Shown: positions 1-40,047 of the stretch, one piece after another | How the letters are laid out: every line of letters begins with the position of its first letter | Position numbering within the stretch: the stretch's first letter is position 1 | Source: Acidimicrobiales bacterium | GTDB lineage: Bacteria; Actinomycetota; Acidimicrobiia; Acidimicrobiales; GCA-2861595 | Direction of reading: 5' to 3' | DNA length: 40,047 nucleotides | Assembly (NCBI GenBank): GCA_035540975.1 | Contig: DATLFN010000063.1 | Span: 1-40,047 of the forward strand | Notes under the pieces: model-generated | The model's database searches: none | What the model was told of the DNA's origin: nothing | The model's input: the letters and a program-made list of their open reading frames with translations, nothing else | Position numbers and translations under genes: made by a program

Positions 1-2
1 AA

Positions 3-200
3 CTACTGGCCGCCCTTCTGTACGTACGAACGTACAAAGTCCTCTGCATTCTCCTCGAGCACCTCGTCGATCTCGTCGAGGAGCTCGTCGAGCTCGGCCT
101 TGATCTTGTCGCCCTGGGTGGTATCGGCGGGCGCGGTCTCGTCGACCTCCTCGGCCTGCCGGCTCGACGTCGACTTCTTCTTCTGCTCTCGCTCTGCCAT
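3..200 (-). CDS. pup: Prokaryotic ubiquitin-like protein Pup
   Basis: A 65-residue, Lys/Glu/Asp-rich protein that tags substrates for the actinobacterial proteasome. It has the family layout: a disordered polar N-terminus, a predicted helical Mpa-binding stretch at about residues 30-58 (ELDELLDEIDEVLEENAEDF), and the C-terminal Gly-Gly-Gln. In the family, Dop deamidates that Gln to Glu before PafA ligates Pup to substrate lysines. The ATG follows a strong AGGAGG that overlaps the stop codon of dop 16 nt upstream, so the two are probably co-transcribed and translationally linked. Length (about 64 aa) is normal. In related genomes the 20S subunit genes prcB and prcA come next, which would lie just left of this window. 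Confidence 0.97.
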   Translation of the reverse strand: MAEREQKKKSTSSRQAEEVDETAPADTTQGDKIKAELDELLDEIDEVLEENAEDFVRSYVQKGGQ

Positions 201-216
201 GACGTTCGACTGCCTC

Positions 217-1707
217 CTAGGAGCCCAACCGCTCCAGCAGCTCGGCTGGGCTGGAACATCCCTCCAACAACGTATCGACCATTCCTGCGGTTCCCCTGAG
301 CGGCTCCATCATCGGGACCCGCCGCAGCGGGTCGCTGCCCAGGTCGAAGACCAGTGAATCCCAGTTCGCCGCCGCGATGGAGGATCCCCACCGCTGGAGG
401 CACTTGCCCCGGAAGTACGCCCTGGTGTCGCGCGGCGGCTCGGTGATCGCCTCCTCGATGTCGGCGTCGGGGACGAGCCGCTCCATGCCCACCCGGTTGA
501 ACAACGACCGCCCCGGCTCCAGCGAGTGGTACTGGAGGTCCATGGCCGCCAGCTTGTGGTCCGACCACGACAGGCCGTGACGCTCGCGGTACCCGCTCAC
601 CAGCCGGTACTTGGCCACCCAGTCGAGCTGGTCGGCCAGCTCCATGGGGTCGCTCTCGAGTCCCGTCAGCACCGCCTCCCAGCGGCGGAGGACCTCGGCT
701 CCCACCTCGGCGCCGAGCACGTCGAGGCCCCGGTCCTCGGCGTACTTGCGGGCGAGGTCGAAGTACTCCCACTGGATCTCGAGGGCGGTCATCCGGCGGC
801 CGTCGGCCAGCTCGACCAGGTCGGCCAGGCCCAGGTCGTAGGAGATGCGCCGCAGCGACCGCACCGGTGTGGCCAGGGTGAAGTCGCGGTCGCCGAACCA
901 GTCGTCCTCGATCATGGCGAGCACGATCGACGTCGTCCCCAGCTTGAGCAGGTTGGCGACCTCGGACAGGTTGGCGTCGCCCACGATCACGTGCAGGCGC
1001 CGGTACTTGGAGGCGTCGGCGTGGGGCTCGTCGCGTGTGTTGACGATCGGCCGCTTGAGGGTGGTCTCCAGGCCGACCTCCTCCTCGAAGAAGTCCGCCC
1101 GCTGGGTGAGCTGGAAGGGCACGTCGACGCCGCCCGTGGACGCCGCCTCGCTGCCCACCTTGCCCGCCCCGCAGTACAGCTGGCGGGTGACGAAGTGGGG
1201 CATGACGTGCTGCACGATCCGGCCGAACGGCGCCTGGCGGTCCACCAGGTAGTTCTCGTGCGTCCCGTAGGAGTTGCCCTTGCGGTCGGAGTTGTTCTTG
1301 TAGACGGAGATCGACTGGCCGGGCGGCAGGAGGCGGGCGGCCGCGTCCATCGACCGGATCAGGATCCGCTCCCCCGCCTTGTCGTAGCGGACCGCCTCCA
1401 GGGCGGTGGCGCACTCGGGCGTCGAGAACTCGGGGTGGGCATGGTCGACGTAGTACCGGGCGCCGTTGGTGAGGACGGCGTTGACCAGGTGCGTCTCCAC
1501 CTCGGGGGCGGTCGTGCCGTCACGGGCGAAGCCGCGGGCGTCGTTTCCGGGCGACTCGTCCTCGAAGTCCCACCCGACCTTGCGTGACAGCTCGCTGACG
1601 TAGGCGTTGATCAGCACCGACGAGGCCGCGATGGGGTTCGACTCGCCCAGCCCCCGGTGCACGATCCCGTACTCCGTCTCGATGCCACACACCTTGGCGA
1701 TGGCCAC
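217..1707 (-). CDS. dop: Pup deamidase/depupylase Dop
   Basis: A 496-aa member of the carboxylate-amine ligase (glutamine synthetase-like) fold family shared by Dop and PafA. It would deamidate the Pup C-terminal Gln and remove Pup from conjugates. The N-terminal GIETEYG motif (residues 8-14) carries the acidic metal/ATP ligands, and YVDHAHPEFSTPE near residue 90 holds the catalytic Asp region. I call Dop rather than PafA because of the length (PafA is about 450-480 aa), the NPIAASSVLINAY insertion after the first strand, and the gene order mpa-dop-pup. The GTG start lies 6 nt after TAGGGT on the minus strand, so the message is probably leaderless. Pup follows 16 nt downstream. Confidence 0.93.
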   Translation of the reverse strand: MAIAKVCGIETEYGIVHRGLGESNPIAASSVLINAYVSELSRKVGWDFEDESPGNDARGFARDGTTAPEVETHLVNAVLTNGARYYVDHAHPEFSTPECATALEAVRYDKAGERILIRSMDAAARLLPPGQSISVYKNNSDRKGNSYGTHENYLVDRQAPFGRIVQHVMPHFVTRQLYCGAGKVGSEAASTGGVDVPFQLTQRADFFEEEVGLETTLKRPIVNTRDEPHADASKYRRLHVIVGDANLSEVANLLKLGTTSIVLAMIEDDWFGDRDFTLATPVRSLRRISYDLGLADLVELADGRRMTALEIQWEYFDLARKYAEDRGLDVLGAEVGAEVLRRWEAVLTGLESDPMELADQLDWVAKYRLVSGYRERHGLSWSDHKLAAMDLQYHSLEPGRSLFNRVGMERLVPDADIEEAITEPPRDTRAYFRGKCLQRWGSSIAAANWDSLVFDLGSDPLRRVPMMEPLRGTAGMVDTLLEGCSSPAELLERLGS

Positions 1708-1719
1708 GAATCGACCCTA
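1708..1719 (-). promoter_or_regulatory. Leaderless -10 element for dop-pup
   Basis: On the minus strand TAGGGT (1719-1714) is followed by exactly 6 nt and then the GTG start of dop. A -10 hexamer this close places transcription initiation at or within one base of the start codon. No Shine-Dalgarno sequence is present. The -35 is not clear. The same geometry recurs at many genes of this window. Confidence 0.55.
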
Positions 1720-1831
1720 CAACCCCCCGGCCGGCAACCCGCGCCGACAACCGCCCCCACGAGCGGCGCAGAAAGCGCGAGGCAGTCCTCGACCATCGAG
1801 CTCGCCGAGCAACCTCCGGTTGCGACGGCGA

Positions 1832-3607
1832 TCAGAGGTACTGGCCGGTCCCCACCCGTTCGATGGCGCGGCCGCCGGTCGGTTCCTCCCCCTTGCCCTC
1901 GGACATGAGCACCCGGAGGAAGACGATGCGCTCGCCCTTCTTGCCGGAGATCTTCGCCCAGTCGTCGGGGTTGGTGGAGTTGGGGAGGTCCTCGTGCTCC
2001 TTGAACTCCTGGCGGATCGACGCCGACAGGTCGGCCTGGCGGATGCCCCGCCCCTCGCCGGCGATCTGGCGCTTGATGGCGAGCTTCTTGGCCCGCCGGA
2101 CGATGTTCTCGATCATGGCCCCGGACGAGAAGTCCTTGAAGAACATGACCTCCTTGTCGCCGTTCTGGTAGGTGACCTCGATGAACCGGTTCTCGTCGAC
2201 CTGCCGGTACATCTCGTCCACGGTGCGCTCGATCATGACGCGCACGGCCTTCTCGGGATCGCCCCCGCCCAGGGAGTCGACCTCCTTGGCGTCGAGCGGG
2301 AGGTCGGACGTCAGGTAGCGGGAGAAGATCTGCGAGGCCGCCTTCTCGTCCGGGCGCTCGATCTTGATCTTCACGTCCAGGCGGCCGGGGCGCAGGATGG
2401 CGGGGTCGATCAGGTCCTCGCGGTTGGACGCCCCGATGACGATGACGTTCTTGAGCGTCTCGACGCCGTCGATCTCGGCCAGCAGCTGGGGGACGATCGT
2501 CGACTCCATGTCGGACGAGATCCCGGTGCCGCGGGTGCGGAAGAGGGAGTCCATCTCGTCGAAGAAGACGATGACGGGCATGCCCTCCTCGGACTTCTCC
2601 CGGGCCCGCTGGAACACCAGGCGGATCTGGCGCTCGGTCTCGCCCACGTACTTGTTGAGCAGCTCGGGGCCCTTGATGTTGAGGAAGTAGCTCTTGGCGT
2701 TCTTGTCGCCGGTGACCTCGCTGACCTTCTTGGCCAGCGAGTTGGCCACCGCCTTGGCGATGAGGGTCTTGCCGCACCCGGGCGGCCCGTACAGCAGGAT
2801 CCCCTTGGGCGCCGGGAGCTTGTGCTCCACGAACAGATCGCGATGGACGAACGGCAGCTCGACGGCGTCGGTGATGGCCTCGATCTGCTCGTCCAGGCCG
2901 CCCACGTCCTCGTAGGAGATGTCGGGCACCTCCTCGAGGATGAGCTCCTCCACCTCGGGCCGCGGCAGGCGCTCCAGCAGCATGGCCGTGCGGGTGTCCA
3001 TGAGGACGGTGTCCCCCGCCCGCAGCGTGGTGCCGGCCAGCGCCTCCGACAGCTCGACGACGCGCTCCTCGTCGGCCCGGCCGATGACGAGGGCACGGCG
3101 GCCGTCGTCCATCAGCTCCTTCAGGGTGACGACCTCGCCGGCGATCTCCTGGCTGCGGGCGAGGACCACGTTCAGCGACTCGTTGAGCACGACCTCCTGG
3201 CCCTTGCGCAGATCGGTGCCCTCGATCTCGGGGTGGAGGGCGACGCGCATCTTCCGGCCGCCCGAGAAGACGTCCACCGTGCCGTCGTCGTTGGTGCCCA
3301 GGTAGGTGCCGTAGGCCGACGGCGGCTGGGTCAGCTTGTCGACCTCCTCGCGCAGGGCGGCGATGTGCTCACGCGCCTCGCGCAGGGTGTAGGTGAGCTT
3401 CTCGTTCTGGGAGACGGCCTGGGCCAGCTGGCCCTTCGTCTCCAGGAGCTTCTCCTCCAACGTCCGGACGCGCTTGGGGGCGTCCTGGAGACGGCGACGG
3501 AGGGTGACGACCTCCTCCTCCAGGATCCGGACCTGCTCGGCCAGCTCGGCCGGATCGTCCCCGCCGCTGCGGAACGTGCCCTGCTCTTCCGAGTCCGTGG
3601 GAACCAC
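1832..3607 (-). CDS. mpa: Proteasome-associated AAA ATPase Mpa/ARC
   Basis: A 591-aa hexameric unfoldase that recognises pupylated proteins and feeds them to the 20S proteasome. It has an N-terminal coiled coil (about residues 15-85) that binds Pup, tandem OB domains (about 90-230), then the AAA module with Walker A GPPGCGKT at 274-281 and Walker [10 protein letters not shown]. The C-terminus is Gln-Tyr-Leu, the family's proteasome-docking tail with penultimate Tyr. I chose the GTG at 3607: an AGGAG sits 5 nt upstream, and starting further upstream would run into the divergent ferredoxin gene. Length matches Mycobacterium Mpa (about 609 aa). A 124-nt gap holding the dop promoter separates it from dop. 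Confidence 0.96.
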
Positions 3608-3740
3608 CTCCTCTCCTGGCGACCATACACGTCCCCGGAAATTCCACCGAGGGATGCACCGCTTTTTCACCGCCGATCCCGGGGAAACTCGGTATGCTCT
3701 GCTACGAGCCGCACGGCGTTGGCCCAGGGAGGGCTGGATC

Positions 3741-3980
3741 ATGGGAATGAAGGTGTGGATCGACCAGGACCTGTGCACGGGCGACGGCCTGTGCGAGGAG
3801 ATCGCGCCGGCGGTGTTCACCCTCCTCGACGACGGCCTTGCCTACGTCAAGGAGGGGAGCAAGGTCTTCAACCCGGGCGGGGCGGAGAACATGGCGGCGG
3901 TGCCGGCGGGGATGGAGGACGACGTCGTGGAGTCGGCCGAGGAGTGCCCCGGGGAGTGCATCTTCATCGAGACCGAGTGA
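3741..3980 (+). CDS. Small 3Fe-4S/4Fe-4S ferredoxin
   Basis: A 79-aa acidic single-cluster ferredoxin, a cytosolic one-electron carrier. Cluster ligands are C12-x2-D15-x2-C18 and the distal C69-Pro; the usual second Cys is Asp15, typical of [3Fe-4S] actinobacterial ferredoxins or Asp-ligated [4Fe-4S] ones. An additional C73 lies in CPGEC. The start ATG has AGGGAGGG 7 nt upstream; a second ATG two codons later is possible. A -10-like TATGCT lies at 3693-3698. It is divergent from mpa and convergent with the marP-like gene. A ferredoxin beside the Pup-proteasome cluster is, to my knowledge, common in actinobacteria, but its partner is unknown; nearby cytochrome P450 genes, frequent partners of this type, are absent here. 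Confidence 0.93.
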
Positions 3981-3983
3981 CCC

Positions 3984-4003
3984 GCCTCACCCCGAGGTGA
4001 GGC
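3984..4003. terminator. Hairpin between convergent ferredoxin and marP-like genes
   Basis: GCCTCACC-CCGA-GGTGAGGC forms a perfect 8-bp stem with a 4-nt loop, starting 3 nt after the ferredoxin stop and overlapping the last codons of the opposing gene. No U-tract follows on either strand. The location between convergent stops suggests a bidirectional terminator. Confidence 0.5.
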
Positions 4004-5165
4004 AGGGCCCGGCGGACACCGTGCCGCCCCGCACGGCCCCGAGGACGCTGCGGAGCTCGTCGGACGTCACCGCGTAGGCGGTACCGCTCTTGTCGGGGGC
4101 GATGGCGAAGGCGACGCCGATGACGTCGCCCGTGCTGTTGACCAGCGCCGCGCCGGAGTCCCCCGGCTGGAGGGCCGCCGCCAGGATGAACACGTCGCGC
4201 CGCGTGGACCGGGTGTCGTAGAGGTCGCGCCCGACCGCCTGCACCCGCTGGCGGACCGCAGCGGGGGCGATGCGTAGCTGGTCCTGGCCGTTGGGATGGC
4301 CGAACACGGCACCGGTGTCGCCGACGGCGCCCTCCCCCACCCCGAGGGCGGCCTGGTCCAGCCCCGGCACGCGGAGCACGGCCAGGTCGCGGCCGGGGTC
4401 GAAGGCGACCACGGTGGCGTCGAAGCGGCGGCCGTCGGGGCGGCGGACCTCGGTGCGCCCCGGCTGCTGCCCCGCCACCACGTGGGCGTTGGTGACGACC
4501 ACGTCGGGCGCCACCGAGAAGCCGCTCCCCTCCTGGGTCCGGGAGCAGGCGACGCCCGACACCTTCACGGTCGACCGCGCCACCCGCTGGAGAACCGGTG
4601 CCGGGATGCCGGTCGACTCGGGAGGCGGGCCCGTGTCGGGGGCCGGCCGGAGTGACTCGAAGACCTTGGGGAAGTTGGTGTCGCCCACCACCCGCCGGAG
4701 CGCCTGGAGGGTGTCGGGTGGGCGGGGCAGGGTGCCGTCGATGAAGCGGGCGACCGCCGAGTTGCGGGCCTGGCGGGAGACGGACCCGGGAACGTCGGCG
4801 ATGGCCGGGAGCAGGATCCACACCGACACCAGGACGCCCAGCACGCCGACGGCGGCCCCGACGGCGCTGTCCAGCACCCGGATGGGGCCGAGGGGCACGA
4901 ACCGGCGGAGCGACGAGCCGGCCAGGAGGCCGAGGCCCTGGCCGACGAACGCCCCTCCGAGCAGGACCACGCCGGCCACCAGCAGCCTGCTGGTGGGGTC
5001 GGGCCCCTCGAACGTCCGCACCGCCGTGGGCAGGAACCGGGCGGCGAGGATGAGCCCCGCCGCCAGCCCGACCCACGACACGACGCGGGCGAGGAACCCG
5101 AGCCGGAACCCGCCCGCCGCCGCCGCCACCATCGCGACCACGATGATCAGGTCGAACAGGTTCAC
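3987..5165 (-). CDS. MarP-like membrane-anchored serine protease
   Basis: A 392-aa protein with four hydrophobic N-terminal segments (about residues 4-22, 28-46, 60-80, 96-120; CvpA-like domain) and a periplasmic trypsin-like domain from about 190. The triad is visible: H228 in TNAHVV, D260 in DPGRDLAVL, S337 in QPGDSGAAL. C207 and C388 match in position the regulatory disulfide pair of mycobacterial MarP (Rv3671c), which maintains intrabacterial pH under acid and oxidative stress. Length matches MarP (397 aa). The GTG start at 5165 has TAGCCT 10 nt upstream on the minus strand; this lies exactly at the left edge of repeat copy 1, which separates the gene from trmI. Confidence 0.9.
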   Translation of the reverse strand: MNLFDLIIVVAMVAAAAGGFRLGFLARVVSWVGLAAGLILAARFLPTAVRTFEGPDPTSRLLVAGVVLLGGAFVGQGLGLLAGSSLRRFVPLGPIRVLDSAVGAAVGVLGVLVSVWILLPAIADVPGSVSRQARNSAVARFIDGTLPRPPDTLQALRRVVGDTNFPKVFESLRPAPDTGPPPESTGIPAPVLQRVARSTVKVSGVACSRTQEGSGFSVAPDVVVTNAHVVAGQQPGRTEVRRPDGRRFDATVVAFDPGRDLAVLRVPGLDQAALGVGEGAVGDTGAVFGHPNGQDQLRIAPAAVRQRVQAVGRDLYDTRSTRRDVFILAAALQPGDSGAALVNSTGDVIGVAFAIAPDKSGTAYAVTSDELRSVLGAVRGGTVSAGPCLTSG

Positions 5166-5176
5166 GGTGGCGGCGA

Positions 5177-5370
5177 GGCTAGTGCTTCGACCTCATTCGT
5201 TCGCTTCGCTCACTCCATTCGGTCGAGTTGGATCGTGCTCCGGCGGGCGAGCGGAGCTCGCCCGCCTCCGCCCTGTCCTTTCCGGTGTCCGCAGCCGTCG
5301 AGGCCGCCTCCGGCGGCGAGTGCGGCCACGGACCCTTCCGCTGCGAAACGCGGCAGACGTTCCTGGTCGC
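5177..5370 (+). repeat. Structured intergenic repeat, copy 1
   Basis: About 194 bp filling the gap between the marP-like gene and trmI. Similar copies lie at 10805 and 12918; the 38 bases starting at 5185 are identical in all three. Inside are GGCGGGCGAGC-GGA-GCTCGCCCGCC (a perfect 11-bp stem in this copy) and GCCGCC-TCC-GGCGGC, the latter nested between GTCCGCAGCC and GGCCACGGAC, which pair imperfectly. The left edge GGCTAGTGC is the reverse complement of the right edge of copy 3 (GCACTAGCC). It has the same orientation as the other copies although its flanking genes run on the minus strand. It codes for nothing recognisable. Confidence 0.9.
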
Positions 5371-5378
5371 TGGCACGT

Positions 5379-6161
5379 TCAGGCGTCGGCGACGCCGACC
5401 AGGCGGGCCGACGTGAGGAACCCCGTGTGGCCCACCATGCGATGGTCCGGGCGCACGGACTGGCCCTCGACGTGCCACGTGCGGAGGAGGACCTCCGAGG
5501 TCTCGGCGAAGGCGAACTGGCTGGCGGCCAGCGCGTCGCGGAGCTGCGAGACCTGGATGGCGCTGGGCGTGTACGCCACCAGGATGCCGCCGGGCCGGAG
5601 GGCCGACTCGGCGTGCTTCACCACCCGCCACGGCTCGGGCAGGTCGAGGACCACCCGGTCGAAGCCGCTCTCGGCGATGCCCTCGTAGACGTCCCGCTCG
5701 TGCACGTCGAACCGGTCGAGCGCCGCGGCACCGAGGAACGACCCCACGTTTGCCCGGGCGCGACCGGCGAAGTCGGCGCGCACCTCGTAGCCGGTGACGA
5801 CGGCGCCCGCCCGCAGCAGGGTCATGGACAGGGCGCCGGAGCCGACGCCCGACTCGAGCACCCGGGCACCCGGGAAGACGTCGGCCAGCATCAGGATCCG
5901 GCCCAGGTCCTTCGGGTAGATCACCTGGGCGCCCCGGGGCATCTTCAGCACGAAGTCCGACAGGGTCGGGCGCACCGCCTGGTACCACGCTCCGCTGGTG
6001 GAGCGCACCACGGTGCCCTCCTCCCTGCCGATCAGATCCTCGTGGGCGACCCAGCCGGCGTGGGTGTGGAACTGGCCGCCCTCGGCCAGCGTCACCAGGT
6101 AGCGGCGGTCCTTGCGGTCGAGGAGCAGGACCCGCTCGCCGGCGGCGAAGGGCCCGGTCAC
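5379..6161 (-). CDS. trmI: tRNA (adenine-58-N1) methyltransferase TrmI
   Basis: A 260-aa class I SAM methyltransferase making m1A58 in the T-loop of tRNAs. An N-terminal beta-rich domain (GPFAAGERVLLLDRKDRRYLV) precedes the Rossmann fold with SAM motif I VLESGVGSGALS, then VTGYEVR, and the catalytic region VVLDLPEPWRVV. C-terminal tyrosine/arginine features (LLRTWHVEGQSVRPDHRMVGHTGFL in two short stretches) are typical. I take the GTG at 6161, which overlaps the TGA of the thiolase gene as GTGA, giving translational coupling. Mycobacterial TrmI is 280 aa. Its stop lies just beyond the right edge of repeat copy 1. It sits naturally beside the tRNA thiolase gene because both modify the T-loop. 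Confidence 0.95.
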   Translation of the reverse strand: MTGPFAAGERVLLLDRKDRRYLVTLAEGGQFHTHAGWVAHEDLIGREEGTVVRSTSGAWYQAVRPTLSDFVLKMPRGAQVIYPKDLGRILMLADVFPGARVLESGVGSGALSMTLLRAGAVVTGYEVRADFAGRARANVGSFLGAAALDRFDVHERDVYEGIAESGFDRVVLDLPEPWRVVKHAESALRPGGILVAYTPSAIQVSQLRDALAASQFAFAETSEVLLRTWHVEGQSVRPDHRMVGHTGFLTSARLVGVADA

Positions 6162-7093
6162 GAGGGCCGGACGGTGGGCGACGGCACGGGCGTGGCCGTG
6201 GCCCGGGACCGGAGCTTGCAGAACGCGCACACCTCGCCGGTGGTCGCCGAGCCGCACGACGAGCAGCGCCGCAGGTCGGCCTTCTCGGCCTCGGCCCCGG
6301 GCGTGAAGAGGTGGGACGCCTTGTCGAGGAACTCCACGTAGAACGCCGCCTTGGTCCCGGGCGAGCGCTCCTCCAGGACGTTCAGCGCCTCCTTGTACCC
6401 CAGGTGGCGGTTTCCCTCCGCCATGGGGCACTCCTCGACGATGTAGTCGATGCCCCGGAGGACGCAGTACGCCGCCGTCTCCCGCTCGCCCAGCCGGACC
6501 AGCGGCTTCACCTTGCGGACGAACCCGTTGCCGGCCGGGAGCACCGGGAGCTGGCGCCCCAGGTACTCGGTGTTCCACCGCAGCACGTTGCCGAACAGGA
6601 CGGCCGCCTCGTCGTCGAGGTTGTGGCCGGTGGCCACCACGTCGTAGCCGCCGTCCACCGCCGCCGAGTTGAACAGGTGGCGCTTGGAGAGCCCGCACGC
6701 CGAGCACGGCACGCGGCGGGCCGCCCGTGAGCCGTTCGGGATGTCGAACCCGAGGTCGGCGGGCAGGTCGATCTCCACCAGCCTGGCGCCCCGCCGCCCG
6801 GCGAAGGCCCGGGCGTGGTCACCGGATGACGAGCTGTAGTCGCCGATGCCGAGGCCGAGGTAGAGGCCGTCGGCCTCGTAGCCGAGGTCGAGCAGGACGT
6901 CCCAGAGGGCGAGCGAGTCCTTGCCCCCCGACACGGCCACCAGGACCCGCTCGCCGGGGGCGATCATGCGGTGCTCGTCGATCGCCCGGCGCACCTGCTC
7001 GCGGCAGTGGTGCACGAAGCAGTCGCGGCAGAACCCGGCGTTGTGGCGGCGGACCTCGATGACGGCCGGCTCCCTGCAGCGGCGGCACCTCAC
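6158..7093 (-). CDS. ttuA: TtuA-type tRNA 2-thiolation ATPase (PP-loop)
   Basis: A 311-aa adenylating sulfurtransferase of the TtuA/Ncs6/CTU1 family, which thiolates a uridine or ribothymidine of tRNA (position 54 for TtuA). An N-terminal zinc finger (C3, C6, C22, C25), the PP-loop SGGKDS (55-60), GHNLDDEAA, and a C-terminal zinc finger (C277, C280, C289, C292) are all present. C130 and C133 in PCSACG plus C222 would bind the [4Fe-4S] cluster and fall at the same residue numbers as in Thermus TtuA. The GTG start overlaps the sulfur-carrier stop as GTGA, and its own stop overlaps trmI the same way. Carrier, thiolase and m1A58 methylase therefore look like one T-loop modification unit. Confidence 0.9.
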   Translation of the reverse strand: MRCRRCREPAVIEVRRHNAGFCRDCFVHHCREQVRRAIDEHRMIAPGERVLVAVSGGKDSLALWDVLLDLGYEADGLYLGLGIGDYSSSSGDHARAFAGRRGARLVEIDLPADLGFDIPNGSRAARRVPCSACGLSKRHLFNSAAVDGGYDVVATGHNLDDEAAVLFGNVLRWNTEYLGRQLPVLPAGNGFVRKVKPLVRLGERETAAYCVLRGIDYIVEECPMAEGNRHLGYKEALNVLEERSPGTKAAFYVEFLDKASHLFTPGAEAEKADLRRCSSCGSATTGEVCAFCKLRSRATATPVPSPTVRPS

Positions 7094-7290
7094 CGGGCGC
7101 CCCCGGAGATGACGGGGCGGATCTCGACCACGTCGTCGTCGGCCAGGACGGCATCGCCGGTGACCAGGGTGTCCGAGCGGATCACCAGCACCGCCTCCCG
7201 GTTGATCTCGAGTCGCTGGAGCAGCGTGGAGACGGCGAGCGGCCCCGGCACGTCGACCTCGCGCCGGGGGTTGCGGAGCAGCACCTTCAC
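7090..7290 (-). CDS. Ubiquitin-fold sulfur carrier (ThiS/MoaD/TtuB-like)
   Basis: A 66-aa beta-grasp protein ending Ile-Ser-Gly-Gly-Ala-Arg. Its place directly before ttuA, with GTGA overlap, suggests it is the thiocarboxylate sulfur donor for the thiolase, as TtuB is in Thermus. The fold pattern MKVLLRNP..REVDVPGPLAVSTLLQRL and the DDDVVEIRPVISGG tail match small actinobacterial ThiS/MoaD proteins. Oddity: two residues (Ala-Arg) follow the Gly-Gly that must be exposed for E1-type adenylation, so trimming would be needed. The activating E1-like enzyme is not in this window. Start is GTG overlapping the previous stop. Thiamine or molybdopterin roles are less likely from context. Confidence 0.83.
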   Translation of the reverse strand: MKVLLRNPRREVDVPGPLAVSTLLQRLEINREAVLVIRSDTLVTGDAVLADDDVVEIRPVISGGAR

Positions 7291-7514
7291 CGGCGGCGCT
7301 GCACCACCCTCGTCTGCCGGTCGGAGCTGATGAGGAGGGTCTCGCCCGGCGACAGCCGCTCGCAGTACACCACCTCGGGCTCGTCGCGGGTGAGCTTCCT
7401 GAGCACCTTCATGGCCATGCCAAGGGTACCGACCACGGTCCAGAACCGGCTGCCGCCGAGGAAGCCGTTCGTCACCGCCTTGGTCATCAGGAGCCGGCGC
7501 GTCGGCTTGGCCAC
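7287..7514 (-). CDS. Small conserved protein of the tRNA-thiolation operon
   Basis: A 75-aa basic protein that I do not recognise. Residues about 12-40 (VTNGFLGGSRFWTVVGTLGM) are moderately hydrophobic and could be amphipathic or membrane-associated; the C-terminal half (EPEVVYCERLSPGETLLIS) looks like a small beta-rich unit and ends in a basic tail. The GTG start directly abuts the TGA of the preceding gene, and the stop overlaps the carrier gene as GTGA, so it is embedded in the operon. Codon use resembles its neighbours, supporting a real gene. No function is assigned. Confidence 0.75.
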   Translation of the reverse strand: MAKPTRRLLMTKAVTNGFLGGSRFWTVVGTLGMAMKVLRKLTRDEPEVVYCERLSPGETLLISSDRQTRVVQRRR

Positions 7515-7730
7515 TCAGACCCGCCGGACCTCGACGACGGTGGTCTTCTTCTTCCCCTTGCGCTTGCCCAGCAGGTAGGCCATGCCGACGACCACGACGG
7601 CGGCGGCGATCCCCGCCACCATGACGAAGGGGCGGGCGGACTCGGTGGTGGTGCCGACCTCGCCGCGGATCTCCCGCAGCTTGGCCTCGATGGTGGCCCG
7701 GGTGACCGGCCCGTCGGTGTTGACGGCCAT
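7515..7730 (-). CDS. Small single-pass membrane protein
   Basis: A 71-aa protein: a charged N-terminal helix (residues 1-31, TRATIEAKLREIRGEV), one transmembrane segment (about 33-55, FVMVAGIAAAVVVVGMAYLL), then a Lys/Arg-rich cytoplasmic tail (GKRKGKKK). The ATG start shares one base with the stop of the upstream holin-like gene (TGATG), so translation is coupled. Pairing with a DUF1469-like membrane protein is often seen in actinobacteria, and the two may act together at the membrane, but I know of no established function. Confidence 0.8.
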   Translation of the reverse strand: MAVNTDGPVTRATIEAKLREIRGEVGTTTESARPFVMVAGIAAAVVVVGMAYLLGKRKGKKKTTVVEVRRV

Positions 7731-8089
7731 CAGTGCACCGTGCCCTTGCGTGCGGCCCGGCGCTTGTGGGCGGTGATGGCCCGGACGGCCATGACCGCCA
7801 CCACGACGCACGCCAGCAGGGTGATGAGGTAGGGGGCGAACGACCAGGTGTCCTCGAAGGTGTCGCCCGTCTCCGTCTGGAGCGCCCGCAGCAGGGCGAG
7901 GACCAGCATCACCAGGCCGATGCTCAAGACGGCGGAGCCGGCCACGCCGGTGGCGAGGAACCGGCCCAGGCCCTTGATGGGGACGATGGTCTCCTGCTTG
8001 ACGTAGGTGACGACCAGCTGCCACAGCTCCGAGGCCAGGGTGGGCAGGCCCTTGGCCCCGGGGCGCTTCGTCTCGCTCGTCGCGGTCAT
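7730..8089 (-). CDS. Holin-superfamily III (DUF1469-like) membrane protein
   Basis: A 119-aa protein with an amphipathic N-terminal region (ASELWQLVVTYVKQETIVPIKGLG) and two transmembrane helices (about 48-70 and 86-106), the layout of the actinobacterial 'phage holin family' proteins. These are chromosomal, non-phage proteins, mostly uncharacterised. The region is an operon with housekeeping genes on both sides, so the holin name does not imply a prophage. It begins 11 nt after the LON-domain gene. A basic tail (HKRRAARKG) suggests the C-terminus is cytoplasmic. Confidence 0.78.
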   Translation of the reverse strand: MTATSETKRPGAKGLPTLASELWQLVVTYVKQETIVPIKGLGRFLATGVAGSAVLSIGLVMLVLALLRALQTETGDTFEDTWSFAPYLITLLACVVVAVMAVRAITAHKRRAARKGTVH

Positions 8090-8100
8090 CGGCGGAGTTC

Positions 8101-8739
8101 CTATCCCCCGGACAACCGGTACGCAAGCAACGCCGCTGCGTCGCTGGCCAGCGCGGTGAGCACGTTGAGGCGGGCGGCGGCGTCGTCGATCTCCAGCAGG
8201 CGCTGGTGGTCGACGGGGCCGAGAGGCGCCACCGCCGCCAGCTGCCAGGCGGCGACGGCGGGGTCGGGGCTGAGCCGGACGTCCGCCGGGGCGGCCGCCT
8301 CGTCCAGCTCCCCCGCCAGCGCCAGGGCCCGCCGCACGGCACCCTCGGCCACGGGCAGGTGGTCCGGGGCGAGGGCACCGAGCGCCCCCTCCGGGCGGTC
8401 CTCGACCAACGCCACCGGGTACGGGTCGTCGGGCAGCCACGACCGCACCGTGATGCGGCGGGTGCCCACCCCGAGCAGCGCCCACCGCCCGTCCGGGAGC
8501 TCGGCCGCCTCCTTGATGTGAGCGACCGTCCCCACCCCGAAGCGGGTGTCGCCCCCTCCGACCTCGTGGCCGCGCTCGATCAGGACGACGCCGAACTCCA
8601 GCCCCTGGCGCATGCAGTCCTTCACCAGGGCCCGGTACCGCGGCTCGAAGACGTGGAGGGGCAGGACGGCGTGCGGGAACAGCACGCTGCCGAGCGGGAA
8701 CATCGGAAGAGGGACGGCGACCGGCCCCGCTCCGGTCAC
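8101..8739 (-). CDS. Stand-alone LON N-terminal (substrate-binding) domain protein
   Basis: A 212-aa protein consisting of a LON N-terminal domain: PLPMFPLGSVLFPHAVLPLHVFEPRYRAL is diagnostic (split here as motif start PMFPLG and end FEPRYR), followed by FGVVLIERG and the beta-barrel signature GTVAHI. A helical region covers about 110-212. No AAA or protease domain follows, so it is not Lon itself; such proteins may bind unfolded peptides, but their role is unknown. The GTG start (8739) overlaps the stop of the carboxypeptidase gene as GTGA. Confidence 0.88.
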   Translation of the reverse strand: MTGAGPVAVPLPMFPLGSVLFPHAVLPLHVFEPRYRALVKDCMRQGLEFGVVLIERGHEVGGGDTRFGVGTVAHIKEAAELPDGRWALLGVGTRRITVRSWLPDDPYPVALVEDRPEGALGALAPDHLPVAEGAVRRALALAGELDEAAAPADVRLSPDPAVAAWQLAAVAPLGPVDHQRLLEIDDAAARLNVLTALASDAAALLAYRLSGG

Positions 8740-10127
8740 GGGGCGAGCGCGTCGGCGGCGGGCGCGTCGGGGTAGCCGGCGAGGACGGCCCCGACCTGCT
8801 CCTGGAGGGCGCGCCCGAAGGCGTCGCGAGGGAGCTCGTTCGCCATCAGCGAGAACGACAGCGGGGGTCCGCCGTCCGGCGCGTCGACGTAGCCGGTGAG
8901 GCCGACCACGCCGTCCAGCGACCCCGTCTTGGCGCGGAGCCGGCCGGCCGCCGGGTTGCCGACGAACCGCTTGGCCAGCGTCCCGTCCCTGGCGGCCACC
9001 GGCAGCCCGGCGGCGATGGCGCCCGCCGGGCCACCCCGCTCGATGGCGGCCATGAGCAGTGTGCAGCTGGCCCGGTCCGAGCGGTCGAGCCCCGAGCCGT
9101 CCACGGCGGCGAGCTGGGACACGGGCAGCCCGGCCGCCTCCAGCGCCTGGCGGACCACGCCGAGGCCCGCCACCGTCGTGCCCTCCCCGGCGAAGCGCCG
9201 GCCCAGCTCCTTCACCAGCAGCTCGGCCGTGAGGTTGTCGCTCTCCCGGAGCATCTGTCCGACGACCTCGCGCATCGGCGGCGACGCCTGGCGGGCGACG
9301 ATGACCGCGCCTTGCGGTGCCTGGCCCTCGGCCGCCCCGCCGGCCACGGTGACTCCCCGGGCCTGGAGGAGGGCGGCCAGGGTGGCGGCAGCGTGGAGGT
9401 CCGGTTCGGCGGCGGCCACCCGGGGCCGGGCGAAGCGCTCGAACCCGTCGTTGACCACCAGGGCACTGGCGGGGCCCGATTCGTTGTCGGTGATGTAGCC
9501 GGGCTTCCAGGTCGGGATGTAGCGCTGGGTGTCGTAGCGGGTCTCGTCCCCGACAACGGGCCCGTTGACGACCTTGACGCCGGCCGCCACGACGGCGTCG
9601 GCCAGCGCCTCCAGGGGCGTCCGGACCTGCGGCTGGTTCTCGAACGTGGCCGCGTAGTCGGCGGTGGCGAGGAGCGGGTCGCCGCCGCCCACGACCCACA
9701 GCGGGCCGTTCACGACGCCGTCGGGCCCGACGGCGGCGCCCGCCCTCACCTCGGTGACCAGCTGCTCGTCGGGGCCCAGCCGGTCGAGGGCGGCGAAGGC
9801 CGTCAGCAGCTTGAGGCCCGACGCCGGGATGAGGCTCACGTCGGTCCGCCGGGACACCACCGGCCGCTCCCCGTGGTGCACGGCCAGGCACGAGCGGTCC
9901 CGCGCCCCGGCCAGCCTCGGGTCGGCCAGCGCGGCGTCCAGGCCGGCCCGCAGGCGCGAGTCGGCGATGGCGCGGTGCAGGAAGGCGGGGGCCCGCCGGG
10001 CCGACAGCACGGGGACGGCCACGGCCACCTCGGGCCGGTCGGCCGACGGCACCGGCAGGACCACCGCTGCCGCCGCCGAGCCGGCGCAGACGAGCGCGAG
10101 CGACAGGGGCAGGAGGCGGCGGCGCAC
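8736..10127 (-). CDS. dacB: D-alanyl-D-alanine carboxypeptidase, PBP4 (S13) family
   Basis: A 463-aa exported penicillin-binding protein that trims or cleaves peptidoglycan peptides. The N-terminus is a signal peptide (MRRRLLPLSLALVCAGSAAA). The three active-site motifs are present in order: S103-x-x-K106 (PASGLK), S296-D297-N298 (RESDNLT) and K400-T401-G402 (AKTGSLDG). The long insertion between the first two motifs is typical of the PBP4/DacB class. GTG start, 15 nt after the dodecin stop, so it is probably in the same operon. Mycobacterial homologues (Rv3627c type) are of similar length. Confidence 0.92.
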   Translation of the reverse strand: MRRRLLPLSLALVCAGSAAAAVVLPVPSADRPEVAVAVPVLSARRAPAFLHRAIADSRLRAGLDAALADPRLAGARDRSCLAVHHGERPVVSRRTDVSLIPASGLKLLTAFAALDRLGPDEQLVTEVRAGAAVGPDGVVNGPLWVVGGGDPLLATADYAATFENQPQVRTPLEALADAVVAAGVKVVNGPVVGDETRYDTQRYIPTWKPGYITDNESGPASALVVNDGFERFARPRVAAAEPDLHAAATLAALLQARGVTVAGGAAEGQAPQGAVIVARQASPPMREVVGQMLRESDNLTAELLVKELGRRFAGEGTTVAGLGVVRQALEAAGLPVSQLAAVDGSGLDRSDRASCTLLMAAIERGGPAGAIAAGLPVAARDGTLAKRFVGNPAAGRLRAKTGSLDGVVGLTGYVDAPDGGPPLSFSLMANELPRDAFGRALQEQVGAVLAGYPDAPAADALAP

Positions 10128-10142
10128 GGGCGGGGCTGCGAC

Positions 10143-10367
10143 CTACTCGGGGTCGACCAGGAAGGCGATCTTGCAGTTCGCCTTGTAGTTGGTGACGGCG
10201 TCGCCCTCCACCGTGGCGCTGTGGGAGATCACCTCGACTCCCCTGATGTTGCGGATCGTGCGGGCGGCGGCGCGCACCGCGGTGCGGACGGCGTCGTCGA
10301 ACGACTCCGCCGAGCTGCCCACCAGCTCGATCACCTTCACCACGCCACCGGTCACGTCGTCGGCCAT
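10143..10367 (-). CDS. Dodecin-family flavin-binding protein
   Basis: A 74-aa dodecin, which assembles into a hollow dodecamer and stores or buffers flavins. The sequence has the family pattern: KVIELVGSS near the N-terminus, FDDAVRTAVRAAARTIRNI helix, GVEVISHSATVEG, then a last strand YKANCKIAFLVD. Dodecins normally carry a Trp near residue 36 that stacks on the flavin; this protein has no Trp, so ligand stacking may differ (inference). The ATG has AGGAGG 8 nt upstream. It appears to be the first gene of the minus-strand operon that continues into the carboxypeptidase. Confidence 0.9.
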   Translation of the reverse strand: MADDVTGGVVKVIELVGSSAESFDDAVRTAVRAAARTIRNIRGVEVISHSATVEGDAVTNYKANCKIAFLVDPE

Positions 10368-10445
10368 CTCGGTTACCTCCTCGATCGGGAACCCCTCACT
10401 CTCCCATCTCGTGTCGGGGCCGTGGGCCCGGGGTAGGGACCGGCC

Positions 10446-10802
10446 ATGTCCGGCACCTCGCAGTACGCCTCCGACGGGACCACGCTCGTCGAGGTCATCC
10501 GGGGGTTCGAGTCCGACGGGTACACGGCGCAGATGGCGGCGGTGGAGGGTTGCACCATCCGCTGCTTCGCCTGCCACACCGACAGCCCGGCCGAGGACGT
10601 GGCCCTCGACGGCGTCCGCCGCACCGAGGGCGCCTCCGACCCCGCCGACATGGTCGCCGTCGTCGCCCTCCGCTGCCCGGCGTGCGGCGCCAGGGGCACC
10701 GTCGCCCTCAAGTACGGCCCCCTGGCCACCCCCGAGGAGGCCGAGGTGCTCGCCCTCGTCGACACCCGCGGCTCCGGCCCCCAGGCACGTCCGCCCGCCT
10801 AG
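10446..10802 (+). CDS. Small Cys-rich protein, possible zinc binder
   Basis: A 118-aa protein I do not recognise. It has C36-x3-C40-x2-C43-His in GCTIRCFACH and a later CPAC pair in LRCPACGARG, so a four-Cys zinc site is likely. The C-terminal third is rich in Ala, Gly and Pro. The ATG is 6 nt after TAGGGA (10434-10439), the leaderless geometry seen elsewhere here. The TAG stop lies right at the left edge of repeat copy 2. The middle part (GYTAQMAAVEG) suggests a small alpha/beta regulator-like domain, but this is a guess. Confidence 0.78.
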   Translation: MSGTSQYASDGTTLVEVIRGFESDGYTAQMAAVEGCTIRCFACHTDSPAEDVALDGVRRTEGASDPADMVAVVALRCPACGARGTVALKYGPLATPEEAEVLALVDTRGSGPQARPPA

Positions 10803-10804
10803 AT

Positions 10805-11002
10805 CTTCGACCTCATTCGTTCGCTTCGCTCACTCCATTCGGTCGAGTTGGATCGTGCTCCGGCGGGCGAGCGGAGCTCGCGCCGCCTCCGCCCTGTCGT
10901 TTCCCGGTGTCCGCAGCCCCAGAGGCCGCCTCCGGCGGCGAGGGCGGCCGCGGACCCTGCGGTAGCGAACGCGGCAAACGTTTCCGGTCAGGGCCCTAGC
11001 CG
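10805..11002 (+). repeat. Structured intergenic repeat, copy 2
   Basis: About 198 bp between the convergent stops of the Cys-rich gene and the TetR gene. It is close to copy 1 over about 185 bases and shares its right-hand end CAGGGC-N-CTAGCCG with copy 3. The first hairpin is shortened (GCGAGC-GGA-GCTCGC) while GCCGCC-TCC-GGCGGC is intact, and the outer pairing GTCCGCAGCC/GGCCGCGGAC has only one mismatch. The segment around 10966-10990 (GCGAACGCGGCAAACG) is shared with copy 1 but missing from copy 3. Confidence 0.9.
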
Positions 11003-11013
11003 CGGGGAGGGCC

Positions 11014-11628
11014 CTACGGCTGGAGGGCGGCCCGGAAGAAGGTGCGCACGTGCTCGAGCCGCTCCTGCATCGCCTCCGCCTCCAGCGGGTCGCGGTCGAG
11101 CAGCGACTCGAGGAACGGCAGGTCGCCGAAGTAGCTGAGCAGGGCGCCGTAGCCGGTGAGCAGCAGCTGCTCGGGGTCGTGGCGGCGGAAGTGGCCGGCG
11201 TCCATCTGCTTCTCGAAGAACCCGCACGCCCGCAGGAACAGGGGCTTGAGGGCGGCGCCGAGGTCGAGCCCGAGGTGCTCGCCCCCGTCGAGCGCCTCCC
11301 GGCGCACCATGCGGACGAAGTCGGGGTTCTCGGCGAAGAACCGGAAGCCGGCGGTGAGGACGTGGTCGACCTGCGCCCATCCGTCGGTCGGGGCGACGAT
11401 CGCCTCGTTCACCCGGGTGAACCAGTCCGTGAGGGCGACCTCGAAGACCTCGCGGTAGAGCGACTCCTTCGACTGGAAGTGGTGCAGGAGGCTCGGGCGG
11501 CGGATGCCGACGGCCGCCGCGATGTCGTTGAGGGAGGTCCCGTCGTAGCCGTGCAACGCGAAGAGCCTCCGACCCTCGGCCAGGATGGCGTGTCGCGTCG
11601 TTGAACCCTCGGGGATGGCCACGTTCAC
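11014..11628 (-). CDS. TetR-family transcriptional regulator
   Basis: A 204-aa repressor-type regulator. The N-terminal HTH (about residues 12-58) reads [20 protein letters not shown] then [20 protein letters not shown], classical TetR. The C-terminal ligand domain is helical, with an unusual His/Arg-rich patch ([18 protein letters not shown]). It is divergent from a desaturase gene, and the shared region has a CCTACCG-N2-CGGTAGG palindrome, so it most likely represses the desaturase and possibly itself, perhaps in response to acyl-CoA or fatty acid (inference). I use the GTG at 11628; another in-frame GTG is two codons later (11622). Neither has a strong ribosome-binding site. Confidence 0.9.
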
Positions 11629-11719
11629 GCCGAATCTTGCCCTACCGGCGCCCGGCACCCGAGGATCCCGACGATTTGCCGGCCATGGCGGTGGGCGCCT
11701 CCGCCCCCGGATCTGCCTA

Positions 11720-11735
11720 CCTACCGGTCGGTAGG
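11720..11735. promoter_or_regulatory. Putative TetR operator overlapping desaturase -10
   Basis: CCTACCG-GT-CGGTAGG is a perfect 7-bp inverted repeat with a 2-nt spacer, flanked by further partly symmetric TACC/GGTA bases (11717-11739). The TAGGGT at 11732-11737, 12 nt before the desaturase GTG, is a likely -10 and lies inside the right arm, so a bound dimer would block RNA polymerase. A half-site CCTACCGG recurs around 11642-11649, near the regulator's own start. Confidence 0.7.
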
Positions 11736-11749
11736 GTAGCGTCGGAGCC

Positions 11750-12496
11750 GTGCGAACCCTTCTCGTCGGGCTGGCTACCGGTTTCGCCCTGTGCCAGCTC
11801 GGGACCCTGGTCACCACCGTCCACCTGCACCGGGCGCTGTCCCACCGCTCGCTGACCCTCGCCCCCGGGGCGCGCTGGGCGTTCCGGGCCCTCACCTGGG
11901 TGCTCACCGGCATCCGGCCGCGGCAGTGGGTGGCCGTGCACCGCCGCCACCACGCCTTCACCGACGTGGAGGGCGATCCCCACTCGCCCCTCCTGGAGGG
12001 CTTCGCCATGGTGCAGTTCGCCAACGTCGCCCTCTACCGGCGGGCGGCCCGGGACCCCGAGGTGGCCCGCTACGCCCGCGACCTGCCCCCCGACCGCTGG
12101 GACCGCTGGCTGTTCGACCATGCCGTGGTGGGCCTCGGCCTCGGGGTCGCCCTGCTCGTGGTCGTGCTCGGCCCCGCCGTGGCGGCGGTCGCCGCCGCGT
12201 TCCACACGGCCAGCTACCTGCTCGTGAACGCGGCCGTGAACGCCGTGGGCCACCGGTTCGGCCGCCAACCCCACGACAACACGGCCCGCAACAACCAGTG
12301 GCTGGCGTGGCTCACCGCCGGCGAGGGCCTCCACAACAACCACCACGCCGCCCCGACGTCGGCCCGCCTGTCCCTCGCCCGCGGCGAGGTGGACCCCGGG
12401 TGGTGGGTCGTGGGCGCCCTCGAACGGCGCGGGTGGGCGACGATCCGTCACCACACGCCCCGCATCAGGACGGCGCCGGCGCGCGAGGCGGCCTGA
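11750..12496 (+). CDS. Acyl-CoA desaturase-type membrane di-iron enzyme
   Basis: A 248-aa integral membrane fatty acid desaturase. Histidine boxes that bind the di-iron centre are present: H27-x4-H32 (HRALSH), HRRHH at 64-68 and HNNHH at 195-199, the pattern of delta-9 acyl-CoA/acyl-lipid desaturases. Hydrophobic segments at about 3-24, 43-56, 124-160 fit the usual topology. It is shorter than typical (300 or more aa), mainly by lacking N- and C-terminal extensions. GTG start; the predicted TSS is about 6 nt upstream. The divergent TetR gene and operator imply regulation by membrane lipid or acyl-CoA status. Confidence 0.9.
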
Positions 12497-12513
12497 CGCC
12501 CCACGGCGGCCAG

Positions 12514-12525
12514 TAGGTTGGCGCC
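12514..12525 (+). promoter_or_regulatory. Leaderless -10 element
   Basis: TAGGTT is followed by 6 nt and the GTG start of the DUF6941-like gene. This places +1 at the start codon. There is no Shine-Dalgarno sequence in the 29-nt gap after the desaturase gene. Confidence 0.5.
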
Positions 12526-12915
12526 GTGGACATCGTCTCAGCCCTCTTCTGCGAGAACCTCAACCTGCGCCAGGCGTCGCCGGGCGGGCCCACCAGGATC
12601 GACCTGACCGGCGTGATGTTCTCGCTCCAGGCGCCGAGCCCGCCGCCCGTCACCGTGGCCCCCCACCTGATCGTCCTGGTGCGGTGCCGGGCGGACGAGC
12701 CCGGCAACGGCATCCTCGAGGTCGAGTTCCGCGACGAGTCCGGCGAGGAGGTGGCGCGCAACGTCTCGCCGTTCACCGTCGAGCCGGGCAAGTTCACCTA
12801 CCGGTTGGTCCGGGGGGAGCTGACCTACCCCGAGCTGGGCACGATCGAGGCCCACTGCCGGGTCGGCCAGGGGCCGTGGACGGTCGTCCCCCTCACCCTC
12901 CTCCCTCCCGCCTGA
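12526..12915 (+). CDS. DUF6941-like beta-sandwich protein
   Basis: A 129-aa protein. The pattern (VSALFCENLNLR at the start, a Gly-x-hydrophobic turn, Pro-rich loop, then LIVLVRCRADEPGNG, LEVEFRDESGEEVAR and a FTYRLV strand) resembles the DUF6941 family, small proteins of unknown function found in many bacteria; the assignment is tentative. GTG start, exactly 6 nt after TAGGTT (12514-12519), so a leaderless mRNA is likely. The stop is at the left edge of repeat copy 3. No signal peptide or membrane segment. Confidence 0.75.
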   Translation: MDIVSALFCENLNLRQASPGGPTRIDLTGVMFSLQAPSPPPVTVAPHLIVLVRCRADEPGNGILEVEFRDESGEEVARNVSPFTVEPGKFTYRLVRGELTYPELGTIEAHCRVGQGPWTVVPLTLLPPA

Positions 12916-12917
12916 TG

Positions 12918-13081
12918 CTTCGACCTCATTCGTTCGCTTCGCTCACTCCATTCGGCCGAGTCGGATGGAGCTCCGGCGGGCGAGCGGAGCTCGCTCCGCC
13001 TCCGCCCTGCCCTTTCCTGGTGTCCGCAGCCGCAGAGGCCGCCTGCGGCGGCACGTCCGGCCACGGACCAGGGCACTAGCC
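12918..13081 (+). repeat. Structured intergenic repeat, copy 3
   Basis: About 164 bp filling the gap between the DUF6941-like gene and the FIST gene. The first 38 bases are identical to copies 1 and 2, then it diverges with scattered substitutions. It retains GCGAGC-GGA-GCTCGC and GCCGCC-TGC-GGCGGC (change only in the loop). It lacks about 32 bases present near the right end of copy 2. The right end CAGGGCACTAGCC abuts the GTG of the FIST gene, so any promoter of that gene would have to lie in the repeat. Confidence 0.88.
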
Positions 13082-14221
13082 GTGCCCTTCGCCGCCGCCC
13101 TCTCGCAGCACCCGGTGCCCGCCACCGCGGTCGGCGAGGTCGTGGGCCAGGTGCTCGAGCAGCTGGGGCCGGCGCCCGACCTGGCCGTGGTGTTCGTCAC
13201 CCCGCCTCACGCCGGCGCCCTGGAGGACGCCGCCGCCGCCATTGCCGACGTGCTGCGACCGGGGACGGTGATCGGGTGCGCCGCCGTGTCGGTGGTCGGG
13301 ACGGCCCGGGAGGTGGAGCGCTCGGCCGGGGTGAGCCTGTGGGCGGGCCGCTTCGGGCCGGTGGAGCCCGTGCGCCTGACCGCCGGCCGGGAGGGCAACG
13401 AGCTCACGGTCGCCGGGTGGCCCGAGTCCCTGCCCTTCGAGCCGTCCGCCCTGCTCCTCCTGGCCGACCCCTTCTCGTTCCCCGTCCAGGCCCTCTACGA
13501 GGACCTGGCGTCCCGCCACCCGGGCCTGCGCGTGCTCGGGGGAAACGCCTCGGCGGCCGCCGGCCCGGGGGGCAACCGCCTCGTGCTCGACCGGTCCGTC
13601 CACACCTCGGGGGCCGTCGGCGCCGTCCTCGGTCCGGGCGTGGAGGTCGACTCGGTGGTCTCCCAGGGCTGCCGGCCCATCGGCCGGCCCTACATCGTCA
13701 CCCGGGCGGAGCGGAACTACGTGCTGGAGCTGGCTGGGAGCCCGGCGCTCGAGCGCCTGGTCCAGATGACCAGCGACGGGATGACCGAGGAGGAGATCGA
13801 CCTCATCGACCGCGGCCTCCACCTCGGCCAGGTCATCGACGAGCGCAAGCTCGACTTCGAGCGGGGCGACTTCCTCGTCCGCAACGTCCTCGGCGCCGAC
13901 CAGGCCAACGGCGCCATCGCCGTCGACGACCTGGTGCCGGTGGGCGCCACCGTCCAGTTCCACGTCCGGGACGCCGCCACCGCCGACGAGGACCTGCGCC
14001 AGCTCCTGGCCGGGCGGGAGGCCGACGCCGCCCTGGTGTTCACCTGCAACGGCCGGGGGATGCACCTGTTCGGCACCCCCGACCACGACGCCAAGGTGCT
14101 GGACGAGCGGGTGGGCGTGCCCGCCGCCGGCTTCTTCGCGGCCGGCGAGTTCGGCCCGGTCGGCGGGCGCAACTTCGTCCACGGGTTCACCGCCTCGATC
14201 GCCCTGTTCCGCGACGCCTAG
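13082..14221 (+). CDS. FIST-domain signal transduction protein
   Basis: A 379-aa protein with FIST_N (about residues 25-220) and FIST_C (about 225-370) domains, a proposed sensor for small ligands such as amino acids. Family cues are LAVVFVTPPHAG, VIGCAAVSVVG, VLGGNASAAAG, VVSQGCRPIGRPYIVTRAE, FLVRNVLGADQANGAIAV, and the end region ALVFTCNGRGMHLFG with GEFGPVGGRNFVHGFTASIALF. It has no attached kinase, cyclase or methyl-acceptor domain; the output is unknown. The GTG start has no ribosome-binding site and abuts repeat copy 3. The start VPFAAALS agrees with my recollection of homologue N-termini. Confidence 0.88.
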   Translation: MPFAAALSQHPVPATAVGEVVGQVLEQLGPAPDLAVVFVTPPHAGALEDAAAAIADVLRPGTVIGCAAVSVVGTAREVERSAGVSLWAGRFGPVEPVRLTAGREGNELTVAGWPESLPFEPSALLLLADPFSFPVQALYEDLASRHPGLRVLGGNASAAAGPGGNRLVLDRSVHTSGAVGAVLGPGVEVDSVVSQGCRPIGRPYIVTRAERNYVLELAGSPALERLVQMTSDGMTEEEIDLIDRGLHLGQVIDERKLDFERGDFLVRNVLGADQANGAIAVDDLVPVGATVQFHVRDAATADEDLRQLLAGREADAALVFTCNGRGMHLFGTPDHDAKVLDERVGVPAAGFFAAGEFGPVGGRNFVHGFTASIALFRDA

Positions 14222-14235
14222 GCGCCCCTGCTCCA

Positions 14236-14272
14236 TTTACCTGCGGGGCGAGCCGCTCACTAGGGTTGGGGC
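14236..14272 (+). promoter_or_regulatory. Promoter of the sugar-phosphate operon (leaderless)
   Basis: A possible -35 TTACCT (14237-14242), an 18-bp spacer, and TAGGGT (14261-14266) followed by 6 nt and the tkt ATG. The predicted +1 is the A of ATG. All seven downstream genes are joined by overlaps or very short gaps, so this is probably the main promoter of the operon to 22893. Confidence 0.55.
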
Positions 14273-16267
14273 ATGGACAAGGCCTTGGACAAGGATCTGG
14301 AGCAGCTCGGCATCAACGTCATCCGTGGCCTCGCCATGGACATGCCGCAGAAAGCCAACTCGGGCCACCCGGGGACCGCCATGGCGCTCGCCCCGCTGGC
14401 CCACGTGCTCTGGACCCGGGTCATGCGCCACGACCCGTCCGAGCCCGACTGGCCCGACCGCGACCGCTTCGTGCTGTCGGTGGGCCACGCCTCGGTCCTG
14501 CTGTACTCGATGCTCCACCTCACCGGGTACCCCGACCTCTCCATGGACGACCTGAAGCAGTTCCGGCAGTGGGACTCGAAGACGCCGGGCCATCCCGAGG
14601 TCCACCACACCAAGGGGGTCGAGGTCACCACCGGCCCCCTCGGCCAGGGCTTCGCCAACGGCGTCGGCATGGGCATCGCCGAGCGCTACCTGCGGGCCCA
14701 GTTCGGCGCCGACGTCTGCGACCACCACACCTTCGTCTTCTGCAGCGACGGCGACCTGCAGGAGGGCGTCAGCCACGAGGCGGCGTCGCTCGCCGGGCAC
14801 CTCGGCCTCGGCCGCCTCGTCTACGTGTACGACGACAACCACATCTCCATCGACGGCCCGACCGAGCTGTCGTACAGCGACAACGTACCGAAGCGCTTCG
14901 AGGCCTACGGGTGGCACGTGGACGACGTCGGCGAGATCGCCAACGACACCGAGGCGCTGGAGGAGGCGCTGCGCCGGGCCATGGCCGTCGAGGACAAGCC
15001 CTCGATCATCTGCCTGCGCAGCCACATCGGCTGGCCCTCTCCCAAGTACACCGACACCGCCGCAGCGCACGGCAACCCGTTCGGCGAGGACGAGATCCGG
15101 GTCACCAAGGAGATCCTCGGCCTCCCGCCGGACGAGCAGTTCCACGTCCCCGACGAGGTCTACGAGATGTACCGCCAGTGCATCCCGCGGGGCCAGGCGC
15201 TGCGCGCCGAGTGGCAGTCCAGGCTGGACGCCTGGGGCGGCGACCGCGACCGGCTGGAGGCGTGCCTGGACGGGCGGGGCCTCGAGGGCTGGGAGGCCAA
15301 GCTGCCCACGTTCGAGGCCGGCGAGTCGCTGGCCACGCGCAAGGCCAGCGGCCAGTGCCTGAACGCCATCGCCGACTCCGTCCCCGGCCTCATAGCCGGC
15401 GGCGCCGACCTCACCGACAACACCGGCACCTTCCTCAAGGACCACGGCATCCAGACGGCCGAGGACCCGGGCGGCCGCCTCGTGTACTTCGGCATCCGCG
15501 AGCACGCCATGGGCTCGATCATGAACGGCGCCGCCCTGCACGGCGGCGTGCTCCCGGTGGGCGGCACCTTCTTCATCTTCAGCGACTACATGCGCCCTGC
15601 CGTCCGCCTGGCGTCGATCAGCGAGGCGAAGGTCGTCTTCTCGTGGACCCACGACTCGGTGGGCCTGGGCGAGGACGGTCCCACCCACCAGCCCGTCGAG
15701 CACATCGCCGCCATGCGCGCCATGCCCCGCCTCCGCCTGATCCGCCCGGCCGACGCCAACGAGACCGCCCACGCGTGGCGGGTCGCCGTGAACGACGACG
15801 GGCCCACCGGCCTGCTCCTCTCCCGCCAGGACCTGCCCATCCTGGAGGGGACGGCCGACCGGGCCGACGACGTCGCCAGGGGCGCGTACGTGCTCGACCA
15901 CGGTGGCGACGACCCCGACCTGGTCCTCATCGGGACGGGCAGCGAGGTCCACGTGTGCCTCGGGGCGGCCGAGCGCCTCCGCTCGGAGGGGATCGTCGCC
16001 CGGGTGGTCTCCATGCCGTCGTGGGACCTTTTCGAGCTCCAGGACGAGGGGTATCAGGAGTCCGTGCTGCCCTCCGACGTCCCGACCCTGGCCGTCGAGG
16101 CGGCCACCTCGTTCGGGTGGGACCGGTGGGCCGACGACTCGGTTTCGATCGACCGCTTCGGCGCCTCGGCGCCGGGCAAGGTCGCCCTGGCCAACCTGGG
16201 GTTCACGCCCGAGAACGTGGCCGAGCGGGCCAAGCAGCTCCTCGCCGCCCTGGAGGACAGGGATTGA
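14273..16267 (+). CDS. tkt: Transketolase
   Basis: A 664-aa thiamine-diphosphate enzyme moving two-carbon units between sugar phosphates in the pentose phosphate pathway. Visible motifs: the N-terminal [16 protein letters not shown], the ThDP/metal motif [18 protein letters not shown] with metal-ligand [10 protein letters not shown], and in the pyrimidine domain [12 protein letters not shown]. The substrate-phosphate side [15 protein letters not shown] is intact, as is the C-terminal domain from about residue 540. Length is typical. First gene of a seven-gene operon; its stop overlaps the TTG start of transaldolase as TTGA. Confidence 0.97.
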
Positions 16268-17379
16268 CGCCCGAGGGCCGGCCCGGGCCCTCCCCGAGCC
16301 GGCTCCGGGCCCTGCACGACGAGTTCGGCCAGAGCGCCTGGGTGGACAACCTCACCCGCACCATGCTCACCAGCGGCCGCCTGGCCGACCTGGTGGGCAT
16401 GGGCGTCCGGGGCGTCACCTCCAACCCCACCATCTTCGCCAAGGCGTTCGAGTCGGGTGACGCCTACGACGCCAAGTTCTCCGACCTGGTGGCCGCCCAC
16501 CCGGTGGACGACGCCTACTGGGAGCTGGTGATCGAGGACGTCACCGGCGCCCTCTCGGTGCTGGCGCCGCTCTACGAGGAGAGCGGCGGGGGCGACGGGT
16601 TCGTGTCGCTCGAGGTGGCGCCCGCCATCGCCTCGGACGCCGAGGCCACGGTCAAGGCGGCCCGCTGGCTGCACGGGCGCATCGCCCGTCCCAACCTGCT
16701 GGTGAAGATCCCCGCCACCGAGCCCGGGGTGGATGCGATCCGGCGCATGGTGTCCGAGGGCGCCAACATCAACGTCACCCTGATCTTCGGGCTGGACCGG
16801 TACGAGGCGGTGATGGAGGCCTATCTCTCCGGCCTGGAGGCGTTCGACGGCGACCTGTCGACGGTGGCCGGCGTGGCGTCGTTCTTCGTGAGCCGCGTCG
16901 ACACCCTGGTGGACCGCCGGCTGGAGGAGATCGGCACGCCCGAGGCGCTGGAGCTGCGGGGGAAGGGGGCGGTGGCCCAGGCCCAGGTCGCCTACCAGCG
17001 TTTCCTGGCCCGCTTCTCCGGGCCCCGGTGGGAGGCGCTGGCCACCCGGGGGGCCCACCCGCAGCGGCCGCTGTGGGCGTCGACGTCCACCAAGAACCCC
17101 GCCTACCCGGACCTGCTCTACGTGGACAACCTCATCGGCCCGGACACGGTGAACACCCTCCCCGAGCCGACCATCGACGCCTTCGTGGACCACGGCACCC
17201 TGGCCCGCACCGTGGACGCCGACCCGGACGGCGCGCAGAAGGTGCTGGACCGGCTGGCGGACGTCGGCGTCGACATGGACGAGGTCGCCACCGTGCTCGA
17301 GGACGAGGGCGTGGCCGCCTTCGCCAAGTCCTACGACACGCTCATCCAGGTCTTGACCGACAAGGCCAACGCGGCATGA
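16264..17379 (+). CDS. tal: Transaldolase
   Basis: A 371-aa actinobacterial-type transaldolase (about 370 aa usual), transferring dihydroxyacetone units through a Schiff-base lysine. NLTRTML, GVTSNPTIFAKA, the active-site strand NLLVKIPATEPG (Schiff-base Lys), GANINVTLIFGLDRYEAV and a C-terminal LWASTSTKNP are all present. The start is TTG at 16264, overlapping the tkt stop as TTGA and preceded by GGAGG; no better in-frame start exists near by. The stop lies 10 nt before the pgi ATG. In some actinobacteria tal and pgi are fused; here they are separate but adjacent. Confidence 0.96.
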   Translation: MTPEGRPGPSPSRLRALHDEFGQSAWVDNLTRTMLTSGRLADLVGMGVRGVTSNPTIFAKAFESGDAYDAKFSDLVAAHPVDDAYWELVIEDVTGALSVLAPLYEESGGGDGFVSLEVAPAIASDAEATVKAARWLHGRIARPNLLVKIPATEPGVDAIRRMVSEGANINVTLIFGLDRYEAVMEAYLSGLEAFDGDLSTVAGVASFFVSRVDTLVDRRLEEIGTPEALELRGKGAVAQAQVAYQRFLARFSGPRWEALATRGAHPQRPLWASTSTKNPAYPDLLYVDNLIGPDTVNTLPEPTIDAFVDHGTLARTVDADPDGAQKVLDRLADVGVDMDEVATVLEDEGVAAFAKSYDTLIQVLTDKANAA

Positions 17380-17389
17380 GCCTCGCGGC

Positions 17390-18754
17390 ATGACCGTCGA
17401 CGAGCGGACGTCGAGCGAGCTGCTGGCCCGGCTGTTGGCCGGGGACGCCGGGTTGTGGCCGGAGGGGAACGTCTCCCCGTACCGGCTGGGCTGGCTGACC
17501 GTGGCGGAGCGCATGCGGGCCGAGGCGGCCGACCTGTCGGCGTGGGCCTCGGCGGTGGACGCGTCCAATGTCGTCCTGCTGGGCATGGGCGGCTCGTCGC
17601 TCGGCCCCGAGGTGCTGCGGGCCGCCGTGGGCAGCGACCGGCTGGTCGTGCTCGACACCACCCACCCCGAGACGGTGGCGTCGGTCGACCTCGACGACGC
17701 CTACTTCCTGGTCTCCTCGAAGTCGGGCACGACCCTCGAGGTCATGTCGCTGCTGGCGCACTGCCGGGAGCGGGTCGCCGACCCCCGCCGCTACGCGGCG
17801 ATCACCGACCCGGGCACGCCCCTGGCCACCATGGGCGAGGACGGCGGGTTCGACCGCGTCTTCCTCAACCCCCCCGACATCGGCGGCCGCTACTCGGTCC
17901 TGTCGTACTTCGGCCTGGTGCCCGCCGCCCTGGCCGGGGTGGACGTGGCCGGGCTGCTGGACCGCGCCCTCGCCGTGGACCGCGAGGCGGCCGTCGAGCT
18001 GGGCCTCGGGATCGGCCGGGCGGCGCTGGCGGGCCGGGACAAGCTGACCGTGGTGGTGCCCGAGCGCTACGCCGACTTCGGGCTCTGGGTCGAGCAGCTG
18101 GTCGCCGAGTCCACCGGCAAGCGGGGCATGGGCATCGTCCCCGTGCCCACCACCGAGGTCGAGCAGGGCGACGACCGCTACCTGGTGGCGCTGGAGCTCG
18201 ACGACCCCCTCGACCTGGGGGCGGAGTTCCTCCGGTGGGAGCTGGCGGTGGCGGTGGCCGGCCACGTCGTCGGCGTCGACCCCTTCGACGAGCCGGACGT
18301 GGCCGTCGCCAAGGCCAACGCCCAGCGCATCCTGGGCTCGCTCCCCCTGCCCGACGTGGAGTCGCACGACCCGGCGACGGTCACCGCATGGCTGACCGAG
18401 CAGGTCCGCCCGGGCGACTACGTGGCCGTCCTGGCCTACCTTCCCTACGGGCGGGCCGACGAGCTGGTGCGCCTGCGCGCGGCGCTCACCGAGGGCCTGG
18501 GGGTGGCCGTCACCGCCGGCTACGGCCCGCGGTACCTCCACTCCACGGGACAGCTGCACAAGGGCGGGCCGAACACGGTGGTCGCCGTGCAGCTGGTGGA
18601 CCGCACCCCCACCGCCTCGGTGCCCGTGCCCACCGCCCCCTACGACTTCAACACCCTCATCGCCGCCCAGGCCCTCGGCGACCTCCAGACGCTGGAGCAA
18701 CGGGGCCGGCGGGCCCGCCGCTTCGCCGTCGACGACCTCAAGGAGGTGAGGTAG
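17390..18754 (+). CDS. pgi: Glucose-6-phosphate isomerase
   Basis: A 454-aa SIS-domain isomerase interconverting glucose-6-phosphate and fructose-6-phosphate. Phosphate-binding signatures are VVLLGMGGSSLGPEVL and VSSKSGTTLEVMS; IGGRYSVLSYFGLVPAAL and the catalytic Glu region LVAESTGKRGMGIVP follow; the catalytic His/Lys region near the end is YLHSTGQLHKGGPN. It is the short (about 450 aa) class of PGI, close to the C-terminal half of tal-pgi fusions. ATG start; the stop overlaps nothing, but the GGAGG serving the next gene lies inside its last codons. Confidence 0.96.
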   Translation: MTVDERTSSELLARLLAGDAGLWPEGNVSPYRLGWLTVAERMRAEAADLSAWASAVDASNVVLLGMGGSSLGPEVLRAAVGSDRLVVLDTTHPETVASVDLDDAYFLVSSKSGTTLEVMSLLAHCRERVADPRRYAAITDPGTPLATMGEDGGFDRVFLNPPDIGGRYSVLSYFGLVPAALAGVDVAGLLDRALAVDREAAVELGLGIGRAALAGRDKLTVVVPERYADFGLWVEQLVAESTGKRGMGIVPVPTTEVEQGDDRYLVALELDDPLDLGAEFLRWELAVAVAGHVVGVDPFDEPDVAVAKANAQRILGSLPLPDVESHDPATVTAWLTEQVRPGDYVAVLAYLPYGRADELVRLRAALTEGLGVAVTAGYGPRYLHSTGQLHKGGPNTVVAVQLVDRTPTASVPVPTAPYDFNTLIAAQALGDLQTLEQRGRRARRFAVDDLKEVR

Positions 18755-19720
18755 GTCCGGGTCGGGATGGTCGGCCTCGGGCGCATGGGCGCCAACATGA
18801 CCCGGCGCCTGGTGGACGCCGGGCACGAGGTCGTGACCTACGACCGGGACCTGGCCCTGGTGGCCAAGGCCGCCGACGAGGGCGCCGTCGGCGCCTCCAC
18901 CCTGGAGGAGCTGGTGGAGCAGCTGTCGCCGCCCCGGGCGGTGTGGCTCATGGTCCCCGCCGGTGCCCCCACCCGCTCGTCGATCGACGCCGTGTCCACC
19001 CTGCTGGAGCCGGGCGACACGATCGTCGATGGCGGCAACTCCAACTACAAGGAGGCGCAGGCCCGCTCGGCCCGGCTGGCCGAGCAGGGCATCGCCTTCG
19101 TGGATGCCGGCGTGTCGGGCGGCGTCTGGGGCCTGCGCAACGGCTACTGCCTCATGGTCGGCGGGGACCGCGACGCCGTCCGCCGGCTGGAGCCGGTGTT
19201 CACCGACCTGGCGCCCACCGACGGGTACGCCCACGTGGGCCCGTCGGGTGCCGGCCACTACACCAAGATGATCCACAACGGGATCGAGTACGGCCTCCTC
19301 CAGGCCTACGCCGAGGGCTTCGCCCTGCTGGACGCGGCCGAGGAGCTGGGGCTCGACCTCCACCGGATCGCCTCCCTGTGGAACCACGGGTCGGTCGTCC
19401 GCTCGTGGCTGCTGGAGCTCACCGAGCTGGCCCTGGCCGAACCGGAGGACTTCGCGTCCATCAAGGGCGTCGTGGCCGACTCGGGCGAGGGCCGGTGGAC
19501 GGTGGAGGAGGCGGTGAACCGCGGCGTCTCGGCGCCCGCCATCACCGCCTCCCTCTTCGCCCGCTTCGCCTCCCGCGACGAGGAGCGCTTCGCCGCCCGG
19601 GTGGTGGCGGCGCTGCGCAACCAGTTCGGCGGCCACTCGTTCTTCACCGAGGCGCAGGCGGCCGAGGACGTCAAGTCCCACGAGGAGGCCGCCGGTGGCG
19701 CCATCGACCCCGAGCCCTGA
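18755..19720 (+). CDS. gnd: 6-phosphogluconate dehydrogenase (decarboxylating), short NAD-type
   Basis: Oxidatively decarboxylates 6-phosphogluconate to ribulose-5-phosphate. About 317-321 aa, the short class. Motifs: GLGRMGANM dinucleotide site, IVDGGNSNYKEA, DAGVSGGVWGLRNGYCLMVGG, and catalytic GAGHYTKMIHNGIEY. The second beta strand ends in TYDRD; Asp here, rather than the Asn-Arg of NADP enzymes, suggests NAD+ preference. The start is odd: the only canonical one is ATG 18767, 20 nt from the strong GGAGG (18742-18746) and trimming the first strand. A GTC at 18755 is at the ideal 8 nt and would encode the usual xRVGMVGLGRMG. An in-frame TAG (18752) excludes anything earlier. I give the 18755 start; 18767 is the alternative. 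Confidence 0.93.
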   Translation, partial: VRVGMVGLGRMGANMTRRLVDAGHEVVTYDRDLALVAKAADEGAVGASTLEELVEQLSPPRAVWLMVPAGAPTRSSIDAVSTLLEPGDTIVDGGNSNYKEAQARSARLAEQGIAFVDAGVSGGVWGLRNGYCLMVGGDRDAVRRLEPVFTDLAPTDGYAHVGPSGAGHYTKMIHNGIEYGLLQAYAEGFALLDAAEELGLDLHRIASLWNHGSVVRSWLLELTELALAEPEDFASIKGVVADSGEGRWTVEEAVNRGVSAPAITASLFARFASRDEERFAARVVAALRNQFGGHSFFTEAQAAEDVKSHEEAAGGAIDPEP

Positions 19721-21239
19721 GGCGGCGCCCGAGGCCGTCAACCCCCTGGCCGAGGGCCTGGAGTCCGACCGCCGGGCGCCGCCCTGCGCCCTCGTCGTGT
19801 ACGGCGCCTCGGGCGACCTGACCCACCGCAAGCTGGCCCCGGCCCTGGAGGCCCTGGCCGCCGACCGCCGCCTGTCCCCCAACTTCGCGGTGGTCGGCGT
19901 GGGCCGGACCCCGCTGAGCGACGAGGAGTTCCGGGCCCGGATGCTCGAGGCCGTCCCCAAGCCCAGCGCGGCGTGGGAGGCCCTGGTGGGCGGGTTCCGC
20001 TACGTGGCCGGCGGCTACACCGACGGCCCGACCTTCGAGCGCATGCGCGAGGTGCTGGACGAGGTGGACGCCGCCGTCGGCACCGACGGCAACCGCGTCC
20101 ACTACCTGGCCACGCCGCCCGACGTGTTCGCCGGCGTGGCCGGCGCCCTGGGCGAGCACGGGCTGAACGAGCCCGGCCGGCAGGGTTGCTTCGTGCGCCT
20201 GGTGGTGGAGAAGCCCTACGGCCGTGACCTGGCCAGCGCCCTGGCCCTGGACGACGCCATCCACGAGAGCTTCCGGGAGGAGCAGGTCTACCGGATCGAC
20301 CACTACCTGGGGAAGGAGACGGTCCAGAACGTCCTGGCCCTGCGCTTCGCCAACGCCATCTTCGAACCCATCTGGAACCGCCGCTACGTCGACCACGTGC
20401 AGATCACCGTGGCCGAGTCGCTCGGCGTCGGCCACCGGGGCGGCTTCTACGAGACGGCGGGAGCGCTGCGGGACATCGTGCAGAACCACGTGCTCCAGGT
20501 CCTGGCCCTGACCGTCATGGAGCCCCCGGCGACGGTCGACGCCAAGGGCATCCGGGACGAGAAGGTGAAGGCGCTGCGGGCCGTCGACATCCCCACCCAC
20601 GACGAGGTCACCATCGACGTGGTGCGCGGCCAGTACGAGGCCGGGTGGGTCGAGGGCGAGGAGGTCGGGGGCTACCGCCAGGAGAAGGGGGTGGGCCCCG
20701 ACAGCCGCACGGAGACCTACGTGGCCATGCGGGTCGACGTCGACAACTGGCGCTGGGCCGGGGTCCCGTTCTACCTCCGCACCGGCAAGCGGCTCCCCAA
20801 GCGGGTGACCGAGGTGTCGATGGAGTTCCGCGACGTGCCCCACCTGCCCTTCGGCTCCAAGGAGACGCGCGGCCTCGGCCCCAACGCCCTCGTGCTGCGC
20901 ATCCAACCCGACGAGGGGATCGCCCTCCGCTTCGGCGCCAAGGTGCCGGGCCAGGCGTTCCGGGTGCGCAGCGTGGCCATGGACTTCGCCTACGGCGCCG
21001 CCTTCCTGGAGGAGACGCCCGACGCCTACGAGCGCCTGCTGCTGGACGCCATGGTCGGCGACCCCACCCTGTTCATCCGGGCCGACGAGGTGGAGCAGGC
21101 GTGGAAGGTGGTGGCGCCCGTCCAGGAGGTGTGGACCGACGACGCCACCCCGCTCGCCCGCTACCGGGCCGGGTCGTGGGGCCCCCGCGAGGCCGACCGC
21201 CTCCTCGAGCGCGACGGGCGGCGGTGGCGGAGCCCGTAG
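19695..21239 (+). CDS. zwf: Glucose-6-phosphate 1-dehydrogenase
   Basis: A 514-aa NADP-linked enzyme opening the oxidative pentose phosphate pathway. Nucleotide site VVYGASGDLTHRKLAPAL (residues about 33-50), substrate/catalytic motif RIDHYLGKE (200-208, His203), EKPYGRDL, and the C-terminal FYLRTGKRLPKRVTEV are present. The GTG start lies 26 nt inside gnd, giving coupled translation. A 25-residue Ala/Pro/Glu-rich N-terminal extension precedes the fold, common in actinobacterial Zwf. The following opcA overlaps its end and should supply an assembly/activation factor. Confidence 0.97.
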   Translation: MAPSTPSPEAAPEAVNPLAEGLESDRRAPPCALVVYGASGDLTHRKLAPALEALAADRRLSPNFAVVGVGRTPLSDEEFRARMLEAVPKPSAAWEALVGGFRYVAGGYTDGPTFERMREVLDEVDAAVGTDGNRVHYLATPPDVFAGVAGALGEHGLNEPGRQGCFVRLVVEKPYGRDLASALALDDAIHESFREEQVYRIDHYLGKETVQNVLALRFANAIFEPIWNRRYVDHVQITVAESLGVGHRGGFYETAGALRDIVQNHVLQVLALTVMEPPATVDAKGIRDEKVKALRAVDIPTHDEVTIDVVRGQYEAGWVEGEEVGGYRQEKGVGPDSRTETYVAMRVDVDNWRWAGVPFYLRTGKRLPKRVTEVSMEFRDVPHLPFGSKETRGLGPNALVLRIQPDEGIALRFGAKVPGQAFRVRSVAMDFAYGAAFLEETPDAYERLLLDAMVGDPTLFIRADEVEQAWKVVAPVQEVWTDDATPLARYRAGSWGPREADRLLERDGRRWRSP

Positions 21240-22231
21240 CGCCGAGCGAGCTCGGGAGCTGGCGGGGCGAGAACGTGCGCCTCGGCCAGGTGATCGACGC
21301 CCTGAGCGAGCTGCGCCGGGGCGGCCAGCGCACCGCCACCCGGGCCTGCGTGACCAACCTGGTCGTCGTGGCCGGCGTCGAGGACGACGTCGAGCGGGCC
21401 TGCGACGCCGTCCACCACCTGGGCCGCCGCCACCCGGGCCGGAACATCGTGCTCCTGCCCCGCCCGGGCGCCGCGCCCGCCGGCCTCGACGCCACCGTCG
21501 TGCTCCACGGCTCGGTGGCCGAGGGCCATCCCGTCTGGAGCGAGGACGTCCGCCTCGACGTGCGGGGCGCCCCCGCCGGCCACCTCGACTCCCTCGTCGA
21601 ACCGCTGACCCTGCCCGACCTCCCCGTCGCCGTCTGGTACGTGCGCTCGGTCCCACGACCCGGCGACCCCCTCCTCCGCGCCGCGGGCACCGTCCTCGTC
21701 GACACCGGCTCCCTCGGCTCGGCCGACGACGTGCGCACTGGCGTCGCCGATCTCGCCCGCCTGACGCGTCGCCACGTGGTGATCGACCTGTGCTGGGAAC
21801 GACTGCGCCCGTGGCGCCAGCTGCTGGCCGCCCAGTTCGACCTGCCCCAGCTGCGCCCCTACGCGTCGCAGGTCCGGGAGATCGCCGTCGACGGGCCGGT
21901 CGGGGCCCGACTCCTCCTGGCCGGCTGGCTCGTCGCCCGCCTGGCCCTCCCGGCATCCGCCGTCACCTTCACCGACGCCGCGTCGCCCGCCGTGCGACTG
22001 GTCGCCGGCGACGGGAACCAGGCCGCGGTCGTGTCGGTCGCCGAGGTGGCGGGCGCCACCGGGGCGTTCGTGCGGTCGTGGGCGACGGTCGCCGGCCGGG
22101 CTGGACGGGAGGACCGGCTGTCCCAGCCCGACGACCTGCTGGCGTGGTCGCTGGGCGAGGCGCTGATCCGTCTCCGGCGCGACCGCGTCTATGGGCAGGC
22201 GCTCCATGCGGCCCTACTCTTCGGAGCGTGA
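21224..22231 (+). CDS. opcA: Glucose-6-phosphate dehydrogenase assembly protein OpcA
   Basis: A 335-aa protein of the OpcA family, which in cyanobacteria allosterically activates and assembles G6PDH. Cues are the conserved TRACVTNLVVV strand, DLPVAVWYVRSVPRPGDPL, VVIDLCWERLRPWRQLLAAQFD, and LLAGWLVARLAL. The GTG start lies 16 nt inside zwf; the stop overlaps the pgl GTG as GTGA. Order zwf-opcA-pgl is standard for actinobacteria. No catalytic motif is seen, as expected. Confidence 0.93.
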   Translation: MAEPVAPSELGSWRGENVRLGQVIDALSELRRGGQRTATRACVTNLVVVAGVEDDVERACDAVHHLGRRHPGRNIVLLPRPGAAPAGLDATVVLHGSVAEGHPVWSEDVRLDVRGAPAGHLDSLVEPLTLPDLPVAVWYVRSVPRPGDPLLRAAGTVLVDTGSLGSADDVRTGVADLARLTRRHVVIDLCWERLRPWRQLLAAQFDLPQLRPYASQVREIAVDGPVGARLLLAGWLVARLALPASAVTFTDAASPAVRLVAGDGNQAAVVSVAEVAGATGAFVRSWATVAGRAGREDRLSQPDDLLAWSLGEALIRLRRDRVYGQALHAALLFGA

Positions 22232-22893
22232 ACGGCGAGCTCCTCGTGGTGGACGACGTGCCCGCCGCCTTCGCCGGCTGCGTCATCGACGCCTTCGCCG
22301 CCCGCCCCGGCGAGGAGTTCTCGCTTGCCCTCTCGGGCGGCTCGACGGCCCGCCGCTGCTACGAGCGCCTGGCCGCCGACGGAGCCGACGCCATCGACTG
22401 GTGGCTGGTCGACGTCTACTGGGGCGACGAGCGCTGCGTCCCGCCCGACCACCCGGACTCCAACGAGCGGCTGGGCCGCCAGGCCCTGCTCGAGCGGATC
22501 GGCGGCGCCCACTCCGTCCACCCGATGCGCTGCGACGACGGGCCCGACCCGTACCAGCTGCGGGTGGGCGAGCTCGGTCGCTTCGACGTCGTTCACCTCG
22601 GGCTCGGTGCCGACGGCCACACCGCCTCCCTGTTCCCCGGTTCGCCGGCGCTCAAGGCCGATCCGGGCCGGCTGGTGGTGATGAACGAGGACCCCACCGG
22701 CCGCCATCCCCACCGACGGATGACGCTGACCCTGTCGGGGATCGCCCGGGCCCGCCTGGCCGTGTTCACCGTGTCCGGCGAGGAGAAGCGGGAGGCGCTC
22801 CAGCGCATCGCCGACGGCGACGACCTGCCTGCCGCGTGCGTGCGCGCCGACCGCGTGCTCTGGCTGGTGGACGAGGCGGCAGCCCCGAAGTAG
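22228..22893 (+). CDS. pgl: 6-phosphogluconolactonase
   Basis: A 221-aa NagB/DevB-type lactonase hydrolysing 6-phosphogluconolactone between Zwf and Gnd. Signatures: FSLALSGGSTARRCYERL, VDVYWGDERCVPPDHPDSN, and the catalytic GLGADGHTASLFPG; LSGIARARLAVFTVSG is the usual C-terminal strand. GTG start overlapping opcA as GTGA. Slightly shorter than the typical 240 aa. Last gene of the operon; the next gene begins 50 nt on with its own promoter-like TAGACT and ribosome-binding site. Confidence 0.95.
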   Translation: MNGELLVVDDVPAAFAGCVIDAFAARPGEEFSLALSGGSTARRCYERLAADGADAIDWWLVDVYWGDERCVPPDHPDSNERLGRQALLERIGGAHSVHPMRCDDGPDPYQLRVGELGRFDVVHLGLGADGHTASLFPGSPALKADPGRLVVMNEDPTGRHPHRRMTLTLSGIARARLAVFTVSGEEKREALQRIADGDDLPAACVRADRVLWLVDEAAAPK

Positions 22894-22943
22894 GCGCTCC
22901 ACCGGTAGACTCCACCCATCTGCACGACGCGAAGGGAGCGCCG

Positions 22944-23789
22944 ATGAAGCTCGGCATCGTGGGCAAGGGGGGCGTCGGGAAGACCACCACCTCGGCCCTG
23001 CTGTGCCAGGTCTACGCCAGCAGGGGACAGAAGGTCCTGGCCGTCGACACCGACTCGAACCCGAACCTGGCGCTGAGCCTCGGGCTGGACGCGGCGGCGG
23101 CCGAGTCGGTCCCGGTCCTGCCCCGGTCGCTGGTCGTCGGAACGGGGTCGGGCGCCATCACCCCGGCCGACCTGGTGCGCCAGTACGGCGTGCGCACCCC
23201 CACGGAGGTGACGCTGCTCAACGCCATGGCCATCACCCAGGCGGGTGCCGGCTGAACGTGCTCCAGCCACGCTGCCGTGCGCAGCCTTCTGGGAGCAGCC
23301 ATCGAGGAGGAGGCCGACGTCACCCTGGTCGACATGGAGGCCGGGCTCGAGCACCTCTCGCGCTCCGGCGGGACGCTCGCCTACGCCGACGTGCTCCTGA
23401 TGGTCATGGAGCCGTCGCGCAAGTCGATCCTCACCGCCGGGCGCACCATCGCCCTCGCCCGTGAGCTCGGCATCCCCCTCGTCTACGGCGTGGGCAACAA
23501 GGCCCGCCTGCCCGACGACGAGGAGTTCTTCCGCTCGGTGTGCGCCGAGTACGACGTGCCCCTGGCCGGCATCATCCCCCACGACGCCGACGTGGTGGAG
23601 TCCGACCGCTCCGGCCACCTCCTCGGCCCGACCGACGCCCCGGCGGTCCGCCGGGCCATCGAGGACATCGTCGACTTCGTGGACAAGGCCATGGCCGGCG
23701 AGTCCGAGGGCCAGGCCGAGCGGGAAGCGCTGCTGAAGGAGCGCGAGCGGGTCGAGGCCCGGCTGGCCGAGCTCCAGTCCTCCGAGTAG
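22944..23789 (+). CDS. CooC-type P-loop ATPase with in-frame UGA (candidate selenoprotein)
   Basis: A 281-aa MinD/CooC-type ATPase if UGA codon 104 is decoded. Residues 7-15 GKGGVGKTT are the deviant Walker A with signature Lys8; AVDTDSNPNLALSLGL is switch I; LVDMEAGLEHLSR is switch II; VGNKARLP is the base-specificity loop. Codon 104 (23253-23255) is TGA, yet the frame stays open on both sides without indel. Around it the protein reads AGAG-(UGA)-T-C-SSH; CooC proteins have Cys-x-Cys at this site, which binds metal at the dimer interface, so the UGA replaces the first Cys. A SECIS-like hairpin follows. Selenocysteine is my preferred reading; a recent nonsense mutation or sequencing error is the alternative. 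A restart at GTG 23277 lacks a ribosome-binding site. ATG start with AGGGAG. The metal centre served is unknown. Confidence 0.8.
23256..23297 (+). other. Candidate bacterial SECIS hairpin after UGA 104
   Basis: Directly after the UGA, TGCTCC-AG (23259-23266) pairs with CT-G-GGAGCA (23289-23297) with one bulged G, enclosing an inner 5-bp stem GCTGC/GCAGC (23271-23275 with 23281-23285) and apical loop CGTGC (23276-23280). The loop starts 21 nt after UGA and has G at its second position; known bacterial SECIS loops lie at about this distance and carry a G in the first two positions (Escherichia coli fdhF begins about 19 nt after UGA). GC-rich coding DNA forms hairpins easily, so this alone is not proof. 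Confidence 0.55.
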
Positions 23790-23807
23790 CCGTTCCCCCA
23801 CGTTCCT

Positions 23808-23843
23808 CGCCACGACCGGGCCCGGCGGGGCCCGGTCGTGGCG
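23808..23843. terminator. Perfect 16-bp hairpin between convergent genes
   Basis: CGCCACGACCGGGCCC, loop GGCG, then GGGCCCGGTCGTGGCG: every one of 16 pairs matches. It lies between the stop of the CooC-type gene (23789) and the stop of the convergent PGPGW gene (23847). No U-tract. It very probably terminates transcription from both sides. Confidence 0.75.
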
Positions 23844-23846
23844 CGT

Positions 23847-24131
23847 TCAGCCCCGCGGGCGGCGCACCCGGCGCGCGGCGACGGTGGCACCCTTGCGGGC
23901 GACCTGGCCCGCCTGGGCGGCCGTGCGCCTGGTCCGCTCCAGGGCGGCAGCCGCCCACGCGTACTCGGTGCCGAGGACGGCGAAGCCGGCCACGATGAAC
24001 AGGAGCCCGGGCCCGGGCAGGACCATCATCGCCAGGCCGGCGGCCACGAGCACGCCACCGACGACCGACACGGCGATGCGACGCGAGCTGCGGAGGACGA
24101 AGGCGAAGACCTCGCCGGGGCGGGGAGCCAT
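23847..24131 (-). CDS. PGPGW-family small membrane protein
   Basis: A 94-aa protein of the PGPGW/TIGR02611-like family: a short cytoplasmic N-terminus, one or two hydrophobic segments (about 18-38 and 43-62) linked by the signature LPGPGLLFIVAGFAVLGTEY, then an Ala/Arg-rich amphipathic helix and basic tail (RRVRRPRG). Function unknown; homologues are widespread in actinobacteria. ATG start. It lies 37 nt downstream of the antiporter gene on the same strand, so it may be co-transcribed with the antiporter pair. Confidence 0.85.
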   Translation of the reverse strand: MAPRPGEVFAFVLRSSRRIAVSVVGGVLVAAGLAMMVLPGPGLLFIVAGFAVLGTEYAWAAAALERTRRTAAQAGQVARKGATVAARRVRRPRG

Positions 24132-24168
24132 GCGACGAAGTGTGGCACGCCCGGCGCGGCCGCTCCGG

Positions 24169-25353
24169 TCAGGCCGGCCCGGTGCCGGCCACCGGCAGCG
24201 GGACGCGGTCGGCCCAGCGGGCGGCCAGGGGCCCGGCGGTGGCGGTGAGGAGCACGTAGGCAGCGGCCACCGTGCCCAGCTCGTCGCCGTCGGTGGCAGC
24301 GGCGCCCAGGCTGGCGATCACCACCGAGAACTCGCCCCGGGCGATCAGCGCCGTCCCCGCCCGCAGGGCGCCCCGGGGCCCGACGCCGAGGCGCCGGGCG
24401 GCCACCCACCCCGTCCCCGTCTTGCCGGCGGCGGTCACCAGGGCGAGGGCGGCGGCCGGGGCGAGGGCGCCGGGCAGGTCGGCGGGGTCGATCTGGAACG
24501 AGAAGAAGAGGAAGAAGGTGGCGGCGAACAGGTCCCGGAGAGGCGCCACCAGGGCGCCCGCCCGCTCCTGGACGGTGCCCGACAGGGCGAGGCCGACGAG
24601 GAAGGCGCCGACGGCCGCCGACACCTGCACCTGCTGGGCCAGGCCGCCCACCAGCAGGGTCAGCCCGAACACGGCCAGCAGGAGGGCTTCGTCCGATCCC
24701 CCGGCCAGCACCCGGCTCAGGTGGTGCCCCCATCGCAGGGCGACGCCGAGCACGAGGGCCACCGCCGCGATGGCGACGGCGACGGTGGCGAGCGTGGTCG
24801 ACGGCCCCCGTCCCGCCACCAGGGCGGCGACCACCGGGAGGTAGGCGGCCATCGCCAGGTCCTCCAGGACGAGCAGGTTGAGCACGGCCGGCGTCTCCCG
24901 GTTGCCCAGCCGGTCGAGGTCGTGCAGCACCTTGGCGACCACGCCCGACGAGCTCACCCAGGTGACGCCGCCCAGGAGAGCGGCCGTCGTCGGGCCCCAG
25001 CCGAGAAGGAGGCCGGCGCCGAAGCCCGGGGCGAAGTTCACGACGGCGTCGACGACGCCGGGGACGGCGCCGCCCCGCAGGCCGGCCCGCAGCTCGTCGG
25101 CGCTGTACTCGAGGCCGAGGGTGAGCAGGAGCAGGAGCACGCCGATCTCGGCCGTGAGCTCGATGAAGTCGGCGCTGACGTCGAGGGGCGCGATCCCGCC
25201 CTCGCCGACGGCCAGGCCGGCCAGCAGGTAGAGGGGGATGGCGGTGACCCCGAGGCGCCCGGCCAGGCGGGCCAGGGCGGCCAGGGCCAGCGCCACGGCG
25301 CCGATCTCGACGAACACGAGCGCGGCGTCGCCGCCGGCCGCCGCCACGAGCAC
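24169..25353 (-). CDS. CPA2-type cation:proton antiporter (KhtU/KefB-like)
   Basis: A 394-aa membrane transporter with about 12 hydrophobic helices. Characteristic stretches: GLAVGEGGIAPLDVS, GVLLLLLTLGLEYSADEL, the unwound-helix motif GGVTWVSSSGVVAKVL, the ion-binding helix LNLLVLEDLAMAAYLPV (acidic pair Glu-Asp), and ARGEFSVVIA. It lacks the C-terminal TrkA-N domain of KefB/KefC; regulation is instead likely through the separate TrkA-C protein encoded immediately upstream. This two-gene layout matches Bacillus KhtTU, a K+(NH4+)/H+ antiporter. GTG start 2 nt after the khtT-like stop. Confidence 0.9.
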   Translation of the reverse strand: MLVAAAGGDAALVFVEIGAVALALAALARLAGRLGVTAIPLYLLAGLAVGEGGIAPLDVSADFIELTAEIGVLLLLLTLGLEYSADELRAGLRGGAVPGVVDAVVNFAPGFGAGLLLGWGPTTAALLGGVTWVSSSGVVAKVLHDLDRLGNRETPAVLNLLVLEDLAMAAYLPVVAALVAGRGPSTTLATVAVAIAAVALVLGVALRWGHHLSRVLAGGSDEALLLAVFGLTLLVGGLAQQVQVSAAVGAFLVGLALSGTVQERAGALVAPLRDLFAATFFLFFSFQIDPADLPGALAPAAALALVTAAGKTGTGWVAARRLGVGPRGALRAGTALIARGEFSVVIASLGAAATDGDELGTVAAAYVLLTATAGPLAARWADRVPLPVAGTGPA

Positions 25354-25355
25354 GC

Positions 25356-25835
25356 TCAGCGCCCGAGGATGTCGCGGAGCTGGCCCAGCCCCTCGGGCGT
25401 GCCGACGGCCACCGCCACGTCGCCCGCCTCGAAGCGGTACCCGGGGCCGGGGCTCGCCACGGTGGTGTCACCCCGGACCACGGCGACGATCGACGCCCCC
25501 GTACGGGTGCGGAACGCCCCGTCGGCGATGGTCGTGCCCGCCGCCGGCGAGCCCTCGGCCACTGCCACCCAGTCGATGGCCAGCCCCTCGATGGCCTGGA
25601 CCGACGTGACGGCCTCGGCCAGATGGGGGGCGCCCAGGAGCTCGGCGAGGGTCCGCGTGTCGTCGGCGCTGAGGTGGAGGGTGTTGGCACACCGGTCGGG
25701 GTCGTCCCGGTCGTACACCAGCAGCTCACGGCGCCCGCCCCGGTGGGTCAGCACACCGATCCGGACGCCGGCCGCCGTGGTGTACTCGTGGCGCACGCCC
25801 ACCCCGGGCAGGCGGACCTCGGTCACCTCCGGCAT
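25356..25835 (-). CDS. TrkA-C domain antiporter regulatory subunit (KhtT-like)
   Basis: A 159-aa soluble protein: an N-terminal domain (about 1-70; VRLPGVGVRHEYTTAAGVRIGVLTH) typical of 'cation:proton antiporter regulatory subunit' proteins and a C-terminal RCK_C/TrkA_C domain (about 75-159; VAEGSPAAGTTIADGAFRTR, ASIVAVVRGD, FEAGDVAVAVGTPEGL). It would dimerise and gate the adjacent antiporter in response to nucleotide or pH, as KhtT does. ATG with AAGGAG upstream. First gene of a two- or three-gene unit and divergent from the lipoprotein gene. Confidence 0.9.
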   Translation of the reverse strand: MPEVTEVRLPGVGVRHEYTTAAGVRIGVLTHRGGRRELLVYDRDDPDRCANTLHLSADDTRTLAELLGAPHLAEAVTSVQAIEGLAIDWVAVAEGSPAAGTTIADGAFRTRTGASIVAVVRGDTTVASPGPGYRFEAGDVAVAVGTPEGLGQLRDILGR

Positions 25836-25920
25836 GGCGCTCCTTCCCGACGGCGCGGCCGGGCCGTCCGCCCGGAGCGTAGGGGTGCCCGCCGCGTCCC
25901 GACCAGCGCCCGCAGGCCGG

Positions 25921-25935
25921 TACCGTGGAGTGCTC
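25921..25935 (+). promoter_or_regulatory. -10 element of the M23-like lipoprotein gene
   Basis: TACCGT (25921-25926) is 9 nt before the ATG at 25936, so transcription should begin within 3 nt of the start codon. The divergent khtT-like gene starts 100 nt to the left. Confidence 0.4.
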
Positions 25936-26790
25936 ATGGCAGGGGGGGCGGTCCGCGGGGCGTTGGTGGTGGCAGTCGGGTTGGCGGCCGCATCGTGCGC
26001 GGGCGGGGGCGGCCCCACCGTCTCCGCCGAGCCCGCCGCCGCCGCGGGGCCGGCGCTGGCGACGATCACGAGCGTCGCACCGACCACCGCGCCGCCGGCC
26101 TCCGCGGCCGCACCGACCACCGCGCTCCCGGCCGTGGCGCCGGCAACGGTGGCGCCCACCACCACGGCGAGCACGGCTGCGACGTCGACGACGGCTGCCC
26201 CGTCGACCACGTCCACCACCGAGGCGCCCCGGCCCGGCCCCCGGGTGGTGACCGAGACCGGGTTCTCCCCCTACGGATCGGTCGGCGGGCTGACCCTGGT
26301 GCACCCGGCCAACCGGGTCGAGCGGGTCGGGTTCCACGAGTCCAACCACGACGGCGCCCGCCAGCAGGAGCCGTTGGCGACGGCGGTGGCGCCCGCCACC
26401 ATGGAGACGCGCGAGCGGGGGACGTCGCCGCGGGGCTCGGCCGACATCGTCGTCGACCCCGCCGGCGAGATCCGCTCGCCGGTGACGGGGACGGTGAAGC
26501 GGGGCGGGACCTACACGCTCTACTGCGACCATCGCGACGACTTCGTCGTCATCGCGCCGGACGCCAACCCGGCGTGGGAGGTCAAGATCCTCCACATCGA
26601 CGGGCTGGCCGTGCGCCGGGGCGAGCGGGTCGTGGCGGGCGAGACGGTGATCGCCGGCCGGGCCACCCAGCTGCCGTTCGAGTCCCAGGTCGACGAGCTC
26701 CGCACCGCCGACCCGGCGTGGCCCCACGTCCACGTCGAGGTGGTCGACCCCTCCATCCCCGACCGCCCCTCCAAGGGCGGCGGCTGCTAG
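25936..26790 (+). CDS. M23-like (degenerate) lipoprotein
   Basis: A 284-aa exported protein. The signal peptide ends in the lipobox LAAASC (Cys about residue 21), followed by a Thr/Ala/Pro-rich low-complexity linker (about 30-100) that would span the envelope. The C-terminal domain (about 115-284) resembles a LytM/M23 beta-barrel: GEIRSPVTGTVKRGG, VVIAPD, VKILHIDGL, GERVVAGETVIA and HVHVEVVDPSIPD (HxH motif). The first zinc motif, normally H-x-G-x-D, reads R-G-S-A-D, so the His ligand is missing and peptidase activity is doubtful; it may bind or regulate instead. A conserved-looking HESNHDGA lies upstream. The C-terminus ends Gly-Gly-Gly-Cys. Confidence 0.82.
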   Translation: MAGGAVRGALVVAVGLAAASCAGGGGPTVSAEPAAAAGPALATITSVAPTTAPPASAAAPTTALPAVAPATVAPTTTASTAATSTTAAPSTTSTTEAPRPGPRVVTETGFSPYGSVGGLTLVHPANRVERVGFHESNHDGARQQEPLATAVAPATMETRERGTSPRGSADIVVDPAGEIRSPVTGTVKRGGTYTLYCDHRDDFVVIAPDANPAWEVKILHIDGLAVRRGERVVAGETVIAGRATQLPFESQVDELRTADPAWPHVHVEVVDPSIPDRPSKGGGC

Positions 26791-26811
26791 CGGCGACGAG
26801 GGGACCTCCCG

Positions 26812-26864
26812 CCCTTCCGGCGGCAAGAAGGGGCGTATAGCGCCCCTTCTTGCCGCCAGAAGGG
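26812..26864. terminator. Long 23-bp hairpin upstream of fbiC
   Basis: CCCTTC and GGCGGCAAGAAGGGGCG pair with CGCCCCTTCTTGCCGCC and GAAGGG around loop TATAG, with a single C-A mismatch (26818/26858). It lies 21 nt after the lipoprotein stop and 59 nt before fbiC. No U-tract follows. A terminator is likely, but the length is unusual, and a small palindromic element or a regulator site for fbiC is possible. Confidence 0.6.
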
Positions 26865-26909
26865 TGCTGCGCCCGGCCGGAGCACATCGCCCCGCCCTTC
26901 ACCCCGGCC

Positions 26910-26922
26910 TAGGTTGTCCGCC
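26910..26922 (+). promoter_or_regulatory. Leaderless -10 element for fbiC
   Basis: TAGGTT (26910-26915) is followed by 7 nt and ATG 26923. This supports ATG 26923, rather than the TTG three codons earlier (26914), as the start, because that TTG overlaps the -10. Confidence 0.5.
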
Positions 26923-29184
26923 ATGGCCCTCGACGTCCTGGCCGCCCCGCCCGGGGAGCTGCTGGCGGCGGCGTGCAAGGTGCGGGACGCCACCACGGGG
27001 CGGCGGGTCACGTTCTCGCCCAAGGTCTTCATCCCGCTCACCCGGCTGTGCCGGGACCGCTGCGGGTACTGCACCTTCGCCACCGCACCGGCCCGGGTGG
27101 AGGCGCCCTACCTCGACCCCGAGCACGTCCTCGCCATCGCGTCGGCGGGCGCCGCCGTGGGGTGCAGTGAGGCGCTGTTCACCCTGGGCGAGCGGCCCGA
27201 GCTGCGCCATCCGGCGGCGGCCGAGTGGCTGGCCGCTCGCGGCCATCCGTCCACGGTCGACTACCTGGCCGCCATGTGCGCCCTCGTCCGGGACGAAACC
27301 GGGCTGCTCCCCCACGCCAACGCCGGCGCCCTGTACCCCGACGAGCTGGCCAAGCTGCGGGAGGTGTCGGCCTCGCAGGGGATGATGCTGGAGTCGCTGG
27401 GCCCGCCCCTCGCCTGCCACGCCGGCGCTCCCGACAAGACCGCCGAGCGGCGCCTCGCCACCCTGGAGGCCGCCGGCGAGCTGGCCATCCCCTTCACGAC
27501 CGGGATCCTGTGTGGGATCGGCGAGCGGCGCCAGGACCGGATCGCCGCCCTCGAGGCGATCGCCGCGTCGCACGGGCGCCACGGCCACGTCCAGGAGGTC
27601 ATCGTCCAGAACTTCGTGCCCAAGCGGGGGACGGCGATGCACCGCTCCCCCGCCTGCGACCCGGACGACCACGCCTGGTCGGTGGCGGTGGCCCGGCTGC
27701 TCCTGCCCCCCGAGATCTCCGTCCAGGCGCCGCCCAACCTGGCCGACGACTTCGGGGCGCTGCTCGACGCCGGCATCGACGACTGGGGCGGGGTGTCGCC
27801 GGTCACGCCCGACCACGTGAACCCCGAGAGGCCGTGGCCCGCCCTCGACCGGCTCCGCCAGGTGACCGAAGCCAGGGGCTTCGTGCTCGCCCCCCGGCTC
27901 ACCGTCCACCCCGGGTTCGCCCGCCACCCCGCCAGGTGGCTGGCCCCCACCATGCGTACCGCCGTCCTCCACCGCAGCGACGCCGAGGGCCTGGCGCGCG
28001 ACGACGCCTGGGCGGCCGGTTCGGACGCGCCCGTCCCCGACCTCCTCCCGCCCGGCGCCCGGCCGGCGGCCGGCGGGCGGGTCGGCGAGGTGCTGGCCGG
28101 CGTCCTCCTGGGCCAGGAACCGGGCGTGGAGGAGATCACCGCCCTGTTCGGGGCGCGGGGCCCCGAGGTGGCCGCCGTGGCCGAGGTGGCCGACGACCTG
28201 CGCCGCCGGGCCGTGGGCGACACCGTCACGTGGGTCGCCAACCGCAACATCAACTACACCAACGTCTGCACGTTCAAGTGCCGCTTCTGCGCCTTCTCCA
28301 AGGGCCCCCTGTCGCTGAACCTGCGCGGCAACCCGTACCTGCTGGGCCTCGACGAGATCACCCGCCGGGTGGCCGAGGCCGAGCAGCGGGGCGCCACCGA
28401 GGTCTGCCTCCAGGGCGGCATCCATCCCAGCTTCGACGGCGACTACTACGTGTCGGTGATCGAGGCGGTGCGGGAGGCGTCACCCTCCATCCACATCCAC
28501 GGCTTCACCGCCCTGGAGGTCACCGAGGGGGCGCGACGGCTGGGCGAGCCGCTGGCCGCCTACCTCCGCCGCCTGATGGACGCCGGCCTGCGCACCCTCC
28601 CGGGAACGGCCGCCGAGGTCCTCGACGACGAGGTGCGCGCCGTGCTGTGCCCCGACAAGGTCGACACGCAGGAGTGGCTGGAGGCCCACCGCACCGCGCA
28701 CGGCGTGGGGCTGCGGTCCAACGTCACCTTGATGTTCGGGTCGGTGGAGCACCCGGTGTCGTGGGCCCGCCACCTCGTCCGCACGCGCGACCTCCAGAAG
28801 GAGACGGGCGGGTTCACCGAGTTCGTCCCGCTGCCGTACGTGCACATGGCCGCCCCCCTGCACCTGGAGGGCCGCAGCCGGCCGGGACCGACCTTCCGGG
28901 AGGCCCTCCTGGTGCACGCCGTGGGGCGCATCGCCTACCACCCGGTCATCCCCAACATCCAGGTCTCGTGGGTGAAGATGGGGGTGGAGGGGTCGCGCCA
29001 GGCCCTGCGGGCCGGGGTCAACGACCTGGGCGGCACCCTGATGGACGAGAACATCTCCCGGGCGGCGGGCGCCAGCCACGGCCAGGCGATGGACGAGGCC
29101 GGGTTCCGGGCGATCGTCGAGCCCCTGGGCCGGCCGCTCGAGCAGCGGACCACCCTCTACGGGCGGGTCGCCGCCCGGGCCTGA
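26923..29184 (+). CDS. fbiC: FO synthase, fused CofG-CofH (FbiC)
   Basis: A 753-aa bifunctional radical SAM enzyme making 7,8-didemethyl-8-hydroxy-5-deazariboflavin (FO), the chromophore precursor of cofactor F420. The N-terminal CofG half has the C-x3-C-x2-C cluster site at C43, C47, C50 (CRDRCGYCTF). The CofH half (from about residue 420) has C449, C453, C456 (CTFKCRFCAFSKG) and WVANRNINYTNVC before it. NIQVSWVKMG and GTLMDENISRAAGA near the end are typical of CofH. Mycobacterial FbiC is longer (856 aa) mainly at the N-terminus and linker. It stands alone, behind a long hairpin and its own leaderless promoter; no other F420 biosynthesis gene is present in the window. Confidence 0.97.
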   Translation: MALDVLAAPPGELLAAACKVRDATTGRRVTFSPKVFIPLTRLCRDRCGYCTFATAPARVEAPYLDPEHVLAIASAGAAVGCSEALFTLGERPELRHPAAAEWLAARGHPSTVDYLAAMCALVRDETGLLPHANAGALYPDELAKLREVSASQGMMLESLGPPLACHAGAPDKTAERRLATLEAAGELAIPFTTGILCGIGERRQDRIAALEAIAASHGRHGHVQEVIVQNFVPKRGTAMHRSPACDPDDHAWSVAVARLLLPPEISVQAPPNLADDFGALLDAGIDDWGGVSPVTPDHVNPERPWPALDRLRQVTEARGFVLAPRLTVHPGFARHPARWLAPTMRTAVLHRSDAEGLARDDAWAAGSDAPVPDLLPPGARPAAGGRVGEVLAGVLLGQEPGVEEITALFGARGPEVAAVAEVADDLRRRAVGDTVTWVANRNINYTNVCTFKCRFCAFSKGPLSLNLRGNPYLLGLDEITRRVAEAEQRGATEVCLQGGIHPSFDGDYYVSVIEAVREASPSIHIHGFTALEVTEGARRLGEPLAAYLRRLMDAGLRTLPGTAAEVLDDEVRAVLCPDKVDTQEWLEAHRTAHGVGLRSNVTLMFGSVEHPVSWARHLVRTRDLQKETGGFTEFVPLPYVHMAAPLHLEGRSRPGPTFREALLVHAVGRIAYHPVIPNIQVSWVKMGVEGSRQALRAGVNDLGGTLMDENISRAAGASHGQAMDEAGFRAIVEPLGRPLEQRTTLYGRVAARA

Positions 29185-29247
29185 GCGGCGCTCCGGGCCC
29201 GGCCGTCAGGGCCGGGGCCGCATCTGCCGAGTAGAACCCTTGCCGCC

Positions 29248-30321
29248 ATGAGCGATCGCCTCCCCCGCTACCGCACCCGGGACCCCGAGCTCGACCAGCG
29301 CATCACCGCGCTGCTCGACGAGGTCGGCGCGGCCGCCAACCGCGACCAGCTGTTCGAGATCCTGGCGACCGGCCTGGGGCTGGCCACCGACGACGTCGAC
29401 CGCCTGGACGTCAAGATCGCCAACGCCGCCCTGAAGGAGCTGCGGGGGGCGTTCCGGGTCTTCGCCCCCTACCGGCACATCCGCAAGATCACCATGTTCG
29501 GCTCGGCCCGGACCCTGCCCGACGACCCCGCCTACGCCCAGGCGCGCCGGACGGCGTGGCTCATCGCCGACGCCGGCTGGATGGTCGTGACCGGCGCCGG
29601 CCCGGGGATCATGGCCGCCGGCCTGGAGGGCGCGGGGCGGGACCGGTCGTTCGGGATCAACATCCGCCTCCCGTTCGAGCAGGGGGCGAACGAGTTCATC
29701 GCCGGCGATCCCAAGCTCGTCACCATGAAGTACTTCTTCACCCGCAAGGTGATGCTCCTGAAGGAATCGGACGCGTTCGTGGTCCTGCCCGGCGGCTACG
29801 GCACCCTCGACGAGGCGCTCGAGCTGCTCACCCTGTCGCAGACGGGCAAGGCCGACCCGGCACCCATCGTGCTGCTGGACACCCCCGGCGGCAGCTACTG
29901 GGCCGCCTTCGAGCGCTTCATGGACGAGGAGGTGCTCGCCCGGGGCCTCGTCTCGCCCGAGGACCGTGTCCTCTACCGCATCACCGACGACGCCGGCGAG
30001 GCAGCCGAGGAGATCCTCGGCTTCTACCGCAACTACCACTCACGCCGCCTGGTCGGGCACCGCCTGGTCATCCGCCTGCACGCCGCCCCCACGGCGACCG
30101 AGCTGGCCGAGCTGAGCGAGGAGTTCGCCGACATCTGCGTGGACGGGGGCGTCGAGGCCACCCCGCCGCTCGGCCCCGAGGTGGCCGACGACGACCACAT
30201 CGACCTCCCGCGCGTCACCCTGCGCTTCGACCGGATCAGCCTCGGTCGCCTGCGGTCCCTGATCGACCGCCTAAACCGTCTCTCAAGCGCCCCGCCCGCT
30301 CCGTCGATCAACCGGGCGTGA
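29248..30321 (+). CDS. LOG-family (TIGR00730-like) protein with C-terminal extension
   Basis: A 357-aa Rossmann-like protein of the LOG/'lysine decarboxylase' family; typical members hydrolyse cytokinin-type nucleoside monophosphates or other nucleotides. KITMFGSARTLPDDP, VVTGAGPGIMAA, MKYFFTRKVMLLKESDA and the signature PGGYGTLDEALELLT are all present. It is longer than plain LOG proteins (about 190-240 aa), with about 85 extra N-terminal and about 80 C-terminal residues; the larger form is widespread in actinobacteria and of unknown substrate. ATG start; its stop overlaps the GTG of the next gene. Confidence 0.9.
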   Translation: MSDRLPRYRTRDPELDQRITALLDEVGAAANRDQLFEILATGLGLATDDVDRLDVKIANAALKELRGAFRVFAPYRHIRKITMFGSARTLPDDPAYAQARRTAWLIADAGWMVVTGAGPGIMAAGLEGAGRDRSFGINIRLPFEQGANEFIAGDPKLVTMKYFFTRKVMLLKESDAFVVLPGGYGTLDEALELLTLSQTGKADPAPIVLLDTPGGSYWAAFERFMDEEVLARGLVSPEDRVLYRITDDAGEAAEEILGFYRNYHSRRLVGHRLVIRLHAAPTATELAELSEEFADICVDGGVEATPPLGPEVADDDHIDLPRVTLRFDRISLGRLRSLIDRLNRLSSAPPAPSINRA

Positions 30322-30854
30322 CCTCGCCTGTCGAACCGGGCTCGCCGCCGGCCGGCGGCGCGTCCACGGCGGTGCGCTACCGCCTGTCGGCCGGGTCCGG
30401 CCGCTTCCGGTGGACGTGCGAGGGCCGCGAGGTTGCCACCGCCTGGTGGCGGGACCACTGCTGGGACCTCCAGGACAGCGCCCGGGGCGCCGTGGTCCTC
30501 AGCCTGGTCGGCGGGTCCTACCTCGGCCACACCCGGGTCGCCCTGGTGGACCACCCCGGGCGGCGGACGTTCACCTTCGCCCCGGCAGACCCGGTCTCGC
30601 GGGCGCACATCGGCACGCTGGCCGACAGCGACGGCAGGCCCGTCGCCCTCGTGCGGGCCGACGGCCCGACCGGCCTGCACGTCATCGACCCCGCGGGCGG
30701 GATGCTGGCGCTCACCAGCCGCCGCCGGGGCCCGGCCTCGGGCTGCGACGTGCTCGTCCTCCCCGCCGGCGCCACCGTGGGGACCACGCTCCTCCTCGGC
30801 CTGACGCTCGCCCTCGAGCTGCTCCGGACCGGCGGCCTGCGCTCGGCCGCTTAG
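30318..30854 (+). CDS. Uncharacterised protein, possible tubby-like beta-barrel
   Basis: A 178-aa protein without firm family assignment. It starts with a Pro/Ser/Gly-rich tail (1-20), then alternating strands with aromatic residues (GRFRWTCEGREVATAWWRDHCWDL), AVVLSLVGGSYLGHTRVALVD and a terminal hydrophobic helix (TVGTTLLLGLTLALELLRT). Strands ending in a hydrophobic C-terminal helix recall the LURP-one/scramblase (tubby C-like) fold, but I cannot confirm this. The GTG start overlaps the LOG-family stop (GTGA), so the pair is co-translated. Confidence 0.7.
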   Translation: MTSPVEPGSPPAGGASTAVRYRLSAGSGRFRWTCEGREVATAWWRDHCWDLQDSARGAVVLSLVGGSYLGHTRVALVDHPGRRTFTFAPADPVSRAHIGTLADSDGRPVALVRADGPTGLHVIDPAGGMLALTSRRRGPASGCDVLVLPAGATVGTTLLLGLTLALELLRTGGLRSAA

Positions 30855-30898
30855 CGCCGGGGGGAGGGTGCCCGGCGGGGAGCCGCCCGATCCCCGGG

Positions 30899-31102
30899 TC
30901 AGCCCCGATCGCCCTCCGACAGGACGGCCACCGCCTTCTCCACCGCCCGGCGCGCCCGGGTGAGCCGGCGCTCCTCGGCCGCCGCCGTGGGCGAGGCGGT
31001 GCCTTCGTCGACGGCGGCCCGCAGGCGCTCGAGGGCCAGGTCGGCCAGCTCCTCGGCGATGCCCGACAGGCGGTCTCGCAGGTCCTCGACGGCGGCGTCC
31101 AT
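30899..31102 (-). CDS. Short helical protein
   Basis: A 67-aa Ala/Glu/Arg-rich protein, almost certainly all helical (DAAVEDLRDRLSGIAEELAD, then RRLTRARRAVEKAVAVL), possibly a coiled-coil. No family recognised. ATG at 31102; a GTG six codons earlier (31120) has GGAGG 11 nt upstream and is an alternative start. It is divergent from the M20 peptidase gene and convergent with the preceding gene. Codon use is like its neighbours. Real gene likely but not certain. Confidence 0.6.
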   Translation of the reverse strand: MDAAVEDLRDRLSGIAEELADLALERLRAAVDEGTASPTAAAEERRLTRARRAVEKAVAVLSEGDRG

Positions 31103-31127
31103 GGCCGTCCAGTGTCGCACCGGGCGG

Positions 31128-31140
31128 TAGCCTCCGACCG
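31128..31140 (+). promoter_or_regulatory. Leaderless -10 element for M20 peptidase
   Basis: TAGCCT (31128-31133) lies 7 nt before ATG 31141. The region is shared with the divergent short helical gene. Confidence 0.45.
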
Positions 31141-32535
31141 ATGCCGTCCGACGACCTGGCGCTGGCCGGCTACGTGGGGGGCGAGCGGGAGCGCATCCTG
31201 GCCACCCTGTTCGACTGGCTGCGCATCCCGTCCATCTCGGCCCACCCGGAGCGGGCCGGCGACGTGCGCCGCTCGGCCGAGTTCACCGCCGCCCTGCTGC
31301 GGGAGGCCGGACTACAGAACGTGGAGCTGCTGGAGACGGCCGGCGCCCCGTCCGTCTACGGGGACTGGCTGCACGCCGGACCGGGCGCCCCCACCTACCT
31401 GGTGTACGGCCATCACGACGTCCAGCCCGTCGAGCCGCTGGACGCCTGGCACTCGCCGCCGTTCGAGCCCGTGGTGGTGGACGGCGAGTGCCGCGCCCGG
31501 GGGTCGGTCGACGACAAGGGCCAGGTCCTCTACCAGGTCGAGGCGGTCCGGGGCCTGCTCCGCCGGGACGGCCGCCTGCCCGTCAACGTGAAGTTCCTGG
31601 TCGAGGGCGAGGAGGAGGTCGGCAGCCCCCACTTCGAGGCGCTGCTCACCGCCCAGTACGACCGCCTCGCCTGCGACGCCGTCGTCGTGTCCGACACCAC
31701 CATGTGGGCCCCCGACGTGCCGTCGATGTGCATGGGGATGCGCGGGCTGGTGGCGTTCGACGTCACCGTGCGCACCGGCACCATCGACCTCCACTCGGGC
31801 GTGTTCGGCGGCTCGGTCCCCAACCCCGCCCACCTGCTGGCCCGCATCGTGGCCGCCCTGCACGACGACGACGGCCGGGTCGCCGTGCCCGGCTTCTACG
31901 ACGACGTGCGCCCCCTGACCGGGGCGGAGGAGGCGTCGCTCGCCCTCCTGCCCTTCGACGCCGAGGACTGGAAGGCGAAGGCCGGCGTGCGGGCGCTGGA
32001 CGGGGAGGCGGGTCGGTCGACGCTGGAGCGGGTGTGGACGAGGCCGACTTGCGACGTCGTCGGCATCACCTGCGGGTACGGCGGAGACGGGATCAAGACG
32101 ATCGTCCCCGCCCGGGGCAACGTCAAGGTCACCTTCCGCCTGGTGGCCGACCAGGACCCCGCCGAGGTGGGCCGGGCCTTCACCGACTGGCTGCTGGCCC
32201 GGGTCCCCGACGGCGTGGAGGTCACCGTGGTCCCCCAGGGTGCGGTCGCCCCCGCCCTCACGCCGGCCGGCCACCCGGCCGTGGGCGCCCTGTCCCGGGC
32301 CATCGAGCGGGTGTGGGGCAAGCCTCCGCTGCTGACCCGGGAGGGCGGCAGCGGGCCCGAGGAGGCGCTGGGCCGGGTCCTCGACGTGCCCGTGCTCTAC
32401 CTCGGGGTCGGCCTGCCCGACGACCGCTTCCACGCCCCCAACGAGCGCCTCGTCCTGGACCAGTTCTGGAAGGGGCTCCTGGCCGCCGGCGAGCTGTGGC
32501 GGGAGCTGGGCGCCCTCACCCCTGCCTGTGGCTGA
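31141..32535 (+). CDS. M20-family dipeptidase/deacylase
   Basis: A 464-aa zinc metallopeptidase of the M20 (ArgE/DapE/carnosinase-like) family. Metal and catalytic motifs: YGHHDVQP (His and Asp), SVDDKGQVL (bridging Asp), VEGEEEVGSPH (catalytic Glu pair), and the C-terminal His in DRFHAPNER. The lid/dimerisation domain occupies about residues 200-340 (GLVAFDVTVRTGTIDLHSGVFGG). Members act on dipeptides or N-acyl amino acids; the substrate cannot be told from sequence. ATG start behind a leaderless promoter. Its end overlaps the next gene by 8 nt. Confidence 0.93.
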   Translation: MPSDDLALAGYVGGERERILATLFDWLRIPSISAHPERAGDVRRSAEFTAALLREAGLQNVELLETAGAPSVYGDWLHAGPGAPTYLVYGHHDVQPVEPLDAWHSPPFEPVVVDGECRARGSVDDKGQVLYQVEAVRGLLRRDGRLPVNVKFLVEGEEEVGSPHFEALLTAQYDRLACDAVVVSDTTMWAPDVPSMCMGMRGLVAFDVTVRTGTIDLHSGVFGGSVPNPAHLLARIVAALHDDDGRVAVPGFYDDVRPLTGAEEASLALLPFDAEDWKAKAGVRALDGEAGRSTLERVWTRPTCDVVGITCGYGGDGIKTIVPARGNVKVTFRLVADQDPAEVGRAFTDWLLARVPDGVEVTVVPQGAVAPALTPAGHPAVGALSRAIERVWGKPPLLTREGGSGPEEALGRVLDVPVLYLGVGLPDDRFHAPNERLVLDQFWKGLLAAGELWRELGALTPACG

Positions 32536-33286
32536 CGCGCCCGTACCCGCCGCCCCCGACGACGCCCACGAGTGGGTGAGCTTCGAGGACGCCGAGGAGG
32601 ACCGCACCTGGGTCTTCGACGCCACCTTCCTCCTCAGCTCGTGGACGTGCATCTTCGGGCGCGGGTGCCAGGGCGTCCTGACCGGGCCCGCCGAGGAGCT
32701 CGTCCAGGGGTGCTGCAGCTACGGCGCCCACTTCACCGGCCCCGACGACGTCGCCCGGGTGCAGGCGGCGGCGGCCACGTTGACCGCCGACCAGTGGCAG
32801 TTCCGGGCCCAGGGCCGGCGGCGCGGGGTCGTCAAGGTGAACCCGGCGGGTGAGACGGTGACCCGGATGGTCGACGGCGCCTGCGTGTTCCTCAACCGCA
32901 GGAGCTTCGCCCGCGGCCCCGGCTGCGCCCTGCACGTGGCCGCCGTGGACCGGGGCGAGCGGCCCCTCGACCTCAAGCCCGACGTGTGCTGGCAGCTGCC
33001 GCTGCGCCGGGAGGACTCGGTGGCCGACGACGGCCACGTCACCTCCACCGTGCGGCAGTGGGACCGGCGCAACTGGGGCGCCGGCGGCCTGGAGTTCCAC
33101 TGGTGGTGCACGGAGGCGCCCGAGGCGTTCACCGGCGCCCGCCCCGTCTACCGCGAGATGGCGGGCGAGCTGGCCGAGCTGGTGGGCCACGACGCGTACG
33201 CCCGCCTGGCCGCCTACCTCGAGGCCCGGCTGTCCGGGCCGGGGACGCCCCTCCCCCACCCCACGGTGCGCCGCCGGGTCAGTTGA
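32528..33286 (+). CDS. Cys-rich uncharacterised protein (DUF3109/YkgJ-like)
   Basis: A 252-aa protein with about nine cysteines in conserved-looking settings: WTCIFGRGCQG, VQGCCSYGAHF, DGACVFLNRR, GPGCALH, PDVCWQLPL and WWCTEAP. The order GCC..GA, then CxFL, then GCALH and C-x2-LPL recalls the YkgJ/DUF3109 zinc- or iron-sulfur-binding proteins, so a multi-Cys metal site is likely (inference). GTG start 8 nt inside the M20 gene, suggesting co-translation. No signal peptide. The role is unknown; maturation or oxygen-labile chemistry would be plausible for such a site. Confidence 0.75.
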   Translation: MADAPVPAAPDDAHEWVSFEDAEEDRTWVFDATFLLSSWTCIFGRGCQGVLTGPAEELVQGCCSYGAHFTGPDDVARVQAAAATLTADQWQFRAQGRRRGVVKVNPAGETVTRMVDGACVFLNRRSFARGPGCALHVAAVDRGERPLDLKPDVCWQLPLRREDSVADDGHVTSTVRQWDRRNWGAGGLEFHWWCTEAPEAFTGARPVYREMAGELAELVGHDAYARLAAYLEARLSGPGTPLPHPTVRRRVS

Positions 33287-34454
33287 GCCGCATGGGCCGC
33301 AGGTTGGCCCACAGGGCCGGCGCGGTGGTGTCCCAGTCGTAGATGCTGCCGCCGATCCCGCCCACGGCGGTGACGCCCCGCTTGTACTGCTCGATCTCCG
33401 CCGCCGACGTGGAATGGCCGATCCCGCCGATGGGGTGGACCGGGGCGTTGGGCTGGCCCAGGTTGTTGCGCAGCCGTTCGACGTTCTCCTTGGTGTACCG
33501 GTAGGCGTCCCGGTAGCCGGAGGCGTTGGTGCGGTTGGTCCAGTACCCCATCGTCATCCACACGTCGTAGAAGGGGGCGATCTCCCGGTAGGGGAAGGCG
33601 GGCCAGAAGTTCTGGTTGACGACCTCCAGCACGACCGGCGGGAGCACGATGCCCCCGATGAAGCGCCCCGGGAGGGCCTTGCGCAGGGCCGCGCTGAGCT
33701 CGACGAGCCGGTCGTTGCGGTCGTTGACGTCGGCCACGTTGCGCGCCTCGATGTCGACGGCGAGGCCGTCGAGGTTGCGCAGGGCGGCGATCGCCTTGAG
33801 GCGCCGCAGGTCGGCGCCGACGTCCACCAGGGTCGGCAAGTACCACGCCACCACCTGGAGGCCCTGCTTCTTGGCCCGGTCGATGTGGGCCTGGAGGAGC
33901 TCGGGCTCGAGCACGTCGGTCGGCGAGTCGTGCTTGGAGGCCTGGATGAACAGGGTCTGCACGCCGGCGTCCGCCATGCGGTCGGCGTCGCCCGGGGTGA
34001 CGGCGGGGGGGCCGTTGCGGGAGAAGGTGGTGCTCCAGTCGTAGACGTCCACCCACGTGCCCAGCCCGAGGTAGGGGCCGATGCCCGCCGGCCGGGGCGT
34101 CGACGCCGGGGCCGGCGCCGCCGTCGGCGGCGGGAGGGTCGGGACGGTGACCTCGAGAGGCGGCACCGTCACGGGGACCCCGGGGACCGACACGCCGGGG
34201 ACGCTGAGAGGGGCGGCGCTGGTGGCCGGCGTCGCCGCCGGGGCGGGCGAGGCGGGCAGGGTGAGCGGCGGAAGGGTCGCCCCCGCCGTGATGACGGGCG
34301 CGGGCATGGCGACCTCGGCCGCCCGGGCCACCGCGGTGACCAACGGCGACGGCGTGTCGTGGGTCGCCACGGCCATCACCGACGCGAGGAAGAGGGCCGC
34401 CACCGCCAGGCAGAGCCGACGTGCCCCGTTCCCCGGCCCCCCGGCCCCGGGCAC
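33279..34454 (-). CDS. Secreted TIM-barrel (glycosidase-like) protein
   Basis: A 391-aa exported protein. Residues 1-35 form a signal/anchor (RRLCLAVAALFLASVMAVAT), about 45-130 is an Ala/Pro/Thr/Val-rich linker, and about 135-391 looks like a (beta/alpha)8 barrel: GTWVDVYDW, GVQTLFIQASKHD, GLQVVAWYLPT, LDGLAVDIEARN (acidic residues at a strand end, as in GH18/GH25-type catalytic sites), FIGGIVLPPVV, VWMTMGYWTNR, PIGGIGHS and GIGGSIYDWDT. It may hydrolyse envelope or extracellular glycan; substrate unknown. GTG at 34454 with GAGGGA 7 nt upstream. The preceding small gene ends 11 nt away, so the two are an operon. It is convergent with, and overlaps by 8 nt, the Cys-rich gene. Confidence 0.8.
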   Translation of the reverse strand: MPGAGGPGNGARRLCLAVAALFLASVMAVATHDTPSPLVTAVARAAEVAMPAPVITAGATLPPLTLPASPAPAATPATSAAPLSVPGVSVPGVPVTVPPLEVTVPTLPPPTAAPAPASTPRPAGIGPYLGLGTWVDVYDWSTTFSRNGPPAVTPGDADRMADAGVQTLFIQASKHDSPTDVLEPELLQAHIDRAKKQGLQVVAWYLPTLVDVGADLRRLKAIAALRNLDGLAVDIEARNVADVNDRNDRLVELSAALRKALPGRFIGGIVLPPVVLEVVNQNFWPAFPYREIAPFYDVWMTMGYWTNRTNASGYRDAYRYTKENVERLRNNLGQPNAPVHPIGGIGHSTSAAEIEQYKRGVTAVGGIGGSIYDWDTTAPALWANLRPMRLN

Positions 34455-34465
34455 CCGTTGGTCCC

Positions 34466-34639
34466 TCAGCGGTCGTCCGCCACGTCGACGGCGCTGTCGT
34501 CCTCGGTCGCCAGGCACCACGAGGCATGGTCGTCCTCGGGGTCGGCACCACACTCGGCGCACGGCTCGGGGACCAGCTCGGTGGTGCGCAGCTTGAAGGC
34601 GCGGGCCTCTTCGAACCGCCGGTGACGTCCCTTTTTCAC
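34466..34639 (-). CDS. 57-aa acidic Cys-containing small protein
   Basis: A short gene easily missed. GTG (34639-34637) starts 57 codons, with a GGGGGAG 7 nt upstream, and ends at TGA 34466. The protein begins with a basic KKGRHRRFEEARAFKLR, then has C27-x2-C30 and C42 (CAECGADPEDDHASWC), which with neighbouring His39 could form a zinc site, and finishes with an acidic tail. Only 11 nt separate it from the secreted TIM-barrel gene, suggesting co-transcription. Codon third positions are G/C as in real genes of this window. No family recognised. Confidence 0.62.
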   Translation of the reverse strand: MKKGRHRRFEEARAFKLRTTELVPEPCAECGADPEDDHASWCLATEDDSAVDVADDR

Positions 34640-34717
34640 GAGGCAGCTCCCCCGATCCGTGAAGCCTGTTGCCAGACCATGCTAGCAAGCGGCCGCGTCG
34701 GACCCGGACCAGCCCGG

Positions 34718-34730
34718 TAGGGTTCCGGTC
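34718..34730 (+). promoter_or_regulatory. Leaderless -10 element
   Basis: TAGGGT (34718-34723) followed by 7 nt and ATG 34731. Confidence 0.5.
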
Positions 34731-34952
34731 ATGGCCGAGGAGTTCGACGTCCAGGCGATGATCGAGCGCTTCCGGGACCGGGCCAAGGCCGTTCGCAGCC
34801 GCGGGATACCCCCCGTGGAGGGCCCCGAGCGCCGCCGGTTCATCGAGCAGTCCAAGATCGACTACCTCGACTACGCCATGCTGGGCGACGCCGAGGGCTC
34901 CCTGGAGGACGGCGTCCTCACCTTGCGCGTCGACCTGCGCCGCAAGGACTGA
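34731..34952 (+). CDS. Small conserved acidic/basic protein
   Basis: A 73-aa soluble protein: FDVQAMIERFRDRAKAVRSR helix, an IPPVEGPERRRFIEQSKIDY stretch, then LDYAMLGDAEGSLEDGVLTLRVDLR. Similar short proteins ending in a two-strand unit occur in many actinobacteria, but I know of no function. Leaderless start. It is convergent with the RNase D gene, whose stop is 9 nt away. Confidence 0.8.
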   Translation: MAEEFDVQAMIERFRDRAKAVRSRGIPPVEGPERRRFIEQSKIDYLDYAMLGDAEGSLEDGVLTLRVDLRRKD

Positions 34953-34961
34953 CCCCTTCTT

Positions 34962-36101
34962 CTACGAAGAACGGCCGGCCCGGGGCTCGAGCACGAGCTT
35001 GCCGCGCTCGAACGCCAGGGTGGCCTCGCCGTCCACCAGCCGGCGGATCGGCTCCCCCACCAGGGAGTGCCGCCACCCGGTGGCCAGGCGGGCGCCCCCG
35101 TCGCCCCGGAGGAAGGCCTGCACGTCGGCCCGGGTGGCGAGCAGTGCGGGGTCCACCTCCAGGTCGGCGGCCAGCTGGACCACCCAGGCGGACACGAGGG
35201 CCACGGCGGGCCGGAGAGACCGGTCGAGGTCGTCGGCGGGCGGGCGCTCCACCGACGCCGGGTCGAGGGACCGGCCCCGGCGCACGGCGGCCAGGATCTC
35301 CTCGCCGGTCGGCCCCTTGGCGTGACGGCCGTCGAGCCCCCGCACCCCGGCCAGCTCGGCGAGGGTGGAGGGGGGCCGCTGGGCGATGGCGGCCAGCGCC
35401 AGGTCGGGCAGCACGAAGCGGGGCGGGAGGTCGAGGCTCATCGCCCTCCGCTCGCGCCACGCCGCCACCTCCTGGGCGACGCCCACCGACTTGCCGCGAA
35501 GGGACCGGGCGTCGCGCTGCTTCCACCACGCCCGCTCGGGCTCGGACGGGCCGCGGGCCTGGGTGCGGGCCAGCTCGCACTCCTCCTCGGCCCACACCAG
35601 CCGGCCCCGGGCGGCCAGGCGCCCTGCGATCTCACGGTGCATCTCGAGGAGGTGCTCCACGTCGGCCGCCGCGTACACCCGCTGGTCCTCGCCGAGGGGG
35701 CGGCGGGTCCAGTCGGCCAGGCGGTCGCCCTTGAGCAGGCGGACACCGAGGACGCGCTCGACCAGCGACTGGAGAGAGGGTGACGACATCCCGAGGAACC
35801 CGGCGGCCAGCTGGGTGTCGAACAGGCGGCGGGGGACGGTGCCACAGGCGGCCCGCAGGATCTCCAGGTCCTGGTCGGCGGCGTGGAGCACGGCCAGGCC
35901 GGGCCCGTCGAGGACCCGGGCGAGCGGCATCACGTCCACCGCCAACGGGTCGATCAGGGCGATGCCGCCCGCCCAGGCGATCTGGAGGAGGTCGAGGTGG
36001 GGGTAGTAGGTGCGTTCGCGGTGGAACTCGGTGTCCAGCGCGTAGGCCTCGGCCGAGGCCAGCTCCGAGACCACCTCCTCCAGGGCGTCGGCCCGGTCCA
36101 C
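34962..36101 (-). CDS. rnd: Ribonuclease D
   Basis: A 379-aa DEDD-type 3'-5' exoribonuclease for tRNA and stable-RNA maturation. DEDDy residues sit in ALDTEFHRE (Asp, Glu), HAADQDLEIL (Asp) and VYAAADVEHL (Tyr, Asp). An HRDC domain follows (about 205-290, with LPPRFVLPDLALAAIAQRPP and LAGVRGLDGRH). The GTG at 36101 begins VDRADALEEVV; a CTG six codons upstream would add LEPPRW, and RNase D homologues often have a Pro-Arg-Trp there, so the start could be non-canonical. 21 nt after the thioesterase gene, same strand. Confidence 0.92.
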   Translation of the reverse strand: MDRADALEEVVSELASAEAYALDTEFHRERTYYPHLDLLQIAWAGGIALIDPLAVDVMPLARVLDGPGLAVLHAADQDLEILRAACGTVPRRLFDTQLAAGFLGMSSPSLQSLVERVLGVRLLKGDRLADWTRRPLGEDQRVYAAADVEHLLEMHREIAGRLAARGRLVWAEEECELARTQARGPSEPERAWWKQRDARSLRGKSVGVAQEVAAWRERRAMSLDLPPRFVLPDLALAAIAQRPPSTLAELAGVRGLDGRHAKGPTGEEILAAVRRGRSLDPASVERPPADDLDRSLRPAVALVSAWVVQLAADLEVDPALLATRADVQAFLRGDGGARLATGWRHSLVGEPIRRLVDGEATLAFERGKLVLEPRAGRSS

Positions 36102-36122
36102 CCAGCGCGGGGGCTCCAGCGG

Positions 36123-36614
36123 TCAGTCCCCCACGAACGAGGCGTCGTCGACCGCCACCCGGCCGATGGCCGAGCGGGCACGGGCGGCGCTCAGGGGCAC
36201 GAACTCGGCGGTCGCCTCCACGCACGGCCGGCCGGCGGGGTCCGCCACGGTGGCCGACAGGGCCAGGCTGCCGTCGCCGTTGCGCCCGGCCAGCCGTGCC
36301 TCCACCCGGTACGGGCGGCCGATCCTGACCGGTCGCCGGAACCGGGCGCTGGTGGACCGGGTGACGGCGAAGCGGCCGGCCAGGGCGATGGCGGCCCAGG
36401 CCATCGCCTCGTCGAGCACGGCCAGGGTGACGCCGCCGTGGACGTACCTGGGCGTTCCCGAGAAGCGGTCGTCGAGCGTGAGGTCGGCGATCACCGTCCC
36501 GGCCTCGTCGTCGGCGAAGAACGCCAGCCGCAGCCCGGACCGGTTCGCCGGGTCGCACACGAAGCAGCGCGACTCGAACCCCCACGTGCGGTTGTCGAGG
36601 CGGCGCAGCGTCAC
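36123..36614 (-). CDS. PaaI-type hotdog thioesterase
   Basis: A 163-aa hotdog-fold acyl-CoA thioesterase. CFVCDPANRSGLRLAFFAD is the common N-terminal motif of the PaaI-like group, followed by the active-site helix YVHGGVTLAVLDEAMAWAA (HGG then acidic residue) and ARFRRPVRIGRPYRVEARL. Substrate unknown. The GTG overlaps the stop of the upstream transporter gene as GTGA, so it is in an operon with that transporter and RNase D. Confidence 0.9.
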   Translation of the reverse strand: MTLRRLDNRTWGFESRCFVCDPANRSGLRLAFFADDEAGTVIADLTLDDRFSGTPRYVHGGVTLAVLDEAMAWAAIALAGRFAVTRSTSARFRRPVRIGRPYRVEARLAGRNGDGSLALSATVADPAGRPCVEATAEFVPLSAARARSAIGRVAVDDASFVGD

Positions 36615-37765
36615 GTCGCCGAACCGTAGCGGGGGACGACCGCCGCCTCCGGCCCCGGGCGCAGCTCGAGGTACACGGCCTTGGCCGCCCCCACCAGGGG
36701 AACGGCGAGCAGGGCCCCCACGACCCCGCCGGCGGACACCCCGACCAGGGCCGCCGTCATGGTGGCGGGAGGCGAGAGCTTGACCGCCTGCCCGACCAGC
36801 AGGGGGCTGAGCACGTTGTTCTCGAGCTGCAGGTACACGACGAAGAAGGCGGCGCACGCCAGTCCCGTCCCCAGCCCCTGGGTGAACCCGAGGAGCACGA
36901 AGGGGATGCCGCCGGCGGCGCCGCCGATCTGCGGCACCAGGTTCCACACCGTCACCCAGGCGGCGGCCAGGGGGGTGAGGGGCACGCCCAGCAGCAGGCC
37001 GGCGACGAGCACGGACACGCCGGCGACCCCGGCCACGAGCAGCGACCCGGCCACGTACTTCCCGACGACGGCGTACGCCAGCGACGCCGCCCGCTCCGCC
37101 CGGGGGCGGACGTCGGCCGGGAGGAGCCGGCGGGCACCCCGGAGGAGGCGATCGCCGTCGACGAGGAGGGTCACGGCGAACAGGGCGGTCACCATGCCGG
37201 CGAGCAGCATGTCGGCCGCCGACCGGGCCGCGTCCTCCAGGGGGGACGTGTCCCCGGCCAGGCGATCCGGGAGGTCCCGGATGGCCTGCTCGACGCGTTC
37301 GGGTACGCCGGCCTCGGCCAGGTCGTCGCCCACCACCGGCAGCTCGGCCAGCTCGGCGACCACCGAGGGCAGCTCGTCGCCCAGGTCACGCGCCTGGCGC
37401 ACGGCGGGCGGCACGAGCAACAGGCCGAGGAGGACGACCACCGACGCGGCGACGGCCAGCACCGCCGCCACCGCCGGCGCCCGGCCGATGCGGAGCCGCC
37501 GGCGGACGTTCTCGACGAGCGGGTTCAGGCCGAGCGACAGGATGGCGGCCACCCCCAGGGCGGCCATGGTGCGCGGCGCCGAGCCGATCAGCGCGGTGGC
37601 GGCCACCAGGACCACGAAGCCGCCGAGGACGACCGCCACCGACCGCCAGTCCAGCTCCACCACCCGCACCGCCGGGCCCGTGGGGCCGGGGGTGGGAGTG
37701 GCCGCCGGAGGGGCCGCCCGTCGCCCCGGTGGGAGGGGTGCGGGCAGGTCGTCCGCCGGGGCCAT
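36611..37765 (-). CDS. AI-2E family transporter (PerM/YdiK type)
   Basis: A 384-aa membrane protein of the AI-2E/UPF0118 family: a Pro-rich cytoplasmic N-terminus (1-38), about eight transmembrane helices, a long amphipathic loop (about 115-195) and the conserved second half LLLGVPLTPLAAAWVTVWNLVPQIGG with ENNVLSPLLVGQAVKLSP. Members export varied substrates or act in Na+/H+ exchange; the AI-2E name does not prove autoinducer transport. ATG 37765, zero-to-three-nt leader from a symmetrical divergent promoter. First gene of the operon with thioesterase and RNase D. Confidence 0.9.
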   Translation of the reverse strand: MAPADDLPAPLPPGRRAAPPAATPTPGPTGPAVRVVELDWRSVAVVLGGFVVLVAATALIGSAPRTMAALGVAAILSLGLNPLVENVRRRLRIGRAPAVAAVLAVAASVVVLLGLLLVPPAVRQARDLGDELPSVVAELAELPVVGDDLAEAGVPERVEQAIRDLPDRLAGDTSPLEDAARSAADMLLAGMVTALFAVTLLVDGDRLLRGARRLLPADVRPRAERAASLAYAVVGKYVAGSLLVAGVAGVSVLVAGLLLGVPLTPLAAAWVTVWNLVPQIGGAAGGIPFVLLGFTQGLGTGLACAAFFVVYLQLENNVLSPLLVGQAVKLSPPATMTAALVGVSAGGVVGALLAVPLVGAAKAVYLELRPGPEAAVVPRYGSAT

Positions 37766-37787
37766 GTCGCCGGTACTGTACCGGCGA
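37766..37787. promoter_or_regulatory. Palindromic bidirectional leaderless promoter
   Basis: Only 21 nt separate the two divergent ATGs, and they consist of the perfect palindrome TCGCCGGTAC-T-GTACCGGCGA (10-bp arms). The centre reads TACTGT (37774-37779) on the plus strand and TACAGT (37780-37775) on the minus strand, both fitting TANNNT -10 boxes about 7-9 nt before each ATG. One sequence can thus serve as promoter in both directions and as a dimeric repressor site. Confidence 0.7.
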
Positions 37788-38857
37788 TGGCGGCGCCGGG
37801 AGCGACCGAGCGGCTCCGCCTCACGCCCCGCTCGGCCCTGGCCGCCGTCGCCATGTTCGGCCTCACGTTGGGCTTCCTGGCCATGTTCGCGGCGTCCCGG
37901 CGCGTCCTGGGGTGGGTGGTGGCTGCCGCCACCATCGCCGGTGTCGTCCACCCCCTCGTCGCCCGCCTGGCTCGCCGCCTGCCCCGGGGCGTGGCCGTCG
38001 CCCTGGTCGCCCTGGCCGCCCTGGCGTCGGTCGGGCTGGTCGGGTGGCGGACGGTGGACGACGTGGGCGACCAGACCGATCGGCTGCGCCGCGCCGCCCC
38101 GGAGGCGGCCCGGCGGGTCGAGGCGGGTGACGGGCGGGTGGCCGAGCTGGCGCGCGAGGCCGAGCTCTCCGAGCGCACCGAGCGCTTCGTGGAAGAGGTG
38201 CCCGAGCGGCTGCGGGGAGGCACGCCGGCCCAGGCCCTGCGGGCGGCGGCCACCCGGGGCGTCGCCTACCTCGCCACCTTCGTCCTGTCCGTGTTCCTGC
38301 TGCTCCACGGCCCCGACCTGGCCGCCGCCGCTGCCCGCCAGGTGCACGACCCCGAGCGGCGCGCCCTGCTGGAGCGGGTCGCCGCCGCCGCCTTCCACCG
38401 CGGCTTCACCTACGTGCGGGGGACGATCGCCATGGCGCTGGCCGCCGGTGGCGTCGCCTACGCGATAGCCGAGGCGGCCGGCGTACCCGCCCCGGCGCCG
38501 CTGGCGCTGTGGGTCGCCCTCTGGGACGTCGTCCCCTATCTCGGCGCGGTGATCGGGGCCGTGCCCATCGTGCTGCTGGGCGGCATCGGCGACCCGGGAC
38601 GGGGGCTGGTCCTGGCCCTGGCCTTCGTCGCCTACGAGGTGGCGGAGACCCTTCTCGTGCAACGCCGGCTCGAGCGCCGGGCGGTGCGGCTGGGCCCGTT
38701 CCTCACCGTCGCCGGCGCCTTCGCCGGCCTCGAGCTGTACGGGTTGGGCGGCGCCCTGCTGGCCATCGTCGTCCTGGCCGTCGGGGTGGCCGCCCTCGCC
38801 GAGCTGGCGCCTGCAGAGCTCGAACCGACCGATCCGGTGCGCTCGCCCGCCGCCTAA
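37787..38857 (+). CDS. AI-2E family transporter, divergent paralogue
   Basis: A 356-aa membrane protein of the same AI-2E/UPF0118 family, about eight helices. Family features: two N-terminal helices, a central amphipathic region (about 95-145), FVLSVFLLLHGPDLA, and LWVALWDVVPYLGAVIGAVPIVLLGGI. It is clearly diverged from its neighbour across the palindromic promoter: ENN-x-LSP is replaced by VAYEVAETLLVQRRLERRAV. The two may form a functional pair. ATG start, leaderless. Its TAA overlaps the opposing flavin-reductase stop (CTAA). Confidence 0.88.
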   Translation: MAAPGATERLRLTPRSALAAVAMFGLTLGFLAMFAASRRVLGWVVAAATIAGVVHPLVARLARRLPRGVAVALVALAALASVGLVGWRTVDDVGDQTDRLRRAAPEAARRVEAGDGRVAELAREAELSERTERFVEEVPERLRGGTPAQALRAAATRGVAYLATFVLSVFLLLHGPDLAAAAARQVHDPERRALLERVAAAAFHRGFTYVRGTIAMALAAGGVAYAIAEAAGVPAPAPLALWVALWDVVPYLGAVIGAVPIVLLGGIGDPGRGLVLALAFVAYEVAETLLVQRRLERRAVRLGPFLTVAGAFAGLELYGLGGALLAIVVLAVGVAALAELAPAELEPTDPVRSPAA

Positions 38858-39396
38858 CCCCCGTAGATCATGCGGGTGTCCTCCATGCGGAGCACCGGCG
38901 TGTCCTCCGGCTTCTGGAACCCGGCGTCCACCACCTCCCCGACGAACAGGGTGTGGCTGCCGGTGGCGACGTCCTGGCGCACCTCGCAGTCGACGTAGGC
39001 CACTGCCTGGTCGAGGATCGGGGCGCCCGTGCGGCCGTCGTGGAACGGGAAGCCGTTCATGGTGCGGGCCGCCTCGTCGACGTCGACGGGCTTGGTGAAC
39101 TTGCGCACGATCGCCCGGTCCTCACGGTCGACGATGCACAGGCTGAATACCCGGCCGGCGGCGAGGAGCTCCCCGGTGAGTGACCCGTTCTCCACGGCGA
39201 TGCCGACCAGCTTGGGGTCGAACGACAGCTGGGTCACCCAGTTGAGGGTCATCCCGTTGCGCCGCTCGCCGGCCCGGCTCCCGACCACGTAGAGGCCGTA
39301 GGGCATCGTCCACAGGACCCTCCGCCGCAGCTTGTCGTACTCCTCGGGGTCGACGCCGGGCGGGAAGGGGCCGACGGGGCCGGTCGAGAGGGGCAT
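38854..39396 (-). CDS. Flavin reductase-like FMN-binding protein
   Basis: A 180-aa split-barrel flavoprotein of the flavin-reductase family (short-chain NAD(P)H:flavin oxidoreductase). YGLYVVGSRAGERRNGMTLNW and TQLSFDPKLVGIAVENGSLT, then FSLCIVDREDRAIVRKF and a C-terminal YVDCEVRQDVATGSHTLFVGEV are typical. It might supply reduced flavin to an oxygenase or act as a ferric reductase; no partner is adjacent. ATG 39396, 6 nt after minus-strand TAGGGT (39408-39403). Confidence 0.9.
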   Translation of the reverse strand: MPLSTGPVGPFPPGVDPEEYDKLRRRVLWTMPYGLYVVGSRAGERRNGMTLNWVTQLSFDPKLVGIAVENGSLTGELLAAGRVFSLCIVDREDRAIVRKFTKPVDVDEAARTMNGFPFHDGRTGAPILDQAVAYVDCEVRQDVATGSHTLFVGEVVDAGFQKPEDTPVLRMEDTRMIYGG

Positions 39397-39408
39397 GGCC
39401 CGACCCTA
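39397..39408 (-). promoter_or_regulatory. Leaderless -10 element for flavin reductase
   Basis: Minus-strand TAGGGT (39408-39403), 6 nt, then ATG. The 89-nt gap to the next upstream gene holds no other clear signal. Confidence 0.55.
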
Positions 39409-39485
39409 GCGGGACCTTCCTGGCTGGCCCGTGGCGGAGCGACGGAACCCCTGGTCAAGGGTGGTTTTCGGGCTCCCGCCGCGTA

Positions 39486-39836
39486 TTACCTAACCGACCC
39501 GTCGGAGCCGTCGGCAGTGACGGCCACAGCGACCTCGTCGATGACGTGGAAGGGGTGGCAGGGGTCGTAGTTGTCGGCGCTGCCCCAGGCGCCGGCGGGT
39601 TCCCTCGGCTCGACGTGATCGACCTCATCGACGAACGGGCAACGCCACCGCTTCCGGGGGTCGGCGCCCAGCGTGCCTGAGGTGGTCTCGCCGCCGGTCT
39701 GGTAGGCGAGGACCATGGGCCTCCCGCTCTTCCAGCCGAGGGCGTGGGGGCACACGAGGCGTTGCTTGCCGTGGTAGGAGAGCCAGACCGGACGGCGCTG
39801 GCGCAGGGCGGCTTCGAGGGCGGCCCACGGCGACAT
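39486..39836 (-). CDS. WYL-like small protein
   Basis: A 116-aa protein resembling a stand-alone WYL domain: WLSYHGKQRLVCPHALGWK then GRPMVLAYQTGGET and a later RCPFVDEVDHVE, i.e. the sandwiched strands WYL domains use to bind ligands, without the usual N-terminal HTH. I use ATG 39836, which has GGGAGG upstream; a longer 140-aa version from a start at 39908 would add a basic, non-conserved-looking stretch. The C-terminus is Asp/Val-rich. Function unknown; it might be a ligand sensor. Confidence 0.7.
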   Translation of the reverse strand: MSPWAALEAALRQRRPVWLSYHGKQRLVCPHALGWKSGRPMVLAYQTGGETTSGTLGADPRKRWRCPFVDEVDHVEPREPAGAWGSADNYDPCHPFHVIDEVAVAVTADGSDGSVR

Positions 39837-39960
39837 GCCCCCTCCCTCGACGTCGACACCGTGCCCGTGGAGTCGGCTCCGGTGCCGGCGCGTCGCCAGA
39901 CCGAGCACCCGGGGCAGCCCGGCAGGCCACCACCGAGCGGCCGCCCCGCGGCCCAGCCGC

Positions 39961-40047
39961 TCAGTTCCAGGTGATCCACTTGGGGTCGAGCGCCTCGCCC
40001 AGCGGCGGGTCCCACCGGGGCGGGGGCAGGCCGAGGCCGGCGGCGGC
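39961..40047 (-). CDS. C-terminal end of an unidentified gene (cut by window edge)
   Basis: The minus strand reads an open frame from the right edge ending in LGLPPPRWDPPLGEALDP then KWITWN and TGA at 39961. Only 28 residues are visible, so the product cannot be identified. Codon use is G/C-rich at third positions, consistent with a real gene. The intervening 124 nt to the WYL-like gene show no obvious signal. Confidence 0.5.
   Translation of the reverse strand, partial: AAAGLGLPPPRWDPPLGEALDPKWITWN

What the first reader, a model, noticed from the sequence alone, without database searches (positions are those of the whole stretch)
37763..37789. 21-nt palindrome serving two divergent leaderless transporter genes
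Both start codons abut the perfect palindrome TCGCCGGTAC-T-GTACCGGCGA. Its centre is TANNNT on both strands (TACTGT/TACAGT), correctly spaced from each ATG. One -10 region would fire in both directions, and the symmetric arms could bind a dimeric repressor that shuts both genes at once. The two genes are diverged paralogues (AI-2E family), so they may be expressed in a fixed ratio.
Basis: partly seen in the sequence, partly recalled or inferred. Interest (0 to 1): 0.58.

Follow-up and report, generated by a model that had tools for sequence, protein, structure and literature searches.

The report
One promoter box firing both ways
Two related transporter genes that point away from each other appear to share one 7-base promoter box, so tightly packed that both messages would start at or next to their first codon; this box, but not the longer palindrome around it, is kept in the related bacteria.

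Summary
Window 37767-37787 is a perfect 21-nt palindrome between two divergent start codons (- ATG 37765-37763, + ATG 37787-37789), and both genes are AI-2E family (PF01594). What evolution keeps is the 7-bp core TANNNTA (37774-37780), not the palindrome. The core is present in 27 of 27 orthologous pairs with readable upstream sequence (26, one from another order); none of 91 fourfold-degenerate columns is as conserved. Full-length arms occur in only 2 of 26.

TANNNTA is two overlapping -10 boxes, the 18-bp geometry published for bacterial bidirectional promoters. In this genome TANNNT 6-9 nt before ATG or GTG is the leaderless signal. In a 985-kb sample TANNNTA occurs 15 times, and 4 lie between divergent coding starts, against 1 of 516 for other spacings. 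Seven of 8 whole-genome sites flank divergent coding frames, including valS/cysS and menB/menE.

So the shared-box reading is well supported in silico. The dimeric-repressor idea is not supported, and a fixed ratio is untested. No transcript was measured. It is a deeply conserved new example of a known mechanism, joined to leaderless translation.

The parts
37774..37780 (.). Shared core TACTGTA (TANNNTA): + strand -10 at 37774-37779 (TACTGT), - strand -10 at 37780-37775 (TACAGT)
   Evidence: Invariant T A and T A in 26 of 26 orthologous pairs; 0 of 91 fourfold columns as conserved
37767..37787 (.). Perfect 21-nt palindrome around the core; arms not conserved as such
   Evidence: full arms in 2 of 26 orthologues
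37787..38857 (+). AI-2E family gene, 356 aa, predicted leaderless (start codon 7 nt after the -10)
   Evidence: PF01594 E 7.4e-32; orthologues aligned from residue 1
36611..37765 (-). Diverged AI-2E paralogue, 384 aa, predicted leaderless or with a 1-3 nt leader (start codon 9 nt after the -10)
   Evidence: PF01594 E 1.2e-51; orthologue head to head in 26 of 26 loci

Best explanation
The 21-bp gap between the two AI-2E genes is a minimal bidirectional leaderless promoter. One 7-bp element, TANNNTA, holds two -10 hexamers (TANNNT) overlapping by five bases on opposite strands, so that -7T of one promoter pairs with -11A of the other. RNA polymerase with the housekeeping sigma factor binds in one of two orientations, melts the same few base pairs and starts about 7-10 nt away, at the start codon or 1-3 nt before it, so each mRNA has essentially no leader. 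Two polymerases cannot sit there at once, so firing in the two directions is mutually exclusive at any moment. Shown here: the sequence anatomy, conservation of the core, the genome-wide leaderless signal, recurrence at other divergent pairs of the genome. Inferred: the actual start sites, the sigma factor, two-way activity, mutual exclusion. The palindromic arms are best read as GC-rich flanks and similar start contexts of two back-to-back copies of one signal, which happen to match perfectly in this species.
For: Core TANNNTA between the start codons in 26 of 26 orthologous pairs plus one from another order; no fourfold column as conserved, 0 of 91. TANNNT 6-9 nt before ATG (44) and GTG (50) against about 1 per position background, not before TTG or CTG. 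4 of 15 TANNNTA between coding starts against 1 of 516 for other spacings. 7 of 8 whole-genome sites with coding frames both ways. valS/cysS shares a TANNNTA in 16 of 26 loci with divergent valS. Base after the hexamer is A in 26 of 26 here but in 8 of 123 generic leaderless promoters. Almost no SD-like sequence.
Against: No transcript data. Samples of three relatives gave no TANNNTA between coding starts (0 of 3, 0 of 7, 0 of 8), and raw motif counts in 148 genomes do not exceed wrong-spacing controls. No -35 element was recognised (0 promoter-like sites), though -35 is not part of the leaderless signal scored here. The - spacing (9 nt) is at the long end.
Confidence: 0.82

Rival explanations
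1. The palindrome is an operator: a dimeric regulator binds CGGTAC-N-GTACCG over the shared -10 and shuts or tunes both genes together.
For: Perfect symmetry in the window; the first flanking pair agrees in 21 of 26 orthologues, above shuffled partners (16.8, p 0.007); C at -3 and G at +4 are conserved in 24 of 26, more than the promoter core needs.
Against: Full arms in 2 of 26, pairs 2-8 not above shuffles, centre asymmetric in 9 of 26; conserved columns lack equally conserved mirrors; unique in the genome. A single-target regulator would not recur, so uniqueness alone does not exclude it.
Confidence: 0.1
2. Only one direction fires from the box; the other gene is read from a promoter further away inside its neighbour, and the shared core is kept for the one direction.
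For: No start site is known. E. coli bidirectional promoters can be strongly biased (general knowledge).
Against: One direction would not need both outer T/A bases: A after the hexamer is 8 of 123 at generic leaderless promoters but 26 of 26 here. No SD-like sequence on the + side and in only 2 of 26 on the - side, as a longer leader would need. The start spacing fits the leaderless range on both sides.
Confidence: 0.06
3. The inverted repeat acts in RNA as a hairpin (terminator-like insulator or start-codon mask).
For: Strong predicted hairpin in the window (-21.4 kcal/mol, z -4.0) and mean z -2.1 over 26 orthologues.
Against: Facing start codons (CAT..ATG) and TA..TA are complementary by necessity, which inflates z. 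Six of 26 orthologues have z above -0.6. A leaderless message would not contain the hairpin. No terminator-like site.
Confidence: 0.02

Closest known systems
Bacterial bidirectional promoters with a symmetric -10 element (Warman, Grainger and colleagues; first part of PMC10268837 read, first part and passages of PMC12825309 read; the 2021 founding paper is not held and is known only through these)
   Same: Overlapping -10 elements with -7T and -11A reciprocally paired, the 18-bp start-site geometry; a second, 23-bp geometry also occurs in this genome as ANNNTANNNT (the equation of this motif with 23 bp is my own counting).
   Different: Here both directions read protein genes with essentially no leader, the whole promoter fits in 21 bp between start codons, the middle bases are free (TANNNT, not TATAAT), and the pair is kept across a bacterial class. 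Activity not shown.
Leaderless genes with TANNNT about 12 bp before the start (PMC3160421, PMC12340547, passages read)
   Same: Same motif, same spacing, high-GC actinobacterial genome.
   Different: Those papers treat one gene per motif; the passages seen do not discuss divergent pairs ('divergent' and 'bidirectional' do not occur in PMC12340547, and 'divergent' does not occur in PMC3160421).
AI-2E family transporters (PF01594)
   Same: Both proteins pass the Pfam cut-off.
   Different: No NCBIfam model reaches its cut-off, so substrate and role are unknown; the family name does not show AI-2 transport.

Membership tests
Bidirectional promoter with symmetric -10 | One -10 readable on both strands, -7T of one opposite -11A of the other | tested here: met
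   Sequence 37774-37780; 27 of 27 pairs
Bidirectional promoter with symmetric -10 | Transcription start sites mapped on both strands, about 18 bp apart | not testable with these tools
   No transcript data. Start codons are 22 bp apart in the window and 17-23 in 26 pairs, 20 in 16 of them, which fits starts 0-3 nt before the codons.
Bidirectional promoter with symmetric -10 | RNA made in both directions in vitro | not testable with these tools
   Needs an experiment
Leaderless TANNNT gene | TANNNT at the genome's leaderless distance from the start | tested here: met
   7 and 9 nt; genome range 6-9
Leaderless TANNNT gene | No Shine-Dalgarno sequence | tested here: met
   SD-like 4-mers on the + side in 0 of 26, on the - side in 2 of 26, neither in the window
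Leaderless TANNNT gene | Transcript begins at the start codon | not testable with these tools
   No transcript data
Operator of a dimeric regulator | Symmetric half-sites conserved in orthologues | tested here: not met
   Full arms 2 of 26; asymmetric column conservation
Operator of a dimeric regulator | Recurrence at other targets in the genome | tested here: not met
   Unique at up to 3 mismatches; inner 13-mer once exactly
Operator of a dimeric regulator | Regulator gene kept next to the pair | not tested
   Direct neighbours in the window are a 4HBT thioesterase and a flavin reductase; wider neighbourhoods were not surveyed
AI-2E family (PF01594) | Match above Pfam gathering score | tested here: met
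   111.2 and 176.3 bits against cut-off 34.3

The most novel reading that the evidence does not exclude
The head-to-head pair with one indivisible -10 is selected for as such. Two ancient AI-2E paralogues have been locked to one mutually exclusive promoter since before the class diversified, because orientation choice by RNA polymerase, not a regulator, sets their joint output and noise. The same compact device (two predicted leaderless mRNAs, one 7- or 10-bp box, about 20-26 bp between start codons) would then be a standing gene-pair architecture of high-GC members of this class, used also for valS/cysS and menB/menE.
Probability: 0.25. Interest if true: 0.62.

Novelty: new member of a known kind. 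Interest (0 to 1): 0.42.

Why it matters
[quoted passage not shown] Here both directions read protein genes, leaders are essentially absent, and the shared box is kept in every orthologous pair examined. That makes it a clean natural case for asking whether two-way firing is selected, and whether orientation competition sets the ratio and noise of two gene products. It also suggests a simple annotation rule for high-GC actinobacterial genomes: TANNNTA (or ANNNTANNNT) between facing starts marks a shared promoter and helps to fix both start codons.

Tried and rejected
Operator reading: tested by genome-wide recurrence, arm conservation with partner shuffles and column conservation against fourfold sites. 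Not supported, though the first flanking pair and columns -3 and +4 leave a small remainder.

Hairpin reading: folded 35 nt round the core in 26 orthologues. The mean z of -2.1 is inflated because facing start codons are complementary by necessity; 6 of 26 have z above -0.6; set aside.

Relic of the inverted gene duplication: the two proteins are only about 35% identical and form two clades with support 100/100 each, so a neutral palindrome would have decayed; only the core remains.

Motif census over 148 genomes of the order against wrong-spacing patterns: raw counts are driven by base composition and show no order-wide excess of the right spacing. I rely instead on counts checked for coding frames, where only the own genome gave a significant excess for TANNNTA; three relatives gave 0 of 3, 0 of 7 and 0 of 8. 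The built-in control of the genome search (pattern read backwards) is uninformative here, because ATNNNAT is about 7 times commoner than TANNNTA (112 against 15).

Full report
WHAT IS THERE. Between the - strand ATG (37765-37763) and the + strand ATG (37787-37789) lie 21 bases. The palindrome TCGCCGGTAC-T-GTACCGGCGA occupies 37767-37787, so its last base is the A of the + ATG. It has no second copy in the genome within three mismatches. The flanking frames, 356 and 384 aa, both match PF01594 AI-2E_transport (E 7.4e-32 and 1.2e-51). They share about 35% identity over 206 residues. No NCBIfam model reaches its cut-off, so the transported substance is unknown. A 21-nt perfect palindrome is only mildly rare in this genome of 73.5% G+C: 17 in a 985-kb sample, two of them in the window.

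THE CORE. The centre is TACTGTA (37774-37780). TANNNTA reads as TANNNT-A on either strand, so it carries two -10 hexamers overlapping by five bases. The + hexamer ends 7 nt before its ATG; the - hexamer ends 9 nt before its ATG.

LEADERLESS GENES IN THIS GENOME. In 61 stretches (985,149 bases, about 29% of the genome, 895 candidate coding frames selected by codon-position G+C), TANNNT is found 6-9 nt before the first ATG in 44 cases against a background of 0.9 per position, and before the first GTG in 50 cases against 1.4 per position. TTG and CTG, used as controls, show none of this, nor does a permuted hexamer TNNNAT. The same ATG and GTG enrichment appears in samples of three relatives. So the spacing at the pair is that of the genome's ordinary leaderless promoters.

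CONSERVATION. A search of 397 genomes of the same order gave 23 with an orthologue of the + protein at E 1e-60 or better, the own genome included; one locus starts inside the gene and cannot be used. In all 26 usable loci the orthologue of the - protein lies head to head upstream (46-73% identity, apart from the window itself), and a TANNNTA sits between the two start codons, 6-10 nt from the + start and 4-9 nt from the - start. A 27th locus, from another order of the class (31% identity), has TAGGTTA in the same place. Of 396 genomes across the phylum only 3 passed E 1e-45, two of the own order and one of the same class, so the + gene looks largely restricted to this class. A tree of 62 proteins puts + and - proteins in two clades, each with support 100/100, apart from other AI-2E proteins of the family. 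The pair is therefore old.

WHAT IS CONSERVED AND WHAT IS NOT. Four positions, T A and T A, are invariant in 26 of 26. Of 91 fourfold-degenerate columns in the two genes none is as conserved; the highest is 0.88. The middle three bases vary (CTG, TCG, CCG, ACG, CGC, CGG). The full arms (seven further pairs) are perfect in only 2 of 26, the window and G001. The first flanking pair agrees in 21 of 26, above shuffled partners (16.8, p 0.007); pairs 2 to 8 do not exceed shuffles. Two single columns, C at -3 and G at +4, are conserved at 24 of 26 without equal conservation of their mirror positions. This is the picture of a two-way -10 box, not of a symmetric operator. At 123 generic leaderless promoters the base after the hexamer is A in 8; here it is A in 26 of 26, as the reverse box demands.

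RECURRENCE. In the 985-kb sample TANNNTA occurs 15 times. Four of these lie between start codons that open coding frames both ways; for all other spacings of two TA steps (k = 0-2, 4-8) the figure is 1 of 516 (Fisher p 2e-6). Over the whole genome 8 sites fit the pattern, and 7 of them have coding-like frames of 60 aa or more both ways: VIT1 family with rlmN, cysS with valS, menE-like with menB, an epimerase-family gene with an 85-aa frame, a CoA-disulfide-reductase-like gene with a 65-aa frame, a DinB-like gene with a metallo-beta-lactamase-fold gene, and the AI-2E pair. The menE-like and CoA-disulfide-reductase-like genes are below their NCBIfam cut-offs, valS was scanned as a fragment cut by the locus end, and the two short frames were not scanned. 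valS/cysS is conserved too: 94 of 99 genomes had a cysS match and the best 30 loci were fetched; of these, 26 have a divergent valS within the fetched upstream, and 16 of the 26 share a TANNNTA while 10 do not; 1 more has the core at a contig end, and 3 have no valS upstream. A second geometry, two hexamers sharing only a TA step (ANNNTANNNT), is also present: 4 of 29 between coding starts against 0 of 103 for the control ANNNATNNNT, and 4 of 28 against 0 of 35 in relative G033, but 0 of 8 and 0 of 15 in G018 and G045.

RESULTS THAT DO NOT FIT NEATLY. Samples of 0.30-0.37 Mb from three relatives gave no TANNNTA between coding starts (0 of 3, 0 of 7, 0 of 8). Over 148 genomes of the order, raw counts of the motif between facing start codons do not exceed wrong-spacing controls; base composition dominates. 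The device is thus shown as recurrent in the own genome and conserved at two gene pairs, not as an order-wide excess.

HOW IT MOST LIKELY WORKS. RNA polymerase binds the same box in one of two orientations and starts 7-10 nt away, at the start codon or 1-3 nt before it; both messages are leaderless. The geometry is that described for bidirectional promoters, in which -7T and -11A are reciprocally paired and start sites lie 18 bp apart (PMC10268837, first part read; PMC12825309, first part and passages read). The latter reports that opposing polymerases cannot bind together, that basal activity is too low for interference, and that strong activation one way can repress the other. By that precedent a fixed ratio is not expected if either side is activated. 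All of this is inference for the present pair: no transcript was seen.

NOVELTY. Both ingredients are known: symmetric -10 elements, and TANNNT leaderless genes (PMC3160421 and PMC12340547, passages read). Three word searches that combined leaderless with bidirectional promoter(s) listed no paper that by its title joins them for a bacterial gene pair, the two-term search, gave 4 papers. Only titles and the beginnings of abstracts were seen, subscription journals are largely missing, and the 2021 founding paper (recalled, cited in the papers read) is not held. I therefore file it as a new member of a known kind, notable for depth of conservation and compactness.

Noticed in passing
G000:C29:14195-14220 (L128, L165) and L166-L192: valS and cysS head to head with a shared TTACCGTA-type box, kept in 16 of 26 loci with divergent valS; where the genes have drifted apart the shared box is gone.
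   Followed up: partly
G000:C60:5689-5714 (L130, L113:5700): menB and a menE-like gene share a TACCCTA box with nearly the same arms as the window site (CGCCGGTA-CCC-TACCGGCG).
   Followed up: partly
L045:3488, L085:6370, L096:6837, L112:2587; L221, L226, L229, L235 in relative G033: Second two-way geometry ANNNTANNNT (hexamers sharing one TA step) between divergent coding starts: 4 of 29 against 0 of 103 control in the own genome, 4 of 28 against 0 of 35 in G033.
   Followed up: partly
985-kb sample of the own genome: TANNNTA is rarer (15) than two TA steps at other spacings that are not codon-phased (24-35 for k = 0, 2, 5, 6, 8), as if avoided except at promoters.
   Followed up: no
window 4976-4996, 9716, 5243, 23814: Other perfect inverted repeats with 10-bp arms and 0-4 nt centre in the window.
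   Followed up: no
window + 12526, 26923, 31141, 11750, 14273: Further TANNNT sites 6-7 nt before ATG or GTG of long frames, likely ordinary one-way leaderless genes.
   Followed up: no
L023 (G059:C302): The orthologue of the + gene has a TAG inside the matched stretch, a broken gene or an assembly error.
   Followed up: no
L121 (JAVEEC010000056.1): A record titled Frankiaceae carries the pair and falls among the sequences of this class in the tree; the label may be wrong.
   Followed up: no
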